A stretch of 64,000 nucleotides of DNA, taken from assembly GCF_014647475.1 (NCBI RefSeq), contig NZ_BMPG01000001.1:682001-746000 (forward strand), read 5' to 3'. How positions within the stretch are numbered: position 1 is the first letter of the stretch; the number at the start of each line of letters is the position of its first letter. The stretch is from Halocalculus aciditolerans (GTDB lineage: Archaea; Halobacteriota; Halobacteria; Halobacteriales; Halobacteriaceae). Of the stretch, positions 1 to 64,000 are shown in pieces. A program made the position numbers and the translations under genes. Below the pieces are notes generated by a model that was given only the letters and a program-made list of their open reading frames with translations, was not told the origin of the DNA and made no database searches.

Positions 1-558
1 CGCGACGGACTCCCCGACGTCGCCGTCGCCGCGGGACCAACTGTAGTCGACGGTTCGATAGACGTCGACGTCACCGACAACGCCGTCGGCGGTTCGACAG
101 ACGCCCTCGAACTCGCCTCGTGGACGCGGGAGTGGGGGCTCCTCGTCCCCGCCGGGAATCCCGACGGGATTCACGACCTCGGCGACCTCACCGGCGACGT
201 TCGCTTCGTCAACCGCGGTACCGACGCCGGGCTCAGGGCGTCCTTCGACGCCGCGCTCGACGACTTCGCCGCCGACCGCGGAACGACCCGCGGCGACCTC
301 ACCGACGCCATCGACGGCTACGCGTTCACCGTCAACGCCTACGAATCGCCCGCGCGGGCGGTCAACGACGGGAAACGCGACGTCGGACTCGGCCTCCGAG
401 CTTCCGCCGACGCCCTCGGCCTCGACTTCCTCCCGCTCGGCGACGAAGCCGTCCGCGTCCTCGCCAACCCCGAGAGAACCGACAAACCCGGCGTGAACGC
501 GCTCGGCGACGCCCTCGACGCCTTCGACTTCGACACGCTCCCCGGCTACGACCGCTGA
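1..558 (+). CDS. PBP-like (molybdate-binding-like) domain protein, C-terminal part, probably of a MoeA-type protein
   Basis: The gene enters from the left edge; 185 codons in frame 1 are visible up to TGA. The stretch FVNRGTDAGLR (visible residues 69-79), AVNDGKRDVGLGL (120-132) and KPGVNALGDAL (162-172) matches the pattern of the PBP-like domain (COG1910/PF12727) often fused to the C-terminus of archaeal MoeA or to ModE/LysR-type regulators. That domain is related to periplasmic molybdate-binding proteins and is thought to sense oxyanion or cofactor. The N-terminal part that would decide between a MoeA enzyme and a regulator lies outside the window. It converges on the HAD gene with 7 bp between stop codons. 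A mobB gene lies 8 kb downstream but is not linked. Confidence 0.62.
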   Translation, partial: RDGLPDVAVAAGPTVVDGSIDVDVTDNAVGGSTDALELASWTREWGLLVPAGNPDGIHDLGDLTGDVRFVNRGTDAGLRASFDAALDDFAADRGTTRGDLTDAIDGYAFTVNAYESPARAVNDGKRDVGLGLRASADALGLDFLPLGDEAVRVLANPERTDKPGVNALGDALDAFDFDTLPGYDR

Positions 559-565
559 GAGCGCG

Positions 566-1213
566 TCAGTCCCCGCCGGCGGGAGCGCGGAGGTCGTCGA
601 AGGAGGTGATGCGGTAGTCGCCGAGGACGCACTGCCCGCGTTTCCCGGGGTCGTGGCGTTCGACGTGGACGGAGTCGAGACCGGCGTTCGCAGCGGCGTC
701 GATATCGCTCGCGCCGTCGCCGACGTAGACGCCGGCGTGGTCGCGCGCGTCGAGGTCGTCGAGCGCGAGGTGGAGCGGCCGCGGGTCGGGCTTGTAGCCC
801 GTATTTTCGTCGCAGCAGACGACGACGTCGAACCAATCCCGGATGTCGAGGTGGTCGAGGACGGGTCCAGCGAGGAACTCCGCGCAGTGCGTGACGAGGC
901 CGACGGGCCGGTCGAGGTCGGCGACGAACGCCGCGTCCTCGTGGAGGTAGGTCGCCTCCGCGCGCACGACGGGGTCTTCGACCGCGTGGAAGGCGTCCCA
1001 GAACGCACCGGGGTCGAGCCCCCACGCGCGGAGCTGGGCGTCCCGACTCCCGCCGAGGCCGTGCCAGAGCACCTCCCGTTCGTACGTGGAGAACTCCCGG
1101 CCGAGTCGGTCGCCGACGCGGTCGAACACCTCGCGGCGGTACGCCGGCTCCGCGTCGACGAGCGTCCCGTCGAGGTCGAGGAGCCAGACGTCGTAGGCGT
1201 CGGACGGAATCAT
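566..1213 (-). CDS. HAD-superfamily hydrolase
   Basis: A 215-residue haloacid-dehalogenase-like phosphatase, soluble and cytoplasmic. All four HAD motifs are visible: DLDGTLVD with nucleophile D13 and acid D15, VTH with T108, the motif III lysine in TGYKPDP (K141), and GVYVGDGASD with metal-binding D166/D170. The helical cap lies between motifs I and II (about residues 20-90), as in phosphoglycolate phosphatase-like (C1 cap) enzymes. The start is ATG at 1213, and no closer in-frame start fits the motif I position. The substrate cannot be read from sequence; phosphoglycolate, pyrophosphate and sugar phosphates are all possible. It looks monocistronic, with 196 bp of unassigned DNA upstream. 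Confidence 0.85.
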   Translation of the reverse strand: MIPSDAYDVWLLDLDGTLVDAEPAYRREVFDRVGDRLGREFSTYEREVLWHGLGGSRDAQLRAWGLDPGAFWDAFHAVEDPVVRAEATYLHEDAAFVADLDRPVGLVTHCAEFLAGPVLDHLDIRDWFDVVVCCDENTGYKPDPRPLHLALDDLDARDHAGVYVGDGASDIDAAANAGLDSVHVERHDPGKRGQCVLGDYRITSFDDLRAPAGGD

Positions 1214-1409
1214 GCGAGAGAGTTAGGCCGGCATCCGCTATGAGTCTTCGGCCGCCGCCGGGTGAACGTTCAAGTACGAGCGGGCGGCCAGCCTGTCGCG
1301 TGACCTGAACCCGGTCGCTCGACGCCGGAGTCGGAACGCGGCGGCGCAACGTCGAGCGCGCGAGTCGAGCCGCCCGAACGCCCCCTGCGTCCGGCCAGCC
1401 ACGCCCCCG

Positions 1410-1793
1410 CTATCGTTCGGGTCCGCCGAGGCCGACTTCCAGCCGGCTCCCGAGGTACTTGTTCACGACCTCGTCTACGCTGTCGGCCTTGAACTCGTCC
1501 AAGTCGTTCGCAATCTCCTCGCGGAACGCCGCCAAGTACTCCTCGTCGACCTCGAAGGCTCTGAACTCGACGTTCTCGACGGGTACGTCGAGGACCTCCT
1601 CGCAGCGGTCGCGGAAATCCTCCGGATCGTTCACCTCGCCGCGCCAGAACGTGTCCCGGAAGAAGAGCCAGCCGTCGCTCCCCGGCCGGTCCGCGTCCTT
1701 CACGAACGACGTCTCGAAGCGCTCCGGGTCCACGTGCAGGCCCATCGGCGTGTCCACGCGGAACGTGAGCGCGAACCGATACCGGCCGTTCAT
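1410..1793 (-). CDS. LWR-salt family protein
   Basis: A 127-residue acidic protein with no membrane segment. The phrase DGWLFFRDTFWRGEVND (about residues 40-56) corresponds to the conserved block that gave the haloarchaeal LWR-salt family its name, although here L is replaced by F (TFWRGE). The family is halophile-specific and its function is unknown. The ATG follows the TAG of the pterin dehydratase gene with no spacing, so the two are almost certainly co-transcribed, at the end of the heme gene group. That placement may reflect co-regulation rather than shared chemistry. The family assignment is from recalled pattern, not from a search. Confidence 0.7.
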   Translation of the reverse strand: MNGRYRFALTFRVDTPMGLHVDPERFETSFVKDADRPGSDGWLFFRDTFWRGEVNDPEDFRDRCEEVLDVPVENVEFRAFEVDEEYLAAFREEIANDLDEFKADSVDEVVNKYLGSRLEVGLGGPER

Positions 1794-2069
1794 CTATCGG
1801 ATGGCGTCCACTTCGGCGGCCAGGTCGAGGTCTTGCTCCGTCACGCCGCCCGCGTCGTGCGTCGTGAACGCCACCTCCACCTCCTTGTAGCGAATCGTGA
1901 TCGTCGGGTGGTGGAACTCCTCTTCCGCGATTTCGCCGACTTCGCTCGCGAACGCCACGCCCGCGAGGTAGTCGTCGAACTCGTACTGGCGGGTGATTTC
2001 GTCGTCGACGTACTGCCAGCCGTCGGGAAGTCGGTCACGAATCTCGTCGGCGTCGAGTCGTTCGGCCAT
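1794..2069 (-). CDS. 4a-hydroxytetrahydrobiopterin dehydratase (pterin carbinolamine dehydratase)
   Basis: The 91-residue length is typical of single-domain PCD/DCoH proteins. The signature FHHPTITIRYKEVEVAFTTH (about residues 52-71) contains the family's paired histidines and central strand; the C-terminal helix LDLAAEVDAI follows. The family dehydrates 4a-hydroxy-tetrahydrobiopterin. In archaea without aromatic hydroxylases it is thought to serve in pterin or molybdopterin metabolism or as a dimerisation cofactor, so the physiological role here is open. It lies 48 bp after hemA and abuts the LWR-salt gene, both on the minus strand. Confidence 0.9.
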   Translation of the reverse strand: MAERLDADEIRDRLPDGWQYVDDEITRQYEFDDYLAGVAFASEVGEIAEEEFHHPTITIRYKEVEVAFTTHDAGGVTEQDLDLAAEVDAIR

Positions 2070-2117
2070 ACCCGGGTGGTCGCCCGCCCCGCCCTTAAGC
2101 GTGGTCGCAGAAGTGAT

Positions 2118-3398
2118 TTAATCGTCGTCCGCCGCGACGATCTCGTCCGGGGTCGTCCCCGGGAACGCGGACTCGTCCTCGAACTCGGGGTCGAAGAGGT
2201 CGAGCGCCGCGGCGATAGTCGCCCAGTCGTCCTCTTGGGCGGCGTCGCGGAGACTCTTGGTCGGCGCGGCGAGAATCTGGGAGACGAGGGCGTCGGCGAG
2301 CGATTCGACGACCTCGCGCTGCTCGTCCGTGATGCCGCCGCGCGCTTCGAGCTTGCTGAAGGCGGTGTCGAGCTCGCGGGACTTCAACTGGCCCGCGGAG
2401 GCGTACATCGCGCCGATGACCTCGTCCGCGCGCTTGCGCTTGTACTGCACGAGGAGGTTCTCGAACTCCTCGGTCACCATGTGATCGACGCGTTCGGCGG
2501 CCTCGCGGCGGCGTTCGCGCGTCGACGCCGTGACGTCCTCTAAGTCGTCGAGCGTCAACACCGTCGTCTCCTCGTCGAGCGCGGTCGCGACGTCGCGCGG
2601 CTGCCCGAGGTCGATGCAGACGGCGTCCCCGACCGGATGCGCCTCGGTGACGATCGGGTCGGTCGCGCCGGTCGCCGCGACGACGACCTCCGCGTCCGCC
2701 ACCGCGTCCCCGAGCGCGTCGAGGCCCACCGCGTCGGCCGACGCGTCGAGTTCGTCGACGACCCACGACGCGTGCTCGACGGTCCGGTTCGCGACCGTGA
2801 CGTGGCCGGCGTCGGCGGCGGCGAACGCCTTCGCCGCGAGCCGCCCCATCTCGCCCGCGCCGACGACGACGGCCGTCGACCCCGCGAGATCCCGGTAGTC
2901 GCCGGCGAGCTCGACCGCGGCGCTCCCGAGGCTCACGACGCCCTCGTTGATGCGCGTCTCCGTCCGCGCTCGCTCGCCGACGTGAATCGCCTTCGTCACG
3001 GCGTCCCGGAGGACGGGGCCGACGGCGTTCCGCGACGCCTCGAAGCCGTCGCGGACCTGGCCGAGCACCTGGTCCTCGCCGAGCACGACCGATTCGAGGC
3101 CGGCCGCGACGCGGAGGAGGTGGCGGAGCGCGCTCTCGTGGTCCATTTCGACGACGTGCTCGGCGTCGAGCGCGCGGTCGAGCGCGCTCCGGCCGGCCGC
3201 GTCCGTGCTCGCGACGACGTACGCCTCGACGCGGTGGCACGTCTGGAACGCGAACGCCTCCGTCACCCCCGGCTCCTCGCGGAGCGCGGCGGCGGCGCTC
3301 TCGACGTCGTCGAACCGCGCGGCCTCGATGTCCTCGATAGACGCGACGTCGTGGGAGACGCGAATACCCGCGACGACGCCAGTGTCTGTGTCCTTCAT
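2118..3398 (-). CDS. hemA: Glutamyl-tRNA reductase
   Basis: A 426-residue enzyme that reduces glutamyl-tRNA(Glu) to glutamate-1-semialdehyde, the first committed step of C5 tetrapyrrole synthesis. The nucleophilic cysteine is C54 in FQTCHRVEAY. The conserved GLESVVLGEDQVLGQV block is at about residues 100-115. The NADPH-binding glycine motif VVVGAGEMG is at 177-185, and the C-terminal dimerisation helices start near residue 300. I chose ATG 3398 (MKDTDTG...), because it starts 1 bp after the stop of the precorrin-2 dehydrogenase gene; the frame runs on upstream with no family similarity. It is the fourth gene of a heme operon. The length is normal for archaeal HemA. Confidence 0.95.
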   Translation of the reverse strand: MKDTDTGVVAGIRVSHDVASIEDIEAARFDDVESAAAALREEPGVTEAFAFQTCHRVEAYVVASTDAAGRSALDRALDAEHVVEMDHESALRHLLRVAAGLESVVLGEDQVLGQVRDGFEASRNAVGPVLRDAVTKAIHVGERARTETRINEGVVSLGSAAVELAGDYRDLAGSTAVVVGAGEMGRLAAKAFAAADAGHVTVANRTVEHASWVVDELDASADAVGLDALGDAVADAEVVVAATGATDPIVTEAHPVGDAVCIDLGQPRDVATALDEETTVLTLDDLEDVTASTRERRREAAERVDHMVTEEFENLLVQYKRKRADEVIGAMYASAGQLKSRELDTAFSKLEARGGITDEQREVVESLADALVSQILAAPTKSLRDAAQEDDWATIAAALDLFDPEFEDESAFPGTTPDEIVAADDD

Positions 3399-3399
3399 C

Positions 3400-4047
3400 T
3401 TACTCTGCGTCGCCGAGATGCGCGCGCACCACGGCGGCTGCTTCTCGACGTGGCTTCGCCGTCCCCGCACGTAAAGCCTTCCAAACCGGTGCCGACCGCA
3501 CGACCGCGCGCACCGCGTCCCGCCGCACGTCCGGCGCGACCCCACGGGCTTTCAGGTCCGCGCGAATCTCCCCCGTAATCGCCGCCATCTCGCCCGCGCC
3601 CTCGATATCCGCCTCGATCTGCTCGCGGAGGTGCTTCGCGAGCGCCGGACTCGCCCCGCCCGTCGTGATGGCGACCGACACTGGGTCGTCCTCGACGGTC
3701 GCCGGGACGACGACGCTCTTCCCGTCGCGACTCCCGGCGCGGTCCGCGCGATTCACGAGCGCGCCGCGCTCGCGCGCCACCGTCACGACCGCGTCGTTCA
3801 CCGCCGCGTCGTCAGTCGCCGCGACGGCGAGCAGCGGCTCGTAGGCGTCGAAGAACTCGAACACCGACTCCGTCGTCGGCTCCGCCTCCACGAGCGTGCT
3901 CTCCCCGAAGTCTTCGTCAGCGAACGCCGGACTGACGACGTAGACGTCCGCCTCCGCGGCGAACCGCCGCGCCTTTCGCGCGCCGACCCGACCGCCGCCG
4001 AACACCACGACCGTCTCGCCCGTGAAGTCGAACGCGAGCGGAATCAT
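3400..4047 (-). CDS. Precorrin-2 dehydrogenase / sirohydrochlorin ferrochelatase-type protein
   Basis: A 215-residue Met8p/CysG N-terminal-like protein. The NAD-binding Rossmann motif VVVFGGGRVGARKA occupies residues 13-26, and the later block SVAITTGGASPALAKHLR (about 127-144) is characteristic of the siroheme synthase dehydrogenase domain. It oxidises precorrin-2 to sirohydrochlorin and may also insert iron. It has no uroporphyrinogen methyltransferase domain, which must be encoded elsewhere. It sits between hemA (1 bp apart) and the siroheme decarboxylase gene (3 bp apart), which supports siroheme as a heme precursor here. Confidence 0.9.
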   Translation of the reverse strand: MIPLAFDFTGETVVVFGGGRVGARKARRFAAEADVYVVSPAFADEDFGESTLVEAEPTTESVFEFFDAYEPLLAVAATDDAAVNDAVVTVARERGALVNRADRAGSRDGKSVVVPATVEDDPVSVAITTGGASPALAKHLREQIEADIEGAGEMAAITGEIRADLKARGVAPDVRRDAVRAVVRSAPVWKALRAGTAKPRREAAAVVRAHLGDAE

Positions 4048-4050
4048 CCG

Positions 4051-5199
4051 CTACTCCGCCGTCCCCGCCGACTCGGAGGCGTCGGCGTTCTCGTCCGCTG
4101 CATCGCTCTCGTCCGCCACAGCGGTGTTCGCGTCCGCGCGCTCCGCCAGCCGAATTCCCGTCTTCTTCAGGATCCGCGTCGAGAAGAGCGTGTCCCAGTC
4201 GTCGTCGCCGACGTCCCAGTACTCGCTCATCACGTCTTTCACCTGCTGGACGCGCGCTTCGCTCTCCGCCTCGCTGCGGCCGTGCGTCATCGCGAAGAAG
4301 TTGTACGGCCACACGCCCTCGTGGCGCGGGCGCTCGTAGCAGTGCGTCACGAACTCCAGGCTCGCCACCGCGGGGCCGACGTCGTCGACGACGTCGTCCG
4401 GGACGTCCCAGACCGTCATCCCGTTCTCCGTGTAGCCGAGCTTGTAGTGGTTCGGCACCACGCCGATGCGTCGAATCTTCCCCTCGACGACGAACCGGCG
4501 GAGCGTCTCCAACACCCACTCGACGTCCGTTTCGAGCGTCTCCGCGACGTCCTCGTACGGCGTCAGCGTGAGCGGCAGCCCGTCCTGTACCTCCATGACG
4601 AGGTCGCGTTCGTCCGGCGTCAGCGACGTCCGCCCCGACGGGTCCGGGTTCGGGCCGAGCGCCGACAGGTCGACGTCCGCGTCCCGGAGCGGGCCGTCCA
4701 CGTAGAATTTCGCCTCCACGCGGAACTCCTGTTGCTTCGGCAGATTGTACGTTTCTTGCCCGGTCTCCGCCTCGATTTCGGCGAGCACCTCCTCGACGCG
4801 GTCAGCGTCGGCGACGGAGACCACGAACCACATGTTCAGGTAGGGGTGTTCGCGCTCGTAGTTGTGCGCGACCTCGTGATGCGCGTTCACGAGTTCCGCG
4901 ATCTCCTCGAACTCGTCCTCGGGCGCGTGCATCGCGACGAGCGTCGCGTGCCCGCCGATCTCTTCTGCGTTCACGAGCGGCCCGAACCGGGAGAGAACGC
5001 CCTCCTCGTCCAGCCGCGCGATGCGCTCTAAGAGCTCGTCCGGGTCGACGTCGACGCCGCGGTTCCGGAGCGTGTCCGCGGCCGCGCCGAACGGCCACCG
5101 AACCACGGGAAAACCGCCCTGAAAGGCGTTTACGATGGCTCTGTCACGGTCGTCGAGGTCGCCCGCAGTCATGTCTTGCGTTGTGTCAGCGGAACTCAT
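4051..5199 (-). CDS. ahbB: Siroheme decarboxylase, AhbA-AhbB-like fusion (Lrp/AsnC fold)
   Basis: A 382-residue protein with two tandem Lrp/AsnC-like halves, each a wHTH followed by a ferredoxin-like domain. The first half has a helix-turn-helix near residues 20-70 and the AhbA-like stretch HNYEREHPYLNMWFVVSV (about 111-128). The second half has its own helix-turn-helix near 195-245 and the AhbB-like blocks THCYERPR and WPYNFFAMTHG, then LFSTRILKKTGIRL. AhbA/AhbB convert siroheme to 12,18-didecarboxysiroheme in the alternative heme pathway. The tail from about residue 350 is acidic and low-complexity. The gene lies between the DUF5778-like gene and precorrin-2 dehydrogenase, with gaps of 12 and 3 bp. 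A pure regulator is less likely given this context. Confidence 0.88.
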   Translation of the reverse strand: MSSADTTQDMTAGDLDDRDRAIVNAFQGGFPVVRWPFGAAADTLRNRGVDVDPDELLERIARLDEEGVLSRFGPLVNAEEIGGHATLVAMHAPEDEFEEIAELVNAHHEVAHNYEREHPYLNMWFVVSVADADRVEEVLAEIEAETGQETYNLPKQQEFRVEAKFYVDGPLRDADVDLSALGPNPDPSGRTSLTPDERDLVMEVQDGLPLTLTPYEDVAETLETDVEWVLETLRRFVVEGKIRRIGVVPNHYKLGYTENGMTVWDVPDDVVDDVGPAVASLEFVTHCYERPRHEGVWPYNFFAMTHGRSEAESEARVQQVKDVMSEYWDVGDDDWDTLFSTRILKKTGIRLAERADANTAVADESDAADENADASESAGTAE

Positions 5200-5211
5200 A
5201 AGCGCGGGGGT

Positions 5212-5634
5212 CTACACCCGGAAGTAGTCGTCTTCGGTCACGCCGACCACGTCCGCGTCGAGCGTCTCCGCGAGCTCCGACACGATGGCGCGGTGCTCTG
5301 CGTCGTCCGTCGCCTCCCAGTAGATGACGACGTCGTACTTGGTCTCCCGCATCAGCTGCTGGCACTCCCAGACGAACTCGTCGTTCGAGAGCGTCAGCCC
5401 GTGATGCTGGTTCACGCCGAAGCGGTCGTCGTCGTTCCCCGAGTAGATGTACGTGTCCTCCTCGGCGACGTGCGCGGAGATGACGTCACCCGCGTCGAGC
5501 GTCACCTGATGCATCATCGACTCCTCTTCGGGGCCGAGATTCGTGTGAATCACGGCACCGTGCAACTCGATATCCCCCGGCTCCAGCAGCGCCGCCGCGC
5601 GCTGATAGAGGTCTTCGTTCGCCGCGTCGCTCAT
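5212..5634 (-). CDS. DUF5778-like haloarchaeal protein heading the heme operon
   Basis: A 140-residue acidic soluble protein, recognised from memory as the haloarchaeal DUF5778 family. Conserved-looking parts are LLEPGDIELHGAVIHT near the N-terminus, EEDTYIYSGNDDDRF in the middle and GLTLSNDEFVWECQQLM, followed by YDVVIYWEA. ATG 5634 begins this homologous region; upstream in-frame residues are arginine-rich and look non-coding. It is the promoter-proximal gene of the minus-strand heme cluster, ending 12 bp before the siroheme decarboxylase start. No catalytic motif is obvious and its function is unknown. The position suggests a role linked to tetrapyrrole or iron handling, which is inference only. 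Confidence 0.8.
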   Translation of the reverse strand: MSDAANEDLYQRAAALLEPGDIELHGAVIHTNLGPEEESMMHQVTLDAGDVISAHVAEEDTYIYSGNDDDRFGVNQHHGLTLSNDEFVWECQQLMRETKYDVVIYWEATDDAEHRAIVSELAETLDADVVGVTEDDYFRV

Positions 5635-5726
5635 ACCCCATACTCTACCGTTCGGCGCTTTACGCCTGACGGTTCCCCCGTGCGAGGCAGAAGGCTGATA
5701 CCGACGGACGACGCACTCACTCACTA

Positions 5727-6641
5727 ATGCGTGCGTGGCTCGCCCGCCGATTCGACGCCGCCTACGAGCGCGTGCTCCGGCACGAAATCTCCGGCGCACC
5801 GAGTCACGTCGCCGTCATCCAGGACGGAAACCGCCGATACGCCCGTAAACACGGCCAGGACGCGAGCGACGGCCACGAAGCCGGCGCGGAAACCACCGAA
5901 CGCGTCCTCCAGTGGTGCGCCGACATCGGCGTCGACGAACTCACCCTCTACGCCTTCTCCACCGAGAACTTCGACCGCCCGCCCGAAGAACGCGACCGCC
6001 TCTTCGACCTCCTCGAAGAGAAACTCTACGCGTTCGCCGACCGCGACCGCATCCACGACGAAGGCGTCCGCATCCGCGCCATCGGCGAAACCCACCGACT
6101 CCCCCCGCGCGTCCGCGACGCCATCGACTACGCCGAACGCCGCACCCGCGACTACGACCAGTTCACCCTCAACGTCGCCGTCGCCTACGGCGGCCGCGCC
6201 GAGTTACTGGGAGCGGCCCGCGACGTCGCCCGCGCCGTCGACACCGGCGACCTCGACCCCAGCGACGTCGACGTCGACGCCGTCGACGCCCGCCTCCACG
6301 ACGACCCCGTCCGCGACGTCGACCTCATCATCCGGACCGGCGGCGACGAACGCACCTCCAACTTCCTCCCCTGGCACGCCAACGGCAACGAAGCCGCCGT
6401 CTACTTCTGCACGCCCTACTGGCCGGAGTTCTCCCGGATCGACTTCCTCCGCGCCGTCCGCACCTACGAATCCCGCGAGGAATCCTGGCGGCGCGCCCGC
6501 GCCGAACGCGCCCTCGCCCTCCTCTCCGCCCTCGGCGGCGTCGAACTCCGCGAAGCCCGCAGCGTCCTCGACCGCTTCCGCGACCACGCCCCCGATGGCG
6601 TCGACGTCGACGACGACACTCCCACCGCGACGAGCGACTAA
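5727..6641 (+). CDS. uppS: Cis-prenyltransferase (undecaprenyl/dolichyl diphosphate synthase family), catalytic-type paralogue
   Basis: A 304-residue enzyme for chain elongation of isoprenoid diphosphates, in archaea supplying dolichol-type carriers. The catalytic aspartate D33 lies in VIQDGNRRYARKHG. LYAFSTENF (region III) and AYGGR follow, and region V reads DLIIRTGGDERTSNFLPW. The C-terminus ESREESWRRARAERALALL lacks the RxG ending seen in homomeric enzymes, and the tail is about 50 residues longer than usual. A second, complementary paralogue lies 1.2 kb downstream on the other strand. ATG 5727 is followed at once by family sequence. The 3' end overlaps the next, convergent gene by 4 bp. 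Confidence 0.92.
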   Translation: MRAWLARRFDAAYERVLRHEISGAPSHVAVIQDGNRRYARKHGQDASDGHEAGAETTERVLQWCADIGVDELTLYAFSTENFDRPPEERDRLFDLLEEKLYAFADRDRIHDEGVRIRAIGETHRLPPRVRDAIDYAERRTRDYDQFTLNVAVAYGGRAELLGAARDVARAVDTGDLDPSDVDVDAVDARLHDDPVRDVDLIIRTGGDERTSNFLPWHANGNEAAVYFCTPYWPEFSRIDFLRAVRTYESREESWRRARAERALALLSALGGVELREARSVLDRFRDHAPDGVDVDDDTPTATSD

Positions 6642-7273
6642 CCCGATTCTCCGCGTTGCAGGCGACTGATGGCGAGCCACGCCGCAGCACCGACGACGAG
6701 ACACGCACCGCCGACGACGCTCGCGGTCCGCCACACGTCCGCGAACCAGTGGAACGCGCCGGCGGCGTTCAGGACGACGAGCGTCGCGACGACCGCGACG
6801 ACGACTGCCGGCGCGACCGCGTTCTCACGCCGGTACGCCCACGCACCGACGCCGGCGAACGCCGCGCCAATCAGGACCGGCACGGCGACGCCGAGCGCGT
6901 CGAAGAACCCCCAGCGATCGTAGGTCGCGTACACCTGGTAGTACGTCCCGCTCTTCTCGACGAAGTAGTACCCGTGCCCCATGGACAGGTGGTCACCCCG
7001 ATACTCGAAATCCGGCGGCGCGCTCCCCTCCCCGTACACCACCGAGGCGTTGTCCGCGTCGGCGAGTGCGCGGTCGAACAGCTGTTGCCCGCGCTCGGAG
7101 AGGTTCCCGTAGGCGAGCACGGCGTCATCCGGCGCGTCCGGTCCTGGGTCTCCTGAACCCGCGACGTAGAGGCTGTACTCGGTCGCGCCGCCGTGCGTTG
7201 ACGCCACGGCCTGCCCCGCGACAACCATTCCGAAGACCACGAGGAGGAGCGCGGGAACCTGCCAGCGGTTCAT
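6638..7273 (-). CDS. Haloarchaeal membrane protein of unknown function
   Basis: A 211-residue protein. An N-terminal hydrophobic segment (about residues 5-24, signal peptide or anchor) precedes an extracytoplasmic domain (about 25-120) containing VLAYGNLSERGQQLFDRAL and a Tyr-rich part GHGYYFVEKSGTYYQVYATY. Three hydrophobic segments then lie near 128-148, 155-172 and 182-202. The NLS-type helix followed by a Tyr-rich strand resembles small uncharacterised domains found in haloarchaeal membrane proteins. It overlaps the 3' end of uppS by 4 bp in convergent orientation, so transcription from either gene runs into the other. No function can be assigned. Confidence 0.8.
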   Translation of the reverse strand: MNRWQVPALLLVVFGMVVAGQAVASTHGGATEYSLYVAGSGDPGPDAPDDAVLAYGNLSERGQQLFDRALADADNASVVYGEGSAPPDFEYRGDHLSMGHGYYFVEKSGTYYQVYATYDRWGFFDALGVAVPVLIGAAFAGVGAWAYRRENAVAPAVVVAVVATLVVLNAAGAFHWFADVWRTASVVGGACLVVGAAAWLAISRLQRGESG

Positions 7274-7345
7274 ACCCGTCGGTCACGACGACGTATCAAA
7301 TGTCTTCTGAACGAAACGAACGCGAGTGTTCGACGGAAACGACCG

Positions 7346-7606
7346 CTACTCGTACGTCTCTTCGAGGTACTCCACGATGTCGTCACTCTCGTACATCGTG
7401 ACCTCGTTCTCCGTGTCCACGAGGTAGGGAACCATGTCCTCGCCGCCGGCCTTCAGCTCCTCGTACGTCACTTCGTTCGTGACGTCGCCGCCCATCCCGC
7501 CCGGCAGGCGGGGGTTGTGGATGACGTAGGACACGCCGAGCTCCGAGAGCTTCTCCCGGACCTTCGCGCAGTGCGGACAGCCCTCCGACTGGTAGAGTTC
7601 GAGCAT
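7346..7606 (-). CDS. Glutaredoxin / GST-N-like thioredoxin-fold protein
   Basis: An 86-residue single thioredoxin-fold protein. The redox motif CPHC lies near residues 10-13 (LYQSEGCPHCAKVREKL). The cis-proline segment DMVPYLVD is at about 56-63, and DDIVEYLEETY forms the last helix, as in glutaredoxins and GST N-terminal domains. Haloarchaea use gamma-glutamylcysteine rather than glutathione, so the reductant is probably bis-gamma-glutamylcystine or a thioredoxin system. I chose ATG 7606; a GTG one codon earlier (7609) is also possible. It appears monocistronic. Confidence 0.88.
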   Translation of the reverse strand: MLELYQSEGCPHCAKVREKLSELGVSYVIHNPRLPGGMGGDVTNEVTYEELKAGGEDMVPYLVDTENEVTMYESDDIVEYLEETYE

Positions 7607-7807
7607 CACCAGCGAGTACGACCGTCGACGGCGTAAAAGCCCCTGAAGCGGCAGCGAACGCGTCTTCTACGCCCGTCGTCGCTTCGCGCGCAGTGAACTA
7701 CACGCGAATCGGTGGTTCGCGTTCTCCGCACTCGCCTCCGGCCCGTGCGGACTACCGCGAGACGACGGGAGAGTCGCTCCGCGACTCACCCGCTGCGACT
7801 CGCGTCA

Positions 7808-7846
7808 TTCGGCAGATTCGGTCGCTTCGCTCCCTCACCTGCCGAA
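7808..7846 (-). repeat. 3'-terminal stem-loop spanning the stop codon of cis-prenyltransferase 2
   Basis: On the minus strand the last codons TTCGGCAG pair perfectly with CTGCCGAA 23 nt further on, giving an 8-bp outer stem and a 39-nt element. The loop contains GGGAGCGAAGCGACC. The element has the same length and layout as stem-loops after the stops at 46572 and 61745, but with a different outer stem. There is no T-run, so it is not a classical terminator. Confidence 0.6.
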
Positions 7847-8443
7847 CCGACGCTGCCGGTTCTGGTACTCCTGCACCGCGCGGAGGTAGTCGCGTTCGCG
7901 GAAGTCCCGCCAGTTGACGTCGGTGAAGTACAGCTCGGAGTAGACGGACTGCCAGATCATGAAGTCGGAGAGGCGTTCCGCGCCGGTCTTGACGACGAGG
8001 TCGGGGTCGGCGGGGAAGAGGAGGGAGTCCTCGATGTCTTCTTCGGTTATCTCGTCGGGGTCGAGGTCGTCGTCGGCGACGCGTTCGGCGACGCCGCGGA
8101 CGGCGGTGGCGAACTCGTGTTTCCCGCCGAGGCCGACGCCGACGCGGATGGGGGCGTCGGCGGGTTCGGTGTCGTCGGGGCCGCGGACGGCGAGGCTTCG
8201 GGGGGCGTCGAGGTCGGCGAGCTCGCGTTCGAGCGTGGGGACGGCGGCTTCGTCGAGGACGCTGACGTAGACGGTGACGCGCTCTGCGCCGTACTCGAAC
8301 GCCCAGTCGAAGAAGGCTTCGAGGGTGTCGTACGCGCCTTTCTCGAGGAGGTCGCGTTCGGTGATGACGAGGGCGACGTGCGCGGGCGGCGGTGCCGAGT
8401 CACGGCGGACGCGGAGGGCGAGGTAGCGGTCGTAGAGTCCCAC
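7835..8443 (-). CDS. Cis-prenyltransferase family paralogue lacking the catalytic Asp (possible partner subunit)
   Basis: A 202-residue member of the undecaprenyl diphosphate synthase family. Region V is recognisable (DPDLVVKTGAERLSDFMIW, then YSELYFTDVNWRDF), and the C-terminus NRQRRFGR has the RxG ending of homomeric enzymes. The DGN catalytic motif and the FSTEN motif are absent: the corresponding parts read HVALVITERDLLEKG and VTVYVSVLDE. The start is GTG 8443 (VGLYDRYLALRVR); in-frame codons further upstream look like promoter DNA. The divergent gene mobB starts 88 bp away. It may be the non-catalytic subunit of a heteromeric cis-prenyltransferase, as NgBR is to DHDDS in eukaryotes; that is inference. 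Confidence 0.85.
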   Translation of the reverse strand: MGLYDRYLALRVRRDSAPPPAHVALVITERDLLEKGAYDTLEAFFDWAFEYGAERVTVYVSVLDEAAVPTLERELADLDAPRSLAVRGPDDTEPADAPIRVGVGLGGKHEFATAVRGVAERVADDDLDPDEITEEDIEDSLLFPADPDLVVKTGAERLSDFMIWQSVYSELYFTDVNWRDFRERDYLRAVQEYQNRQRRFGR

Positions 8444-8531
8444 ACTCGGAGTGGGGGTGGGAGCGCCGTAAATCGCTCGCCGGCCGCGGGAGAGCGACGG
8501 AGCCTTGGCCGTCGCGGGCGAGAGGCGAGAC

Positions 8532-8996
8532 ATGAAGGTCGTCAGTATCGTCGGTGTGAGCGACGCGGGGAAGACGACGCTCGTCGAACGCCTCGTGCCA
8601 ATCTTCGCGGAGCGCGGGCGGGTGGGGACGGTGAAGTCGATGCATCACGACTTCGAACTCGACGAGGAAGGCAAAGACACGCATCGCCACCGGACGGCGG
8701 GCGCGGCGCGCGTCGTCGGCGTCACGCCGTCGCTCACGGCGACGTTCGAGCCGCGGGGCCGCGACGACTACGAGGACGCGGACGCCGCGCTCGACGCGCT
8801 CCTCGACGGCTTCGAGGGGTTCGACGTCGTGCTCGTCGAGGGGTTCCGGGAGGCTGACACGCCGAACGTGCTCGTCGGCGACCAGCGCGAACGCGCCCTC
8901 GCCGGCGACGTCGTCGCCACCGTTTCGGACGGGACGGCGGACGACGTCGACCTCGTCGGCCTCCGCGACCGCGTCCTCGACCTCCCCGACTACTGA
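8532..8996 (+). CDS. mobB: Molybdopterin-guanine dinucleotide biosynthesis protein MobB
   Basis: A 154-residue P-loop GTP-binding protein. Walker A is VSIVGVSDAGKTTLVERL (residues 4-21). The block KSMHHDFELDEEGKDTHRHR (about 37-56) is the MobB-specific D/H-rich motif, and DVVLVEGFRE is Walker B-like. MobB assists attachment of GMP to molybdopterin during MGD cofactor assembly. The start is ATG 8532, 9 codons inside a longer frame whose first residues do not match the family. It is divergent from cis-prenyltransferase 2 and 51 bp upstream of the DUF92 gene on the same strand. Confidence 0.92.
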   Translation: MKVVSIVGVSDAGKTTLVERLVPIFAERGRVGTVKSMHHDFELDEEGKDTHRHRTAGAARVVGVTPSLTATFEPRGRDDYEDADAALDALLDGFEGFDVVLVEGFREADTPNVLVGDQRERALAGDVVATVSDGTADDVDLVGLRDRVLDLPDY

Positions 8997-9015
8997 CTCT
9001 CGCCGGGTCGGGACG

Positions 9016-9020
9016 CTTAT
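9016..9020 (+). promoter_or_regulatory. TATA-like element for the DUF92 gene
   Basis: CTTAT centred about 30 bp before GTG 9048 in otherwise GC-rich DNA. The spacing fits leaderless transcription from the GTG and argues against the alternative GTG at 9021. Confidence 0.4.
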
Positions 9021-9047
9021 GTGCGGGCGAGCGGAACCCTCGATACT

Positions 9048-10343
9048 GTGAATCGGCCGCTCCGACGCGCCGGCGCGTACGCACTCCTCTCCCTCCTCGC
9101 GCTCGCCGCGCCCACGCTGGGCCGGCTGGCCGCCGTGCCGTTCGCCGCCGTCGCCGTCGCCGCCTACTTCGTCACCGACGGCCGCGCCTTCGACCTCTTC
9201 GCCTACCCCTGGGACGAACGCGCCGGCCGCCTCGAAACCCTCCTCGGCTTCTCCCTCGCCGCCACCGGCCTCAGCGTCGTCTACAGCGTCGGGAGCTTCG
9301 ACCTCCCGCTCGCCGTCTACGTCGCCACCCTCCTCGCCGTCGGCTTCGGCGACCTCGGCCGCGTCCTCGCCCTCGACTCCGTCGAGGACGAAGCCGCCGG
9401 CGCGGCCGGCTTCGGCGTCCTCGGGTTCGCCGCCGCCACCGCCGGCCAGCTCGCCGTCGCCCAGTCGCGCCCGGCCATCGCCGTCTTCCTCGCCGCGAGC
9501 GGCGTCCTCCTCGCCGCCCTCCTCCGCTCCGTCTTCACCGAGAAAGACGACCCGCTCGTCATCCTCTCCGTCGCCCTCCTCCTCTGGCTCTTCGCCGACC
9601 TCCACCCCGACGTCGGCGCGGTCCGCGTGGGCGTCGCCATCGCCGCCACCGTCGTCTTCGGCTACCTCTCCTACGCCACCGGCGCGGCCTCAGTAGCAGG
9701 AATGCTCACCGGCGTCTTCCTCGGCCTCTTAGCCGTCGTCCTCGGCGGCTACGGCTGGTTCGTCGTCCTCATGGCGTTCTTCGGCGTCGGCGGCCTCTCC
9801 ACGAAGTTCCGCTACGACGAGAAGACCGACCGGGGCGTCGCCGAGGGGAACTCGGGCGCGCGCGGCACCGGGAACGTCCTCGGGAACTCCGCCGCCGCCC
9901 TCGCCGCGCTCTTACTCTACGCCGCCAGCCCCGGCCTCCCCGTTCCCTCGGACGTCTTCCTCTTCGCGTTCGCCGCCTCCGTCGCCACCGCGCTCGCCGA
10001 CACGCTCTCCAGCGAAATCGGCGGCCTCTACGGGCCGCCCCGCCTCATCACCACGCTCGAACCCGTCGACCCCGGCACCGACGGCGCGGTCACCTGGCAG
10101 GGCGAACTCGCCGGCCTCGCCGGCGCGGCGCTCATCGCGCTCCTCGCGCTCGCCCTCACCCCGCTCGACGCCGTCGACGCCGTCGTCGTCCTCGTCGGCG
10201 GCATCGCCGGCATGACGATGGACAGCCTCGCCGGCGCGACCATCGAAGGCGACCGCCTCGGCAACCAGTCAGTGAACTTCCTCGCCACCCTCACGGGCGG
10301 CGTCGCCGGCGGTCTGCTCGCGCTCGCCTTCGGCCTCGCGTAA
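9048..10343 (+). CDS. DUF92 family integral membrane protein (VTE6 / phytyl-phosphate kinase-like)
   Basis: A 431-residue multispanning membrane protein with at least ten hydrophobic segments. The DUF92 core is visible: GGLSTKFRYDEKTDRGVAEG, then NSGARGTGNVLGNS, and later ALADTLSSEIGGLYG with its conserved D/E, and GGIAGMTMDSLAGATIEG. Plant VTE6, a phytyl-phosphate kinase, belongs to this family, so a role in phosphorylating isoprenoid phosphates is plausible but not shown for archaea. I chose GTG 9048 because a TATA-like box lies about 30 bp upstream. The neighbouring cis-prenyltransferases make polyprenyl metabolism an attractive context. Confidence 0.88.
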   Translation: MNRPLRRAGAYALLSLLALAAPTLGRLAAVPFAAVAVAAYFVTDGRAFDLFAYPWDERAGRLETLLGFSLAATGLSVVYSVGSFDLPLAVYVATLLAVGFGDLGRVLALDSVEDEAAGAAGFGVLGFAAATAGQLAVAQSRPAIAVFLAASGVLLAALLRSVFTEKDDPLVILSVALLLWLFADLHPDVGAVRVGVAIAATVVFGYLSYATGAASVAGMLTGVFLGLLAVVLGGYGWFVVLMAFFGVGGLSTKFRYDEKTDRGVAEGNSGARGTGNVLGNSAAALAALLLYAASPGLPVPSDVFLFAFAASVATALADTLSSEIGGLYGPPRLITTLEPVDPGTDGAVTWQGELAGLAGAALIALLALALTPLDAVDAVVVLVGGIAGMTMDSLAGATIEGDRLGNQSVNFLATLTGGVAGGLLALAFGLA

Positions 10344-10353
10344 GGTACAGAAA

Positions 10354-11841
10354 CTAGAAGTCGCCGTGGGTGTGGACGCGGACGCCCGCCGGCTGTTTCA
10401 CGTACTCGCCCTCGCTCGCGCCGACGACCACCCCGACGTCGCGCTGCGCGGCGACGTCGAGGAGGCGCTGCGGGACGGCGGCGTCGAGCACGACGACGTG
10501 CGGCGTCGAGTCGGCGACGAGGTCGAACGCCTCGTCGGCAGCGCCCTCCGAAACGGTGTCGAGGTCGGCGTCGAGACAGACCGCGCGCCCCGACCCCGCG
10601 ACGTCCGCGACCACGTCGCCGAGCGACCGCACGACGGGCTCTTCGCCCTCCGATGCGGGCTCGACCGCCGCCGCGTCACCGGCTCCCGCGGTGTCCACGG
10701 ACTCTTCGGATTCGGCCGCTTCGGCCGCGTCAGCCGCCGGCGATTCGGTCTCCATCGGCGTCGACTCGCTCGCGTTCTCGCTCGCCGTCGACGCAGCGGT
10801 GTCGGCGGCGTCCGCTCCGGTCGCGTCGGACTCGCCGGGTTCGGACGGACGAGTGCGCGCGACCAGCTCGGCTTCCACGCCGCCGCCGGTGGACGCAGCA
10901 CTCGTCGGATTCGACGCGCGCTCGCCGACGGCGTCCGTGTCGGCGTCCGCCGCGTCGCCCGCGGAAACCTCGCCGTCGCGCTCGTCGTGGGGTTCGTCAC
11001 CGGCTTCGTCGTTTGGTTCGTCGGACGCGTCGGTGTGCGCGTCGACGCTCTCGAACGGCGTCTTCGCGCGGAGCGCCGCGTGGACTTCCTCTCGCGAGAG
11101 GTCCTCGACGGACTTCCCGTCCGGCGCGTGCGCGACCGCGTCGACGTCGCCGACCTGTGCGAGTTCGCGGAGGATGAGTTCGCCGCCGCGGTCGCCGTCG
11201 AGGAACGCCGTCGCGTGCTTTTCGCGTGTTAACTCGGCGACGGCGTCCGGGACGTTCGTCCCCTCGACCGCCACGGCGTTCTTGATGCCGTACCGGAGGA
11301 GCTGATTCACGTCCGCGCGGCCCTCCACGACGACGACGGCGTCGGAGGACTCCACGTGCGGGCCGGCGGGGAGCCCGTGGAACTCGGTGATGTCCTCCAC
11401 CTTGATGCTCTCGCGGACTTCGGAGACGATGTCCGCGGAGTCGAGCGCGCCCTCGTCGAACTTCGTATTGAGGAGCTCCTTCGCGCGGTCGACGACCCGC
11501 CGGCGCTTCGCCGCGCGGACGTCCTCGATGCGCGCCACTTCGACGCGCGCCATGCACGGCCCGACGCGCTCGATGGCCTCCAGCGCCGCCGCCAGAATGG
11601 CGGTCTCGACGCGGTCGAGGCTCGACGCGATGGTGATGCGGCCGAAGGACTGCCCGCCCTCCGATTCGACCTCCACGTCGATGCGTCCCAGCCGGCTCGA
11701 CTCCTGGAGGTCGTGGATGTCGAGGTCGTCCCCCAGCAAGCCCTCAGTCTGCCCGAACACCGCGCCGACGACGTCGCTCCGCTCGACGACGCCGTCGGCG
11801 ACGACGTCCGCGTGAATGAGGTACTTCGCAGTGTCTTCCAT
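10354..11841 (-). CDS. dnaG: Archaeal DnaG (primase-like Toprim protein)
   Basis: A 495-residue protein starting at ATG 11841 with the archaeal DnaG N-terminus MEDTAKYLIHADVVADGVVE. The Toprim domain is at about 165-245 with acidic E173 in VVVVEGRADVNQLLRYG and DGD at 215-217. From about 275 to 425 there is a long Asp/Glu/Ala-rich low-complexity linker, then a C-terminal domain to THGDF. Archaeal DnaG has weak primase activity and is a stable subunit of the RNA exosome, where it helps poly(A) recognition. The linker is a halophile feature and longer than in methanogens. The gene is transcribed towards DUF92 (10 bp between stops). The region upstream carries the 27-bp tandem repeat. Confidence 0.94.
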   Translation of the reverse strand: MEDTAKYLIHADVVADGVVERSDVVGAVFGQTEGLLGDDLDIHDLQESSRLGRIDVEVESEGGQSFGRITIASSLDRVETAILAAALEAIERVGPCMARVEVARIEDVRAAKRRRVVDRAKELLNTKFDEGALDSADIVSEVRESIKVEDITEFHGLPAGPHVESSDAVVVVEGRADVNQLLRYGIKNAVAVEGTNVPDAVAELTREKHATAFLDGDRGGELILRELAQVGDVDAVAHAPDGKSVEDLSREEVHAALRAKTPFESVDAHTDASDEPNDEAGDEPHDERDGEVSAGDAADADTDAVGERASNPTSAASTGGGVEAELVARTRPSEPGESDATGADAADTAASTASENASESTPMETESPAADAAEAAESEESVDTAGAGDAAAVEPASEGEEPVVRSLGDVVADVAGSGRAVCLDADLDTVSEGAADEAFDLVADSTPHVVVLDAAVPQRLLDVAAQRDVGVVVGASEGEYVKQPAGVRVHTHGDF

Positions 11842-11916
11842 AGGGGGTCTCGGTTCCTCTACAAGTTCGGGACCGCGCCGCAAATAGCTAACGCACCCAC
11901 GGCTCGCCGTCGCATC

Positions 11917-12051
11917 GCCACTCTCCCCGTAGCCCCGTCGCTCGCCACTCTCCCCGTAGCCCCGTCGCTCGCCACTCTCCCCGTAGCCCCGTCGCTCGCC
12001 ACTCTCCCCGTAGCCCCGTCGCTCGCCACTCTCCCCGTAGCCCCGTCGCTC
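11917..12051. repeat. Perfect 5 x 27-bp tandem repeat (minisatellite)
   Basis: Five uninterrupted identical copies of a 27-bp unit beginning GCCACTCTCCCCGTAGCCCC and ending GTCGCTC, at 11917-11943, 11944-11970, 11971-11997, 11998-12024 and 12025-12051. It lies between the starts of dnaG (11841) and the Usp gene (12130), which are transcribed away from each other, so it occupies their shared promoter region. No degenerate copies flank it. The unit length is a multiple of 3 but I see no gene reading through it. Confidence 0.97.
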
Positions 12052-12129
12052 GTCACCGTCGCGACCGCCGGCGGCTCGACGCGCCGCCGCGGGCAAAACC
12101 ATTACCGACTCGCTTCCGTAGCCCGAGCT

Positions 12130-12993
12130 ATGTACGACGACGTGTTGCTTCCGTTCGACGGGAGCGAGGGCGCGAGCGCGATTCTCCACCACGCCGCCGA
12201 GGTCGCGGCGTGGGCCGACGCGACGGTGCACCTCCTCTTCGTCGCCGACACCGCGCGGCACTCGGTCACCGTGGTCGACGGCGCGACCGTCGACGGGCTC
12301 GCCGAACGCGGCGCGGAACTCCTCGACGAGGCCGAGCGCGCGCTCGGCGACGCGGGCGTCGACTACACGACCGACGTCGTGCAGGGGAACCCCGCGCCGA
12401 CCGTCGTCGAGTACGCCGAGCGATACGACCACGACCTCGTCGTGATGCCGACGCACGCCCGCGAGGGGCTCTCGCGCTACCTCGTCGGGAGCGTCACCGA
12501 GAAGGTCGTCCGGCTCTCCTCGGTCCCGGTGTTGACGGCGCGGATGCGCCCCGACGAACGCCTCGCCTTCCCCTACGAGGGCATCCTCGTGCCGACCGAC
12601 GGGAGCGAGCACGCGGTGCGCGCGGCGGAACACGCGTTCTCGCTCGCCGGCGCGCTCGACGCGACCGCGCACGTGCTCTCCGTCGTCGACGAGACCGCGC
12701 TCGGTATCGACGCCCGCGCCGGGATGGACGGCGCTGGCGAGGACGCCGCACGGGACGCCGTCGACGACCTCGTCGCTCTGGCCGACGAGTACGGCGTCGA
12801 CGTCGCCCGCCACGTCGAACACGCCACGCCAGTCGAGGGGATTCTCGACGCGGTCGACGCGAACGACGTCGACGCCGTCGTGATGGGGACGACCGGCCGC
12901 CGCGGCACGGCCCGCATCCTCCTCGGGAGCGTCGCCGAGAAGACCGTCCGCGCCGCACCCGTCCCGGTCGTCACCGTCCGCGACTCGACCTGA
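12130..12993 (+). CDS. Universal stress protein with two Usp domains
   Basis: A 287-residue tandem UspA protein. Domain 1 starts VLLPFDGSEGASAIL and carries the nucleotide-binding G-rich loop AREGLSRYLVGSVTEKVV. Domain 2 starts ILVPTDGSEHAVRAAEHA and ends with GRRGTARILLGSVAEKTV. Both halves keep the G-x2-G-x9-G-S pattern, so both may bind ATP. Haloarchaea have many such stress sensors and individual roles are mostly unknown. ATG 12130 gives the standard MYDDVLLPFDGS beginning. The 5 x 27-bp repeat ends 78 bp upstream of the start. Confidence 0.93.
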   Translation: MYDDVLLPFDGSEGASAILHHAAEVAAWADATVHLLFVADTARHSVTVVDGATVDGLAERGAELLDEAERALGDAGVDYTTDVVQGNPAPTVVEYAERYDHDLVVMPTHAREGLSRYLVGSVTEKVVRLSSVPVLTARMRPDERLAFPYEGILVPTDGSEHAVRAAEHAFSLAGALDATAHVLSVVDETALGIDARAGMDGAGEDAARDAVDDLVALADEYGVDVARHVEHATPVEGILDAVDANDVDAVVMGTTGRRGTARILLGSVAEKTVRAAPVPVVTVRDST

Positions 12994-13006
12994 CGCGCGC
13001 GGCCTC

Positions 13007-13516
13007 TCACTCCCCGCGTCGCCTGGTGTCCGCGAGGGCGAGCGCGGCGACGGCGACGAGGAACGCGCCGACGAGTGGCCGGAGGAGGACGACTAACGCC
13101 TGTAACGAGTAGGTGGGAGGGGCGGTCAGCGTCGCGGCGTTCAGGGCGAATATCGGGAGCGACTGTCCGCGGACGCTCCAGAGTGAGAGACCGACGGACT
13201 GACCGAGGAGGTTTCCAACGGCGACGCCGACGGCGAGACCGGGGAGGAGGTCGGTCACCGAGAGTGCCGGGGAGCGACGAGAACGAACGGCGTAAAGCGC
13301 GGCGAAGAGGAGGACGGGGGTGACGAGGAACGGGCCGGCGGCGAGCGCGACCCACTCGGGCGGTGAGAGGGCGAGCGTCTGACTGTAGACGAGTCGAAGA
13401 TGGGACTGGTAGACCATCGCGAGCCCGTCGAGGACGCAGAGCGCGGCGGTGAGGGCGAGCAGGAGACGCGGCGTCGGTTCGCGGTAGCGGGTGAGCGTCC
13501 GCCTGTCGATTGCCAT
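13007..13516 (-). CDS. Four-helix membrane protein, unknown function
   Basis: 169 residues with hydrophobic segments near 18-38, 50-72, 82-100 and 120-160. Arginine-rich loops (RSRRSPAL and the C-terminal DTRRRGE) suggest cytosolic termini. There is no recognised motif. ATG 13516 is preferred over an in-frame GTG two codons earlier. It converges on the Usp gene (13 bp between stops). It may be a small haloarchaeal membrane protein of the MFS/rhomboid-accessory type, but nothing supports a specific role. Confidence 0.7.
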   Translation of the reverse strand: MAIDRRTLTRYREPTPRLLLALTAALCVLDGLAMVYQSHLRLVYSQTLALSPPEWVALAAGPFLVTPVLLFAALYAVRSRRSPALSVTDLLPGLAVGVAVGNLLGQSVGLSLWSVRGQSLPIFALNAATLTAPPTYSLQALVVLLRPLVGAFLVAVAALALADTRRRGE

Positions 13517-13559
13517 GCGCACACTCGACGGCTGAGTGACATAGCCGTTCGGGGCCGCC

Positions 13560-14945
13560 CTACCGCAGGGAGACGCCTTTCGTCTCTTCGCCGAAGCCGA
13601 GGACGACGAGGCCGCCGACGGCGAAGGCGGCGGCGAGGGGGGCGAGGGCGAGCAGGTAGCCGTCGGTGACGAGCGCGCCGGCGAGGATGGGACCGATGAC
13701 GGCGGCGATTTTACCGACGCCGCCGGCGAAGCCGTTGCCGGTCGCGCGGGCTTCGGTGGGGAAGAGCTCGGGCGTGTAGGCGTAGATTGCGCCCCACGCG
13801 CCGAGGGTGAAGAAGGAGGCGGCGAGGAGGCCGACGAAGAACGGCCAGAACCCCGTGATTCCGAGGCCGAAGCCGACGTCGGGCATGGCGGCGGCGAAGA
13901 CGAAGGTGAAGACGCCGGAGGCGAGGAGGTAGACGCCGAGGGTGAGGCGGCGGCCGACGCGTTCGACGAGGTAGGCGGCGGAGAAGTAGCCGGGGAACTG
14001 GACGACGGCGATGAGGAGGAAGTAGTAGTAGACGTTGCCGACGAGGCCGGCGGCGGAAACAGTTTGAGGGAGCCAGATGAAGACGCCGTAGTAGCCGAAG
14101 TTGATGCAGAACCACGCGGTCGCGATCATCACGGTGCGGGTGCGGATGTCGGCTTCGAAGAGCCGGCGGAAGCCGGGGGCGTCGATTGATTCGACGGCGT
14201 CCGGGTCGATGAGGGAGGGTTCGTCGCCGTTCTCCGCGGCGATTTCGCGGAGGCGGTCGTTCGCGGCGTCGACGTCGCCGGCGCGCGCGAGGTAGTAGGG
14301 CGTCTCGGCGAGCTGGGTGCGGATGATGAAGACGAGGAGGCCGGGGAGGGCGGAGGCGACGAAGAGGAGCCGCCAGCCCTCGACAGCGCCGAAGACGGGG
14401 ACGACGACGGTGCCCGCACTCCCGGGGAGGAAGGCGAGGAAGAGCCACGCGAGGGCGACGGCGAACCCGTATCCGAGCGGCCAGAAGGCGTCGAGGTAGA
14501 CGAGGTACCGGCCGCGCCGACTAGTAGGTAAGTGTTCGGAGAGGTAGGAGGTGTCGACGGCGAGCGCGCCGCCGAGGCCGACGCCGGTGAGGAAGCGGAG
14601 AGCGAAGCCGGAGTAGAAGCCGACGGCGAGGGCGGTGAGGCCGGCGAAGGCGGCGTAGGTGAGGACGGTCCACTGGAAGGCGGGTTTGCGGCCGTATCGG
14701 TCGGCGACGTACCCCCAGCCCCAGTTGCCGAGAATCATACCGAGGAGGCTGGCGGACCCGAGGACGCCGGCGGTGAAGCCGGAGAGGCTCCAGGCGTCGA
14801 GGAGGACGGGGAGGGTGAAGCTGATGACGATGACCTCCATGCCGTCGAAGGCCCACGCCGTCCCGCAGATGGCGAGGAGGCGGCGGTGGAAGCCACCGAC
14901 GGGGAGGCGGTCGAGCGCCGCGGACACGGACTGGCCTGAACTCAT
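13560..14945 (-). CDS. MFS transporter (metabolite/H+ symporter or sugar-porter type)
   Basis: 461 residues, 12 predicted membrane segments. The loop 2-3 signature GYVADRYGRKPAFQ (near residues 78-91) and the mirrored VERVGRRLTLGVY in the second half are diagnostic of MFS. TPELFPTEARATGNG before TM11 resembles the PETKG/PTE-type motif of the sugar-porter and aromatic-acid/H+ symporter families. The C-terminus FGEETKGVSLR keeps the ETKG motif. Substrate is unknown. A clear TATA box lies 25-33 bp upstream of ATG 14945, so it is likely a leaderless monocistronic transcript. It is divergent from the CARF-like regulator gene, a possible regulator-target pair. Confidence 0.92.
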   Translation of the reverse strand: MSSGQSVSAALDRLPVGGFHRRLLAICGTAWAFDGMEVIVISFTLPVLLDAWSLSGFTAGVLGSASLLGMILGNWGWGYVADRYGRKPAFQWTVLTYAAFAGLTALAVGFYSGFALRFLTGVGLGGALAVDTSYLSEHLPTSRRGRYLVYLDAFWPLGYGFAVALAWLFLAFLPGSAGTVVVPVFGAVEGWRLLFVASALPGLLVFIIRTQLAETPYYLARAGDVDAANDRLREIAAENGDEPSLIDPDAVESIDAPGFRRLFEADIRTRTVMIATAWFCINFGYYGVFIWLPQTVSAAGLVGNVYYYFLLIAVVQFPGYFSAAYLVERVGRRLTLGVYLLASGVFTFVFAAAMPDVGFGLGITGFWPFFVGLLAASFFTLGAWGAIYAYTPELFPTEARATGNGFAGGVGKIAAVIGPILAGALVTDGYLLALAPLAAAFAVGGLVVLGFGEETKGVSLR

Positions 14946-14968
14946 AGTGACTACTGATTGTGCAAACC

Positions 14969-14978
14969 CATATATAGA
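14969..14978 (-). promoter_or_regulatory. TATA box of the MFS gene
   Basis: CATATATAGA, read on the minus strand as TCTATATATG, lies 24-33 bp before ATG 14945. It is the most A/T-rich stretch in the divergent region and has canonical archaeal spacing for a leaderless mRNA. Confidence 0.65.
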
Positions 14979-15070
14979 TTAGGTTTGGCTGAGTGTCTGC
15001 CGTTTCGAAGAAGAATTTTCTTCGGACGCGGCTGGTAACGCTTTTCACTCGTTCATCCCTCGTACCGACC

Positions 15071-15970
15071 ATGCAGACGCACATCGTCCCGGTCGGCTTC
15101 GACTACGACCGGCTCATCGCGCCGCTCGTCCGCGAGCGCCTCGAAGTCGATAGGGTCGTTCTCTTCGAGGGCGCGGTGGGGAGCGACGCGAACGTCGAGT
15201 ACTCCCGGCACCTCGCGGAGAAACTGGAGAGCGACTTCCGGAACCTCCTCGGCGCGGAGACCGAACGCGTCCGATTAGACGACGTCTACGACTACGACGC
15301 GGCGTTCGCGCTCGCCTTCGACCGCATCCAGGACGAACTCGACGCCGGCGGCGAAGTCTGGGTGAACATCGCCTCCATGCCCCGCCCCGTCTCCTTCGCG
15401 TTCGCGACCGCCGCCCACTCCGTCATGGTCGAGCGGGAGGCCGACAGAGACCGCATCCACACCTACTACACCGCCCCCGAGAAGTACCTGGAGACCGAAC
15501 TCGCCGAAGAATTACGGGAGAGCGTCGCCCTCCTCGACGCCGCCCGCGACGGCGACGTCGACCCCAGCGCCCTCGACGACCACCTCGCCTCCGCCCGCGC
15601 GCTCCTCGACGAGTTCGACGACCGCGGCACCACCGTCGGCGCGAAGGAAATCGACGGCAGTCACGTCGTCGAACTCCCCGTCGCCTCCTTCCAGAACGTC
15701 AAACCCTTCGAGGAGCTCGTCCTCTTCACCGTCGGCGAACACGGCGAGTTCGCTTCTGTCTCTGAGCTCGCCGAAACCCTCGCCGCCGACCTCGGCGAGG
15801 AGTACACGGACTCCTTCCGCTCGAAGGTCATCTACAACGTCGACCGCCTCGGCCCCGGCGGAAAAGGCTACTTAGAGCAGGAACGCGAGGGGAAATCCCA
15901 CCGCACTCGCCTGTCGCGCATCGGCGAACTCTGGGTGCGCGCACACGCCGGCGAGCGCGACAGCGAGTAG
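15071..15970 (+). CDS. HFX_2341-type transcriptional regulator: CARF-like domain plus winged helix
   Basis: 299 residues. The N-terminus MQTHIVPVGFDYDRL is the first strand of a Rossmann-like domain; NIASMPRPVSFAFATAAHS (about 98-116) and the DRIHTYYTAPEKYLETEL block (about 128-145) are characteristic of haloarchaeal HFX_2341 regulators (DUF6293). The domain is similar in layout to CARF domains of Csa3/Csm6, which sense cyclic oligonucleotides. Residues about 220-299 form a wHTH with LVLFTVGEHGEFASVSELAE and a C-terminal basic helix. No CRISPR array or cas gene is nearby. ATG 15071 matches the family start. It is divergent from an MFS transporter gene. Confidence 0.82.
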   Translation: MQTHIVPVGFDYDRLIAPLVRERLEVDRVVLFEGAVGSDANVEYSRHLAEKLESDFRNLLGAETERVRLDDVYDYDAAFALAFDRIQDELDAGGEVWVNIASMPRPVSFAFATAAHSVMVEREADRDRIHTYYTAPEKYLETELAEELRESVALLDAARDGDVDPSALDDHLASARALLDEFDDRGTTVGAKEIDGSHVVELPVASFQNVKPFEELVLFTVGEHGEFASVSELAETLAADLGEEYTDSFRSKVIYNVDRLGPGGKGYLEQEREGKSHRTRLSRIGELWVRAHAGERDSE

Positions 15971-16022
15971 CCGAGTCGGGCGAAGAAACTCGAGTCGTGC
16001 AGTAGGCCAGCCGCGCGAGCTC

Positions 16023-16712
16023 CTACGGTGATTCGGCGCGCGCTTCGAGTTTCTCCGCGCGGGTGGCGAGCGCGAGGAACGCGCCGAGGACGGTGAGGAC
16101 GACCGCGCCCGCGGCCATCTGGAGGTGCGGGGTCGTCGGGTGGGTGTAGAAGCCGGTGGCGGCGTCGACGGCCTGCGGCGGAAGGACGGTGTGGTGGGGG
16201 GTTCCCGCGAGCGGGACGAAGTAGTCGACGACGTCGTTGAGGAGGTAGTAGGCGACGGCGACGGCGACGGCGGAGACGCGGAAGTCGCTGTAGCGGTAGA
16301 CGACGAAGGCCTCGACGGTCATGGCGAGGTGACTCCAGAACAAGAAGTTGTACATGAGCGGGTGGAGGCCGGCGAAACCGTCCTTGAAGAGGAGGAGCGT
16401 GAACGGCGTCCAGAAGCCGAGTTTGATGCAGCCCATGAACGCGAGGGCGTCGAGCCACTGGCGCTGGCGGCCGACGTACCAGCAGAGCAGGCTCATCGCG
16501 ATGAAGAACGTCGCCGTCGGCGAGTCGGGGACGAGCGGCCAGAACGCGAGCGGCTCGTGGCCGAGCTGCGGGATGTAGTAGTAGAAGCCGAACGCGGTGC
16601 CGACGAGGTTCACGAGGACGATGAGCGGGAGGAGGCGGTACGCGAGGTCCTCCACGCGCTCGGGGAGCGGCGCGACGTACCACGGGAGCGACTCACGGTC
16701 GGGCCAGGCCAT
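16023..16712 (-). CDS. DUF1405 family membrane protein
   Basis: 229 residues with six hydrophobic segments. Family-like features are the first helix LLPLIVLVNLVGTAFGFYYY, then an aromatic segment FFIAMSLLCWYVGRQRQWLD and MYNFLFWSHLAMTVEAFVVY. The Tyr/Trp-rich loops and total length match DUF1405. Function is unknown. It converges on the regulator gene with 52 bp between stops. Upstream (16713-16963) are about 250 bp without a convincing gene except the pdxS promoter. Confidence 0.82.
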   Translation of the reverse strand: MAWPDRESLPWYVAPLPERVEDLAYRLLPLIVLVNLVGTAFGFYYYIPQLGHEPLAFWPLVPDSPTATFFIAMSLLCWYVGRQRQWLDALAFMGCIKLGFWTPFTLLLFKDGFAGLHPLMYNFLFWSHLAMTVEAFVVYRYSDFRVSAVAVAVAYYLLNDVVDYFVPLAGTPHHTVLPPQAVDAATGFYTHPTTPHLQMAAGAVVLTVLGAFLALATRAEKLEARAESP

Positions 16713-16931
16713 GGCGGGAGAGGGAGCGCGGAGCGCAAAGGACTACCGACTTCGCGAGTCTACCGGTCGACGACGGTGCCCCCGGTCGCGTCGACGGCGG
16801 TGTGCTCGGCCTCGTTGACGGCGCGCTCGGGCGACTCGACGAGTGACGATATCGGCGGTGTCACGCTCGTTCGCTTCGTTTCGATGGGCGCTTGGGGGGC
16901 TCGCTCGTCGCGGCGGTGTTCCGCAATCGGC

Positions 16932-16939
16932 ATTACTTA
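16932..16939 (+). promoter_or_regulatory. TATA-like element of pdxS
   Basis: ATTACTTA lies 25-32 bp before ATG 16964, the expected distance for a leaderless haloarchaeal transcript. Surrounding DNA is GC-rich. Confidence 0.45.
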
Positions 16940-16963
16940 GGTCGTCGGGCGGGAAATCGGAGT

Positions 16964-17872
16964 ATGGCTGAATCCACCGACCTCGAAGAGCTGAAGCGGG
17001 GGACGGACCTCGTGAAGCGCGGGTTCGCGCGCATGCAGAAAGGCGGCGTCATCATGGACGTCGTGAACGCCGAGCAGGCGCGTATCGCGGAGGACGCGGG
17101 CGCGGTCGCCGTCATGCACTTAGAGGCCGTTCCGGCGGACATCCGGAAGCGCGGCGGCGTCGCGCGGATGGCGGACCCGAGCGGGATTCAGGAGGTCATC
17201 GACGAGGTCTCCATCCCGGTGATGGGGAAGGTCCGTATCGGCCACCGGAAGGAGGCCGAGATCATGGAGGTCGCGGGCGCGGACATGATCGACGAGTCCG
17301 AGGTCCTCACGCCGGCGGACGACAAGTACCACATCGACAAGCGCGATTTCACCGCGCCGTTCGTCTGCGGCGCGCGGAACCTCGGGGAGGCGCTCCGCCG
17401 CATCGACGAGGGCGCGGCGATGATTCGCACGAAGGGCGAGGCCGGCACGGGCGACGTGAACCAGGCCGTCCACCACCAGCGCACCATCAAGAGCGCGATT
17501 CGCAAGCTCGAAGGGATGAACCACGAGGAGCGCGAGATGTGGGCGCGCGAGAACGAGGCTCCCGCCGAGCTCGTCCACGAGACCGCGGAAATGGGCCGCC
17601 TCCCCGTCGTGAACTTCGCGGCGGGCGGCATCGCGACTCCGGCGGACGCGGCGCTCATGATGTACCACGAGTGCGACGGCATCTTCGTCGGCTCCGGCAT
17701 CTTCGGCGCGGAGGACCCCGAGCGGATGGGTCGCGCGGTCGTCGACGCCGTCAACAACTGGGACGACCCCGAGAAGCTCGCGGCCATCGCCTCCGACATC
17801 GGCGCGGGGATGAAGGGCGAGGCGAACGTCGACCTCCCCGAGGAGGAGAAGCTGCAGGGCCGCGGGAACTGA
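16964..17872 (+). CDS. pdxS: Pyridoxal 5'-phosphate synthase lyase subunit PdxS
   Basis: 302 residues, the TIM-barrel half of DXP-independent PLP synthase, which condenses ribose 5-phosphate, glyceraldehyde 3-phosphate and ammonia. Conserved blocks are [20 protein letters not shown] (27-46), [17 protein letters not shown]-like [20 protein letters not shown] (with the lysine that binds R5P in this region), [19 protein letters not shown], and the phosphate loop [17 protein letters not shown] 16964 starts the family sequence [13 protein letters not shown]. The glutaminase partner pdxT is not in this window. The nearest neighbour downstream is the nitrilase-type gene, on the same strand 117 bp away. 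Confidence 0.95.
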
Positions 17873-17989
17873 CCGACGGCTACCGAACGGCTTTCGTCGC
17901 TGCTTCTTCGCCGGTTCGCGGTCTCGTGCTCGGTTTCATCGCTCGCGGAGTGCCGAACGACTTTTCGGCGCGGGGGCTGAGAGTCGGGT

Positions 17990-18811
17990 ATGGCTTCGTT
18001 CACGGTCGGTCTCTGTCAGGTCGGTGCGGCACCCGGCGAGTCGGCGGCGTCCTTCCGCCGACGGGTGTCGGAGTCGATGGACCGCGCGGGCGACGCGAAC
18101 TGCTACGTCCTCCCGGAACTGGTCGCGTGCACGCGGCACTGGACGGCGGGGTCGACCGCCCGCGACCTCGTCCTCGACGAGGCTGAGGCGGACGACTACT
18201 GCGAGTTCCTCGCGGGCGAGGCGGACGAGCGGAACGCCGTCGTGGTCGGCGGGTCGTACTACGCCGAGACGAGCGACGACATCCGGAACCGCTGCGTCGT
18301 CGCCGTCCCCGGCGAGGGCGTGGCGACCTACGACAAAGCCCACCCGATTCCGTCGGAGCGCACGGCGGGCGTGGCGGCGTCCGAGCACGTCGCGCCGGTC
18401 GTCGAACACGGGGGCGTGAAAGTCGGCGTCGCGGTCTGCTACGACGTCGAGTTCCCCGAGTTCGTCCGCGAGGCCGTCGACCGCGGCGCGGAAGTGCTCG
18501 CCGTGCCGTCGTGGACGGGGGCGCGCGCCGGCTACGAGCGCGTCCGCCGGTGCGCCGCGGCGCGCGCCGTCGAGAATCAGGCGTACGTCGCGGCCGTGCC
18601 GCTCGTCGCCCCCGCCGCCGACGTCGACGCGACCGGCCGCTCGGCGGTCTACGGTCCCTGCGACGGCCTCGTCGGCCCGGACGGCACGCGACTCACGCTC
18701 CCCGCGGACGAGGACGCCGCCGCGTCCTGCACGGTCGACATGGACGCGCTCAGGGAGTCGCGGGAAGCCGCGGACGTCCGCCCGTACACCGACGCCACCG
18801 AAGTCTTCTAA
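17990..18811 (+). CDS. Nitrilase-superfamily carbon-nitrogen hydrolase
   Basis: 273 residues. The catalytic triad is intact: E43 in YVLPELVA, K116 in TYDKAHPIPSE, and C150 in VGVAVCYDVEFPEF. These enzymes hydrolyse amides, nitriles or N-carbamoyl compounds; N-carbamoyl-beta-alanine and omega-amidase branches are in this family. It is the first gene of a plus-strand group with an aminotransferase, an MMSDH-type dehydrogenase, an amidase and an ABC importer, which suggests liberation of an amino acid from an imported amide or ureide. The substrate cannot be deduced. A weak T-rich stretch (CTTTTCGG, near 17957-17964) lies about 30 bp upstream. Confidence 0.9.
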   Translation: MASFTVGLCQVGAAPGESAASFRRRVSESMDRAGDANCYVLPELVACTRHWTAGSTARDLVLDEAEADDYCEFLAGEADERNAVVVGGSYYAETSDDIRNRCVVAVPGEGVATYDKAHPIPSERTAGVAASEHVAPVVEHGGVKVGVAVCYDVEFPEFVREAVDRGAEVLAVPSWTGARAGYERVRRCAAARAVENQAYVAAVPLVAPAADVDATGRSAVYGPCDGLVGPDGTRLTLPADEDAAASCTVDMDALRESREAADVRPYTDATEVF

Positions 18812-18884
18812 CCACGTTCGAAGCTCGTTCGCCGACTCCCCGGCTATCTGAACGTCGTTCGACGACTTCCGGATTCGGCGAAGG

Positions 18885-18890
18885 TTTATC
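18885..18890 (+). promoter_or_regulatory. TATA box of the aminotransferase operon
   Basis: TTTATC at 26-31 bp before ATG 18916. It suggests that the aminotransferase and dehydrogenase genes have their own leaderless transcript, separate from the nitrilase gene. Confidence 0.5.
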
Positions 18891-18915
18891 TCGCGTCCCG
18901 TTCGCGTTTCTGAGT

Positions 18916-20232
18916 ATGGATCAGTCTACCATCCCGCACTGGTACGCGCCGGACGGCGACGTGCTCGAACTCGTCGAGGGCGAGGGCGTCCGCGTCTCCG
19001 ACGCCGACGGGAACGAGTACCTCGACTTCCTCTCCCAGCTCTACAGCGTGAACGCCGGGCACTCCCAGCCGGCAATCGCGGACGCGATGGCCGAGCAAGC
19101 CCGGAAGATCGCGTACGTCTCGCCGTCGAAGCACAACGACCAGCGCGCGCGCCTCGCCGGCCGCCTCGCCGAGAAAGCCCCCGACTCACTCACCGACGTC
19201 ATGTTCTCCGTGACGGGGAGCGAGGCGAACGAGGCCGCGATGCAGCTCGCGCGCGACTACCAGGGCGCGTCGAAGATTCTCACGCGCTGGCGGTCCTACC
19301 ACGGCTCGACCTACGGCGCGGCCGCGCTCACCGGCGACCCGAGCACGCGCGCCGCCGTCGAAGAACACGCCGCGGTCACCGGCCACGCGAAGTTCCTCCC
19401 GCCGCTCGACTACGGCGGCCCCTTCAGTGCCGACACCCCCGAGGAGCTCGCGGAGCAGGCCGCCGACCACCTGGAGTGGGTCATCCGGAACGAGGGCCCG
19501 GACTCCATCGCCGCGCTCTTCACCGAACCCATCGCCGGCACCTCCGGTGCCTATCCCGCGCCGCCCGGCTACTTCGAGCGCGTGAGAGAACTCTGCGACG
19601 AGTACGACATCCTCCTCGTCTCCGACGAGGTCATCGCGGGCTTCGGCCGCTGCGGCGACTGGTTCGGCATCCAGACAGAAGGCGTCGAGCCCGACATGAT
19701 CACGTTCGCGAAGGGCGTCACGTCGTCGTACGCGCCGCTCGCCGGCGTCATCGTGAATGAGGAGATCGCCGAACACGTCGGCGAGGAGGGCATGCCGGTC
19801 GGGCAGACGTTCGCCGGCCACCCCGTCTCCTGCGCCGCCGGGAACGCCGCCCTCGACGCCTACGAGGACGGCATGCTCGAGAACGTCCGCGACCTCGCGC
19901 CGCACCTCGAAGCCCGCCTCCGCGACCTCGAATCCGTCCCGGAGGTCCAGGATGTCCACGGCCGCGGCTTCCTCTGGAGCGTCGAGTTCGGCCGCCCGGA
20001 CGGCGAGAAAGACGAGTTCCTCTTCGACCCGCGCGTCGACGAGGGCGAGAACCCCGTCGCCGCCGTCCGCGACGAAGCCCGGGCGCGCGGCGTGCTCTTC
20101 GGGAGCGGACGCCCCGACACGCAGGTCCTCGTCGCCCCGCCGCTCTGCACCGAGCAGGACGACATCGACCGCGCCGTCGACGTCCTCGAAGCGAGCGTCG
20201 ACGCCGCCTTCGGCGCGAACGGAGGTGACTGA
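18916..20232 (+). CDS. Class III PLP-dependent aminotransferase (omega-amino acid type)
   Basis: 438 residues. The PLP lysine is K266 in MITFAKGVTSSYAPLAG; the PLP-binding Asp is D237 in ILLVSDEVIAGFGR. VTGSEANEAAMQLARDY and the TFAGHPVSCAAG segment are typical of the omega-amino acid:pyruvate and 4-aminobutyrate/beta-alanine aminotransferases. It would convert a terminal amino group to a semialdehyde. The next gene starts immediately after the TGA (no spacer), and encodes a semialdehyde dehydrogenase, strongly implying sequential steps. ATG 18916 (MDQSTIPHWY) has a TATA box at the right distance. Confidence 0.93.
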   Translation: MDQSTIPHWYAPDGDVLELVEGEGVRVSDADGNEYLDFLSQLYSVNAGHSQPAIADAMAEQARKIAYVSPSKHNDQRARLAGRLAEKAPDSLTDVMFSVTGSEANEAAMQLARDYQGASKILTRWRSYHGSTYGAAALTGDPSTRAAVEEHAAVTGHAKFLPPLDYGGPFSADTPEELAEQAADHLEWVIRNEGPDSIAALFTEPIAGTSGAYPAPPGYFERVRELCDEYDILLVSDEVIAGFGRCGDWFGIQTEGVEPDMITFAKGVTSSYAPLAGVIVNEEIAEHVGEEGMPVGQTFAGHPVSCAAGNAALDAYEDGMLENVRDLAPHLEARLRDLESVPEVQDVHGRGFLWSVEFGRPDGEKDEFLFDPRVDEGENPVAAVRDEARARGVLFGSGRPDTQVLVAPPLCTEQDDIDRAVDVLEASVDAAFGANGGD

Positions 20233-21681
20233 ATGCGGGAACTCGAACACTTCGTGGGCGGGGAGTGGCGGACCGGGAGCGGAGCGGACGGCGCGGACGT
20301 GGTGAACCCGGCGACGAACGAGGCGGTCGCGACGGTGGCGTACGCGAGCGAGGGCGACCTGGACGACGCCATCGCGGCCGCGAACGACGCCTTCGAGGAG
20401 TGGAGCGAGACCCCCGTCGAAGCCCGCATCCAGCCGCTCTTCCGGTACAAGCAGCTCTTAGAGGAGAACCAAGAGGACCTCGCGGAGACGCTCGTCGAAG
20501 AGCACGGGAAGACGAAGGCCGAGGCGATGGGCGAACTCCGCAGAGGCATCGAGAACGTCGAGGTCGCCTGCGGGATGCCGACGATGCTGCAGGGCGGCCA
20601 CCTCCCGCACGCCGCGCCCGAAATCGACGAGACGGCCGTCCGCCGGCCGCTCGGCACCTACGCCGCCATCACGCCGTTCAACTTCCCCGGGATGATCCCG
20701 CTCTGGTTCCTCCCCTATGCTGTCGCCGCCGGGAACACCTTCGTCCTCAAGCCGAGCGAGAAAACTCCTGTTACTGCCCAGCGCCTCGTCGAACTCGCCG
20801 ACGAAGCCGGTTTTCCCGATGGCGTCATCTCTCTCGTCAACGGCGGCCCCGAGACGGTGAACGGCATCCTCGAACACGACGGCGTCACCGGCGTCTCGTT
20901 CGTCGGCTCCACTCCCGTCGCGAAGCACGTCTACGAGACCGCGGCGAAGCACGGAAAGCGCGTGCAGGCGCAGGGCGGCGCGAAGAACCACATCCTCGTC
21001 GCGGACTCCGCGGACCTCGACTTCGCCGCCGAGCAGACCGTGAGCTCGGCGTTCGCGAACACCGGCCAGCGCTGCCTCGCCAACCCCGTCGCCGTCGTCG
21101 CCGACGGCGTCTACGACGAGTTCGTCGAGAAGGTCGTCGCGGAAGCCGCGTCGATGACGGTCGCTCCCGGTCTCGACGACGACTCGGAGATGGGCCCGCT
21201 CATCACGCCCGAGCACCACGAGCGCGTCCGCGACTACATCGAAACCGGCGTCGAGGAGGGCGCGGACCTCGTCCTCGACGGCCGCGACGGCGACGTCCCA
21301 GAGACGGGGAACTTCCTCGCGCCGAGCGTCTTCGCGGACGTCGACCCCGCCGACACCATCGCCCGCGAGGAAATCTTCGGCCCCGTCCTCGCGCTCGTCC
21401 GGGCCGACGACGTCGAGGACGCCATCGGCATCGCCAACGAGAGCGACTTCGGGAACGCCGCCAGCCTCTTCACCAGCGAGGGCGCTGACGCCAAGCGCTT
21501 CCGCCACGGCGTCGACGCCGGCAACCTCGGCGTCAACGTCGGCACCGCCGCCCCGATGGCGTTCTTCCACTTCGGCGGCCGCAAGGACTCCTTCTTCGGC
21601 GACCTGCACGCGCAGGGCGAAGACATGGTCCACTTCTACACCGACGAACACGTCTACATCGAACGCTGGCCCGACGCCTGA
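20233..21681 (+). CDS. mmsA: CoA-acylating (methyl)malonate-semialdehyde dehydrogenase
   Basis: 482 residues of the aldehyde dehydrogenase superfamily. The nucleophile is C281 in ANTGQRCLANP. The segment QGGAKNHILV, with Asn where most ALDHs have the general-base Glu, is typical of CoA-acylating MMSDH. AITPFNFPGMIPLWFLPYA is the NAD-binding start. The reaction converts malonate or methylmalonate semialdehyde plus CoA and NAD to acetyl- or propionyl-CoA and CO2. It directly follows the aminotransferase gene, fitting catabolism of beta-alanine or 3-aminoisobutyrate. The usual E. coli-type length is about 500. Confidence 0.93.
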   Translation: MRELEHFVGGEWRTGSGADGADVVNPATNEAVATVAYASEGDLDDAIAAANDAFEEWSETPVEARIQPLFRYKQLLEENQEDLAETLVEEHGKTKAEAMGELRRGIENVEVACGMPTMLQGGHLPHAAPEIDETAVRRPLGTYAAITPFNFPGMIPLWFLPYAVAAGNTFVLKPSEKTPVTAQRLVELADEAGFPDGVISLVNGGPETVNGILEHDGVTGVSFVGSTPVAKHVYETAAKHGKRVQAQGGAKNHILVADSADLDFAAEQTVSSAFANTGQRCLANPVAVVADGVYDEFVEKVVAEAASMTVAPGLDDDSEMGPLITPEHHERVRDYIETGVEEGADLVLDGRDGDVPETGNFLAPSVFADVDPADTIAREEIFGPVLALVRADDVEDAIGIANESDFGNAASLFTSEGADAKRFRHGVDAGNLGVNVGTAAPMAFFHFGGRKDSFFGDLHAQGEDMVHFYTDEHVYIERWPDA

Positions 21682-21753
21682 CCCGACCTCTTCGCTCTCG
21701 ATGCGTTCGCAGACGCCGCCCCGAACTAAGTAGTCGGTCCGCGATACGCCGGT

Positions 21754-23247
21754 ATGCCCGACAGTGAGTTCGACGTGGTCGAGGCGACCGTCGCGGACGT
21801 CCACGCGGCGATGCACGCGGGTGACGTCACCGCCGTCGACCTCGTCGACGCCTACCTCGCGCGCATCGACGCCTACGACGGCGAACTGAACGCGATTCTC
21901 ACCGTGAACGACGGGGCGCGCGAACGCGCCGCCGAACTCGACGCGGCCTTCGACGAATCAGGCGCTGTCGGGCCGCTCCACGGTATCCCCGTCGTGCTGA
22001 AGGACAACCAGGACACCCACGACATGCCGACGACCGCCGGCGCGGTGGCGCTCGCGGAGCACCAGCCGGAATCGGACGCGACCGGCGTCGCCCGCATCCG
22101 CGAGGCCGGCGGCGTCGTCCTCGCGAAGGCGAACCTCCAGGAGTTCGCGTTCGGCGTCGACACGATTAGCTCGCTCGGCGGCGCGACGGCGAACGCCTAC
22201 GACACCGACCGTCGACCGTCCGGGTCGAGCGGCGGAACCGCGGTCGCCGTCGCGGCGAACTTCAGCGTTCTCGGCACCGGTACCGACACCTGCTCGTCCA
22301 TTCGCTCGCCGCCCGCGTTCGCGAGCTGCGTCGGCGTCCGCCCGACCCGCGGGCTCGTGAGCCGCGACGGCGTCATTCCGCTCTGCGACACCCAGGACAC
22401 GCTCGGCCCCATCGCGCGAACGGTCGAGGACGCCGCTCGCCTGCTGGACGTCCTCGCGGGCTACGACCCCGCGGACCCGGTCAGCGCCCGCGGCGTCGAC
22501 TCCGTCCCCGACGACGGCTACGTCGCGTCCCTCGATGCGGACGGCCTCGACGGCGCGCGCATCGGCGTTGCTCGCCAACTTTTCGGACTGAACGACCCGG
22601 ACGCCGCCTCGGCGGACGCCGCGGCCGAGGTGACGCGCGTCGTCGACGCCGCGCTCGACGAGATGCGCGCCGCCGGAGCCGAACTCGCCGACCCCGTCGC
22701 CGTCCCCGACCGCGACACCCTCGAACGCCCACGCGTGCTCGCCGACGAGTTCCAGCGCGACCTCGACGCCTACCTCGACGGCCACGACGACCCGCCCGCC
22801 GGCTCCCTCCGCGAGATCTACGACTCCGGCACGATCGCGGACACCGTCGAAGCCCGCATCGAGGACACCGGCGTCCTCGACGTCACCGACCCCGAGGCCG
22901 ACCCCGACTACCTCCGCCGGCTCCGCGCCCGCGACACCCTCCGCACCGACATCCTCGCGCGAATGGCCGACCGCAATCTCGACGCGCTTCTCTACCCGCC
23001 GTCGACGATTCCGCCCGTGAATATTCCGGCGAATCAGCCGTTCTCGGAGTTGAACTGCGCGCTCTCCGCGCACACCGGGCTCCCGGCGGTCGTCGTTCCC
23101 GCCGGCTTCACGGAGGGCGGCCTCCCGGTCGGCGTCGAACTCCTCGGGCGCGCGTTCGCCGAACCCCGCCTCCTCGAACTCGCCGCCGGGTTCGAGGCCG
23201 CGACCGATCACCGCCGCCCGCCCGCGGCGTTCCCCGCGCTCGACTGA
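21754..23247 (+). CDS. Amidase-signature family amidase
   Basis: 497 residues. The Ser-cisSer-Lys catalytic system is visible: K83 in IPVVLKDNQD, S158/S159 in RPSGSSGGTAVAVAAN, and the nucleophile-bearing segment GTGTDTCSSIRSPP, where the family consensus TGGSIR is changed to TCSSIR but the serine before Ile is kept. Some amidases share this variant. Substrate is probably a small amide or peptide amide. It lies 72 bp after mmsA and ahead of the ABC importer, so it may process the imported compound. It has no signal peptide, so acts in the cytoplasm. Confidence 0.9.
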   Translation: MPDSEFDVVEATVADVHAAMHAGDVTAVDLVDAYLARIDAYDGELNAILTVNDGARERAAELDAAFDESGAVGPLHGIPVVLKDNQDTHDMPTTAGAVALAEHQPESDATGVARIREAGGVVLAKANLQEFAFGVDTISSLGGATANAYDTDRRPSGSSGGTAVAVAANFSVLGTGTDTCSSIRSPPAFASCVGVRPTRGLVSRDGVIPLCDTQDTLGPIARTVEDAARLLDVLAGYDPADPVSARGVDSVPDDGYVASLDADGLDGARIGVARQLFGLNDPDAASADAAAEVTRVVDAALDEMRAAGAELADPVAVPDRDTLERPRVLADEFQRDLDAYLDGHDDPPAGSLREIYDSGTIADTVEARIEDTGVLDVTDPEADPDYLRRLRARDTLRTDILARMADRNLDALLYPPSTIPPVNIPANQPFSELNCALSAHTGLPAVVVPAGFTEGGLPVGVELLGRAFAEPRLLELAAGFEAATDHRRPPAAFPALD

Positions 23248-23308
23248 CGGATCCGACTCCGGGTCCCTCGACGCGATCCTCTCTCGTCCGGGGTCCGAAC
23301 CACGCAGT

Positions 23309-23589
23309 GTGTCCGAACTGGTCTCTCTCGCGGACCGTCGACGCGGCGCGCGAGCGCGTCGAGGGCGAACGCGTCGCCGTGAAGGGGTGGCCGGACGGGC
23401 TCACGCGACTCGTCGGGGACTGGAGCCGCCGGCGGGGAGGTCGGGGACGTCTCCCGCGAGCCGCCGGCCAGCCATGTCCCGCCGAACCGACACGTCGTCG
23501 CCGTGCGGGTCGCGAGGACGGGAGCGGACGGCGCGCACGCGGTTAGAACGCGGGTCGAGTCGACCCCCGGAACGACCATCCTCGACTAG
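23309..23589 (+). pseudogene. Possible decayed small gene in the amidase-dppA gap
   Basis: The 408-bp gap 23248-23655 has no intact gene. Three overlapping frames read like parts of one natural haloarchaeal protein: VSELVSLADR from GTG 23309, then VDAARERVEGERVAVKGWPD in another frame, then EVGDVSREPPASHVPPNRHV running to TAG 23587-23589 in a third. Joining them needs two single-base indels. I cannot name a family. It may be a degraded gene or chance codon-like composition. Confidence 0.3.
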
Positions 23590-23623
23590 TCCTATCAGCT
23601 AACAGGGTGTTCGAATCGCCAAC

Positions 23624-23630
23624 CATATAT
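23624..23630 (+). promoter_or_regulatory. TATA box of the ABC importer operon
   Basis: CATATAT lies 26-32 bp before GTG 23656. It is the clearest TATA box of the island and marks the ABC operon as a separate, probably leaderless, transcription unit. Confidence 0.6.
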
Positions 23631-23655
23631 CTGTGGTAATCCAAATCGACACACT

Positions 23656-25284
23656 GTGACACAAGATACCAATAACACCGGTGTGAGCCGGCGCGGTTTC
23701 CTGACGGCTGCCGGCGCGGCAGGCGTCACCGCCGCGCTCGCCGGGTGTTCGGGGGGATCGGGCGATACGACGACGACGAGCAGCGGAACGACGAGCGGGA
23801 CGACGCAGTCGACGACGACGAGCGGCGACGAGTCCCTGGCGGTCACCATCACGCAGGGCCAGATGCCGACGACGCTCGACCCGCAGGACCACCGCGAGAC
23901 GACGACGGACAACGTCGTCCTGCAGGCCTACGAGGGCCTGCTCTCCCGGAGCGCCGAAGGGTCCGTGCAGGCCGAACTGGCGACGGAGTGGGAGCGCGTC
24001 GAAGAAGGCCGCGTGCGCTTCCACCTCCGCGAGGGCGTGACGTTCCACTCCGGGAACGACCTCACCGCGGAGGACGTCGCGTACAGCATCAACCGCATCG
24101 TGAAAGAGGACGTCGGGTTCGTCAGCCCGCAGTCCGACCAGCTCCCGGGCGTCACCGGCGCGGAAGTCGCCGACGTCGACGGGATGGCCGTCGACGTCAT
24201 CTCCGACGGCCTGAACCCCATCGTCTTCGCGTCCTTCGCGACGTACTGCGACGTCATGGAGAAGGCGTGGGTGCAGGAGAACTCGAAGAACTACGTCGCC
24301 CAGCACATGAACGGCACCGGGCCGTTCAAGCTCAAGAACTACGAGGAGGACGTTCAGGTCGTCTTCGAGCGCAACGAGGACTACTGGCGCGACCCCGCCG
24401 CCGTGACGGAGCTGACGTTCGACGCGGCGTCCGAGTCGAGCGTCCGCGTGAACAAGCTCATCGAGAACGAGAGCGACATCATCGTGAACGTCCCGCCGCA
24501 GGACATCAGCCGCGTGCGCTCTGCGGACAACGCGTCCGTCACCGCCGTGCCGTCCACGCGCGTCATCTACAACGCGATGCGGTACGACGTCGAGCCGTTC
24601 GACAGCGTCGACTTCCGGCAGGCGATGAACCACGCCGTCGACATGGAGTCCATCGTCGAGAACGTCCTCTCCGGGTTCGGCGCGGTGACGAACCAGCCGA
24701 CGCTGGAGAACTTCTTCGGGTACAACCCCGACATCTCGAACTACGAGTTCGACCGCGAAAAGGCCGAATCCCTCGTCGAATCCTCGGGGTACGCGGGCGC
24801 GGAAATCGAACTGCACACGCCCGTCGGCCGCTACCTGAAGGACGTCGAAGTCGCGCAGGCCGTCGTGAACCAGATTAACCAGCTGTCGAACGTCTCCGCG
24901 AGCCTCAAGCAGCGCGACTTCGGCGCGCTCGCCGGTGAACTCGCCGACGGCGACATCACGACCGGCCCGCACTGGTACCTCATCGGCTGGGGGAACGCGA
25001 CGTTCGACGCGAGCCAGACGCTCATCCCGCTCCTCACGAGCGGCGGCTCGCTCACCTCCTGGGAGAACGACGAGTTCGACTCCCTCGTCGAGCAAGCGCA
25101 GAACGAGGGCGACCAGGACAAGCGCGAGCAGCTCCTCCAGGAAGCGAACCAGCTCGCGCACGACGAAGCCCCGTGGATCTTCCTCAATCGGCAGTTCAGC
25201 GTCTACGGGCAGACGACGCGCATCTCCTGGGAAGCACGGTCCGACGAACGCATCGACGCGTACGCCATCGGGCACGGGAGCTAA
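23656..25284 (+). CDS. ABC transporter substrate-binding protein, family 5 (peptide/nickel type), Tat lipoprotein
   Basis: 542 residues. The N-terminus SRRGFLTAAGAAGVTAALAG followed by C is a twin-arginine signal with lipobox, as usual for haloarchaeal lipoproteins. A Thr/Ser/Gly-rich linker (about 33-55) tethers the binding domain. Family 5 features include MPTTLDPQDHRETTTDNVV and the central NGTGPFKLKNYEEDVQVVFE. The protein captures its ligand outside the membrane and delivers it to the permeases encoded downstream. Peptides, nickel chelates, opines or amides are possible ligands; the neighbours favour an amide or peptide. GTG is the start. Confidence 0.94.
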   Translation: MTQDTNNTGVSRRGFLTAAGAAGVTAALAGCSGGSGDTTTTSSGTTSGTTQSTTTSGDESLAVTITQGQMPTTLDPQDHRETTTDNVVLQAYEGLLSRSAEGSVQAELATEWERVEEGRVRFHLREGVTFHSGNDLTAEDVAYSINRIVKEDVGFVSPQSDQLPGVTGAEVADVDGMAVDVISDGLNPIVFASFATYCDVMEKAWVQENSKNYVAQHMNGTGPFKLKNYEEDVQVVFERNEDYWRDPAAVTELTFDAASESSVRVNKLIENESDIIVNVPPQDISRVRSADNASVTAVPSTRVIYNAMRYDVEPFDSVDFRQAMNHAVDMESIVENVLSGFGAVTNQPTLENFFGYNPDISNYEFDREKAESLVESSGYAGAEIELHTPVGRYLKDVEVAQAVVNQINQLSNVSASLKQRDFGALAGELADGDITTGPHWYLIGWGNATFDASQTLIPLLTSGGSLTSWENDEFDSLVEQAQNEGDQDKREQLLQEANQLAHDEAPWIFLNRQFSVYGQTTRISWEARSDERIDAYAIGHGS

Positions 25285-25305
25285 CCCGCGCCACCCCTCC
25301 TATCA

Positions 25306-26313
25306 ATGTCTTTCGCACGGTTCCTCACCAAACGCGTACTTCAGGGCATCCTCGTCGTCTGGGGTGTCATCACCGTCGTCTTTCTCCTCCGGTACGTCAC
25401 GCCGGGCGACCCGGTGACGTTCATCGCCCCGCTCGACGCGAGCCCCGAGCTCCGCCAGCAGATCGCCGCGGAACTCGGGTTGAACCGCCCGGTATACGTC
25501 CAGTACTTCGACTACCTCACCGACGTGATGATGGGTAACCTCGGGTCGTCCTACATCACGGGGACGAGCGCGAACGCCCGTATCTTCGCGCGCCTCCCCG
25601 TGACGGTCGAACTCGCGCTAGCGTCGACGGTCGTCGCCGTCGTCCTCTCCATCCCGCTCGGCGTCGTGTCGGCGACGCGCCGCCACCAGCCCGCGGACTA
25701 CGCGGCGACGACGTTCAGCCTCGTCGGCATCAGCACGCCGAACTTCTGGCTCGGCATCATGCTCGTCCTCGTGCTCTCCGTCCAGTTCGGGCTCTTCCCG
25801 ACGAGCGGCATGGCGCGCTACCAGGGCGACCCGCTCCTCTTCGTCGACGCCGTCCGGTTGTTCGCGACGCAGGGAGCGATACAGCCGTTCGTGACGTGGC
25901 TCTCCCACATCACGCTCCCCGCGATAACGCTGGGGACGTACTTCACGGCGCTCGTCACGCGACTCACCCGTAGCGGGATGCTCGACGAGCTCGGGAAGTC
26001 CTACATTCAGGCGCTCCGCGCGAAGGGCCTCCCGGAGACGCTCACCCGCTACCGGCACGCGCTGAAGAACACGCTCATCCCCATCATCACCGTGCTCGGC
26101 CTCCAGCTCGGCACGCTCATCGGCGGCGCGGTCATCACGGAAGCCGTCTTCGACTGGCCCGGGCTGGGCACGCTCGTCATCGACTCCATCAACGCCCGCG
26201 ACTGGGTGATGATTCAGGGCTGTCTCATCGTCATCGGCGTGAGCTTCGTCCTCGTCAACATCGTCGTGGACACGCTCTACGCCTACGTCAACCCACAGGT
26301 GGTGTACGACTAG
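25306..26313 (+). CDS. ABC transporter permease, DppB/OppB type
   Basis: 335 residues with six membrane segments. The N-terminus FLTKRVLQGILVVWGVITVV and PGDPV near residue 28 are DppB hallmarks. The EAA loop lies around ALRAKGLPETLTRYRHALKN (about 238-257), which contacts the ATPases. It forms the membrane channel with the next gene's product. It is separated from the binding-protein gene by 21 bp and abuts dppC. Confidence 0.95.
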   Translation: MSFARFLTKRVLQGILVVWGVITVVFLLRYVTPGDPVTFIAPLDASPELRQQIAAELGLNRPVYVQYFDYLTDVMMGNLGSSYITGTSANARIFARLPVTVELALASTVVAVVLSIPLGVVSATRRHQPADYAATTFSLVGISTPNFWLGIMLVLVLSVQFGLFPTSGMARYQGDPLLFVDAVRLFATQGAIQPFVTWLSHITLPAITLGTYFTALVTRLTRSGMLDELGKSYIQALRAKGLPETLTRYRHALKNTLIPIITVLGLQLGTLIGGAVITEAVFDWPGLGTLVIDSINARDWVMIQGCLIVIGVSFVLVNIVVDTLYAYVNPQVVYD

Positions 26314-27378
26314 ATGTCTCTCCTCGACGATCTCCTCGACCGCCTCGGGTCGGCGCTCCGGAACGCGGTGTCGCCGCGCACCCGCCGGAACCTCAAGCGC
26401 GAACTCCGCGGCTCCGCGCTCGCGAAACTCGGCATCGTCCTCGTCGGCGTCATCGTCTTCGTCGCCGTGTTCGCGCCGTTCCTCGCGCCGCACAACCCGA
26501 CCGCACAGCACCTCAACCAATCCCACCTCCCGCCGCTCGGGTTCAGCGACCAGAAGACCGTCACGTCCTCCGAGTTCGTGAACGGCTCCATCCAGGTCGT
26601 GAACGAGACGCGGTACGTGAACGCGACCACGACCTACCCGCTCGGCACGGACAGCCTCGGCCGCGGGATGCTCTCCCGCGTCATCTACGGCGCGCGCACG
26701 AGCCTGCTCGTCGGCCTGCTCGGCACCGCCGTCGCCGGCCTCATCGGCGTCACCGTCGGACTCTCCGCCGGCTACTACGGCGGGAAGGTCGACGACGCCC
26801 TCATGCGCTCCGCCGATATCATGCTCGCGTTCCCGAGCCTCGTGCTCGCCGTGGCGCTCGTCGGCCTCTTCGGCCGCGTCGCCATCCCCGTCCCCGACCC
26901 CTTCGTGATACTCGGGATAACTCCGGAGATGCCGGAGACCTTCATCCTCCCCGGAACCGTCATCCTGGTCGTCGGCCTCGTGAACTGGGTGTGGTTCGCG
27001 CGGGTCGCCCGCGGCGAAGCCCTCACGCTCGCCGACCAGGAGTACGTGAAGGCCGCGCGCTCTATCGGCGCGTCCGACCGCCACACCATCTTCCGGCACA
27101 TCCTCCCGAACGCCATCACGCCCATCCTCGTCCTCGGCACCATCCAGGTCGCCGCCATCATCCTCCTCGAGAGCTCGCTCTCCTTCCTCGGGTTCTCCGG
27201 GACGACGCTCTCCTGGGGCTTCGACATCTCGCAGGGCCGCGACTACCTCGCGTCCTCGTGGTGGATCGCGACCGTTCCCGGCGTCGCCATCGTCTGGAGC
27301 GTCATCGGCATCAACCTCCTCGGCGACTGGCTCCGCGACGCCCTCGACCCCGGTATCGAGGGGGAGGGAGGTGTTTAG
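26314..27378 (+). CDS. ABC transporter permease, DppC/OppC type
   Basis: 354 residues. An N-terminal OppC_N-type segment (LAKLGIVLVGVIVFVAVFAP) precedes YPLGTDSLGRGMLSRVIYGA, the DppC landmark, and an EAA loop AARSIGASDRHTIFRHILPN-like (KAARSIGASDRHTIFRHILP). Compared with E. coli DppC there is an insertion of about 40 residues between the first membrane helix and the LGTD motif (Gln/Asn/Thr-rich, extracytoplasmic). Its ATG directly follows the stop of dppB. Confidence 0.95.
   Translation: MSLLDDLLDRLGSALRNAVSPRTRRNLKRELRGSALAKLGIVLVGVIVFVAVFAPFLAPHNPTAQHLNQSHLPPLGFSDQKTVTSSEFVNGSIQVVNETRYVNATTTYPLGTDSLGRGMLSRVIYGARTSLLVGLLGTAVAGLIGVTVGLSAGYYGGKVDDALMRSADIMLAFPSLVLAVALVGLFGRVAIPVPDPFVILGITPEMPETFILPGTVILVVGLVNWVWFARVARGEALTLADQEYVKAARSIGASDRHTIFRHILPNAITPILVLGTIQVAAIILLESSLSFLGFSGTTLSWGFDISQGRDYLASSWWIATVPGVAIVWSVIGINLLGDWLRDALDPGIEGEGGV
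27366..27372 (+). promoter_or_regulatory. Shine-Dalgarno site for the first ABC ATPase gene
   Basis: GGAGGTG, inside the end of dppC, lies 7 bp before GTG 27380. It supports that start over the GTG at 27371, which is itself part of the SD. Confidence 0.5.
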
Positions 27379-27379
27379 C

Positions 27380-28573
27380 GTGGTCGCCGACACCCCCGAG
27401 GACGTCCTCCGCGTCCGCAACCTCCACACGGAGTTCTACACCGAGGAGGGCCAAGTGAACGCCGTCCACGGCGTCGACTTCACCGTCCGCGGCGGCGAGG
27501 TGTTCGGCCTCGTCGGCGAATCCGGCAGCGGGAAATCCGTCACCGCCCTTTCCGTCGTCGACCTCGTCGAGGACCCCGGGCGCGTGAGCGAGGGCGAAAT
27601 CTGGTACCGGAACGCCGACCTCGCAGACCGCGTCCGCGAGGACGACCCCGAGGCCGTCGACGGCGACTTCGTCGATGTCCTCCGGCTCCCCGAGGCGGAG
27701 CGCCGCGCGCTCCGCGGCCCCTCGTTCAGCATGATCTTCCAGGACCCGATGTCGAGCCTCGACCCCTCGATGACGGTCGGGAAGCAGATCGCGGAAGCCG
27801 TCGAAGTGCAGCGCCGCGCCTCGTCGAACCCGCGTTCCACGCGCTCGCGGACGCAGGGCTACGGCCTCGGCAGCCTCCTCGTCGACTCGATGATTCCCGG
27901 GCGCTCCTACGTGAGCGAGGAGTCGATGGAGCGCGCCGTCGAACTCCTCGACCTCGTCGGCATCCCGGACGCCGAGGACCGCGTGGACGAGTACCCCCAC
28001 CAGTTCAGCGGCGGGATGCTCCAGCGCGCGATGATCGCGCAGGCGCTCGCCGGCGAACCCGACGTCCTCATCGCGGACGAGCCGACGACCGCGCTCGACG
28101 TGACGATTCAGGCGCAGATCCTCGGCCTCCTCCGCCGCCTCCAGCGCGAAGAGGACATGAGCGTCGTGCTCATCACGCACAACCTCGGCGTCATCGCGCG
28201 GATGGCGGACCGCGTCGGCGTGATGTACGCCGGCGAGGTCGTGGAGCGCGGAACGCTCGACGACATCTTCGAGGACCCGACGCACCCCTACACGCACGGC
28301 CTCCTCGGCTCCATCCCCGACCTCGACGACCCCGCGGAGCGCCTCCAACCCATCGAGGGGAACGTTCCGAGCCTCGTCGACGCGGAGATGCCGGACCGCT
28401 GTTACTTCGCGGACCGGTGTCCGAACGCGATGGAACAGTGCCTCGAGAAACCCGCGGAGCGCTCCTGCGGCGGGAGCGACCAGCACGCCGCGAAGTGCGT
28501 GCTCGCCGACGGCGAGTACGACGAGTCGCGCGCGCTCCCCGACGACTACTTCGACGGCGGTGACGACGAATGA
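27380..28573 (+). CDS. ABC transporter ATP-binding protein, DppD type
   Basis: 397 residues. Walker A is [14 protein letters not shown], the Q-loop [15 protein letters not shown], the signature [15 protein letters not shown] and Walker [15 protein letters not shown]. The C-terminal oligopeptide-ABC domain carries a cysteine cluster ([15 protein letters not shown] ... AKC), consistent with the Fe-S or metal cluster reported for DppD-like ATPases. About 35 extra residues ([14 protein letters not shown] and on) sit between the Q-loop and the signature. I chose GTG 27380, with an SD 7 bp upstream. It overlaps the next gene by 4 bp (ATGA). Confidence 0.94.
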
Positions 28574-30087
28574 GCACCGACGACACACCACTCGACTCCG
28601 ACGCGACGGCCGCGTCCGGCGACGACGCGCTCGTCTCCGTGCGCGACCTCGAGAAGTACTACTACGAGCAGGACAGCCTCCTCGACACTATCCTCCGCCG
28701 CGACCCGGACGCCGTCAAAGCCGTCGACGGCGTCTCCTTCGACGTGAAGGAGGGCGAGACGCTCGGCCTCGTCGGCGAATCCGGCTGCGGGAAGAGCACG
28801 ACCGGCGAAACCGTGCTCCGCCTCCGCGAGGCGACCGGCGGCTCCGTCACCTTCCGCGGAGAGGACATCACTCAACTGGACGGGAGCGACCTGAAGGACT
28901 TCCGCCGCGACGCGAACATCGTCTTCCAGGACCCCTTCTCCAGCCTCGACCCCCGCATGACCGCGGGACAGAGCATCGCCGAACCCCTCAACGTACACGG
29001 CCTCCCGAAGAGCGACCCGACCGTCGACGCCGCCGTCGACCTCACGACCGAGGGCGTCGACTCATCAGACGTCACGGTCTCCGTCGCCGACGACGTCGAC
29101 CGCGCCGTCGACCCGGTCGACGGCACCGCCACCGTCCACCTCCGCGTCACGCGCGACGACGGCGGCGTCCACGCCGACGCGACCGAGAACGTCGACGTCA
29201 CCGTCGAAGAGCGCGACGGCGGTACGATCGCCGTCGACGTCGCCGTCGACCGCGGGAAGCGCGCGCTCCGCCGGGAGCGCGCCGCCGAACTCATGGAGCG
29301 CGTCGGCCTCTCCGCCGACCAGCTCGACCGCTACCCCCACGAGTTCTCCGGCGGGCAGCGCCAGCGCATCGGCATCGCCCGCGCGCTCGCCCTCGAACCC
29401 GACTTCATCGTGCTCGACGAGCCCGTGAGCGCGCTCGACGTCTCCGTGCAGGCGCAGGTCCTCAACCTCCTCGACGACCTCCAGGAGGAGTTCGGGCTCA
29501 CCTACCTCTTCATCGCGCACGACCTCTCCGTCGTCCGCCACATCTGCGACCGCGTCGCCGTGATGTATCTCGGCGAAATCGTCGAAATCGGGGCGACCGA
29601 CGAGATCTTCGAGGACCCGCGCCACCCCTACACGCGCGCCCTCCTCGAATCCGTCCCGCGCGCCGACGTGACCGAGGCCGGCCGCGACGTCGACCCCCTC
29701 TCCGGCGACGTCCCGAGTCCCCGCGACCCGCCCTCGGGATGTCACTTCCGCACGCGGTGTCCCGTCGTCATCCCGCCCGACGACCTCGACATCGAACAGG
29801 AAGCGTTCCGCGCGGCGATGGACGTCCGCGACCGCCTCGAACGCGGCGACCTCGCCGCCGCCGACGTCGAGAGCGCGGACGACTGGCGGACCGCCTACGA
29901 CGGTGATCCCGACGCGCTCCCCGCGGCCGCCCGCGAGGCCTTCGCGGACGCCTTCGAGAGCCTCGCCGGCGGCGACGAAGACGCCGCCGCGGCGCGCCTC
30001 CGCGAGACCTTCGAAACCGTCTGCGAACGCGACAACCCCGCCCTCGGCGACTCGACGCACCCCGCCGCCTGCCACCGCGTCGACTAA
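28570..30087 (+). CDS. ABC transporter ATP-binding protein, DppF type, with a large insertion
   Basis: 505 residues, about 170 longer than a standard DppF. Walker [15 protein letters not shown] is at 67-80, the Q-loop [12 protein letters not shown] at 119-130, the signature [15 protein letters not shown] at 259-273, and Walker [15 protein letters not shown]. Residues about 147-233 are inserted in the helical subdomain between Q-loop and signature. They are acidic and strand-rich ([20 protein letters not shown]) and match nothing I know. A second, about 85-residue helical, acidic insertion splits the C-terminal cysteine cluster (CHFRTRC ... CERDNP ... HPAACH). It is the last gene of the importer operon. 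Confidence 0.93.
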
Positions 30088-30405
30088 GCGGGCGGGTCGG
30101 CGTCCCCCTGAACCCGCTCCCGTAGCGGTCGACGACTTCCGTGACCGTGACCTCGTCGGCCTCGTACCACTCCGCGCACCGGCGCTTCGCCGTCTCGTGC
30201 GTCGCGTTCGCGCCGAACGCGTCGAGCGCGTCCAGTGACTCCCCGTAGTAGACGACGAGCACCTCCGCTCCGGCGCGTGCCACGTCCGCTTCCCGCGGTA
30301 GCCCGGCGTCTCCTCGGCGACGGCCTGTAGCGCGTCGTTCAACGCGTGGAACTCGGCGTCGTACGCCCCGGGTTCGAGACGGGACGTGACGAGATACGCC
30401 GACAT
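30084..30405 (-). pseudogene. Frameshifted antibiotic-biosynthesis-monooxygenase-like (ABM) protein
   Basis: Three frames together read as one dimeric alpha/beta-barrel ABM-type protein of about 107 residues. MSAYLVTSRLEPGAYDAEFH and on to GKRTWHAPE come from ATG 30405; EVLVVYYGESLDALDAFGAN to RYGSGFRG come after a one-base deletion near 30268-30270; and DADPPA then TAG (30084-30086) follow a second one-base deletion in the G run near 30104-30108. Restoring one base at each site gives an uninterrupted gene. Its stop overlaps the stop of the DppF gene. It is either a recent pseudogene or two sequencing errors, the second in a homopolymer. Confidence 0.72.
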
Positions 30406-30446
30406 CGACCGCTCACTCGCCCGCGCGCAGAAAACGGTCTCCCCCG

Positions 30447-32369
30447 TCAGTCGAGGAAGCTCGGCGACTCGTGCTTCTCGCCGTCCTCGACGGCGAGGTG
30501 GTCGGCGAAGACGTCGAGGTCGACGTCGTTCGCCTCGCGTTCTTTTCTATCTCTGACGCTGATGTTCCCGTCCTCTTCTTCCTGGTCGCCGACGATGATC
30601 TGGTAGGGGACGCGGTCCGTGTGCGCCTGCTGGATCTTCCGGCCGATGGTCCAGTCGCGGTCCTCGATCTCCACTCTGTAGCCGTCGAGCTCCGCCGCGA
30701 GCTCGGACGCGTAGGAGAGGTTGTCGTCGCTGATGGGGAGGATGCGGACCTGCTCGGGCGCGAGCCAGAACGGGAACTTGCCATTATAATGCTCGATGAG
30801 CACCATGAAGAACCGCTCGTAGCTCCCGTAGAGCGCGCGATGGATCATGACGGGCTGGTGGGCGTCGTTGTCGCTGCCCGTGTACTCGAGGTCGAAGCGC
30901 TCGGGCATGTTGAAGTCGAGTTGGACCGTGGGGCCGTCCCACTTCCGGCCGAGCGCGTCCTCGAAGCCGAAGTCGATCTTCGGCCCGTAGAACGCGCCGT
31001 CGCCCTCCTCGACCTCGTAGTCGATGTCGCGGGCGTCGAGCGCGGCGGCGAGCTGCGTCTCCGCCTCGTCCCAGATCTCGTCGCTCCCGACGGACTTCTC
31101 GGGGCGCGTCGCGAGCGCGACCTCGTAGTCGAGCCCGAACGTGTCGAGCACCTCGAAGACGAGCTCCATCGTCCGGTCGACCTCCGCCTCGATCTGGTCG
31201 GGCCGGCAGAACAAGTGGCCGTCGTCGATGGTGAACGCCCACACGCGGGAGAGGCCGGAGAGCTCGCCGCGCTGCTCCTTGCGGTAGACCTTCCCGTCCT
31301 CGAAGTACCGGATCGGGAGGTCGCGGTAGCTCACCGAGCCTTGGTCGAAGATGGTGGCGTGCCCCGGGCAGTTCATCGGCTTGAGGCCGTATTCCTCGTC
31401 GTTCACGTCGAGGAGGAACATGTCGTCGACGTAGTTCTCGTAGTGGCCGGACTGCTTCCAGAGCTCCGTGCGGAAGAGGTGGGGCGTCTCGACCTCGTCG
31501 TACCCCATCTCGCGGTTCAGGCCGGCGACGAAGTCCGAGAGCTCGCGGAGGACCGTCTTCCCGTTCGGGTGGTAGAGCGGGAGGCCGGGGCCGGTGACCT
31601 CAGGAATGCTGAAGAGGTCGAGCTCCTGGCCGAGCTTCCGGTGGTCGCGCTCCTGCGCCTCGGCGCGTTTCTCGAGGTAGTCGTCGAGTTCGTCCTCGCT
31701 CGGGAACGCCGTGCCGTAGACGCGCGTGAGCGTGTCGTTCTCCTCGTCGCCGCGCCAGTAGGCCGCGGACACCTCTAAGAGCTTGAACCCGCCGATTTCG
31801 CCCGTCGAGTCGACGTGCGGGCCCTTGCACATGTCCTTCCAGTCGCCCTGCTCGTAGAAGGAGACGGGGTCCTCGCCCGCCGCCTCGTCGTGCAGGATGT
31901 CCGTCTTGTAGGGGTTGTCGGCGTAGTAGTCGAGGGCTTCCTCGCGGGAGAGCGTCGCCCGCTCGATGTCGAGGTCTTCCTCGATGATGTCGAGGGCTTC
32001 GTCTTCGATCGCTTCGAGGTCCTCTTTCTCGAGGTCGACGTTCGCGACGTCGTAGTAGAAGCCGTCGTCGGTCGCGGGGCCGATGGCGAGCGTCGCCTCC
32101 GGGTAGAGGCGCTGGAGCGCCTGCGCGAACACGTGGGCCGCGGAGTGACGGAGCACGTCCAAGTACTCCTCGGAGGAGTCCGTGACGATGACGAGCTCGG
32201 CGTCCTCGTAGAGGAGTTCCTCCTTGGCGACGAGCTCGCCGTCGACGACGCCCGCGACTGTGTCGCGCCCGAGACCGGGACCGATCTCGTACGCGACGTC
32301 CTCGACCGTCGCCCCGGGGTCGAACTCCAGCGTGGAGCCGTCCGGGAGCGTGACCGTGATCTGGCTCAT
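30447..32369 (-). CDS. thrS: Threonyl-tRNA synthetase
   Basis: 640 residues, bacterial-type ThrRS as usual in haloarchaea. The TGS domain is at 1-62. The editing domain has the metal motif HSAAH (H75, H79) and C181/H185 in [10 protein letters not shown]. The catalytic zinc ligands are C334 in [11 protein letters not shown]385 in DDGHLFC and a C-terminal-side histidine in [15 protein letters not shown]. Class II motif 2 is [18 protein letters not shown]. The anticodon-binding domain is the last 100 residues. ATG 32369 starts [11 protein letters not shown]. It is monocistronic. Confidence 0.96.
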
Positions 32370-32565
32370 GGCGCGAACTAACCCGGGTGCGTACAATAAG
32401 CCTGACGAGACAGTGGGACGGGCTGCCATCCACTCGCACGCGACTAACCGCCGCGCGCGGCCAGCGCTCCCTCGTCCCGACGTCCGCCGCCGACCGCCCG
32501 GTTCGTCTGCCCACGCTCGCGCGGCGTTCGCTACCCTTTTCTCCCCGCTGTCGAAACCTCCGCGT

Positions 32566-33009
32566 ATGCAGGCGTCTCGGAAACCGACGCAGGCGAGACC
32601 GGGCCGCGTCGCCGACCTCGTGCTCGGGTTCGCGCTCGCGCTCGCGGTCGCGTGCCTCGTTCCCGCCGCCGCGCTCGCCGCCGTCGGCGTCCCCGTCTCG
32701 GTCGGGTTCGCCGTCGGCGCGCCTCTCGCCGCGCCGGTCGGCGCGTACGCCTACGCCGCCGCCGTTCACTGGGTCGACACGCCCCGGTACTGGCGCGACC
32801 GCGGCCGCCTCGGCGTCGCCGCCGACTACGTCCTCGTCCTCGTCGTCGGCGGCGCTGTCACCGCCGCCGTCGTCGCAGTCGGCCTCACCGTGGACGCGCC
32901 GTGGCTCGGCGCTATCGCCGGGTTTCCGCTCGTTCTCGGCGCGGACGTTCTCGTCTTCGTCGGCCTCCGCGGGGCGTACGTCGACCGGCCGGCGTCCGAA
33001 ACGCGTTAG
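32566..33009 (+). CDS. Small integral membrane protein, unknown function
   Basis: 147 residues with four hydrophobic segments (about 17-37, 44-64, 83-104, 112-135) and a basic N-terminus [14 protein letters not shown]. It has an amphipathic linker [16 protein letters not shown] between the second and third. There is no family I recognise. It lies upstream of the Vms1-like gene on the same strand (24 bp), so the two may be co-transcribed. A T-rich stretch CTACCCTTTTCT (near 32531-32542) may be its promoter. Confidence 0.72.
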
Positions 33010-33033
33010 GCGTCGGGGCGAGCGAGAACGGGT

Positions 33034-33930
33034 ATGTTGGACCGCCTCCTCGGCCGGGCGACGCTGAAAGACCGCATCGAGGAACTGGAGGAGGAAGTCG
33101 CGAGCCTCGAAGGCCGCCTCGAAGGCGAGTCCGAGCGCCGCCGCGAAGCCGTCGCCGCGCGGAACGAGGCGGAGGCCGAAGCTAACCGACTGGAGAAGCG
33201 CGTCGAGGAACTCGAAGACCGCGTCGCGCGCGCTGAATCCGGCGAGGACGTGGTGGACTTCCGCGGGGAGGAGACGCTCACGGGCGAGCGAGTGGCCCGG
33301 ATTCGTGAGCGCCTCGCGTCCGTGGAGTGCGGCCGCGAGGGCGCGTTCTCCGCGTACGTCGCTGAGGGCGACGACCTCCCCGAGGCGGTCCGGGAGGCGT
33401 TCGGGGAGCGGACGCCGCTCGTCGCCCGCGCCGCGCCCTGCCTCGTCTACCGGGACGACGCCGGCCTCGTCGCCGCGGCGCTCGACCCGCCCGTCGCCCC
33501 CGAGCCGTTCACGGCGTGGAGCGACGGCTTCCGCGTCGAACGCGAGTGGCTCGAACCCGTCGGGAAGTACGCGTTCGCGCTCGTCCGCACCGACACGTTC
33601 GCGCTCGGCGTCTACGACGAGGGCGGCAGGACGTCCTTCGAGGGGTTCACCAGCGACGTGATGGGGCAGCACTCGAAGGGCGGGTGGTCGCAGGCGCGCT
33701 TCGAGCGTCGCCGGGACGAGCAGGTCGACGCCCACCTCGAGAACGTCCGGGCGGCCCTCGACGGCGTCGAGGACGTCGACGCCGTCTACGTCACGGGCGA
33801 GAAATCCCTCCTCGCCGAGTTCCGCGACCGCGCGGACGTCACCGCGCCCGTGGACGCGACCGGTGACCCGGAGGACGCGCTCGGCGAGGCGCACGCCGAC
33901 TTCTGGCGCGTCCCCCTCCGCCTCCTCTGA
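33034..33930 (+). CDS. Vms1/ANKZF1-like peptidyl-tRNA hydrolase (eRF1-domain-2 fold)
   Basis: 298 residues. Residues 10-70 form a Glu/Arg-rich coiled coil. The release-factor-like domain follows, with the key loop GQHSKGGWSQARFERRRDEQ (211-230). The GGWSQ part matches the GxxQ loop (Q220) that places the catalytic glutamine in yeast Vms1, analogous to GGQ in eRF1. Vms1 frees nascent chains from stalled 60S-peptidyl-tRNA complexes during ribosome quality control. The archaeal protein is expected to rescue ribosomes in the same way. The N-terminal coiled coil replaces the zinc finger/ankyrin parts of the eukaryotic protein. Confidence 0.85.
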   Translation: MLDRLLGRATLKDRIEELEEEVASLEGRLEGESERRREAVAARNEAEAEANRLEKRVEELEDRVARAESGEDVVDFRGEETLTGERVARIRERLASVECGREGAFSAYVAEGDDLPEAVREAFGERTPLVARAAPCLVYRDDAGLVAAALDPPVAPEPFTAWSDGFRVEREWLEPVGKYAFALVRTDTFALGVYDEGGRTSFEGFTSDVMGQHSKGGWSQARFERRRDEQVDAHLENVRAALDGVEDVDAVYVTGEKSLLAEFRDRADVTAPVDATGDPEDALGEAHADFWRVPLRLL

Positions 33931-33955
33931 CCCCCCGAAGCCGATTCATGCGGGT

Positions 33956-33967
33956 CGATACGTATCG
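33956..33967. promoter_or_regulatory. 12-bp perfect palindrome upstream of the PiT transporter gene
   Basis: CGATACGTATCG lies 38-49 bp before ATG 34006. Its centre ATACGTAT could also be read as a degenerate TATA element. A dimeric repressor or phosphate regulator site is possible. No second copy was noticed elsewhere in the window. Confidence 0.35.
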
Positions 33968-34005
33968 TTTTCCGTGGCGGTGTCGTACGACCGGGCAGTG
34001 CTACG

Positions 34006-35256
34006 ATGCTGAGTCTTCTCGCCGTCGTCGGCGTTCTCGTCGCGGTGTTCGTCGGATTCAACATTGGTGGCTCGTCGACCGGCGTCGCGTTCGGGCCGTC
34101 GGTCGGCAGCCGAATCATCCGGAAAGCGACCGCCGCGGGACTGTTCGTGGTGTTCGCGTTCCTCGGCGCGTGGACCGTCGGGCGGAACGTCATCGAGACG
34201 ATGAGCAGCAGCATCGTCCCGGCGGCGCAGTTCTCCCCGGTCGCCAGCGTCGCCGTCCTCTTCTTCACGGGCGCGTCCCTCCTCGTCTCGAACCTCTACG
34301 GCGTGCCGGCGTCGACGTCGATGACCGCCGTCGGCGCGATCGTCGGATTAGGGCTGGCGACCGGGACGCTCAACGAGGCGTTGATGTTCACGATCGTCTC
34401 CGCGTGGGTCGTCGCCCCGCTGGTCGGGTTCGGGTCCGGCGCGCTCATCGGCCGGTACGCCTACCCCTACCTCGAACGGCGGTTCGCGTTCACGCAGTTC
34501 GAATCCCACCTCGTCTCCTTGGACCGCTCGGGGACGCTGCCGCGCCCGGAGTTCGCCGACGACGCGTCGCTCCGCGACATCGCGGGGTCCGTCCTCGTCG
34601 TCGTCATCGCGTGCTACATGGCGTTCTCCGCGGGCGCGTCGAACGCGGCGAACGCCGTCGCGCCGCTCGTCGGCGCGAACGGGCCGCTGACGGTCGACCA
34701 GGGCGTCCTCCTCGCCGTCTTCGCGTTCGGACTCGGCGGGTTCACGATCGCCCGGCGGACGCTCGACACCGTCGGCGACGACATCACCGAACTCCCGATT
34801 CTGGCGGCGCTCACCGTGTCCGTCGTCGGCGGGACGATCATCACGGTGCTGTCTGTGCTGGGGATTCCCGCGAGCCTCGCGGTGAGCACGACGTGTTGCA
34901 TCATCGGCCTCGGCTGGGGGCGGGCGAGCCGCGTGGCGACCGTCGTCGAACTCGCGACGCCGACGCCGGAGGACGCGGCAGACATCGGAGTCTCCACGGG
35001 GGCGCTCGTCACCTCGCGCGCCGAGGACGCCCCGGCGAGCCCGACGGTCGGTGACTTGGCGCGCGGCGACACGCCGCCGACGGAACCGCCCGACGAGCTC
35101 CCCGACGTCCCGGACATCGGCGAGGCGGACGCGGCCGACCTGGACAGAAAAAGCCTCTTCAATCCGAACGCGGTCACTCGAATCGTGACGCTGTGGGTGC
35201 TCACGCCCGTTCTCTCCGTCGTCTGCTCGTACGTCGTCTTCCTCGAACTCCTCTGA
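34006..35256 (+). CDS. PiT-family inorganic phosphate transporter
   Basis: 416 residues, about ten membrane segments. The duplicated PiT signature is seen as VGFNIGGSSTGVAFGPSVGS (N-terminal half, near residues 16-35, with GSS in place of GANDVANA) and CYMAFSAGASNAANAVAPLVG (second half). A long hydrophilic, Asp/Pro-rich loop of about 75 residues lies before the last helix. PiT proteins are low-affinity Pi:cation symporters. The N-terminal signature is less canonical than the C-terminal one. ATG 34006 follows the GTGCTACGATG context; a palindrome lies upstream. Confidence 0.9.
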   Translation: MLSLLAVVGVLVAVFVGFNIGGSSTGVAFGPSVGSRIIRKATAAGLFVVFAFLGAWTVGRNVIETMSSSIVPAAQFSPVASVAVLFFTGASLLVSNLYGVPASTSMTAVGAIVGLGLATGTLNEALMFTIVSAWVVAPLVGFGSGALIGRYAYPYLERRFAFTQFESHLVSLDRSGTLPRPEFADDASLRDIAGSVLVVVIACYMAFSAGASNAANAVAPLVGANGPLTVDQGVLLAVFAFGLGGFTIARRTLDTVGDDITELPILAALTVSVVGGTIITVLSVLGIPASLAVSTTCCIIGLGWGRASRVATVVELATPTPEDAADIGVSTGALVTSRAEDAPASPTVGDLARGDTPPTEPPDELPDVPDIGEADAADLDRKSLFNPNAVTRIVTLWVLTPVLSVVCSYVVFLELL

Positions 35257-35329
35257 GGGGTCCGTGAGAGGCTATCGAACGCAGGTATCGACGGCGCGAC
35301 GGCGGTCTCCGTCGGCCGCGATTCGAGGC

Positions 35330-35335
35330 TTTATA
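35330..35335 (+). promoter_or_regulatory. TATA box of the dgcN/dgcA-like operon
   Basis: TTTATA, 25-30 bp before ATG 35360, at leaderless spacing in a GC-rich background. Confidence 0.6.
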
Positions 35336-35359
35336 GGGTTCGCCGTCGCCCCGTCGTGT

Positions 35360-36373
35360 ATGAGAGTCGCACTCCTCGCCCACGAGAAGTTCCCGGACCG
35401 CGCGAAGACCGCCGTCGGCGTCCTCCGGTACGCCGACCACGACGTCGTCGCCGTTCTCGACCGCGAGAACGACGGCACGACCGTCGCCGACCACCTCGGC
35501 GGCGTGCAGGACGCCCCTATCGTCGCCTCGATGAGCGACGTGGACGAGTCCGTCGACGCCCTCATCGTCGGTATCGCGCCCATCGGCGGCGGCTTCGACG
35601 AGTCCTGGCGGCCGGACGTCCGCAACGCCTTAGAGCGCGGCTGCGACGTCATCTCCGGTCTCCACTACTTCCTCGAATCCGACAGCGAGTTCCGGAACCT
35701 CGCGGAGGAGAACGGCTGTGAGCTCTGGGACGTCCGGAAGCCGAGCGAGGACCTCGGCGTCGCGGACGGCGTCGCCGACCAAGTCGACGCCGACGTGATT
35801 CTCACCGTCGGGACGGACTGCTCGGTCGGGAAGATGACGGCGACGCAGGAGTTCCTCCGCGCCGCCGAGGCACGCGGCGAGGACGCCGCCTTCGTCCCCA
35901 CGGGACAGACCGGAATCATGATCGAGGGCTGGGGGAACCCCGTCGACCGCGTCGTCTCCGATTTTACCGCCGGCGCGGTCGAGGACATGATTCTGGAGCG
36001 CGGGAACGACCACGACTACCTCTTCGTCGAGGGCCAGGCGTCCATCACGCACCCCGCCTACTCTGCTGTCACCTGCGGCATCCTCCACGGCTCGATGGCC
36101 GACAGCCTCGTCCTCTGTCACGAGGCCGGGCGGGAGACCGTCCACGGCTACAGCCAGGACATCTCGCCGATTTCGACCTACGTCGACCTCTACGAGGGCC
36201 TCACCGCGCCGGGCGCGGGCGGCGAGGTCGTCGCCGGCTGCCTGAACACCTCCGGCATCGACGCCGACGCGGACGCGTGGGACGCGCTCGGCGCGTACAG
36301 TGACGAACTCGGCGGCCCGGCGGTCGACCCCGTGCGCTTCGACGCCCACGACGCGCTGGAGGTGCTTCTGTGA
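35360..36373 (+). CDS. dgcN: DUF1611 / DgcN-family protein (D-glutamate N-acetyltransferase-like)
   Basis: 337 residues. The N-terminal Rossmann-like part is followed by a P-loop-like stretch ILTVGTDCSVGKMTATQEF (about 152-170). Then come VPTGQTGIMIEGWG and the conserved DYLFVEGQASITHPAYSAVT. DUF1611 proteins paired with a dipeptide-epimerase homologue have been shown, in marine bacteria and halophilic archaea, to convert D-glutamate to N-acetyl-D-glutamate (DgcN), which DgcA epimerises. The partner gene follows with a GTGA overlap here, so I apply that name. A general N-acyltransferase of unknown substrate is the cautious alternative. Confidence 0.82.
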   Translation: MRVALLAHEKFPDRAKTAVGVLRYADHDVVAVLDRENDGTTVADHLGGVQDAPIVASMSDVDESVDALIVGIAPIGGGFDESWRPDVRNALERGCDVISGLHYFLESDSEFRNLAEENGCELWDVRKPSEDLGVADGVADQVDADVILTVGTDCSVGKMTATQEFLRAAEARGEDAAFVPTGQTGIMIEGWGNPVDRVVSDFTAGAVEDMILERGNDHDYLFVEGQASITHPAYSAVTCGILHGSMADSLVLCHEAGRETVHGYSQDISPISTYVDLYEGLTAPGAGGEVVAGCLNTSGIDADADAWDALGAYSDELGGPAVDPVRFDAHDALEVLL

Positions 36374-37410
36374 CCCTCACGGCCGAGTTCGAGCGCGTCG
36401 CCCTCCCGCTCGAACACGCGTTCACCATCGCGCGCGGCACGACTGCGACGGCGGAGAACGTCGTCGTCCGCATCCGCGACGGCGACGGGAACACGGGCGT
36501 CGGGGCCGCTGCGCCCTCCGCGCACTACGGCGAGACCGTAGGCACGGTGGAGGCCGTCCTCCCCGACCTCCTCTCGGTCGTCGAGCGCGTCGGCGACCCC
36601 CACGCTCTCGCACGCATCGAGGACGGCATGCGGGCCGTCGTGAACCACAACCCCGCCGCGCGGGCGGCGGTGAGCATCGCGCTCCACGACCTCGCCGCGA
36701 AACGCGCCGGCCTCCCGCTCTACGAGTACTGGGGGCTCGACCCCGCCGACTCCCTCACTTCCTCCTTCACTATCGGCATCGACGACATGGAGGCGGTGCG
36801 GGAGAAGACCCGGGAGGCCGTCGACGCCGGCTACACCACCCTGAAGGTGAAGCTCGGGACGGAGCGCGACGAGCGCATCCTCGCCACCGTCCGCGACGAA
36901 GCCCCCGACGCCACCATCCGCGTCGACGCCAACGAGGCGTGGTCGCCCCTCGAAGCCGTGCGGAAGATCGAGACCGCCGCCGACTACGACGTCGAGTTCG
37001 TCGAACAGCCCGTCGCCGCCGAGAACTACGAGGGTCTGGAGTTCGTCCACGAACGCGCCGCCCTCCCCATCGCGGCCGACGAGTCCTGCGTCACCGCCGC
37101 CGACGTCCCGCGTATCGCGGACCGCGTCGACATCGCGAACCTCAAGCTCATGAAGACCGGCGGGCTCCGCGAGGCGAAACGCCTCATCCACACCGCCCGC
37201 GCGCACGGCCTCGAAGTCATGTGCGGCTGCATGATTGAGTCCGACGCCGCCATCGCCGCCGCCTGCCACCTCGCCCCTCTCCTCGACTACGTCGACCTCG
37301 ACGGGTCGCTCCTCCTCGCCGACGACCCCTATCGGGGCGTTCCGATGGACGGCGGCTACGTCGACCTCGAAGGCCTCGACCGACCGGGAACCGGCGCTAT
37401 CGAGGAATGA
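36370..37410 (+). CDS. dgcA: Enolase-superfamily epimerase, DgcA / dipeptide epimerase-like
   Basis: 346 residues of the mandelate racemase/muconate-lactonising enzyme group. The catalytic lysine pair is LKVKLG (K159/K161 region), metal ligands are D in IRVDANEAW, E in VEFVEQPV and D in IAADESC, and the opposing lysine is in NLKLMKTGGL. An epimerase of N-acetyl-glutamate (DgcA) or L-Ala-D/L-Glu is expected. The GTG start overlaps the stop of the DUF1611 gene, implying translational coupling. The product would be N-acetyl-L-glutamate. Confidence 0.88.
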   Translation: MTLTAEFERVALPLEHAFTIARGTTATAENVVVRIRDGDGNTGVGAAAPSAHYGETVGTVEAVLPDLLSVVERVGDPHALARIEDGMRAVVNHNPAARAAVSIALHDLAAKRAGLPLYEYWGLDPADSLTSSFTIGIDDMEAVREKTREAVDAGYTTLKVKLGTERDERILATVRDEAPDATIRVDANEAWSPLEAVRKIETAADYDVEFVEQPVAAENYEGLEFVHERAALPIAADESCVTAADVPRIADRVDIANLKLMKTGGLREAKRLIHTARAHGLEVMCGCMIESDAAIAAACHLAPLLDYVDLDGSLLLADDPYRGVPMDGGYVDLEGLDRPGTGAIEE

Positions 37411-37450
37411 GCACGAAAACGAAAGAGGGGCTTTCGTCCGCGTTCGACGC

Positions 37451-37774
37451 TCAGACGCCCATGTCGAGGAGTCGGCGGGCGTGGTCGCCGCGGGCGACGA
37501 GGACGTCCTCCGGCTCGGACGGCGCGCGGAGGTCGAGGTCGTCGGCGGCGTCGGCGGGCACGGCGAGGGTGTCAGTCGGCATCGAGGCCTCTCGGTGCAC
37601 GCGGAGATAGCGGTTCCCGAGTTTCACGACGAGGGGGAGTCGGTCGCCGTCGTCGTCGTAGACTTGTTCGCCGACTTGTTCGTGTTGGTCGGTCTGGAGG
37701 ACCGGCCGGTCGCCGCTGTACGGCTGGACGTAGAGCCGACCGAAGTAGTATCCAGTGCTGAACGCCTCGAGCAT
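37451..37774 (-). CDS. DUF5802-like haloarchaeal protein
   Basis: 107 residues, acidic. The block MLEAFSTGYYFGRLYVQPYS at the start and VKLGNRYLRVHREASMPTDT in the middle match the haloarchaeal DUF5802 pattern as I recall it; the end EDVLVARGDHARRLLDMGV is helical. The function is unknown. ATG 37774 fits the family start; the longer frame upstream is Arg-rich and reads into promoter DNA. It converges on the dgcA-like gene. Confidence 0.78.
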   Translation of the reverse strand: MLEAFSTGYYFGRLYVQPYSGDRPVLQTDQHEQVGEQVYDDDGDRLPLVVKLGNRYLRVHREASMPTDTLAVPADAADDLDLRAPSEPEDVLVARGDHARRLLDMGV

Positions 37775-37903
37775 CGTGGTACGGTATGACACCACACGGT
37801 AAAAGGGCTCCGGCGAACCCTTATGCCGTCCCGCAATTCGACCGGTGTCGCGTGACCGTTCGGGACCGTTCACGCCGCGAAACTGACCCGAACGAACCCG
37901 CCT

Positions 37904-37910
37904 CTTTTAG
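37904..37910 (+). promoter_or_regulatory. TATA-like element of the secreted-protein gene
   Basis: CTTTTAG at 25-31 bp before ATG 37935, matching the element used by other genes here (38.94 and 39.74 kb). Confidence 0.5.
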
Positions 37911-37934
37911 GGTGCGGCCGACTAGGCACTGTTC

Positions 37935-38846
37935 ATGTCTCGGACCCTCCACGCCCTCCTCGTCGTCCTCGTCGTCCTCGTCGCCGTCCCGGGGGGTGCG
38001 GCCGGGCTCTTCGCGCCCGCCGCCTCGCCCGCGTCGAACAACACGACGAGCGGCGCGACCACGAACGACACGGCCGCGAACGACACGGCCGACCGCGGCC
38101 CAGGGTTCGGCGTCCGACTCACCGGCTTCATGGCGGAGAGCGCCGCCGACGCGGACACGAGCGTCGAACAGGAGTTCTGGGAGCAGGACTTCGAGCGGAG
38201 TCGGAACCACACCCGAGCCGCGATGGGTCGGACGAACGACCTCAGAGAGCGCTACAGCACGCTCCAAGAGCGCCAGCGCGACCTGCTCGCGATGCGCGCG
38301 AACGACACCGGGCCCGGGAACTCGGTCGAGGCGCGGCTCCGCGCGGTGAACGCGAGCCTTGACGCGCTCGCGGACGCCATCGACCACACGACGGAGATGA
38401 CGCACCGTCACAACGCGACGCCGCCCGAACTCGACGAGCTCCGCGACGCCGTCCGGAACCACAGCCGCGGCCGCGACGCCGACCGCGGCCGGACCGGGAA
38501 ACCGCCGTGGGCCGGAGGAGGCGAAGGCGAGCACGACGGTGAGCGAGTAGACGCGAGAAACGCGACGAACGGAAGCGCAGAGGACGGTGGCGGTGATGGC
38601 CGACCCACTGGGACGACGGAGTCGCCCGGCGCAGATGACGGACGAGACGGCGGCGACGGCGGGCAGAACGGCCATGGCGCAGGCGATGGACAGAACGGCG
38701 ATGGCGGTGACGGACGAGACCGCGGCGCGAACGATGGGCAGAACGGCGATGGCGCAGACGATGGGCAGGACGGCGGAGGTGACGGTCGAAACGGGGGCGG
38801 ACAGCCGCCGTGGGCCGGCGGTGACAGCGACGACGGCGACCGCTAG
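37935..38846 (+). CDS. Secreted Asn/Gly/Asp-rich protein, probable glycoprotein
   Basis: 303 residues with a Sec-type signal peptide (LHALLVVLVVLVAVPGGAAG, about 5-24). The mature part has at least nine N-x-S/T sequons (NNT, NDT twice, NHT, NDT, NAS, NAT, NHS, NAT), which haloarchaeal AglB glycosylates. A helical middle (about 70-150) is followed by a long disordered Gly/Asp/Asn region with recurring DGQNGDG units and two PPWAGG motifs (about 188 and 292). No enzyme motif is seen. A surface or extracellular matrix role is plausible. Confidence 0.75.
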   Translation: MSRTLHALLVVLVVLVAVPGGAAGLFAPAASPASNNTTSGATTNDTAANDTADRGPGFGVRLTGFMAESAADADTSVEQEFWEQDFERSRNHTRAAMGRTNDLRERYSTLQERQRDLLAMRANDTGPGNSVEARLRAVNASLDALADAIDHTTEMTHRHNATPPELDELRDAVRNHSRGRDADRGRTGKPPWAGGGEGEHDGERVDARNATNGSAEDGGGDGRPTGTTESPGADDGRDGGDGGQNGHGAGDGQNGDGGDGRDRGANDGQNGDGADDGQDGGGDGRNGGGQPPWAGGDSDDGDR

Positions 38847-38939
38847 TGCCGCGGCGAGTCTCGTGCGGCGTCCGGTGACGGGAACGGCGTCACGAGCGGT
38901 TCTGCGTGGGAGTACGCCTGGTGCCGGTGGGGAGACACC

Positions 38940-38947
38940 CTTTTGAG
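38940..38947 (+). promoter_or_regulatory. TATA-like element of the wHTH regulator gene
   Basis: CTTTTGAG, 27-34 bp before ATG 38974. Confidence 0.45.
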
Positions 38948-38973
38948 TTCAGGGCGACAACTCTCGGGCGTGA

Positions 38974-39627
38974 ATGGATTCCGGCGCGCTCCTCGACATA
39001 CTCGGTAACGAGAATCGGCGGCGTATCCTCCGATTGCTCTCGCGGAAGCCCTGCTACGTCACGGAGATATCCGACTACCTCGGGGTGTCGCCGAAGGCGG
39101 TCATCGACCACCTGCGGCGGCTCGAAGACGCCGGGCTCGTGGAGAGCCACGTCGACGACCAGCGGCGGAAGTACTTCCACATCGCGCGGAACCTCCGACT
39201 GGAGGTGACGCTCTCTCCCTACTCGTTCGGTGCGAAGTCGGCGTATCCGGCGTCGCGAAGCCTCGACATCGAGCAGTGCTCCCACCTCTCGCTCGACTTC
39301 TCCGTGGGGGCCGACGGCGACGTGAGCGACCTCGCCGGCGAGCTCGACGCGCTCCGCGACCTCGAACGCGAACTCTCGCTCGCGCAGCGCTGGGTGCAGG
39401 GCCGCGTCGCCGACGTCCAAGAGGAACTCGCGGACAGCCTCGTCGCCGACGGGAACGAGCGGCTGTACGCGGACGTGCTCTCCGCGCTCGCCGGCGGCGC
39501 TGACGGCCCCAGCGACGTCGCGGACGCCGTCGACGCGCCCGTCGACGTCGCCGAACGCGTCCTCCGCACGCTCAGCGAGGACGGCCTCGTCGAACGGACG
39601 CGCGACGGCTGGCAAATCGCCGACTGA
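38974..39627 (+). CDS. ArsR-type regulator with winged helices at both ends
   Basis: 217 residues. The N-terminal wHTH (about 1-70) has the ArsR pattern ILGNENRRRILRLLSRKPCY then GVSPKAVIDHLRRLEDAGLV. The middle (about 110-160) contains an acidic helix with LERELSLAQRWVQGRVADVQ. A second wHTH-like region (about 165-217) ends in VERTRDGWQIAD. The domain order is common in haloarchaeal regulators of unknown target. A Cys in EQCSHLSLDF and one in KPCYVTE could bind metal, but this is not shown. Confidence 0.88.
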   Translation: MDSGALLDILGNENRRRILRLLSRKPCYVTEISDYLGVSPKAVIDHLRRLEDAGLVESHVDDQRRKYFHIARNLRLEVTLSPYSFGAKSAYPASRSLDIEQCSHLSLDFSVGADGDVSDLAGELDALRDLERELSLAQRWVQGRVADVQEELADSLVADGNERLYADVLSALAGGADGPSDVADAVDAPVDVAERVLRTLSEDGLVERTRDGWQIAD

Positions 39628-39743
39628 GACACGGGACGGCGCGAGCAATGCCGCGACGGGCGACGGGACGCGTGAGTGATTCTGCGGTGGGTCGTGCGCG
39701 GCCGAACGTGCTCTGCGGCCGCGAGGTGAGCGGGAGTAGAATC

Positions 39744-39750
39744 CTTTTAG
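39744..39750 (+). promoter_or_regulatory. TATA-like element of gatD
   Basis: CTTTTAG, 25-31 bp before ATG 39775. Confidence 0.5.
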
Positions 39751-39774
39751 TCCGCCGCGTCGGTCTCTGGGAGT

Positions 39775-41028
39775 ATGAACCCTGGAGACCGCGTGCGCGT
39801 GGAGCGGTCGGGGCGGACGAACGAGGGCGTCCTGCTCCCGTCGTCGACCTCGGACCACCTGGTAGTGAAACTCGACAGCGGCTACAATCTCGGCGTGGAC
39901 CGGGAGGAGGCGTCGGTCGACGTCCTCGAATCGGACGTCTACGCCATCGAGGGCGGCGAAGAGGGGGAGGGCGCGGACTCCGCGGTCGAGTTCGACGACG
40001 ACCTCCCCACCATCGCGCTCGTCTCGACGGGCGGCACCATCGCGTCGACGGTCGACTACCGGACGGGCGCGGTGACGGCGCAGTTCGACGCCGAGGACGT
40101 CCTGCGCGCCGTTCCGGACCTCGCGGGCCGCGCGAACTACCGCGGGCGCGTCGTCGCGAACATCCTCTCCGAGAACATGGACCCGTCCATCTGGCAGGAG
40201 CTCGCAAACGCCGTCGAGGAGGAGATTGCGGCGGGCGCGGACGGCGTCGTCGTGATGCACGGGACGGACACGATGCAGTACTCGGCGAGCGCGCTCTCCT
40301 ACATGCTCGACACGCCCGTCCCCATCGTCTTCACGGGCAGCCAGCGCTCCGCCGACCGCCCCTCCTCGGACAACGTCATGAACGCCGTCTGCGCCGTCGA
40401 GGCCGCGAAGAGCGACGTCGCGGAAGTGATGGTCTGCATGCACGCCTCGGAGAGCGACACGCGCTGTGCGCTCCACCGCGGCACGCGCGTCCGGAAGAAC
40501 CACACCTCCCGCCGCGACGCCTTCCAGACCATCGGCGGCGAACCCATCGGGCACGTCGACTACGACACCGAATCCGTGACGTTCGCGGACCGCGACGACC
40601 TCGCCGAGCGCGACGGCGTCGACCTCGACAGTCACGCGGCGATGAACGAGGACGTCGAACTCGTGAAGTTCACGCCCGGCATGGACCCCGCGTTCTTCGA
40701 GCACTGCGCGGACGCCGACGGCCTCATCATCGAAGGGACGGGGCTCGGGCACGTCCACACCGACCTCGTCTCCGTCGTCGACGACCTCGTCGACGGCGGC
40801 ACGACGGTCGTGATGACGAGTCAGTGCCTCGAAGGCCGCGTCTGCGACCGCGTCTACGACACCGGCCGCGACCTCCTCGACGCCGGCGTCGTCGAGGCCG
40901 GCGACACCCTCCCCGGCACCGCGAAAGTCAAACTCATGTGGGCGCTCGCGAACACCGAGAGCCCCGAGACCGCCATGCAGCGTTCGCTCGCCGGCGAACT
41001 CACCGAGCGCTCCACGCCGTGGCGATGA
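39775..41028 (+). CDS. gatD: Glu-tRNA(Gln) amidotransferase subunit D
   Basis: 417 residues. The N-terminal 75 residues form the GatD-specific beta-barrel (MNPGDRVRVERSGRTNEGV). The asparaginase-type domain follows with TGGTIASTVDYRTGAV (catalytic Thr) and VVMHGTDTMQYSASALSYML (second Thr and Asp). GatD liberates ammonia from glutamine or asparagine for GatE, making Gln-tRNA(Gln) by the archaeal indirect route. gatE is not in the window. The stop overlaps the GNAT start (ATGA). Confidence 0.95.
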   Translation: MNPGDRVRVERSGRTNEGVLLPSSTSDHLVVKLDSGYNLGVDREEASVDVLESDVYAIEGGEEGEGADSAVEFDDDLPTIALVSTGGTIASTVDYRTGAVTAQFDAEDVLRAVPDLAGRANYRGRVVANILSENMDPSIWQELANAVEEEIAAGADGVVVMHGTDTMQYSASALSYMLDTPVPIVFTGSQRSADRPSSDNVMNAVCAVEAAKSDVAEVMVCMHASESDTRCALHRGTRVRKNHTSRRDAFQTIGGEPIGHVDYDTESVTFADRDDLAERDGVDLDSHAAMNEDVELVKFTPGMDPAFFEHCADADGLIIEGTGLGHVHTDLVSVVDDLVDGGTTVVMTSQCLEGRVCDRVYDTGRDLLDAGVVEAGDTLPGTAKVKLMWALANTESPETAMQRSLAGELTERSTPWR

Positions 41029-41942
41029 GAATCCGGCGGGCGAGAGCAGCGGACTACGAGGACGTCGTCGCCTTCACAACGGACACGTGGGCGGACCGCC
41101 GGGAGGACGGCGGCGACTACATCCCCCGCGTCTTCGAGGACTGGGTCGAGTCGGACGGACCGCGCCAGCGCACGCTCGTCGCCGACCCCGAGGGAGCAGA
41201 CGGCCTCGCCGGCCTCGCGCAGTTCGTCCTGCTCTCCGAGCACGAAGCGTGGGCGCAGGGGATGCGCACGAACCCCGCGTTCCGCGGCCGCGGCGTCGGC
41301 AGCCAGATCGTCCACGCGGGCTTCGACTGGGCGCGCGAACAGGGCGCGACGGTCGCCCGCAACATGGTCTTCTCGTGGAACGTCATGGGCCTCGGCCACT
41401 CGCGCGCCACCGGCTTCGACCCCTGCACCGAGTTCCGCTGGGTACACCCCGAACCGGACGAGGACGCCGCCGCGGCATCGCACGGCAGCGAGAGCCCCGC
41501 CGACGCCGACGCGGCGTGGTCGTTCTGGCGGCGCTCCGACGCCTCCGACGCGCTCCGCGGCCTCACGCTCGCGCCGGAGGAAACGTGGGCGCTCCGCGAA
41601 CTCACCCGCGCCGACCTCCGCGACGCCGCCGCCGACGGCGACCTCCTCGTCACCGCCGACGACGGCACGAGCGGGTTCGCCCTCCACACCCGCACCGACG
41701 AGTACGACGGGACGACGCGCGCCGAGTACGGCGTCGCCGCGTGGCGCGACGCCGACGCCTGCCGCGACGTCCTCGCCGCCGTCCAGCGGGATGCCGCCGG
41801 CCGCGGCGTCGACGAGACCCGCGTCCTCGTCCCCGAGGACGTCGAAGCCGTCAGCGACGTCGCCGTCACCCGCACCGACATCGGCGAGGAACCCGACTTC
41901 GTCACCGAAGCCGACCTCACCGCCGACTACCGCGCCGACTGA
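41025..41942 (+). CDS. GNAT-family N-acetyltransferase
   Basis: 305 residues. The N-terminal GNAT domain has the acetyl-CoA pyrophosphate loop MRTNPAFRGRGVGSQIVHAG, the motif A pattern R-x-x-G-x-G/A, and MVFSWNVMGLGHSRATGF. The C-terminal half (about 165-305) is a second, degenerate GNAT-like region without an obvious CoA loop. Substrate is unknown. ATG 41025 overlaps the gatD stop, so translation may be coupled; the longer frame upstream is an artefact. It is possible that both genes are simply packed together. Confidence 0.85.
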   Translation: MRIRRARAADYEDVVAFTTDTWADRREDGGDYIPRVFEDWVESDGPRQRTLVADPEGADGLAGLAQFVLLSEHEAWAQGMRTNPAFRGRGVGSQIVHAGFDWAREQGATVARNMVFSWNVMGLGHSRATGFDPCTEFRWVHPEPDEDAAAASHGSESPADADAAWSFWRRSDASDALRGLTLAPEETWALRELTRADLRDAAADGDLLVTADDGTSGFALHTRTDEYDGTTRAEYGVAAWRDADACRDVLAAVQRDAAGRGVDETRVLVPEDVEAVSDVAVTRTDIGEEPDFVTEADLTADYRAD

Positions 41943-41987
41943 CTCGCCTCCCTCTTCCTCGTTCCCTTCCGCCCTCCGTCTCCCCCG

Positions 41988-42266
41988 CTACCCGCCGGAT
42001 ACCGGTGGGAAGAGGGCTAATTCGTCCGCTTCGTCGATATCTGTGTCGAGGCCGTCGAGGGTGTCGACGTCGCTCCCGTTCACGAGGACGTTGACGTGCG
42101 TCGAGAGGCTGCCGTCGTCCCCGTAGACGCGCGGCTCCAGGTCGGGATGGGCGGCGAGGAGCGCGTCGAGCGCGTCCCCGACCGTCGGGTTCTCGGCCTC
42201 CACGGCGACGGCGATTTCTTTCCCGCCGGCGATTTCGGCGAGGTCCGCGAAGAGCTTCCACTCCAT
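41988..42266 (-). CDS. Ubiquitin-like small modifier / MoaD-type protein (SAMP-like)
   Basis: 92 residues of the beta-grasp MoaD/ThiS family, ending in the diglycine VSGG needed for adenylation and isopeptide or thiocarboxylate formation. LFPPVSGG and the earlier LVNGSDVDTL are family features. In Haloferax, SAMP1 of this type both modifies proteins and acts in molybdopterin sulfur transfer via UbaA. The E1-like enzyme is not in this window. ATG 42266 gives the normal MEWKLFADLAE start. Confidence 0.9.
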   Translation of the reverse strand: MEWKLFADLAEIAGGKEIAVAVEAENPTVGDALDALLAAHPDLEPRVYGDDGSLSTHVNVLVNGSDVDTLDGLDTDIDEADELALFPPVSGG

Positions 42267-42396
42267 ACGCGTTTTTGTGGTGGCTGGCCCTAAGCGGTTT
42301 CCGACCGCGGCCGGCCCCGTGCTCGACGTCGCCGGTCGCCCGCTCGCACTGTACTCGACGTCGCCGGTCGCCTCCTCGCGCTGCTCCAGATTCCGC

Positions 42397-43557
42397 TCAG
42401 GCGTCGTCGGTGGCCTTCCCGGCGGTCGCGTCGGGTTTCGACGCGGCGGTTTCGACGCGGCGGATGGCGTCGGGACGGCCGAGGACGTAGAGGGTGTCGC
42501 CGGCGGCGAGCGCGCGGTTCCGCCGCGGAATCGGCGTGATCGTCCCGCTCACGGGGCGAATCGCGGCGACGGTCGTCTCGACGTCCGCGACGGTCTTCCC
42601 GGCGAGCGCGGCGTTCTCCGCGATGTCGACGGCGGCCATGGTCTCGTCGGCGGCGCGGAGCACGGAGACGAACTGGCGCTCCGCCGCCTGCTCGCCCGGC
42701 AGGGTGACGAGGCGGTAGTCGTTCCCCGCGATTTTCGCGGCGTCCTGGTCGTCGAGCGCGAGCGTCACGGTGTCGCCGGCGACGCCGCGTATCTCGCCGG
42801 TCGCGACGCGCTCGTGGGGCTCCTCGCGCGTCCAGACCTGCACGAGGTCGCCGGGGCTCGCCGCGTTCGGCGGGTCCGCCGTGACGGCCGCCGCGGCGGT
42901 TCCGGGGCCGAGCGTCGGGCCGAGCCCGGACGCCCGCCGCCCGAGCGCGATGTACTCGACCGTGCCGTCCGCCGCGAGGTCGACGTCGACGTACCCGATG
43001 TCGTAGTCGTCCTTCAATCGGTTCGCCACGCGACCCCGGAGGTCTTCGACCGTCAGCCGGCGCGGGAAGAGGAAGGTCTTCCCCGCGACCTCCGCCTTCA
43101 CCTCGTCCGTGACGGGGTCGTAGCTGTCGATGTCGTGGATGGTGTCGGGAACCTCGACGGCGACCACGCGGCCGACCGCCTGCACGATCTGGCCGACGTC
43201 GCCCTCGATTTCGCGCGCGCCGAGGAACGCCGACGTCCCCATCGCGGCGCGGTCGCCGACACGCTGCCCCGCCGGGCTGACCGCGACGGCGGCGGCGAAC
43301 GCCGTGACGTTGAACACGACCGCGCCGAACTCCAGCAGGTCCGTCTGCCCCTGCATCACCTGCGCGAACGCCGTCTTCGTGTTGAGGTAGAGCGCGACGC
43401 TGGAGATCGCGGCGAGCACCGTGATTCCGGTGGCGACGCGGTCGCGGAAGTAGACGCGGTAGACGAACGCGACGACCGCCGCCGTGAGCCCGGCGAGCAC
43501 GCTCAGCCCGACGATGCGCGCGATGTCGACGACGTCGATGCCGAGGACGGCGACCAT
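42397..43557 (-). CDS. Membrane protein with TrkA-C (RCK_C) domain
   Basis: 386 residues. Three hydrophobic segments near the N-terminus (about 15-35, 45-62, 75-95) lead to a soluble part with an RCK_C/TrkA-C-like domain at the end (TVADVETTVAAIRPVSGTIT, ALAAGDTLYVLGRPDAIRRV). A middle beta-rich region (about 130-280) is probably a second ligand-binding module. It likely belongs to K+ channel or transporter regulation. ATG 43557 overlaps the stop of the upstream gene (ATGA). I did not find an N-terminal K+ selectivity filter. Confidence 0.85.
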   Translation of the reverse strand: MVAVLGIDVVDIARIVGLSVLAGLTAAVVAFVYRVYFRDRVATGITVLAAISSVALYLNTKTAFAQVMQGQTDLLEFGAVVFNVTAFAAAVAVSPAGQRVGDRAAMGTSAFLGAREIEGDVGQIVQAVGRVVAVEVPDTIHDIDSYDPVTDEVKAEVAGKTFLFPRRLTVEDLRGRVANRLKDDYDIGYVDVDLAADGTVEYIALGRRASGLGPTLGPGTAAAAVTADPPNAASPGDLVQVWTREEPHERVATGEIRGVAGDTVTLALDDQDAAKIAGNDYRLVTLPGEQAAERQFVSVLRAADETMAAVDIAENAALAGKTVADVETTVAAIRPVSGTITPIPRRNRALAAGDTLYVLGRPDAIRRVETAASKPDATAGKATDDA

Positions 43558-44801
43558 CAGGCGACCGCCTCCTCGAACGCGTTCAGCGCGTCGCGACTCC
43601 CGGCGACGAAGACGTCGTCCCCGGCGGCGAGCGCGGCGCTCCCGCGCGGCGCGACGACCCACGACCCGTCGTGGCGGACGGCGAGCACGGCGACCCCGTA
43701 GGTGTCGTGCACGTTCACCTCGCCGATGGTCGTGTCGGCGAGCGGGCCGTCCGCGGCGAGCGTGAGCCGGCGGATGCGCTGCCCGGACCGCCGGAGGAGG
43801 GAGACGAGCTCGAACTCACGCCGGGTCCCCCGCGACCGCACGACGACCGGCGCGTCGACCGCGGCGAGCAGGCGGTCCGCGTCAGCGCGCGCCACGGCGA
43901 CCGTGACGCGCCCCCGGCCGCCCGTCGTCGTCGGCGCGGTCGGCGGTGGCGTCTTCGCCTCCGTCCCGCCGTCCGTCACCGCCCCCGGATTCGCGTTCTC
44001 GCCTTCGCCCTTCTCGGGTTTCTCCGCCTTCCCCCCGCTCTTCGCGGACACGACCGTCCCCGAAATCGGCTCGTCGAGGAGGACGGTGACTTCGTCGCCG
44101 CGCGCCACTCCCGTCGGGACGAGCGCGTTGATGGAGACCGCGCGCCGGTCGCGGGGGACGCGACGCGACACGCCCGACATCGGCGGGGCGGCGACGACGG
44201 TCGCCCGCGCCCGCTCGTCGATGGTGACGTGCGCGTCGGCGAGGTCGAAATCCGACCGCAAGCGGTCCTCGAACCGCCGCTCCACCTCCGTCAGCGGGAG
44301 GTCAGCCGGGAACGTCCACTCGGCCTCCCGAATCCGCGACCGGACGTCCTCGCTCATCTGCGGGTAGCCCTCCATGTCGCCGACGTTCCCGACGATGGAC
44401 ACGCGGACCTCGCGGAGGCCGCCGACGAACTCGACGACGTCGCCCGAGAACCGGCGGTCGCGGAGCCCCCGCAAACTCAGGTGTTTCGGGAGCGTCCCCC
44501 CGAGCTTGTCGCCCTGCCCGTGCGCGTAGAAGGAGAGCATCAACACGACCGTCACCGCGGTGAGAAGCATCGCGGCGTTCGGCTGCGTGAGGAGCGTCGG
44601 GTCGTTGTACGCCAACAGCCCGCCGTTCACGCCCGCGATGGCGAGCGCCAGAACGACCACACCGAACCCGGGAATCGACAGGCCGGTGACGTACTTGAAC
44701 CCGAACCCGAACCCGAACGCGACGAGCGCGGGAATGATGCCCGCCAGCAGGCCGAGATAGACACCCTGCAGGAGCTGGATGCCCGGAAATTCGATCGCCA
44801 T
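43557..44801 (-). CDS. Membrane protein with TrkA-C (RCK_C) domain, paralogue
   Basis: 414 residues, the same architecture as the downstream gene: three N-terminal membrane segments (about 10-75), a middle soluble region with a Ser/Lys/Gly-rich linker (about 250-295), and a C-terminal RCK_C block (TTIGEVNVHDTYGVAVLAVR, ALAAGDDVFVAGSRDAL). ATG 44801 is chosen over GTG 44807. The 4-bp overlap with its neighbour implies tight coupling, perhaps as a heteromeric complex. It is divergent from a K+ channel gene, 91 bp away. Confidence 0.85.
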   Translation of the reverse strand: MAIEFPGIQLLQGVYLGLLAGIIPALVAFGFGFGFKYVTGLSIPGFGVVVLALAIAGVNGGLLAYNDPTLLTQPNAAMLLTAVTVVLMLSFYAHGQGDKLGGTLPKHLSLRGLRDRRFSGDVVEFVGGLREVRVSIVGNVGDMEGYPQMSEDVRSRIREAEWTFPADLPLTEVERRFEDRLRSDFDLADAHVTIDERARATVVAAPPMSGVSRRVPRDRRAVSINALVPTGVARGDEVTVLLDEPISGTVVSAKSGGKAEKPEKGEGENANPGAVTDGGTEAKTPPPTAPTTTGGRGRVTVAVARADADRLLAAVDAPVVVRSRGTRREFELVSLLRRSGQRIRRLTLAADGPLADTTIGEVNVHDTYGVAVLAVRHDGSWVVAPRGSAALAAGDDVFVAGSRDALNAFEEAVA

Positions 44802-44892
44802 ACTCACCGCGACGGACGGCGGCGATAAACCGCTTTCCGTGCCGGCCGCCCGGTGACAGAGGAGTTAAGGACGGCCCGCCCCCGGGGACGGT

Positions 44893-46044
44893 ATGGCGGT
44901 GTCCAGAGACCGGTTCGCTCGCTCGCAGTTCGTCTTCGGGGCGACACTCGCCGTCGGCCTCCTCTCCATCGCGACCGGCATCGTGAACATGAGCGGGCCG
45001 ACGCGCGGCCCGCTCGCGGCCTACCTCCCGCCGATGGTCGTCGAGACCGCCGCGTTCACCGGCGCGCTCACCGGCTTCCTCATCGTCCTCTCCGCCTTCG
45101 GCCTCCGCCGCGGCCTCCGCGCCGCCTGGTACGCCGTCGTCGTCCTCCTCCCCGTCACCGCCCTCCAAGGATTCGTTCAGGCGAGCGTCTACTCCTACCC
45201 GCTCGTCGCCGCGTCCGTCGTCGCCTTCCTCTCCGCCCTCCTCGCCTACGACCGCTACGACCGCGCTCTCCGCCTCTCCACCACCCAGTGGGCCGCCGCT
45301 CTCGCCCTCGGCGGCGTCCTCGCCTACGGCACCGTCGGAACCTACGCCCTCCGCGAACAGTTCACGAACGTCGAAACCCTCCTCGACGCCTTCTACTACA
45401 CGCTCGTCACCGCCTCCACCGTCGGCTACGGCGACATGCTCCCCGCCTCTCAGGTCGCCCGCGTCTTCGCCCTCTCCGTCCTCGTCCTCGGCGTCGCCTC
45501 CTTCGGTATCGCCCTCGGCGCACTCATCGGCCCCGCCATCGAAGCCCGCTTCGCCGCCGCACTCGGAAGAATGACCCAATCACAACTCGAATCCCTCGAC
45601 AACCACGTCATCGTCGCCGGCTACGGCGACCTGACCGAACCGATACTCGAAGAACTCCGCGCCGACGGCGTCGCCTTCCTCGTCGTCACCCCCGACCAGT
45701 CCCTCGGCGACACCCTCTCCAACCGCGGCATGAACGTCCTCGTCGCCGACCCCAGCGACGAGGAAGCCTTCGACCGCGGCGGCCTCGACCGCGCCCGCGC
45801 CGTCGTCGCCGCCACCAACGACGACGGCGAAGACGCCCTCGCCATCCTCACCGCCCGCCAACTCCGCCCCGACATCCACATCGTCGCCGCCGCCAGCGAA
45901 CGCGAGAACGAACCCAAACTCAAACGCGCCGGCGCGGACACCGTCATCAGCCCCGCCGTCATCGGCGGCCGCCTCCTCGTCCGCTCCGCCCTCGGCGACC
46001 GCGAAGCCGAAACCGTCGCCGACGAAGTCCTCGAAAACGACTAA
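44893..46044 (+). CDS. Potassium channel with TrkA-N (RCK) domain
   Basis: 383 residues. Four N-terminal membrane segments precede the pore region, with the selectivity filter TVGYGD (176-181) in ATASTVGYGDML-like context (VTASTVGYGDMLPASQ). One more helix follows, then a cytosolic Rossmann domain starting VIVAGYGDLTEPILEELRAD (about 217-236) that binds NAD or another nucleotide. It is probably a ligand-gated K+ channel important in K+-rich cytoplasm. The hairpin array begins at the base after the TAA stop. Confidence 0.93.
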   Translation: MAVSRDRFARSQFVFGATLAVGLLSIATGIVNMSGPTRGPLAAYLPPMVVETAAFTGALTGFLIVLSAFGLRRGLRAAWYAVVVLLPVTALQGFVQASVYSYPLVAASVVAFLSALLAYDRYDRALRLSTTQWAAALALGGVLAYGTVGTYALREQFTNVETLLDAFYYTLVTASTVGYGDMLPASQVARVFALSVLVLGVASFGIALGALIGPAIEARFAAALGRMTQSQLESLDNHVIVAGYGDLTEPILEELRADGVAFLVVTPDQSLGDTLSNRGMNVLVADPSDEEAFDRGGLDRARAVVAATNDDGEDALAILTARQLRPDIHIVAAASERENEPKLKRAGADTVISPAVIGGRLLVRSALGDREAETVADEVLEND

Positions 46045-46258
46045 CGCGGTTCTCGCTCCATGAGCGAGAACCGCGGGAAGGCGAACGGCGAGCGGGCGGA
46101 CCCTTCGGTTCCGCCGAACGAACGGTGGCGAGAACGGAGTTCTCGCTCGAAACCGGAACGCGTCGCGTTCCGGTGACGGCATCGCCGCGAGTCCGGCGAC
46201 CCGTGAGCCCGCGCGAAACGAGAAGCGGGAGCCGCTTAGAAGCGAGCGGTGAAACCGC
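46045..46258 (+). repeat. Chain of at least five perfect or near-perfect hairpins after the K+ channel gene
   Basis: In order: 46045-46075 (14-bp arms CGCGGTTCTCGCTC / GAGCGAGAACCGCG, loop CAT); 46095-46115 (6 bp GGCGGA/TCCGCC, 8 with one bulge); 46128-46146 (8 bp, loop GGA); 46152-46174 (10 bp ACCGGAACGC/GCGTTCCGGT, loop GTC); 46246-46258 (5 bp GCGGT/ACCGC, loop GAA). The first begins at the base after the TAA of the channel gene. There is no T-run. The region has no convincing gene. Confidence 0.8.
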
Positions 46259-46526
46259 GAGCCGGCGGCTGCGTGACGACCTCTACACGGCGAACGAATC
46301 GCTCGGCTTCTCGTAACTCACGCTCGGCCCAAGCCGCATCGACGCCGACTCACGCGCCTCGCGGCTCACTCCGAACTGCACATTCCGAATTACGTCTTCC
46401 GCGGACTCGCGGCTCGCTTCGCTCACCGCTCGTCTACTCGTGATTCTCGCTCGGTCGCTGGCGCACCCACTCCGAATTACGTCGGCTCGCGTGTCGCTCC
46501 CACAGGTCGCTCCCGCTCGCCATCCC
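46259..46526 (-). repeat. Non-coding stretch with degenerate repeat-element copies (minus orientation)
   Basis: No gene is seen. On the minus strand several degenerate copies of the same element appear, each carrying TTCGGAG (e.g. near 46475, 46395 and 46375), with recurring GGGAGCGACACGCGAG (46492-46507 on the plus strand as its complement). They resemble the 86-bp repeat at 61.75-61.96 kb. Arms are imperfect, suggesting decaying copies. Confidence 0.55.
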
Positions 46527-46566
46527 GTGATTCTCACTCGGGCCTTCGGCCCTCGCTCCGAATCAC
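46527..46566 (-). repeat. 3' stem-loop of the HPP-Usp gene (covarying hairpin family)
   Basis: Read on the minus strand, GTGATTC pairs with GAATCAC (7-bp outer stem), and GGGCC-GAA-GGCCC forms the inner hairpin with a GAA triloop. It starts 5 nt after the TGA of the HPP-Usp gene. Sequence between the stems closely matches that at 61747-61786, while both stems differ in a paired manner. Confidence 0.75.
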
Positions 46567-46571
46567 GTGCA

Positions 46572-47975
46572 TCACGTGCCCCGATGCACGACGGCGACGT
46601 CGGTCTCGACGTCCTGGATGCGTTCGAAGGTGGGGCGGAAGACGAAGCGGCTGGCGGCGGTGCGGTCGGTGGATGCGCCGACGAAGACGAGGTCGTAGTG
46701 GGCGTCGTTGCGTTCGACGAAGTCCTCGATGCGGGAGCGGGAGACCCGGGTTTCACAGCGGGAGTCGGCGATTTCGGTGAGGTTGGCGAGCATGGATTCG
46801 GCGTCGCGGCGTTCGCTCTCGGCGTCGATGCAGGAGCAGACGCTGACGGTGCCGCTGCGGCCGGCGAGGCGCTGGGCGTAGTCGACCATGGCGTGTGCGA
46901 TGTCGCTGGCGCGGCGGACGGGGACCATGACGCGTTTCCACTCGGTGCGTTCGGTGTTGGATTTGAAGGCGACGACGTCCATATCGGAGCGGAAAAGCGT
47001 GCGGACGAGCGGGGTGATGGTGCCGTCGTCGGTCTCCTCGTAGGGGGTGACGACGAGGTCGCAGTTCGTCTCGTCGGCGGTGCGGAGGACGGTGTCGCCG
47101 GTGAGGCCGTCCTCGACGACGACGACGACCTCGCAGGGGACGCCGATGCGCGTCTCGATGCGGTCGGCGCGGCGTTCGAGGGCGCGGGCGGCGTCGGCGG
47201 CGGCGCGCGCTTCGTCGTCGACGACGTCGAGGAGGACGACTTTCCCGGCGTCGTGCGCGGCGGCGAGGCGCGCGGCGAACATCCCGGTCGCGGTGACGTG
47301 GTCGCCGTGGGCGGGGACGAGCACGTGGTCGTCGCCCTGCGTCGTCCGGTAGAGGTAGCGGGCGCGCTGTTCGTAGAACTCGCGCTTCCAGACGACGAAG
47401 ACCCCGGCGATGATGGTCGTGGTGACGGCGACGGTGACGACGTAGAGGAAGCTCGTGGAGACGCCGAAGCCGAGGACGGTGATGAAGCGCCCGGGGTCGG
47501 TGAGGAGCACGAGGAGGGAGGTGGAGAAGGCAGTGGGGACTTCGAGGTCGAGCGCCCAGGTGAGGAGGCCGGCGAGGAAGATGCCGAGCGCGGCCGCCCA
47601 CGAGTGCACGCCGATGGCGCTCGTCGGCTCGCTCGCCACGAGAACCGTCGCCTCGACGGCGAGCCACCCGCAGAACGCGCCGAGGCTCATCCCGCCGACG
47701 AACTTCCGCGGGTCGGCGTACCGGCCGTCGGGGTCCGCGAAGAGCGTGTACGTCCCGGACGCGAGCGGCGGGAAGAGGAGGAAGGAGACGATCTGGAGTT
47801 CGTTCGAGAGGAGCGTGACGAACCCGATGAGGAGCGGGACGAAGAAGAGGACGGACGCGTGCGTGAGGTTGCTCGTGTCCTCTAACCACCGGCGGAGCTC
47901 GCGGGCTTCCCGGCGTTCGAGCCGATGCGCGCGACGGCACTCCGCGCGGCATCGACGGCGGAGCCGCTCCAGCAT
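46572..47975 (-). CDS. HPP-family membrane protein fused to a Usp-like domain
   Basis: 467 residues. After a basic N-terminus come about five membrane segments (about 45-200), with family-like SNELQIVSFLLFPPLASGTY and FVGGMSLGAFCGWLAVEA, characteristic of HPP proteins, which are linked to nitrite transport in plants and cyanobacteria. The C-terminal half contains two Usp-like segments (HVLVPAHGDHVTATGMFAAR and RVMVPVRRASDIAHAMVDYA). A transported anion or sensory role is unknown. ATG 47975 is chosen; the TTG four codons earlier is less likely. Confidence 0.85.
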   Translation of the reverse strand: MLERLRRRCRAECRRAHRLERREARELRRWLEDTSNLTHASVLFFVPLLIGFVTLLSNELQIVSFLLFPPLASGTYTLFADPDGRYADPRKFVGGMSLGAFCGWLAVEATVLVASEPTSAIGVHSWAAALGIFLAGLLTWALDLEVPTAFSTSLLVLLTDPGRFITVLGFGVSTSFLYVVTVAVTTTIIAGVFVVWKREFYEQRARYLYRTTQGDDHVLVPAHGDHVTATGMFAARLAAAHDAGKVVLLDVVDDEARAAADAARALERRADRIETRIGVPCEVVVVVEDGLTGDTVLRTADETNCDLVVTPYEETDDGTITPLVRTLFRSDMDVVAFKSNTERTEWKRVMVPVRRASDIAHAMVDYAQRLAGRSGTVSVCSCIDAESERRDAESMLANLTEIADSRCETRVSRSRIEDFVERNDAHYDLVFVGASTDRTAASRFVFRPTFERIQDVETDVAVVHRGT

Positions 47976-48101
47976 ACTCTGAGCCAAACCGACCGGCCGG
48001 TTTGTCTCTTTCTGTCCGCACCTACACGCGGCGAAAACGACCGGTCAATCAGCACGCGTAATCCGCCCGCGAAGCCGGCGCGAAGCCGGAAGGCGGAACC
48101 G

Positions 48102-48131
48102 CCACGCGAAGCCGGCGCGCGCACCGCGTGG
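48102..48131 (-). repeat. Stem-loop downstream of the nucleoside phosphorylase gene
   Basis: CCACGCG and CGCGTGG form a 7-bp outer stem of a 30-nt element 17 nt after the TAA-containing stop (48148). Adjacent DNA 48066-48120 repeats CGAAGCCGGCGCG-type units three times. It may be a further, looser member of the 3' stem-loop family. Confidence 0.4.
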
Positions 48132-48147
48132 CGTGCGCTGGACGCGC

Positions 48148-48876
48148 TTAGGCGAGGTCGGTGACTGCGTCCAGCGTGATGGCGATGGCGCGCTCGACGT
48201 TGTTCTTCGCTTTCTCGGGGAGCTCTTCGTCGCTGTCCGCGCCCTTCTGCGTGCCCTCGACGAGGTTGCCGTCGACGGTGCAGATCGCGCCGGCGCGCAG
48301 GCCCTTGCGGCGGGCGAGCGAGAAGACCGTCGCGGCCTCCATCTCGACGGCGAGTAGCCCGGCGTCGTTCCACGCGTCGACGAAGTCCTCGCTCTCGTTG
48401 TAGAAGGCGTCGTCGCTCACGATGGGGCCGACGTGGACGTCTTCGTCGTTCGCCTCGGCGGCGTCCACGAGGCTCGTGAGGACGCCGTAGTCGGGGACGG
48501 CGGGGATGACGGGAGACTCGTAGCGCTTCGACGTCCCCTCCTCTTTCGCCGCGCCGGTCGCGACGATCATGTCGCCGACCTCGATCTCGGATTGGAGCGC
48601 GCCGATGGTGCCGACGCGGACGAACGTCTCCACGCCCACTTTGGAGAGCTCTTCCACCGCGATGGCGGCGCTCGGACAGCCGATGCCCGTCGAGCAGATG
48701 GTGAGGTCGACGCCGTCGTACGTGGCGTTCACGACCTTGTACTCGCGGTTCTGCGCGACTTCCTCCACTGCCTCGCACTGCTTCGCGATGCGGTCGACGC
48801 GGCCGGGGTCGCCGGGGATGAGCGCGATGTCGTTCACGTCGCCGGGCTCGACGAGCAGGTGTGGCTGCTTGGCCAT
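48148..48876 (-). CDS. Nucleoside phosphorylase (uridine/purine phosphorylase family)
   Basis: 242 residues, NP-I family. Conserved parts are DIALIPGDPGRVDRIAKQCE (phosphate loop), ICSTGIGCPSAAIAVEEL, and VEMEAATVFSLARRKGLRAG (nucleoside-binding M-E pair). It phosphorolyses uridine, guanosine or another nucleoside to base and (deoxy)ribose 1-phosphate. In halophiles one branch is a guanosine phosphorylase of the pentose-bisphosphate route. A PfkB kinase gene lies 1.1 kb upstream on the same strand. ATG 48876. Confidence 0.92.
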   Translation of the reverse strand: MAKQPHLLVEPGDVNDIALIPGDPGRVDRIAKQCEAVEEVAQNREYKVVNATYDGVDLTICSTGIGCPSAAIAVEELSKVGVETFVRVGTIGALQSEIEVGDMIVATGAAKEEGTSKRYESPVIPAVPDYGVLTSLVDAAEANDEDVHVGPIVSDDAFYNESEDFVDAWNDAGLLAVEMEAATVFSLARRKGLRAGAICTVDGNLVEGTQKGADSDEELPEKAKNNVERAIAITLDAVTDLA

Positions 48877-48921
48877 ACCGGGTGAGTGACGCGTGCCGGC
48901 AAAAACGCCGTGGGTTCGCGG

Positions 48922-49884
48922 TTACTCGTCGGGCGCGACGGCGAGCCCGCGGACGCGGGTGTCGGCGTCGCTCGGCCACGAGACGGGGCGCGTGCTCCAC
49001 GACGCGCCGCCGTCCGTCGACTCGTAGAGCCCGCGGTTCGTCGCCGCGAGGAACTGCTCGTCGTCGACGGCGGCGAGCGCGGGCGCGAGCAGGTCGCCCG
49101 CGGCGGGGAGGCCGCTCGCGCGCTCCCAGTCGCCGTCGTCGCGCGTGAAGACGGCCGCGCCGCCGTTCCGGTGCGCGGCGTCCGGGCCCGCGGCGGCGGC
49201 GACGACCCGTCGGTCCGGGTCGCCGGGGTCGACGGCGACGCTCCAGCAGTACGTGCGGTCGAGACCGCTTTCGAGCCACTCCCACGACCGGTTCGCGTTC
49301 GCGCTCTCCGCGTAGCCGTCGCCGGCGGCGGCGTAGACGCGCTCCGGGGCGTCCGGATGCGTGGCGACTTCGTGGGCGTCCCGCGGGCCGTCGGGCGCGC
49401 GGTCCTCCCACGTCTCCCCGCCGTCGGGCGTGTGCACGAGCGCGCCCGCCTCGACGGCGACGTAGACGCGCTCGGGGTCGGTCGCGTCGGGTTCGAGCCA
49501 GCGGACGTGGTGGGTGTCCGGCCGCGGCGGGAAACTCCAGTCGCGCCGCGAGCCGAGGTCGCGAAAGCCCGGGCACTCCGTCCACGGTTCGTCGCCGCGG
49601 CGGCGGTAGACGTGCGAGGGTTCGGTCCCCGCCCACGCGGTGCCGTCGGCTCCGTAGGCGACGGCGGTGACGGAGAACCCCTCGAACGTCCGGACTTCCG
49701 TCCACGTCGCCCCGCCGTCCGCCGTCTCGTGGAGGCCGTCGTCGGTCCCGCAGAGCGCGCGAGCGGGGTTGTCCGGGTGGACGGCGAGGCACGCCGGCGA
49801 CGTTCCGGTGAGGGATTCGGTCGCCAGCCAGTCGTCCCTGACGGCGAGCACGCGGTCGGAGAGTGCGACGTAACAGACGGGCAT
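48922..49884 (-). CDS. Sortilin/BNR-repeat-like beta-propeller protein
   Basis: 320 residues with several Asp-box-like repeats: DDGLHETADGGATWTEVRTF, VHTPDGGETWEDRAPDG, GLYESTDGGASWSTRPV and intervening blades. The S/T-x-D-x-G-x-T-W signature is typical of BNR/sialidase-like and sortilin propellers, but no sialidase catalytic residues are apparent. ATG 49884 (MPVCYVALSDRVLAV) is preferred to GTG 49896. There is no signal peptide, so it appears cytosolic. Ligand unknown. It lies between the nucleoside phosphorylase and PfkB genes on the same strand. Confidence 0.78.
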   Translation of the reverse strand: MPVCYVALSDRVLAVRDDWLATESLTGTSPACLAVHPDNPARALCGTDDGLHETADGGATWTEVRTFEGFSVTAVAYGADGTAWAGTEPSHVYRRRGDEPWTECPGFRDLGSRRDWSFPPRPDTHHVRWLEPDATDPERVYVAVEAGALVHTPDGGETWEDRAPDGPRDAHEVATHPDAPERVYAAAGDGYAESANANRSWEWLESGLDRTYCWSVAVDPGDPDRRVVAAAAGPDAAHRNGGAAVFTRDDGDWERASGLPAAGDLLAPALAAVDDEQFLAATNRGLYESTDGGASWSTRPVSWPSDADTRVRGLAVAPDE

Positions 49885-49938
49885 GATTCCGCTCACGCGG
49901 CGCAGACCCTTAACGTTCGGCGCGCGCGGCGAGGAATT

Positions 49939-50817
49939 TTACCGGCCGGCGCGCTCGTCGAGGAACGCCGCGACCTCGTTCGCGGACGGCGCGGTCCGCG
50001 CGCCCGGCGACGCGGTGGCGAGCGCGCCGCAGGCGTTCGCGTACGCCAGCGCCTCCCGCGGCCCGCCGCCGGCGAGCGTGACGTGGACGAACCCGGCGGC
50101 GAACGCGTCCCCCGCGCCCGTCGTGTCCACGGTGTCCACGGAGAACCCGGGGTGTTCGACCGTGCCGTGACTCGTGTGGAGAATCGCGCCGCCCTCCCCG
50201 CGTTTCACGGCGACGACCGTTCCGGCGTCGACGAGGGCGTCGATGCCGATGCTCTGCGCCTCGCGGCCGTTGAGGAAGACGAGGTCGGCGAGCGCGAGCG
50301 TCTCGGAGAAGTCGCGGTCGTCGAGGCGGCGACCCGGGTCGAAGCTCACCGGGACGCCGGCGCGCCGCGCGACCGACGCGAGCCACGCCGCCGTCTCGGG
50401 CTTCTGACTCGTCAGGTGGAGGTGGCCCGCGTCCGCGACGAACGACCTCTCGACGTCACCCGGCTCCACGGCCTCGTTCGCGCCGTCGTTCCCGAGCACC
50501 ATCACCTCGCCGCTCGGCGCGACGACGAGGTACTTCACGCTCGTCTCCGCGTCCGGGACGACGACGAGCTGCTCCAGCGTGATTCCCGCGGCGCGGAGGT
50601 CGCGGCGCGCCGCGAGGCCGTGCTCGTCGTCGCCGACGCTCCCGACGAGCCCCACCGACTCGTCGAGGCCGGCGAGCACGCTCGCCGCGTTCGCCGCGCT
50701 CCCGCCGCCCGCCCGGCGCTGCTCGGTGATCTTCGACTCGCCGTCGGGCTCGGGGAGCGCGTCGACGCGCAGCGTCACGTCCCAGTTCACGTGTCCAGCG
50801 ACGACGACGTCGACCAC
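49939..50817 (-). CDS. PfkB-family (ribokinase-like) carbohydrate kinase
   Basis: 292 residues. The N-terminal GG motif AGGGSAANAASVLAGLD (about 36-52) and the C-terminal signature VDTTGAGDAFAAGFV (anion hole and catalytic Asp) are clear. Substrates of the family include ribose, fructose 1-phosphate, nucleosides and ribose 1-phosphate. Haloarchaeal ribose-1-phosphate kinases belong to this superfamily, and the nearby nucleoside phosphorylase fits that option. GTG 50817 starts VDVVVAGHVNWDVTL. Confidence 0.9.
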   Translation of the reverse strand: MVDVVVAGHVNWDVTLRVDALPEPDGESKITEQRRAGGGSAANAASVLAGLDESVGLVGSVGDDEHGLAARRDLRAAGITLEQLVVVPDAETSVKYLVVAPSGEVMVLGNDGANEAVEPGDVERSFVADAGHLHLTSQKPETAAWLASVARRAGVPVSFDPGRRLDDRDFSETLALADLVFLNGREAQSIGIDALVDAGTVVAVKRGEGGAILHTSHGTVEHPGFSVDTVDTTGAGDAFAAGFVHVTLAGGGPREALAYANACGALATASPGARTAPSANEVAAFLDERAGR

Positions 50818-51106
50818 GATACCCGCGCGTTCGCCCCCCGCGACGTTAAGCCTCGGGTTCCCACTCGCGAACGCCGCTCGCTGTGGGGACGCGGCGACCC
50901 GGAACGGCTCTGCCGCCGCCGCTGAAACCCCTTCCAGTCTCTGAGGGCTCCACGTAGATTCCCTCCGACTGCGGCCGACTGAGAGCTATCGTCCAGCCGA
51001 CTGACACTCGCCGGGAAACGCCGTCTTCGACCCGGAGAACTCATAGTGGCACGGTCCATAGCCTGCGGCGCGCTCAGGACCGTCCGCGGGGGACGGGGGA
51101 GTCGAG
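50818..51106. other. Intergenic region with no recognised feature
   Basis: 289 bp between the divergent PfkB and ATP-grasp/retropepsin genes. No gene, RNA or repeat is apparent; it must hold both promoters but no canonical TATA box stands out. Confidence 0.5.
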
Positions 51107-52423
51107 ATGACGGAGGAGAAACCAACGAAACGAATCGGTGTACTGAGCTTACACAACAGCAAGGAGACGAAGGCCATTCTGAACGCCGTCGAGGCGCTCG
51201 GCCACGAGCCCGTGTGGCTCCGCGAGGAGACGCTCTCCTTCGCGGTCGAGGACGGCAGCGGAGTCGTCGACCCGCCGGTCGACGCGGTCGTGAATCGTCT
51301 GCTGCTCGCGAAGAGCAACACGGCGCTCTCCGACCTCGGCGTCGTCGAACTCTTCGAGGACCGCGACGTCCCGGTGGTGAACCCGACGCGGGCGGTGTTG
51401 CGGACGACGTACGAGCCGGCGGCGCTCCGCGTGCTCGCGGACGCCGGCGTCCCCGTACCGAACACCTACCAGGACTTCGACGGGCTGAGCGACGATTCGA
51501 CGGCCGCGGCCCGCTACGTCCGCAAACCGGTGCTCGGGACGAACGCGGCCGGCGTCTCTATCGCGGAGGAGAGCGACCACCGGCCGCCGGCGAGCCGCCG
51601 GACGCTCATCCAGGAGTTCGTCGACACGTCCGGCGACCGCGCGTCCGACGTCCGTGTGTACGTCGTCGGCGGCGACGTCGTCGGGGCGATGCGCCGGCAC
51701 GCGCCCGACGACGACTGGCGGACGAACGTCGCCGTCGGCGGCGCGGTCGAGGACGTCACCGACACTATCGACGACGACGTGCGGGAGATGGCGGTCCGCG
51801 CGGTCGACGCGCTCGACCTCGACGCCGCCGGCGTGGACGTCATCGGGACGGGCGACCGCCCGTTCGTCCTCGAAGTCAACGCCACCGCCGGCTTCAAAGG
51901 CCTCTTCGACGCCACCGGGAGGAGCGTCGCGCCGCACATCGCGCGCCTCGCCATCGAGCGCGCCGGCGGCAGCGTGGACGAGGCTGGGTTCGCGGCGCAC
52001 GAGACCAGCCTCGTCGACGAGTGGCCGGCGTGCGCGCCCGACCTCTCCGGCGACGACGCCTTTCGCACCGTCGGCTACACCGAGCAGGTCGACGTCGCCG
52101 CCGGCGGCGGCATCGAGACCGCCGTCGCGAAGTCGGACACGGGCGCGAAACGCAGCACGGTCGACCTGACGCTCGCCGCCCGCATCGGCGCGGGGCCGCT
52201 CGAAGGGACGACGAGCGTGCGCTCCGGGTCGAGCAAATCCAGCAGCTCCCGGCCGCTCGTCACGCTCGACATCCGCGTCGGCGACCGCTGGCACGAGGTG
52301 ACCTGCGACGTCATCGACCGCGAACACATGAACTACCCCGTCCTCCTCGGCCGCGACATCCTCGACGACTACTTCGTCGACGTCTCGACGCGCGCGCCGA
52401 CGGACGACAAAGCCGAGGAGTAG
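51107..52423 (+). CDS. RimK-type ATP-grasp ligase fused to a retropepsin-like (RimB-type) domain
   Basis: 438 residues. The ATP-grasp domain (about 5-290) has the central RYVRKPVLGTNAAGV, the acid-rich EVNATAGFKGLF (metal-binding E256 and N258) and RRHAPDDDWRTNVAVGG. Residues about 325-425 form a retropepsin-like domain: AKSDTGAKRSTVDLTL (catalytic Asp in DTGA, 344-347) and YPVLLGRDILDDYFVDVS, the PF05618-type hallmark. RimK adds glutamates to ribosomal protein S6 or similar; RimB-type proteins accompany it in bacteria as separate chains. Here ligase and putative protease are one polypeptide. ATG 51107. Confidence 0.85.
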   Translation: MTEEKPTKRIGVLSLHNSKETKAILNAVEALGHEPVWLREETLSFAVEDGSGVVDPPVDAVVNRLLLAKSNTALSDLGVVELFEDRDVPVVNPTRAVLRTTYEPAALRVLADAGVPVPNTYQDFDGLSDDSTAAARYVRKPVLGTNAAGVSIAEESDHRPPASRRTLIQEFVDTSGDRASDVRVYVVGGDVVGAMRRHAPDDDWRTNVAVGGAVEDVTDTIDDDVREMAVRAVDALDLDAAGVDVIGTGDRPFVLEVNATAGFKGLFDATGRSVAPHIARLAIERAGGSVDEAGFAAHETSLVDEWPACAPDLSGDDAFRTVGYTEQVDVAAGGGIETAVAKSDTGAKRSTVDLTLAARIGAGPLEGTTSVRSGSSKSSSSRPLVTLDIRVGDRWHEVTCDVIDREHMNYPVLLGRDILDDYFVDVSTRAPTDDKAEE

Positions 52424-52429
52424 GCGGAA

Positions 52430-53521
52430 TCAGTCGCCGCTCGGCCACGCCAGCCCCTTCGGACTCTCGGGCGGGCGGAGCGGACTCGCCGGGAGGCCCG
52501 GCGTCGGCTCCGGAGCGTTGTAGCCGACGGGCGCGACGTCGTTCGGACCGTCCGGGTAGAAGAGGCTCGCGAGCGCGTGGAGGTGCTCGCGGCCGACGCC
52601 GAGTTCGAACTGGCCGCCGCCGTAGAGCGCGATGCCTTCTCGCTCCGCGTAGTCGAGGAAGTCGAAGAGGGCTTCGAGCGTCCCGAACCGCGAGGGCTTG
52701 ACGTTCAGCACCTCGGGGTCGACGGGGAGCGCCTTCACGTCGGCGACGGAGTGGACGGGCGCGTCGAAGGAGAGTCGGTCGGCGTTCGCCCGGAGGAGGT
52801 CTTCGGTCCCCGGCGTGAACGCGGCGTCCTCGACGACGGCGTCCGGGAAGCCGTCGAGGACGCGCCGGTAGAAGCCGAGGTCGACGGGATTGTCGACGTC
52901 CGTCCCCTCGTAGTAGCTCTTCAGGTCGACGACGCGGACGGCGTCGAGCGCCGCGAGCTCGCGGACGAGGTCGTCGCTCCAGTCGGGCGTCGGGTCGAGT
53001 TTGAACTCGAGCGTCGGGTCGACGTCCAGCCACGCCTCGACTCGTTTCGCCGTCGGGGGGTCGTCCGGGAGGCGGGTGGAGACGGCGAATCGAACGGCCG
53101 CGTACTCGCGGTCGAGGGCGGACGCGAGCGACTCGTCGGCCTGCTTCAGCGCGAGGTCGAGCGCCGCGGACTCGACGGCCCACCGGCGGTAGTTCCGGAA
53201 GTCCGCGCGACTCGGCGGGTCGGGCCAGAGCGCGGCGTCGTCGAGCGCGTCCGAGAACGAGTCGAGCGTGAACTCGCCGGTCGGGAGGTCGAGTGCCGCG
53301 CCGACATCCCGGTGAGCTTCGACGGCCGCCGCGACCGCCGCGTGGTCGTCCGCGTCGTAGGTGACGTCCTCCCCGCGACCCGTCGCCCCGTCGCCGGTCG
53401 CGGCGAAGGTCGTGGTGACGCGTTCGAACCCGCTCGACGTGTCCATTCGACGCTGCTCGGTCGCCCACGTTTCGACGGTGAGCGGGCGGTCCGCGAGGAC
53501 CCCGTAGGTATGCACGAACAT
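52430..53521 (-). CDS. Enolase-superfamily-like protein
   Basis: 363 residues. The barrel-like part has the spaced acidic and lysine residues of the superfamily: FKLDPTPDWSDD, VRVVDLKSYYEG, AVVEDAAFTPG, LSFDAPVHSV and LNVKPSRFGTLEALFDFL, followed by the conserved GIALYGGGQFELGVGREHLH. The metal-ligand order D-E-D with a following KP is as in MR/MLE enzymes. No substrate is deducible. ATG 53521 (MFVHTYGVLADRPL) is chosen; in-frame GTG 53602 (33 nt inside a longer frame) would add 27 residues. It converges on the RimK-fusion gene with 6 bp between stops. Confidence 0.68.
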   Translation of the reverse strand: MFVHTYGVLADRPLTVETWATEQRRMDTSSGFERVTTTFAATGDGATGRGEDVTYDADDHAAVAAAVEAHRDVGAALDLPTGEFTLDSFSDALDDAALWPDPPSRADFRNYRRWAVESAALDLALKQADESLASALDREYAAVRFAVSTRLPDDPPTAKRVEAWLDVDPTLEFKLDPTPDWSDDLVRELAALDAVRVVDLKSYYEGTDVDNPVDLGFYRRVLDGFPDAVVEDAAFTPGTEDLLRANADRLSFDAPVHSVADVKALPVDPEVLNVKPSRFGTLEALFDFLDYAEREGIALYGGGQFELGVGREHLHALASLFYPDGPNDVAPVGYNAPEPTPGLPASPLRPPESPKGLAWPSGD

Positions 53522-53816
53522 GCCTCGGTCGGGGAGCGACTTCGGTCTTCCGCCGCCGGCGGCGACGGCTCGGACCGAATCCGACGCGGGCGTCGGGGTC
53601 ACGCGCCGCGAGTCGTCGTTGACGAAACTAAACAATCGGTTGCAGTCGGGCGGTTTTCCCGTTTCGAGGTTTCACTTTCACTCCGGTTTGGACATGGTTA
53701 TAGCCGCGACCGTCCTATGGTTTGAGCGTACAGAATTCATCGATTCGAACCGGTCGATGTCCGGGGGCGACCAGTGGCGCGATGCACCGAAACCCGCAGC
53801 TATATGGGTGGTCGCG

Positions 53817-53824
53817 CTATACGA
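53817..53824 (+). promoter_or_regulatory. Possible TATA element of nrdJ
   Basis: CTATACGA, about 76-83 bp before ATG 53900. With an AGGTGGT Shine-Dalgarno-like site at 53886-53892, it suggests a leadered mRNA of about 50 nt, unlike most genes here. Confidence 0.35.
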
Positions 53825-53899
53825 TTTGGTCGTCTTCGAACGCCCGATAATCCCTAACCATGACACCCCAATCTCTCCCGAACACAGGTGGTATCGCCG

Positions 53900-56800
53900 A
53901 TGAGTGACCGCTCGCTCTCCGCGGACGAACTGACCCTCCCCGTCAAGCGCGTCGACGGCGACACCATCGAGGAACGCCTCACCGCGAACGCCTACAGTAA
54001 CATCCTCCCCGCCCGCTACCTCCAGCAGGACGCGCAGGGCAACCTCGTCGAGGACCAGGAGGACCTCTTCCGGCGCGTCGCGCGGAACATCGCGCTCGCC
54101 GAAGCCGTCTACGAGGCGGAGAACCAGGACCTCGAAGTCCTCGTCTCCCCCGACCAGCTGAAGCCCGACCACCCGCGCCGCGACGAGCTCGCCGCCGAAG
54201 TCTTCGGCGACGACGTCGACGCGGACGACACGGCGGTCGAGACCGAACTCACCGAGGAGAACGTCAACAAGTTCGCGTACGAGACCGTCGTCCCCGAGCT
54301 CCCCGACAGCGTGCGCGAGCACGTCGAGGCGAAAGCCGACGAGTTCGCCGACCTCATGGAGCACCTCTCCTTCATGCCGAACTCGCCGACGCTGATGAAC
54401 GCCGGCGGCGAACTCCAGCAGCTCTCTGCGTGTTTCGTCGACTCTCCTGCGGACGACCTCACCGACATCCACCAGACCGCGAAGGAAGCCGCGGAGGTCT
54501 TCCAGTCCGGCGGCGGCATGGGGTACGCCTTCTGGAAGCTCCGACCGTTCGGCGACCCCGTCGGGAGCACGGGCGGTATCGCGTCCGGCCCCATCACGTT
54601 CATGCGGACGTTCGACCAGATGTGCGAGACCATCGCGCAGGGCGGCACGCGCCGCGGCGCGCAGATGGGTGTCATGCGCGTCAGCCACCCCGACGTCATC
54701 GAATTCATCCACGCGAAGAACAAGGACGTCTCCCTCGCGCACTGCCTCAAGCTCAACGACCCCGACGACTACACCTACACGTCGTTCAGCGAAGCGCTCG
54801 AAGAGGCGCGTAGCCTCATCGACGAGGACGGCAAAGTCCCGAAGCACCTCCGGAACGCCGTCGAAGGCCACCTCTCCAACTTCAACATCTCTGTCGGCGT
54901 CACGGACGGCTTCATGGACGCCCTGAAGAACGACGAGGAGTTCGTCTTCACGAACCCCCGCACCGAGGAACCGCACATCGCGACGGAGGAGACGAAGGAG
55001 ATGTACTCCCGCTACGACCTCGGCGACTACGTCGAGCCCGGCGAGGAGCTCTCCATCCCCGCCGAAATCATCTGGGAGCGCATCGTCGAAGGCGCGCACG
55101 AGAACGGCGAACCCGGCGTCGTCTACCTCGAACGCATCAACAAGCTCCACTCCTTCGACGTCGAGAAACACCCCGACCACCAGATTCTCGCGACGAACCC
55201 CTGCGGCGAACAGCCGCTCGAGGAGTACGAGGCCTGTAACCTCGGTCACATCAACCTCTCCACCATCGCGGACCTCGACACGCCCGACTGGCGCGTGTTC
55301 ACGCAGGAGAACGAGTTCGAGAGCCTCGAAGCCGCCGTCGACGCCTTCCTCGAGGAAGCCATCGACTTCGACGAGTTCGACTACCGCATCCAGGAGGGGA
55401 CGCGCTTCCTGGAGAACGTCGTCACCATGTCGGACTTCCCCGTCGAGGAGATCGCGGACAAGGTCGGCTCGATGCGGAAGATCGGCCTCGGCGTCATGGG
55501 GCTCGCACAGCTCTACGTCCAGCTCGGCGTGCGCTACGGGAGCGACGAGGCGAACGAAATCGCCCGCCAGCTCATGGTCCACATCAACCACGGCTCGAAG
55601 GACGCGAGCCACGACCTCGCGGAGGAGCGCGGCTCCTTCGACGACTGGGGCGACTCGAAGTACGCGAACCCCACGGAGTACCGCGAGTGGTTCGAGCATT
55701 ACACCGGCGAGTCCGCCGACGACTGGGAGGACGGCTACCCCATCCGCAACCACAACACGACGACCATCGCCCCCACCGGCACCACGTCGATGGTCGGGAA
55801 CACCACGGGCGGCTGTGAGCCCATCTACAACGTCGCCTACTACAAGAACGTCTCCGACGACGTGCAGGGCGACGAGATGCTCGTCGAGTTCGACGACTAC
55901 TTCCTCCGCACCCTCGAGGCGAACGACATCGACGTCGACGCCGTGAAGAAGGAGGCCGAACAGCAGATGGCGAGCAACGAGTTCGACGGCGTCACCGGCC
56001 TTTCCACTGTTCCGAACGCCATCGGTGAGCTCTTCGTCACCACCGGCGACCTCAGTGCGAAACAGCACGCCGCCATCCAGACCGCGTGTCAGGAGGGCGT
56101 CGACTCCGCCATCTCGAAGACGGTCAACGCCCCGAACGACTCCAGCCTCGAAGACGCGAAGGAGGTCTTCGAATACATCTACGACCACGGCGGGAAGGGC
56201 GTCACCTACTACCGCGACGGCACCCGCTCGAAGCAGGTGCTCACCACGCGCGCCGACAACGCCGACTTCGCCGACGTCGACGAAGACGAACTCGCGGAAG
56301 CCATCGTCGACCAGATTCAGGAGAACTTCGGCGGGCTCGCCGCCTTCCTCGACGACGAGAGCGTTCGCGCCGCGCTCGGCGAGGACGTCGACGCGCTCGT
56401 CGACGCCGCCGAGTCGAAGCAGGTCCGCCCGCGCCCCGACACCCTCCACGGTGTCAGCCAGCGCGTGAAGACCGGGTACGGCAAGCTCTACGTCACCATC
56501 AACGAGGATCCCGAGACGGGCGAACCGTTCGAGCTCTTCGCGAACATCGGCCACTCCGGCGGCTACACGAACTCCTTCACGGAGGCGCTCGCGAAGACCA
56601 TCTCCACCGCGCTCCGCTCCGGCGTCGACCCCGAGGAGATCGTGGACGAACTCAAGGGCACGCGCAGCCCGAAGGTCGCCTGGGACCGCGGCGAGCAGAT
56701 CAACTCCATCCCGGACGCCATCGGCACCGCCCTCGAACGGTACGTCAACGACGAAGTCGACAAACCCGTCCCCCGCCAGCAGAACCTCACCGAGCTCGCG

Positions 56801-57046
56801 GACGACGAGACGCCGCCGGCGACCGCCGAGGAAGCCGACGCCACCGCTTCCACGAGCGCCGCCCACGAGACCGACGGCGGCGCGGCCGCCCAGAGCGGCG
56901 GTCAGGGCCAGGACGACACCGACGCCACCCAGGACCTCATCGACGCCGGTGAACTCCCCGAATGCCCCGAATGTGGCAGCATGGACCTCTACTACTCCGA
57001 AGGCTGCAAGACCTGCCAGGGCTGCGGCTGGAGCGAGTGCTCGTAG
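53900..57046 (+). CDS. nrdJ: Adenosylcobalamin-dependent ribonucleotide reductase (class II)
   Basis: 1048 residues. The catalytic cysteine is in the block ATNPCGEQPLEEYEACNLGH; LSACFVDSPADDL and GGMGYAFWKLRPFG are substrate-site regions, and RNHNTTTIAPTGTTSMVGN is the PTGT loop. A C-terminal zinc-finger-like tail holds CPECGSMDLYYSEGCKTCQG and CGWSEC. It reduces ribonucleotides using B12, independent of oxygen. No intein interrupts it, unlike many halophile homologues. ATG 53900 is preferred over GTG 53888, which lies in the SD-like site. Confidence 0.95.
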   Translation: MSDRSLSADELTLPVKRVDGDTIEERLTANAYSNILPARYLQQDAQGNLVEDQEDLFRRVARNIALAEAVYEAENQDLEVLVSPDQLKPDHPRRDELAAEVFGDDVDADDTAVETELTEENVNKFAYETVVPELPDSVREHVEAKADEFADLMEHLSFMPNSPTLMNAGGELQQLSACFVDSPADDLTDIHQTAKEAAEVFQSGGGMGYAFWKLRPFGDPVGSTGGIASGPITFMRTFDQMCETIAQGGTRRGAQMGVMRVSHPDVIEFIHAKNKDVSLAHCLKLNDPDDYTYTSFSEALEEARSLIDEDGKVPKHLRNAVEGHLSNFNISVGVTDGFMDALKNDEEFVFTNPRTEEPHIATEETKEMYSRYDLGDYVEPGEELSIPAEIIWERIVEGAHENGEPGVVYLERINKLHSFDVEKHPDHQILATNPCGEQPLEEYEACNLGHINLSTIADLDTPDWRVFTQENEFESLEAAVDAFLEEAIDFDEFDYRIQEGTRFLENVVTMSDFPVEEIADKVGSMRKIGLGVMGLAQLYVQLGVRYGSDEANEIARQLMVHINHGSKDASHDLAEERGSFDDWGDSKYANPTEYREWFEHYTGESADDWEDGYPIRNHNTTTIAPTGTTSMVGNTTGGCEPIYNVAYYKNVSDDVQGDEMLVEFDDYFLRTLEANDIDVDAVKKEAEQQMASNEFDGVTGLSTVPNAIGELFVTTGDLSAKQHAAIQTACQEGVDSAISKTVNAPNDSSLEDAKEVFEYIYDHGGKGVTYYRDGTRSKQVLTTRADNADFADVDEDELAEAIVDQIQENFGGLAAFLDDESVRAALGEDVDALVDAAESKQVRPRPDTLHGVSQRVKTGYGKLYVTINEDPETGEPFELFANIGHSGGYTNSFTEALAKTISTALRSGVDPEEIVDELKGTRSPKVAWDRGEQINSIPDAIGTALERYVNDEVDKPVPRQQNLTELADDETPPATAEEADATASTSAAHETDGGAAAQSGGQGQDDTDATQDLIDAGELPECPECGSMDLYYSEGCKTCQGCGWSECS

Positions 57047-57174
57047 ACCCGCTGCTCGCTACCTGACGACTCTCCTCTCTCTTCTCGTTCTCACCGCTCG
57101 GCAGCGGCCGCGCTCGTCTCGTCATCTCCGACTGAGGGGGAAGCGTCTTGCCGGCGCGCGACGAAGCCCGAGTG

Positions 57175-57303
57175 ATGAGCGACGACGAGCAGGGCGGGCG
57201 GCCGTGTCCGATGTGCGAGACGCCGATGTACAAGCGTCACTGCAAGTACGTCTGCCCGCAGCACGGCGTGGTAGTGGACTGCAGCGACCCCTTCGTCTTC
57301 TGA
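57175..57303 (+). CDS. 42-residue zinc-finger microprotein (HVO_2523-like)
   Basis: Reads from ATG 57175 to TGA 57301-57303. The peptide has CPMCETPMYKRHCKYVCPQH followed by GVVVDCSDPF: cysteines in CPMC and VCPQHG form a zinc-ribbon-like site, with further Cys/His nearby. It closely resembles the HVO_2523-type haloarchaeal zinc-finger microproteins as I remember them. Function unknown. It lies after nrdJ and is too short for standard gene calls. Confidence 0.8.
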   Translation: MSDDEQGGRPCPMCETPMYKRHCKYVCPQHGVVVDCSDPFVF

Positions 57304-57321
57304 ACTGCCGCGAACTGGGTG

Positions 57322-57328
57322 TTTTTAC
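57322..57328 (+). promoter_or_regulatory. TATA-like element of the wHTH gene
   Basis: TTTTTAC, 25-31 bp before ATG 57353. Confidence 0.45.
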
Positions 57329-57352
57329 GCGACAGGACCTGTAGCGTCGGGC

Positions 57353-57754
57353 ATGGAGTCGTGGAATCCGCCGGGGCCGATGGATGCGTCGGGGTCGCTG
57401 GACGCGAACGCGGACGTGCCGGAGGACGTCGCGGCGTCGGGCGGGCCGACCGCGTCGGCGTCGGCGGCGAGCGAGGCGTTCGGGACGCTGGCGAACGAGA
57501 CGCGGCTGGGCGTGCTCGTCCACCTGCTCCGCGCGGAGCGCGCGGGCAACGGCCCGCTGTCGTTCTCGGCGCTCCAGGAGGCGGTCGGCAGCGAGAGTTC
57601 CGCGGGGTTCGCGTACCACCTCCGCCAGCTCGACGGTCAGTTCGTCGGAAAAGACGGCGACGGCTACGTGCTCACGGCGGCGGGCCGGCGAGCGGCGGAG
57701 GCGGTCGTCGCGGGCGTCTTCACCGGCGACGACGAACCGCGGCGGGCGAGCTAA
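57353..57754 (+). CDS. Winged-helix (ArsR-like) DNA-binding protein
   Basis: 133 residues. After a disordered Gly/Ala/Asp-rich N-terminus (about 1-38) a wHTH runs from SEAFGTLANETRLGVLVHLL to FAYHLRQLDGQFVGKDGDGY. The pattern F-L-x-N-E-T-R is the ArsR/DUF7347-type start of helix 1 in haloarchaeal regulators. Targets unknown. It converges on the proteasome alpha gene (11 bp between stops). Confidence 0.85.
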   Translation: MESWNPPGPMDASGSLDANADVPEDVAASGGPTASASAASEAFGTLANETRLGVLVHLLRAERAGNGPLSFSALQEAVGSESSAGFAYHLRQLDGQFVGKDGDGYVLTAAGRRAAEAVVAGVFTGDDEPRRAS

Positions 57755-57765
57755 CGGCTACTCTC

Positions 57766-58476
57766 TCACCGTTCTTCGCTCGGGATTTCCTCGCGAACGC
57801 GCGCTTCGGCGACGGACGCCCGGCCGTCGGCGGTGAGCGTCACGGCGTCCGCGGTCTCGGGCGTCAGTTCGACGCCGGTGGCCGCGAGCGCGCGCAGCGA
57901 GAGGGAGACGGCGTCGTCAGTGCCCATCGAGCTGTCGTAGTCCGCTTCGAGCACGTCGCGGGCGTCCGTCGCGCCGTTCCCGATGGCGGTCGCGCGCCAC
58001 TCCCGGGTCGCGCCGGACGGGTCGATCTCGAAGAGCCGGGGGTCGTCGTCGACGCCGGCGAGGAGGAGCGTAGTGCCGTAGGGGCGCGCGCCCCCGGTCT
58101 GCGTGTGTTCCTGGAGGTGGTCGGCGACGGTGGTCGCGAGCGTCGGCGTCGTCGTCGGCTCGCCGTACCTGACGCGGTCTTCCTGTGCCGCGCGCCGCGC
58201 GAGGTCGACGAGCTTCCGGGCGTCGGCCGCGTGGCCGGCGCTCCCGACCGCGAGGTGGTCGTCGACGCCGTAGAGTTTCTCGACGCTCCCGGGTTCGACG
58301 AGCGGGGAGCGACGCGGGCCGACGGCGGCGAGTGCGACGCCGTCCGCGGCGCGGACGCCGACGACGGGTGACCCCTGCGTGACGGCTTCGCGAGCGTACT
58401 CAACTTGATAGAGGCGGCCGTCGGGGGAGAAGATGGTCGTCCCGCGGTCGTACGCCTGCTGGTTCGAGCCCTGCAT
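57766..58476 (-). CDS. psmA: 20S proteasome alpha subunit
   Basis: 236 residues. The alpha-type gate helix and signature QQAYDRGTTIFSPDGRLYQV at the N-terminus are intact, followed by EYAREAV. The lysine of SVEKLYG corresponds to archaeal K66 used in docking HbYX motifs. Conserved GYARPYG-like GGARPYGTTLLLAG follows. The segment ALAAVGPRRSPLVE replaces the usual VDKR. Its ATG overlaps the beta-subunit stop (TGATG). It is possibly one of two alpha subunits in the genome. Confidence 0.92.
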   Translation of the reverse strand: MQGSNQQAYDRGTTIFSPDGRLYQVEYAREAVTQGSPVVGVRAADGVALAAVGPRRSPLVEPGSVEKLYGVDDHLAVGSAGHAADARKLVDLARRAAQEDRVRYGEPTTTPTLATTVADHLQEHTQTGGARPYGTTLLLAGVDDDPRLFEIDPSGATREWRATAIGNGATDARDVLEADYDSSMGTDDAVSLSLRALAATGVELTPETADAVTLTADGRASVAEARVREEIPSEER

Positions 58477-59213
58477 CACGCCACCTCCTCGGCCGCGGCG
58501 TACTCGTCGATGTCGACGCCGTCGACCGTGACGGTGGCGAGCGTGACGCCGTTCCCGCTCGCGGTGTCGCGCTCGCTCGCGTGCTCGACTGCGGCCGCGG
58601 CGACCTCACGGGCTTCGGTGAGGCCGATGTCGTCCGCGTACTCGTTTTCGAGAACGCCGTACGCGAGTTGCATCCCGCTCCCGCCGGCGGCGTAGGTGTC
58701 GGAGAGGACGCCGCCGCCGCCGTCGAGTTCGAGGACGTGCGCGCCGTCGGCGTCGACGCCACCGAGGAGCGGCGACACCTGCATCCCGGAGGTCCGGAGG
58801 ACGCTGGCCGCGAGCGTCCCGAGCGCGCTCATCGAGGGCGGGCCGTCGCGGCGCTCCGCGTAGAGTCGGGATTCGGCGCGGAGCACGCGTACGAATTGCT
58901 GGAGGTGGCCGACGGTCCCGGAGAGTGCGGCCGCGCCCGTCGGGTGGACGGGTTCGACCTTCCGCACGCCCTTGTTCGTCACGAACCGGCCGCCGCCGAC
59001 GCTCGCGCGCTGGTCCGCGCCGAGCACGGCCGCGTCGCCGGCGACGAGACCGACGACCGTCGTCCCTGTCTCCGCGACGTTTCCCGCCCCCTCGTTCGAG
59101 CCTGCGGGATTCACCGTGTCCGCTGCGTCGGCCAGTCCGGGAGCCGTCTCGTGGAGCGGCCGCCGACTGGCGTACTCTTCGCCTGCTCGGTTCGCGTCGC
59201 GGTCTGTCTCCAT
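58476..59213 (-). CDS. psmB: 20S proteasome beta subunit, divergent
   Basis: 245 residues. A 50-residue propeptide precedes the cleavage site GNVAETG/TTVVGL, exposing catalytic T51 (mature T1). D17 lies in LGADQRAS, and the catalytic lysine is in NKGVRKVE, which is two residues further from T1 than the usual K33. The proteolytic core otherwise is normal (GSGMQLAYGVLE). The propeptide is removed on assembly. It is co-transcribed with the alpha gene. A strong AT-rich palindrome lies 36 bp upstream of ATG 59213. Confidence 0.92.
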   Translation of the reverse strand: METDRDANRAGEEYASRRPLHETAPGLADAADTVNPAGSNEGAGNVAETGTTVVGLVAGDAAVLGADQRASVGGGRFVTNKGVRKVEPVHPTGAAALSGTVGHLQQFVRVLRAESRLYAERRDGPPSMSALGTLAASVLRTSGMQVSPLLGGVDADGAHVLELDGGGGVLSDTYAAGGSGMQLAYGVLENEYADDIGLTEAREVAAAAVEHASERDTASGNGVTLATVTVDGVDIDEYAAAEEVA

Positions 59214-59248
59214 ACTCGCTCGTAGGGGGCACCCGGGGAAATATGTTA

Positions 59249-59266
59249 GCTAAAATATATTTTAGC
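59249..59266. promoter_or_regulatory. 18-bp AT-rich palindrome upstream of the proteasome operon
   Basis: GCTAAAATATATTTTAGC is a perfect palindrome centred 44 bp from ATG 59213, in the divergent region between psmB and the sugar dehydrogenase gene (59349). It contains a TATA box readable on both strands. It is strikingly A/T-rich against the local composition and may be a dimeric-regulator operator overlapping the core promoter. Confidence 0.6.
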
Positions 59267-59348
59267 CGGCGGGACGGGCGTCGGCGACGGTTGCGGCGTT
59301 CCACGAGCGCCGTGCAGCTATTTCCGAGTGGGCGTCGAAGTCCCGGGT

Positions 59349-60659
59349 ATGAACGGGAACGGGTCGAGACGGCGCTTCCTCCGTGCTGCAGGCGTTGGGG
59401 GCGTGGCGGCGTTCGCGGGCTGTGCGGGGGACTCGGGGGAAACGACGCCGACGCGCGTATCGACGGACGACCCGCGCGTGGGCGTCGAGACGGTCGCGTC
59501 CGGGTTCGTCTCGCCCGTCGACGTCGCCGTCGGCGGCGGGGAGACGTTCGTCGCGGACCAGCCCGGCCGGCTCCACCGCGTCGGAGAGGGCGGAGCAACC
59601 GACGTGGCTCTCGACCTCCGCGACGCCATCGTCTCCCTCTCCGGCTACGAGGAGCGCGGCCTGCTGGGTGTCGCGCTCCACCCGGACTTCCCCGAGACGC
59701 CGCGCCTCTACGTCCGGTACAGCGCGCCGCGGCGCGACGGCACGCCCGAGGACTACTCGCACACGTTCGTCCTCGCCGAGTTCACGCGGACGGGGGGTGC
59801 GTTCGACCGCGGGAGCGAACGCACGGTTCTGGAGATTCCCCAGCCGCAGTCGAACCACAACGCCGGGAGCGTTGTATTCGGCCCTGCTGGGTATCTCTAC
59901 GTCGGCGTCGGTGACGGCGGCGGCAGCGGTGACAGCGGCCGCGGCCACGCCGACGACTGGTACGGCGCGAACGCCGGCGGCAACGGCCAGGACACCGACG
60001 CGAACCGCCTCGGGAGCATCCTCCGAATCGACGTCGACGAACGCGGAGCCGGGAAGCCCTACGGCGTCCCCACGGAGAACCCGCTCCCCGACTCTCCCTA
60101 CCCCGAGCAGTACGCCTGGGGCTTCCGGAACCCCTGGCGGTTCGGCTTCGACGACATCGACTCGACCGCCGCCGGCGAACAAGCGGAGACGCTCGTCGCC
60201 GCGGACGTCGGACAGAACCGCTACGAGGAGGTGAACGCCGTCGAGAAAGGCGGGAACTACGGGTGGAACGTCCGGGAGGGCCGGCACTGCTACGGCAGTG
60301 AGAGCTGCCCGACGGAGACGCCGGACGGCGCGCCGCTCGTGGACCCCGTCGTCGAATACCCCCACGAGGGCGACGGCGTCTCGGGAGTCTCCGTCGTCGG
60401 CGGCTCCGTCTACCGCGGTGACGCGCTCTCGGCGCTCCGCGGCGAGTACGTCTTCGGCGACTGGAACGCACAGGGTCGACTGTTCGTCGCCACGCCCGAC
60501 GGCGACCGGTGGCCGACGCGCGTCCTCCCCGTCGACGGCCTCGACCCCTACCTCACCGCGTTCGGCTCCGATTCGAGCGGGGAGCTTCTCGCGTGTACGA
60601 GCCAGAGCGGCGGTCTCTCCGGAACTAGCGGCCGCGTCGTCCGCCTCGTTCCTGCGTAA
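59349..60659 (+). CDS. PQQ-type sugar dehydrogenase-like protein (sorbosone/glucose DH fold), Tat lipoprotein
   Basis: 436 residues. Tat signal and lipobox: SRRRFLRAAGVGGVAAFAG then C. The beta-propeller has the soluble glucose dehydrogenase markers ERGLLGVALHPDFPETPRLY, QSNHNAGSVVFGPAGYLYVG, WGFRNPWRFGFD and QNRYEEVNAVEKGGNYGWNV. These enzymes oxidise sugars with PQQ; whether haloarchaea make PQQ is uncertain, so the cofactor and substrate are open. ATG 59349, after a GTG 7 codons earlier. Confidence 0.9.
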   Translation: MNGNGSRRRFLRAAGVGGVAAFAGCAGDSGETTPTRVSTDDPRVGVETVASGFVSPVDVAVGGGETFVADQPGRLHRVGEGGATDVALDLRDAIVSLSGYEERGLLGVALHPDFPETPRLYVRYSAPRRDGTPEDYSHTFVLAEFTRTGGAFDRGSERTVLEIPQPQSNHNAGSVVFGPAGYLYVGVGDGGGSGDSGRGHADDWYGANAGGNGQDTDANRLGSILRIDVDERGAGKPYGVPTENPLPDSPYPEQYAWGFRNPWRFGFDDIDSTAAGEQAETLVAADVGQNRYEEVNAVEKGGNYGWNVREGRHCYGSESCPTETPDGAPLVDPVVEYPHEGDGVSGVSVVGGSVYRGDALSALRGEYVFGDWNAQGRLFVATPDGDRWPTRVLPVDGLDPYLTAFGSDSSGELLACTSQSGGLSGTSGRVVRLVPA

Positions 60660-60665
60660 CTCGTA

Positions 60666-61310
60666 CTACCGGTCGCGCCACCAGGCGTAGGCGGGGCCGA
60701 GGAGGGTGGCGACGCCGACGGCGGCGAGCGCGGCGACGACGAGCGGGTCGGCGTGGACGGCGCTGATTGTGAAGTGGTCGAGGCTCGCGCCGATGCCGAC
60801 GGCGACGACGGTCCAGGGGAGTTCGCCGGCGAGGGTGCCGAGGGCGAACGCGGGGAGGGTGACGCCGCCCGCGCCGGCGGCGGTGGAGACGGCTTCCGCG
60901 GGCGTGGGAGCGAGGCGGGCGGCGGTGACGCCGCGGACGTCGCCGGTGTGTTCGAAGTAGCCCGCGCTCCCGGCCGTGGCGCGGCCGAGGAGGCCGCTCT
61001 CAGCCGAGAGGTAGCGGCCGGCGTAGAAGGGGAGGAGGCTCGTCGCGACCGCGCCGACGAGCGCAACGGGGACGCCGAGAAGGAGGCCGTAGCGGTAGCC
61101 GACGAGCGCGGAGAGGAGCATCACGGGCCACGCGAGGAACGGCCGGACGGCGTAGAGGCCGACGAGGACGACCGGGAACCACGGGCTGTCGATGACGCCG
61201 CGGACGGCGTCGAACGTCCGCGCGGGCGACGCGACGGCCGCGACGGCGACGAACGCGAGGAGGGCGGCGAGCCCGAGCAGCCGGCGGCGGGACGGAACGG
61301 GGACGCGCAC
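60666..61310 (-). CDS. VTT/DedA (TVP38/TMEM64)-family membrane protein
   Basis: 214 residues, about five membrane segments. The VTT domain features are FLAWPVMLLSALVGYRYG, AVATSLLPFYAGRYLSAES and the re-entrant GAGGVTLPAFALGTLAGELP with PWTVVAVGIGAS. Family members are proposed lipid scramblases or transporters. GTG 61310 (VRVPVPSRRR) is preferred: a TATA-like TTTACG lies 25 bp upstream on this strand; an upstream GTG at 61352 is within the divergent promoter. Confidence 0.83.
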   Translation of the reverse strand: MRVPVPSRRRLLGLAALLAFVAVAAVASPARTFDAVRGVIDSPWFPVVLVGLYAVRPFLAWPVMLLSALVGYRYGLLLGVPVALVGAVATSLLPFYAGRYLSAESGLLGRATAGSAGYFEHTGDVRGVTAARLAPTPAEAVSTAAGAGGVTLPAFALGTLAGELPWTVVAVGIGASLDHFTISAVHADPLVVAALAAVGVATLLGPAYAWWRDR

Positions 61311-61330
61311 ACCTCTCGTAGGCGGCGGCT

Positions 61331-61346
61331 CGTAAAGGGTTATACG
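61331..61346. promoter_or_regulatory. Divergent promoter between VTT and zinc-ribbon genes
   Basis: CGTAAAGGGTTATACG: GTTATAC is 22-29 bp before ATG 61368 on the plus strand, and CTTTACG reads 24-30 bp before GTG 61310 on the minus strand. The two genes thus share a 57-bp divergent control region. Confidence 0.5.
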
Positions 61347-61367
61347 CTCCACGGGCGGAGTACGGGT

Positions 61368-61745
61368 ATGGCCGCGGGCACCGACGACGCCGACGCCGAC
61401 CCTATCGAGCTCGGCGTGGAACTCCTCTCGAAACTCGAGTTCGAGTCGCTCTCAATGGCCGAGGTCGTCGACCGCATCGAGACCGTGACCACTCATCCGC
61501 GGACGACCCGCCGCATCCTCGACGAAGCCGAAGCGCGCGGCGTCATCGAACGCGAATCCGCCCGCATCTACCCGCAGGGCGGCGGCTACGTCAGCTTCCA
61601 ATCCGAGGTCATCGAGAAGGAAGGCGACTTCACCTGCCAGCGCTGTGGCACCGGCATCACCACCGGCTACTTCATCGACCTCGACGCCGGCGAACTCGGC
61701 CCCTTCGGCTCCTCGTGTATTCGGAAAGTCACCGGGAGAGAGTGA
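61368..61745 (+). CDS. DUF5830-like protein with a zinc ribbon
   Basis: 125 residues. A helical, HTH-like N-terminal domain (LGVELLSKLEFESLSMAEVV, then HPRTTRRILDEAEARGVIER) is followed by a C2-C2-like zinc site FTCQRCGTGITTGYFI with a further Cys in SSCIRKVTG. Only three cysteines are close, so the fourth ligand is unclear. I recall the DUF5830 haloarchaeal family with this layout. A DNA- or RNA-binding role is plausible. A hairpin begins 2 bp after the stop. Confidence 0.75.
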   Translation: MAAGTDDADADPIELGVELLSKLEFESLSMAEVVDRIETVTTHPRTTRRILDEAEARGVIERESARIYPQGGGYVSFQSEVIEKEGDFTCQRCGTGITTGYFIDLDAGELGPFGSSCIRKVTGRE

Positions 61746-61746
61746 C

Positions 61747-61958
61747 GTCGTTCGGAGGGAGCGCCGAAGGCGCGAGTGAGAACGACGGAATACACGAGCG
61801 GGAGCGACTGGGGGGAGCGACACGCGAGTAACGCGGTTCGGAGGGAGCGCCGAAGGCGCGAGTGAGAACGACGGAATACACGAGCGGGAGCGACTGGGGG
61901 GAGCGACACGCGAGTAACGCGGTTCGGAGGGAGCGCCGAAGGCGCGAGTGAGAACCGC
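61747..61958 (+). repeat. 86-bp tandem repeat (2.4 copies) carrying covarying stem-loops
   Basis: Copies start at 61751, 61837 and 61923 (the last partial). Each holds a 40-nt stem-loop: 61747-61786 (GTCGTTC/GAACGAC), 61833-61872 (GCGGTTC/GAACGAC, mismatched) and 61919-61958 (GCGGTTC/GAACCGC). The inner hairpin GCGCC-GAA-GGCGC is constant. It starts 2 bp after the TGA of the zinc-ribbon gene. Another copy of the element is at 46527-46566, minus strand. Confidence 0.9.
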
Positions 61959-62024
61959 GAGAAGGCGAGCGGTGGCGAACGAACGCCGAAAGCGCGCGAT
62001 TCTGCGAGATCGGGTCGAATACGG

Positions 62025-63230
62025 TCAGTCGCGGATGGCGGCGATGAGGTCGTCGATGCGCTGGCGTTGTTCGGCGAGTTCGTCGCGTTGCGCGGCGATT
62101 CTGTCTTCTTGCGCGTCGAGCTCGGCGCGCTGGCGGGCGATGGCGTCGCTGTGCGAGGCGAGCGCGTCCTCTTGGCGTTCGACGGCGACGAGAATATCGC
62201 GGAGTTCCGCGAGGAGTTCGTCGTCCGGAATCGACGGCTCGGGGGCTGGCTCCGGCTCCCGAGTCTCGGCGGGCGTGCGGTCTCGCGTTCGCTCCCGCCG
62301 TCGGTCGTTCTGCTCCCGTCGTTCGTCCCCTCCCCGCCGTTCGGGCTCGCTCCGTGAGCGCTCGCGCCACGCGCGCTCTTCGTCTTTCGCGTTCGCCGCG
62401 CACTCGCCTCGGCTTTCGGCCGTCGTCGCCTCGCTCGCCGGTTCCGAATCTGTGGTCGTCGCCGTCGAAGCGCCCGTCTCTGAACGAGTCTGCTCCTCGG
62501 CGTCGTCATCGGCTCCGCTCATCTCGATGGGGGCGATACCGGAGTCCGCGAAGCCCATGTCGTCGCGCTCGGGCGTCGGGTCCGGCTCCTCGGGCTCGTG
62601 GAGCTGTGCGAACTCCGCGGGCGTCGAGACGTCGTGCGCCGCGAACAACGCTTCCTCTACCGCCTCCTTCACCTCCCGGAACGACTCGTTCGGCACCTTG
62701 ATGCGCTCCGTATGGCCGTCCGTCCCGAAGACGAGCGTCGACGCCACGCTCCCCTCCTCCGCCGAGAACGCCGTCACGTCTCCGTAGTCGATGCTCTCGT
62801 AATCCTCGTCCCACGCCGCCGCCCCGACGTGTTTCACGAGGCGGCTGCTCGTCACCACGAGCGTCAGCTCGCTGAACCGGTAGACGCCCTTCACGGACTC
62901 GCCCGGTCCCGTGACGCCCGCCGCGTTCAACACGCCCGCGAGCACCGGCGGCACGACGTCGTCGACGCGGCTCGCCGGCACCTCCATCGTCTCCGTCCCG
63001 TCCGTCCCGTAGTCGAGTTCGATCTTCGCCTTCCGCCGCCCCTCCCGGACCGACACCCGCTCCGCGTCGTGCAGGTACTCCTCGACCGTCTCGTCCGACA
63101 GCAACCCCTCCGCCCGATAGACGAGCGTCCGCGTCGGCGTCAAGAACAACACGTCCTCGCCCTTCAACGGAATCCTCGCCACCGGCGACTCCTCACCGAG
63201 CGCGCCGCTCACCACACCGGGTACGTCCAT
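62025..63230 (-). CDS. Haloarchaeal bPH-like / coiled-coil protein (DUF7115-like)
   Basis: 401 residues. The N-terminal half (about 1-205) contains two PH-like beta domains: KGEDVLFLTPTRTLVYRAEG ... KAKIELDYGTDGTETMEVPA, and YRFSELTLVVTSSRLVKHVG ... STLVFGTDGHTERIKVPNES. A disordered acidic/Arg-rich linker (about 225-330) leads to a C-terminal coiled coil with recurring RQRAELDAQEDRIAAQRDE heptads. Function unknown; the layout suggests a membrane- or protein-scaffolding role. ATG 63230. Confidence 0.75.
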   Translation of the reverse strand: MDVPGVVSGALGEESPVARIPLKGEDVLFLTPTRTLVYRAEGLLSDETVEEYLHDAERVSVREGRRKAKIELDYGTDGTETMEVPASRVDDVVPPVLAGVLNAAGVTGPGESVKGVYRFSELTLVVTSSRLVKHVGAAAWDEDYESIDYGDVTAFSAEEGSVASTLVFGTDGHTERIKVPNESFREVKEAVEEALFAAHDVSTPAEFAQLHEPEEPDPTPERDDMGFADSGIAPIEMSGADDDAEEQTRSETGASTATTTDSEPASEATTAESRGECAANAKDEERAWRERSRSEPERRGGDERREQNDRRRERTRDRTPAETREPEPAPEPSIPDDELLAELRDILVAVERQEDALASHSDAIARQRAELDAQEDRIAAQRDELAEQRQRIDDLIAAIRD

Positions 63231-63382
63231 CTTTAATTAGTGAGGGAATCCCGGGATTCAGGCCGGGTGGGAATCGGGTTAACTTCGTGAAACTGTCCAC
63301 GCATACGTGTCTAGTTGACTCCCCACCACAAAAACACTCCCAACCCCGATCAGTTATCAGACACTGCTGCACATATGGGATT

Positions 63383-63592
63383 GTGATACGTCGTACCGTC
63401 GTTGTGAAGTTAGCCGTTCCTCAAGAACGGCGCGACGACCTCTGCGAAACCACCAAGCGGTTTCGACAAGCTGCCCAACTGGTCGCGGACCGCGCGTTCG
63501 AGCGCAACGACGACGGCTACGTCATCACGTCGAAAACGAAGCTCCACGAACTCACGTACCAGCAGGTCCGCGAAGCGACCGACGGCTTGAAC
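63383..63592 (+). pseudogene. TnpB (IS1341-type) transposase fragment, N-terminal 70 codons
   Basis: From GTG 63383: IRRTVVVKLAVPQERRDD, FRQAAQLVADRAFE and LTYQQVREATDGLN match the N-terminal region of haloarchaeal IS200/IS605 TnpB. The frame then runs directly into GSSPTSPGVYAGVVD, which is the typical right-end sequence of the element. The catalytic RuvC parts are absent: an internal deletion of about 300 codons. A TATA-like CATATG lies upstream. Confidence 0.75.
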
Positions 63593-63640
63593 GGGAGTTC
63601 ACCGACAAGCCCTGGCGTTTACGCCGGGGTAGTTGACACC
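63593..63640 (+). mobile_element. Right-end remnant of an IS1341-type element
   Basis: CCCTGGCG-TTTA-CGCCGGGG (63610-63629) is the 8-bp hairpin (one G-T pair) characteristic of the right end of haloarchaeal IS200/IS605-type elements; it overlaps the 3' part of the guide-RNA region in such elements. It abuts the TnpB fragment with no intervening catalytic region. The left end was not located. Confidence 0.55.
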
Positions 63641-63743
63641 ACGCCTACGCCCCTCCCTCCGCATAAACCCGACGGGGCGCGAGAGGTCCACGCCCGCCCC
63701 GAAAGAGAACCTTAATACGTCCCCTGACCCTACCCGAAACTGA

Positions 63744-63896
63744 GCCCGGGTGGCTTAGTCTGGTCATAGCGCCGCACTCATAGGGTTCAGAGATTCGGTG
63801 CGGCAGCCATTCGGTGGCTGTGCGTGTCCTACGAGGCCCGCCGAGCCTCGAACCTGGGACATGCGGAGGCCGAGGGTTCGAACCCCTCCCCGGGCA
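63744..63896 (+). tRNA. tRNA-Met (CAU), elongator, with a 78-nt intron
   Basis: Acceptor GCCCGGG (63744-63750) pairs with CCCGGGC (63889-63895), discriminator A at 63896. D-stem GCT/AGC; anticodon stem CCGCA/TGCGG, with anticodon CAT at 63779-63781. An intron, 63783-63860, interrupts after position 37. T arm GAGGG-TTCGAAC-CCCTC. Mature length is 75 nt; CCA is not encoded. Elongator tRNA-Met of haloarchaea is known to carry such an intron, removed by the bulge-helix-bulge endonuclease. Confidence 0.93.
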
Positions 63897-63942
63897 TTTT
63901 CACTACGTCGCTCACCAACGTGAGCGACCGCTCCGTGAAAAT
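63896..63942 (+). repeat. Nested hairpin directly after tRNA-Met
   Basis: Outer stem ATTTTCAC/GTGAAAAT (8 bp) and inner stem GTCGCTCAC/GTGAGCGAC (9 bp, loop CAAC). The TTTT just after the tRNA may terminate transcription. The layout (outer stem containing gene-end sequence) is the same as that of the stop-codon stem-loops. Confidence 0.6.
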
Positions 63943-63981
63943 GCGTTGCGGGAGGGGGTCGAATCGGGGAGGAGTGCTACG

Positions 63982-64000
63982 AGAGACGCGAAGCGTCTCT
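63982..64000 (+). repeat. GAA-triloop hairpin at the window edge
   Basis: AGAGACGC-GAA-GCGTCTCT, 8-bp perfect stem. It matches the stem-GAA-stem form of the inner hairpins at 46.25, 46.54 and 61.76 kb. It may continue past the edge. Confidence 0.55.

Follow-up and report, generated by a model that had tools for sequence, protein, structure and literature searches.

Two cis-prenyltransferase paralogs of a haloarchaeon that very probably form one polyprenyl diphosphate synthase

Described archaeal enzymes and the window pair

In Methanosarcina mazei, MM_0618 and MM_1083 are described as a heteromeric cis-prenyltransferase (cPT) (Emi et al. 2019, BBRC 520:291; as cited in PMC8131916 and PMC8904820). 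A third M. mazei homolog, MM_0014, ends in TLGG and is active alone without the RxG motif. Another archaeal heteromeric cPT, consisting of Af1219 and Af0707 of Archaeoglobus fulgidus, reportedly needs both subunits (Sompiyachoke et al., J Biochem 2022).

The window analyzed here, a stretch of 64,000 nucleotides from Halocalculus aciditolerans, contains two genes of this kind, whose products are referred to as A and B (Table 1) and are the only PF01255 proteins that the profile search found in the whole genome. In genomes of the Methanosarcinaceae, one A and one B were found, accompanied in some by a third copy of the MM_0014 type (matching PDB 7caq). Because the Methanosarcinaceae carry one A and one B besides this copy, MM_0618 and MM_1083 should be the orthologs of A and B, an assignment made by elimination of MM_0014, and for the same reason the window pair is the apparent haloarchaeal ortholog of the M. 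mazei pair. In a maximum likelihood tree, the A sequences formed one clade that included the A of Methanosarcina spelaei (100/94), and the B sequences grouped with the M. spelaei B. The published M. mazei heteromer rules out a new type of archaeal enzyme. What is added here is a haloarchaeal representative of this known kind of heteromeric cPT and the widening of the kind to a phylum-wide rule; no description of the haloarchaeal A/B pair was found in the literature searched.

Table 1. Features of the A/B locus (positions in the window; residue numbers are those of the protein named)
Feature	Position	Strand	Basis
A, catalytic cis-prenyltransferase subunit, DHDDS/Rer2-like, without RxG, 304 aa	5727..6641	+	ORF and PF01255
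DGNRR (A 33-37), catalytic Asp and phosphate-binding motif	5823..5837	+	present in 140/140 A
FSTEN (A 77-81)	5955..5969	+	S71 and N74 (E. coli numbering) in 140/140 A
RTGGDERTSNF (A 203-213), IPP-site region	6333..6365	+	R194, R200, S202 and N203 in 140/140 A
S253-W254-R255 of A, RxG-equivalent place, motif absent	6483..6491	+	alignment columns of E. coli 242-244
B, non-catalytic NgBR/Nus1-like subunit, 202 aa, GTG start	7835..8443	-	PF01255; B search of haloarchaeal genomes
TERDL (B 28-32), at the place of DGNGR	8348..8362	-	alignment columns 26-43
KTGAERLSDF (B 152-161), kept C-terminal half of the fold	7961..7990	-	alignment
R-F-G (B 199-201), RxG motif, then one residue and stop	7841..7849	-	C-terminal end
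DUF92 membrane protein, divergent from B, probable pathway partner	9021..10343	+	PF01940, E 9e-56

Division of the motifs between A and B

The first-pass annotation had described A as a 304-aa protein with the DGN and FSTEN motifs and without RxG, and B as a 202-aa protein that lacks both N-terminal motifs, keeps TGAERLSDF and ends in QRRFGR, and both descriptions held when the proteins were compared with profiles and aligned with their homologs. A matched the full length of the PF01255 profile (1-216, E 3e-69; 232.7 bits, above the curated cutoff of 27 bits) and scored 240.7 bits against TIGR00055 uppS (cutoff 109.55). B matched the C-terminal half of the PF01255 profile only (116-219, E 2e-25; 94.8 bits, above the same cutoff). 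In B, the stretch after TERDL, including the equivalents of Arg39 and His43, is deleted, and the C-terminus reads ...NRQRRFGR; in the columns of E. coli UppS 239-245, A has REESWRR and B has RQRRFGR. Neither protein therefore has the complete set of residues of a homodimeric UppS: RxG is missing from A at the aligned columns, and B is without D26, N28, R30, S71, N74, and R77. The frame of B is also open as a 232-aa form from an ATG at 8533. We preferred the 202-aa form from the GTG at 8443, because the longer one overlaps the start of the divergent MobB gene (ATG at 8532), and because the alignment of most homologs begins only near residue 28 of the longer form, the extra residues being unconserved.

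The same division was found when 140 A and 137 B sequences of one phylum were aligned and numbered after E. coli UppS. D26, G27, N28, R30, S71, N74, and R77 were all present in every A, whereas neither DGN nor R77 occurred in any of the 137 B, and S71 and N74 occurred in three B each. Conversely, R/K242-x-G244 was found in 137/137 B and 0/140 A, and [RK]xG followed by exactly one residue formed the end of every B. Even strongly reduced B proteins of 164-168 aa (family f19, about 165 aa), which are barely recognizable otherwise, still end in RERRFGR or RDRRFGA. In 41 of the 140 A, the tail has an RxG string at some other place; these strings are non-homologous and were discarded, since none lies at the homologous columns. 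As the tail is kept in all B, even in the reduced ones, it is under selection in its own right, and since the same split is seen in 140 A and 137 B, chance is excluded. As judged from these alignments, the A/B split is an old, phylum-wide trait that is not peculiar to one genome; a haloarchaeal invention is ruled out, as the whole phylum carries it.

The lack of RxG in A is not decisive by itself, because MM_0014 is active without RxG and without a partner and because yeast Nus1 has Asn for the Arg of the motif. A could thus be a self-sufficient homodimer in which another segment, comparable to the TLGG of MM_0014, closes the active site in place of RxG, while B serves as a regulator or membrane adaptor with its RxG as baggage; DHDDS homodimers also show some activity. 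However, no fixed replacement was found across the phylum at the RxG-homologous columns of the 140 aligned A, RxG persists in all B, always equally far from the C-terminus, although much of B has eroded, and the M. mazei orthologs work as a heteromer. We therefore consider a self-sufficient A very improbable and favor a heteromer of A and B.

For A, the top Foldseek match of the AF2 model (pLDDT 86) was human DHDDS (7pax_A, 300 columns), and DSSP analysis of the model predicted a C-terminal helix-turn-helix (helices 237-268 and 271-285) spanning and following S253-W254-R255. The A proteins of families f13, f14, f20, and f22 stop short of this element. The model of B (pLDDT 85.9) has a cis-prenyltransferase fold; NgBR was absent among the best 50 Foldseek hits of this model, and the solved structures nearest to B by sequence are bacterial UppS rather than NgBR. 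In the single-chain models, confidence falls near the aligned SNFLPWHANGNE / SDFMIWQSVYSE segment in both monomers, and the tail of B shows a further drop, which may hint at a partner at these places.

Gene arrangement and co-occurrence of A and B

The A and B genes are mostly linked in haloarchaea, whereas they are far apart in the Methanosarcinaceae genomes that were read. The distance between them is less than 10 kb in about 112 of 140 haloarchaeal genomes, and they are far apart in about 28. All 80 linked haloarchaeal loci that were fetched have the two genes in convergent orientation, with gaps of 0 to 4.4 kb. Convergent pairing also recurs in ten other families (f11, f13, f16, f20, f21, f22, f24, f27, f28, and f29) and is therefore probably ancestral. 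Between A and B, the window has genes for a small membrane protein (6638-7273, minus strand) and a glutaredoxin-like protein (7346-7609, minus strand); of 39 further haloarchaeal loci examined, only one has them. On the opposite side of A, genes for HemA, a precorrin-2 dehydrogenase-like protein and an AhbA/B-like protein occupy 2118-5199 on the minus strand, the latter two being kept as neighbors of A in 20/39 haloarchaeal loci.

The profile search gave two PF01255 matches for nearly every one of 145 haloarchaeal genomes, and the B query was matched in all 141 haloarchaeal genomes searched. The rest of the phylum was covered by 101 genomes, of which 94 carry A together with B, six have neither and one has A only. 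The genomes without both are all five of family f17 and the incomplete G207; the f17 genomes (G151, G160, G169, G178, and G185) are 75-91% complete. In G229, A is present and B was not found. In G071, B is present and A was not found in the 120-contig assembly, probably due to an assembly gap. Four genomes (G060, G067, G097, and G104) have two A copies and a single B; their second A copies (L313-L316) have complete DGN and STEN motifs and are without a terminal RxG. One haloarchaeon (G002) has a third PF01255 protein (L317, at G002:C1:478000-480500), a 529-aa open frame that has neither DGN nor STEN and ends in RRNEGR.

On the side of B away from A, a DUF92 (PF01940) gene adjoins B divergently in 37/39 haloarchaeal loci, and it also lies beside B in Methanoperedens and Methanothrix. 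The link between DUF92 (arCOG02245) and uppS (HVO_2318) has already been published, together with a Sec59-like N-terminal domain in some arCOG02245 members, from which a kinase reaction within the isoprenoid pathway was suggested (Makarova 2015; PMC5898192). No Pfam family was assigned to the N-terminal half of the DUF92 protein of the window; the protein is a candidate for a kinase in the pathway of the polyprenyl carrier.

There are genomes in which B lies apart from A and adjoins DUF92. This could be expected if B were an inactive paralog with a separate role, such as binding polyprenyl phosphate or serving another enzyme, and if the true partner of A were something else. Against this, A and B are near-universally present together and jointly absent, their convergent pairing is conserved, and B carries the very active-site tail motif that is missing from A. 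A separate role of B thus seems highly improbable, even less probable than a self-sufficient A.

The proposed heteromer and its relation to DHDDS/NgBR

Our main reading, to which we give a probability of about 0.9, is that A and B form one heteromeric polyprenyl diphosphate synthase in which the tail of B completes the active site of A. The first-pass annotation had arrived at the same heteromer; the motifs, the co-occurrence and joint absence, the gene arrangement and the M. mazei precedent make it the best-supported reading, whereas the missing RxG, taken alone, does not carry it. For A and B of the window, we infer a physical interaction, a tail placement, a product and a function as follows. 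B would be a catalytically dead paralog that pairs with A via the usual dimer face, and its tail, RRFGR-COOH, would cross the interface into the active site of A. The residues of DGNRR, FSTEN, and RTGG..R.SNF in A would hold the allylic diphosphate, Mg2+ and IPP, while the Arg and Gly of the tail, probably with the terminal carboxylate, would organize Mg2+ and the phosphates of IPP, the role that NgBR plays for DHDDS. The polyprenyl diphosphate made in this way would be the precursor from which the archaeal dolichyl-type sugar carrier derives.

In the crystal structure of human DHDDS/NgBR, the C-terminus of NgBR crosses the dimer interface, and phosphate is bound by the backbone nitrogens of NgBR L291 and G292. 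G292 also touches N82 and R85 of DHDDS, K293 reaches R37 and R85 through its carboxylate, and R290 can stand in for Mg2+ (PMC7573591). The residues of A that correspond to the DHDDS receptor residues R37, N82, and R85, namely R36, N81, and R84, are invariant in 140/140 A. It has also been reported that the C-terminal helix-turn-helix of DHDDS drives tetramerization and does not allow a productive homodimer to form (PMC7573591).

Since the split is old and phylum-wide, the origin of DHDDS/NgBR becomes a testable question. In the tree, which comprised A, B, bacterial UppS, DHDDS, NgBR, and Nus1, DHDDS was sister to the A clade (94/84) and NgBR/Nus1 went with B (97/100), NgBR and Nus1 being long branches. 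The maximum likelihood tree thus favors descent of the eukaryotic pair from the archaeal one, but the AU test does not settle it. Neither of two constrained trees was rejected, one with the three eukaryotic rows together (p-AU 0.26) and one with archaea-only A+B (p-AU 0.21). The N-terminal half of NgBR scored 18-21 bits with the B profile versus 5-6 with the A profile, whereas its C-terminal half scored 32 bits with the A profile versus 24 with the B profile, so that these scores point both ways as to a common origin of NgBR with B. That both subunits of eukaryotic DHDDS/NgBR and Rer2/Nus1 came together from an archaeal ancestor already split into A and B, rather than being reinvented, is therefore a tentative proposal that we consider somewhat doubtful.

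In Haloferax and Halobacterium, model organisms whose N-glycosylation is studied genetically, both genes have matches only to generic families of undecaprenyl diphosphate synthases, and the product of one is without catalytic residues. The proposed enzyme would unite them as the two subunits of a defined polyprenyl diphosphate synthase.

Compared with the known systems, the homodimeric E. coli UppS shares its fold and catalytic residues with A and its RxG with B, and it has in one chain the two halves that are split in A/B. As to the A. fulgidus pair, the A of family f14, probably Archaeoglobi, lacks the C-terminal extension. Like MM_0618 and MM_1083, A and B are two PF01255 paralogs within the same phylum that would make up one enzyme; the window pair differs in being halophilic. 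As in A/B, the catalytic subunits of DHDDS/NgBR and Rer2/Nus1 are without RxG and the dead subunits end in RxGx, and a helix-turn-helix after the catalytic domain, as in DHDDS, is predicted for the A of the window, though not shared by the A of families f13, f14, f20, and f22. Unlike these dead subunits, B, as read from its sequence, has no membrane anchor at its N-terminus, since the 202 aa start straight at the domain (MGLYDRY...), and its C-terminal half has remained more like that of UppS. The B-type end matches those of NgBR (RLGK) and Nus1 (NVGK, with Asn in place of the Arg) in extending exactly one residue past the motif.
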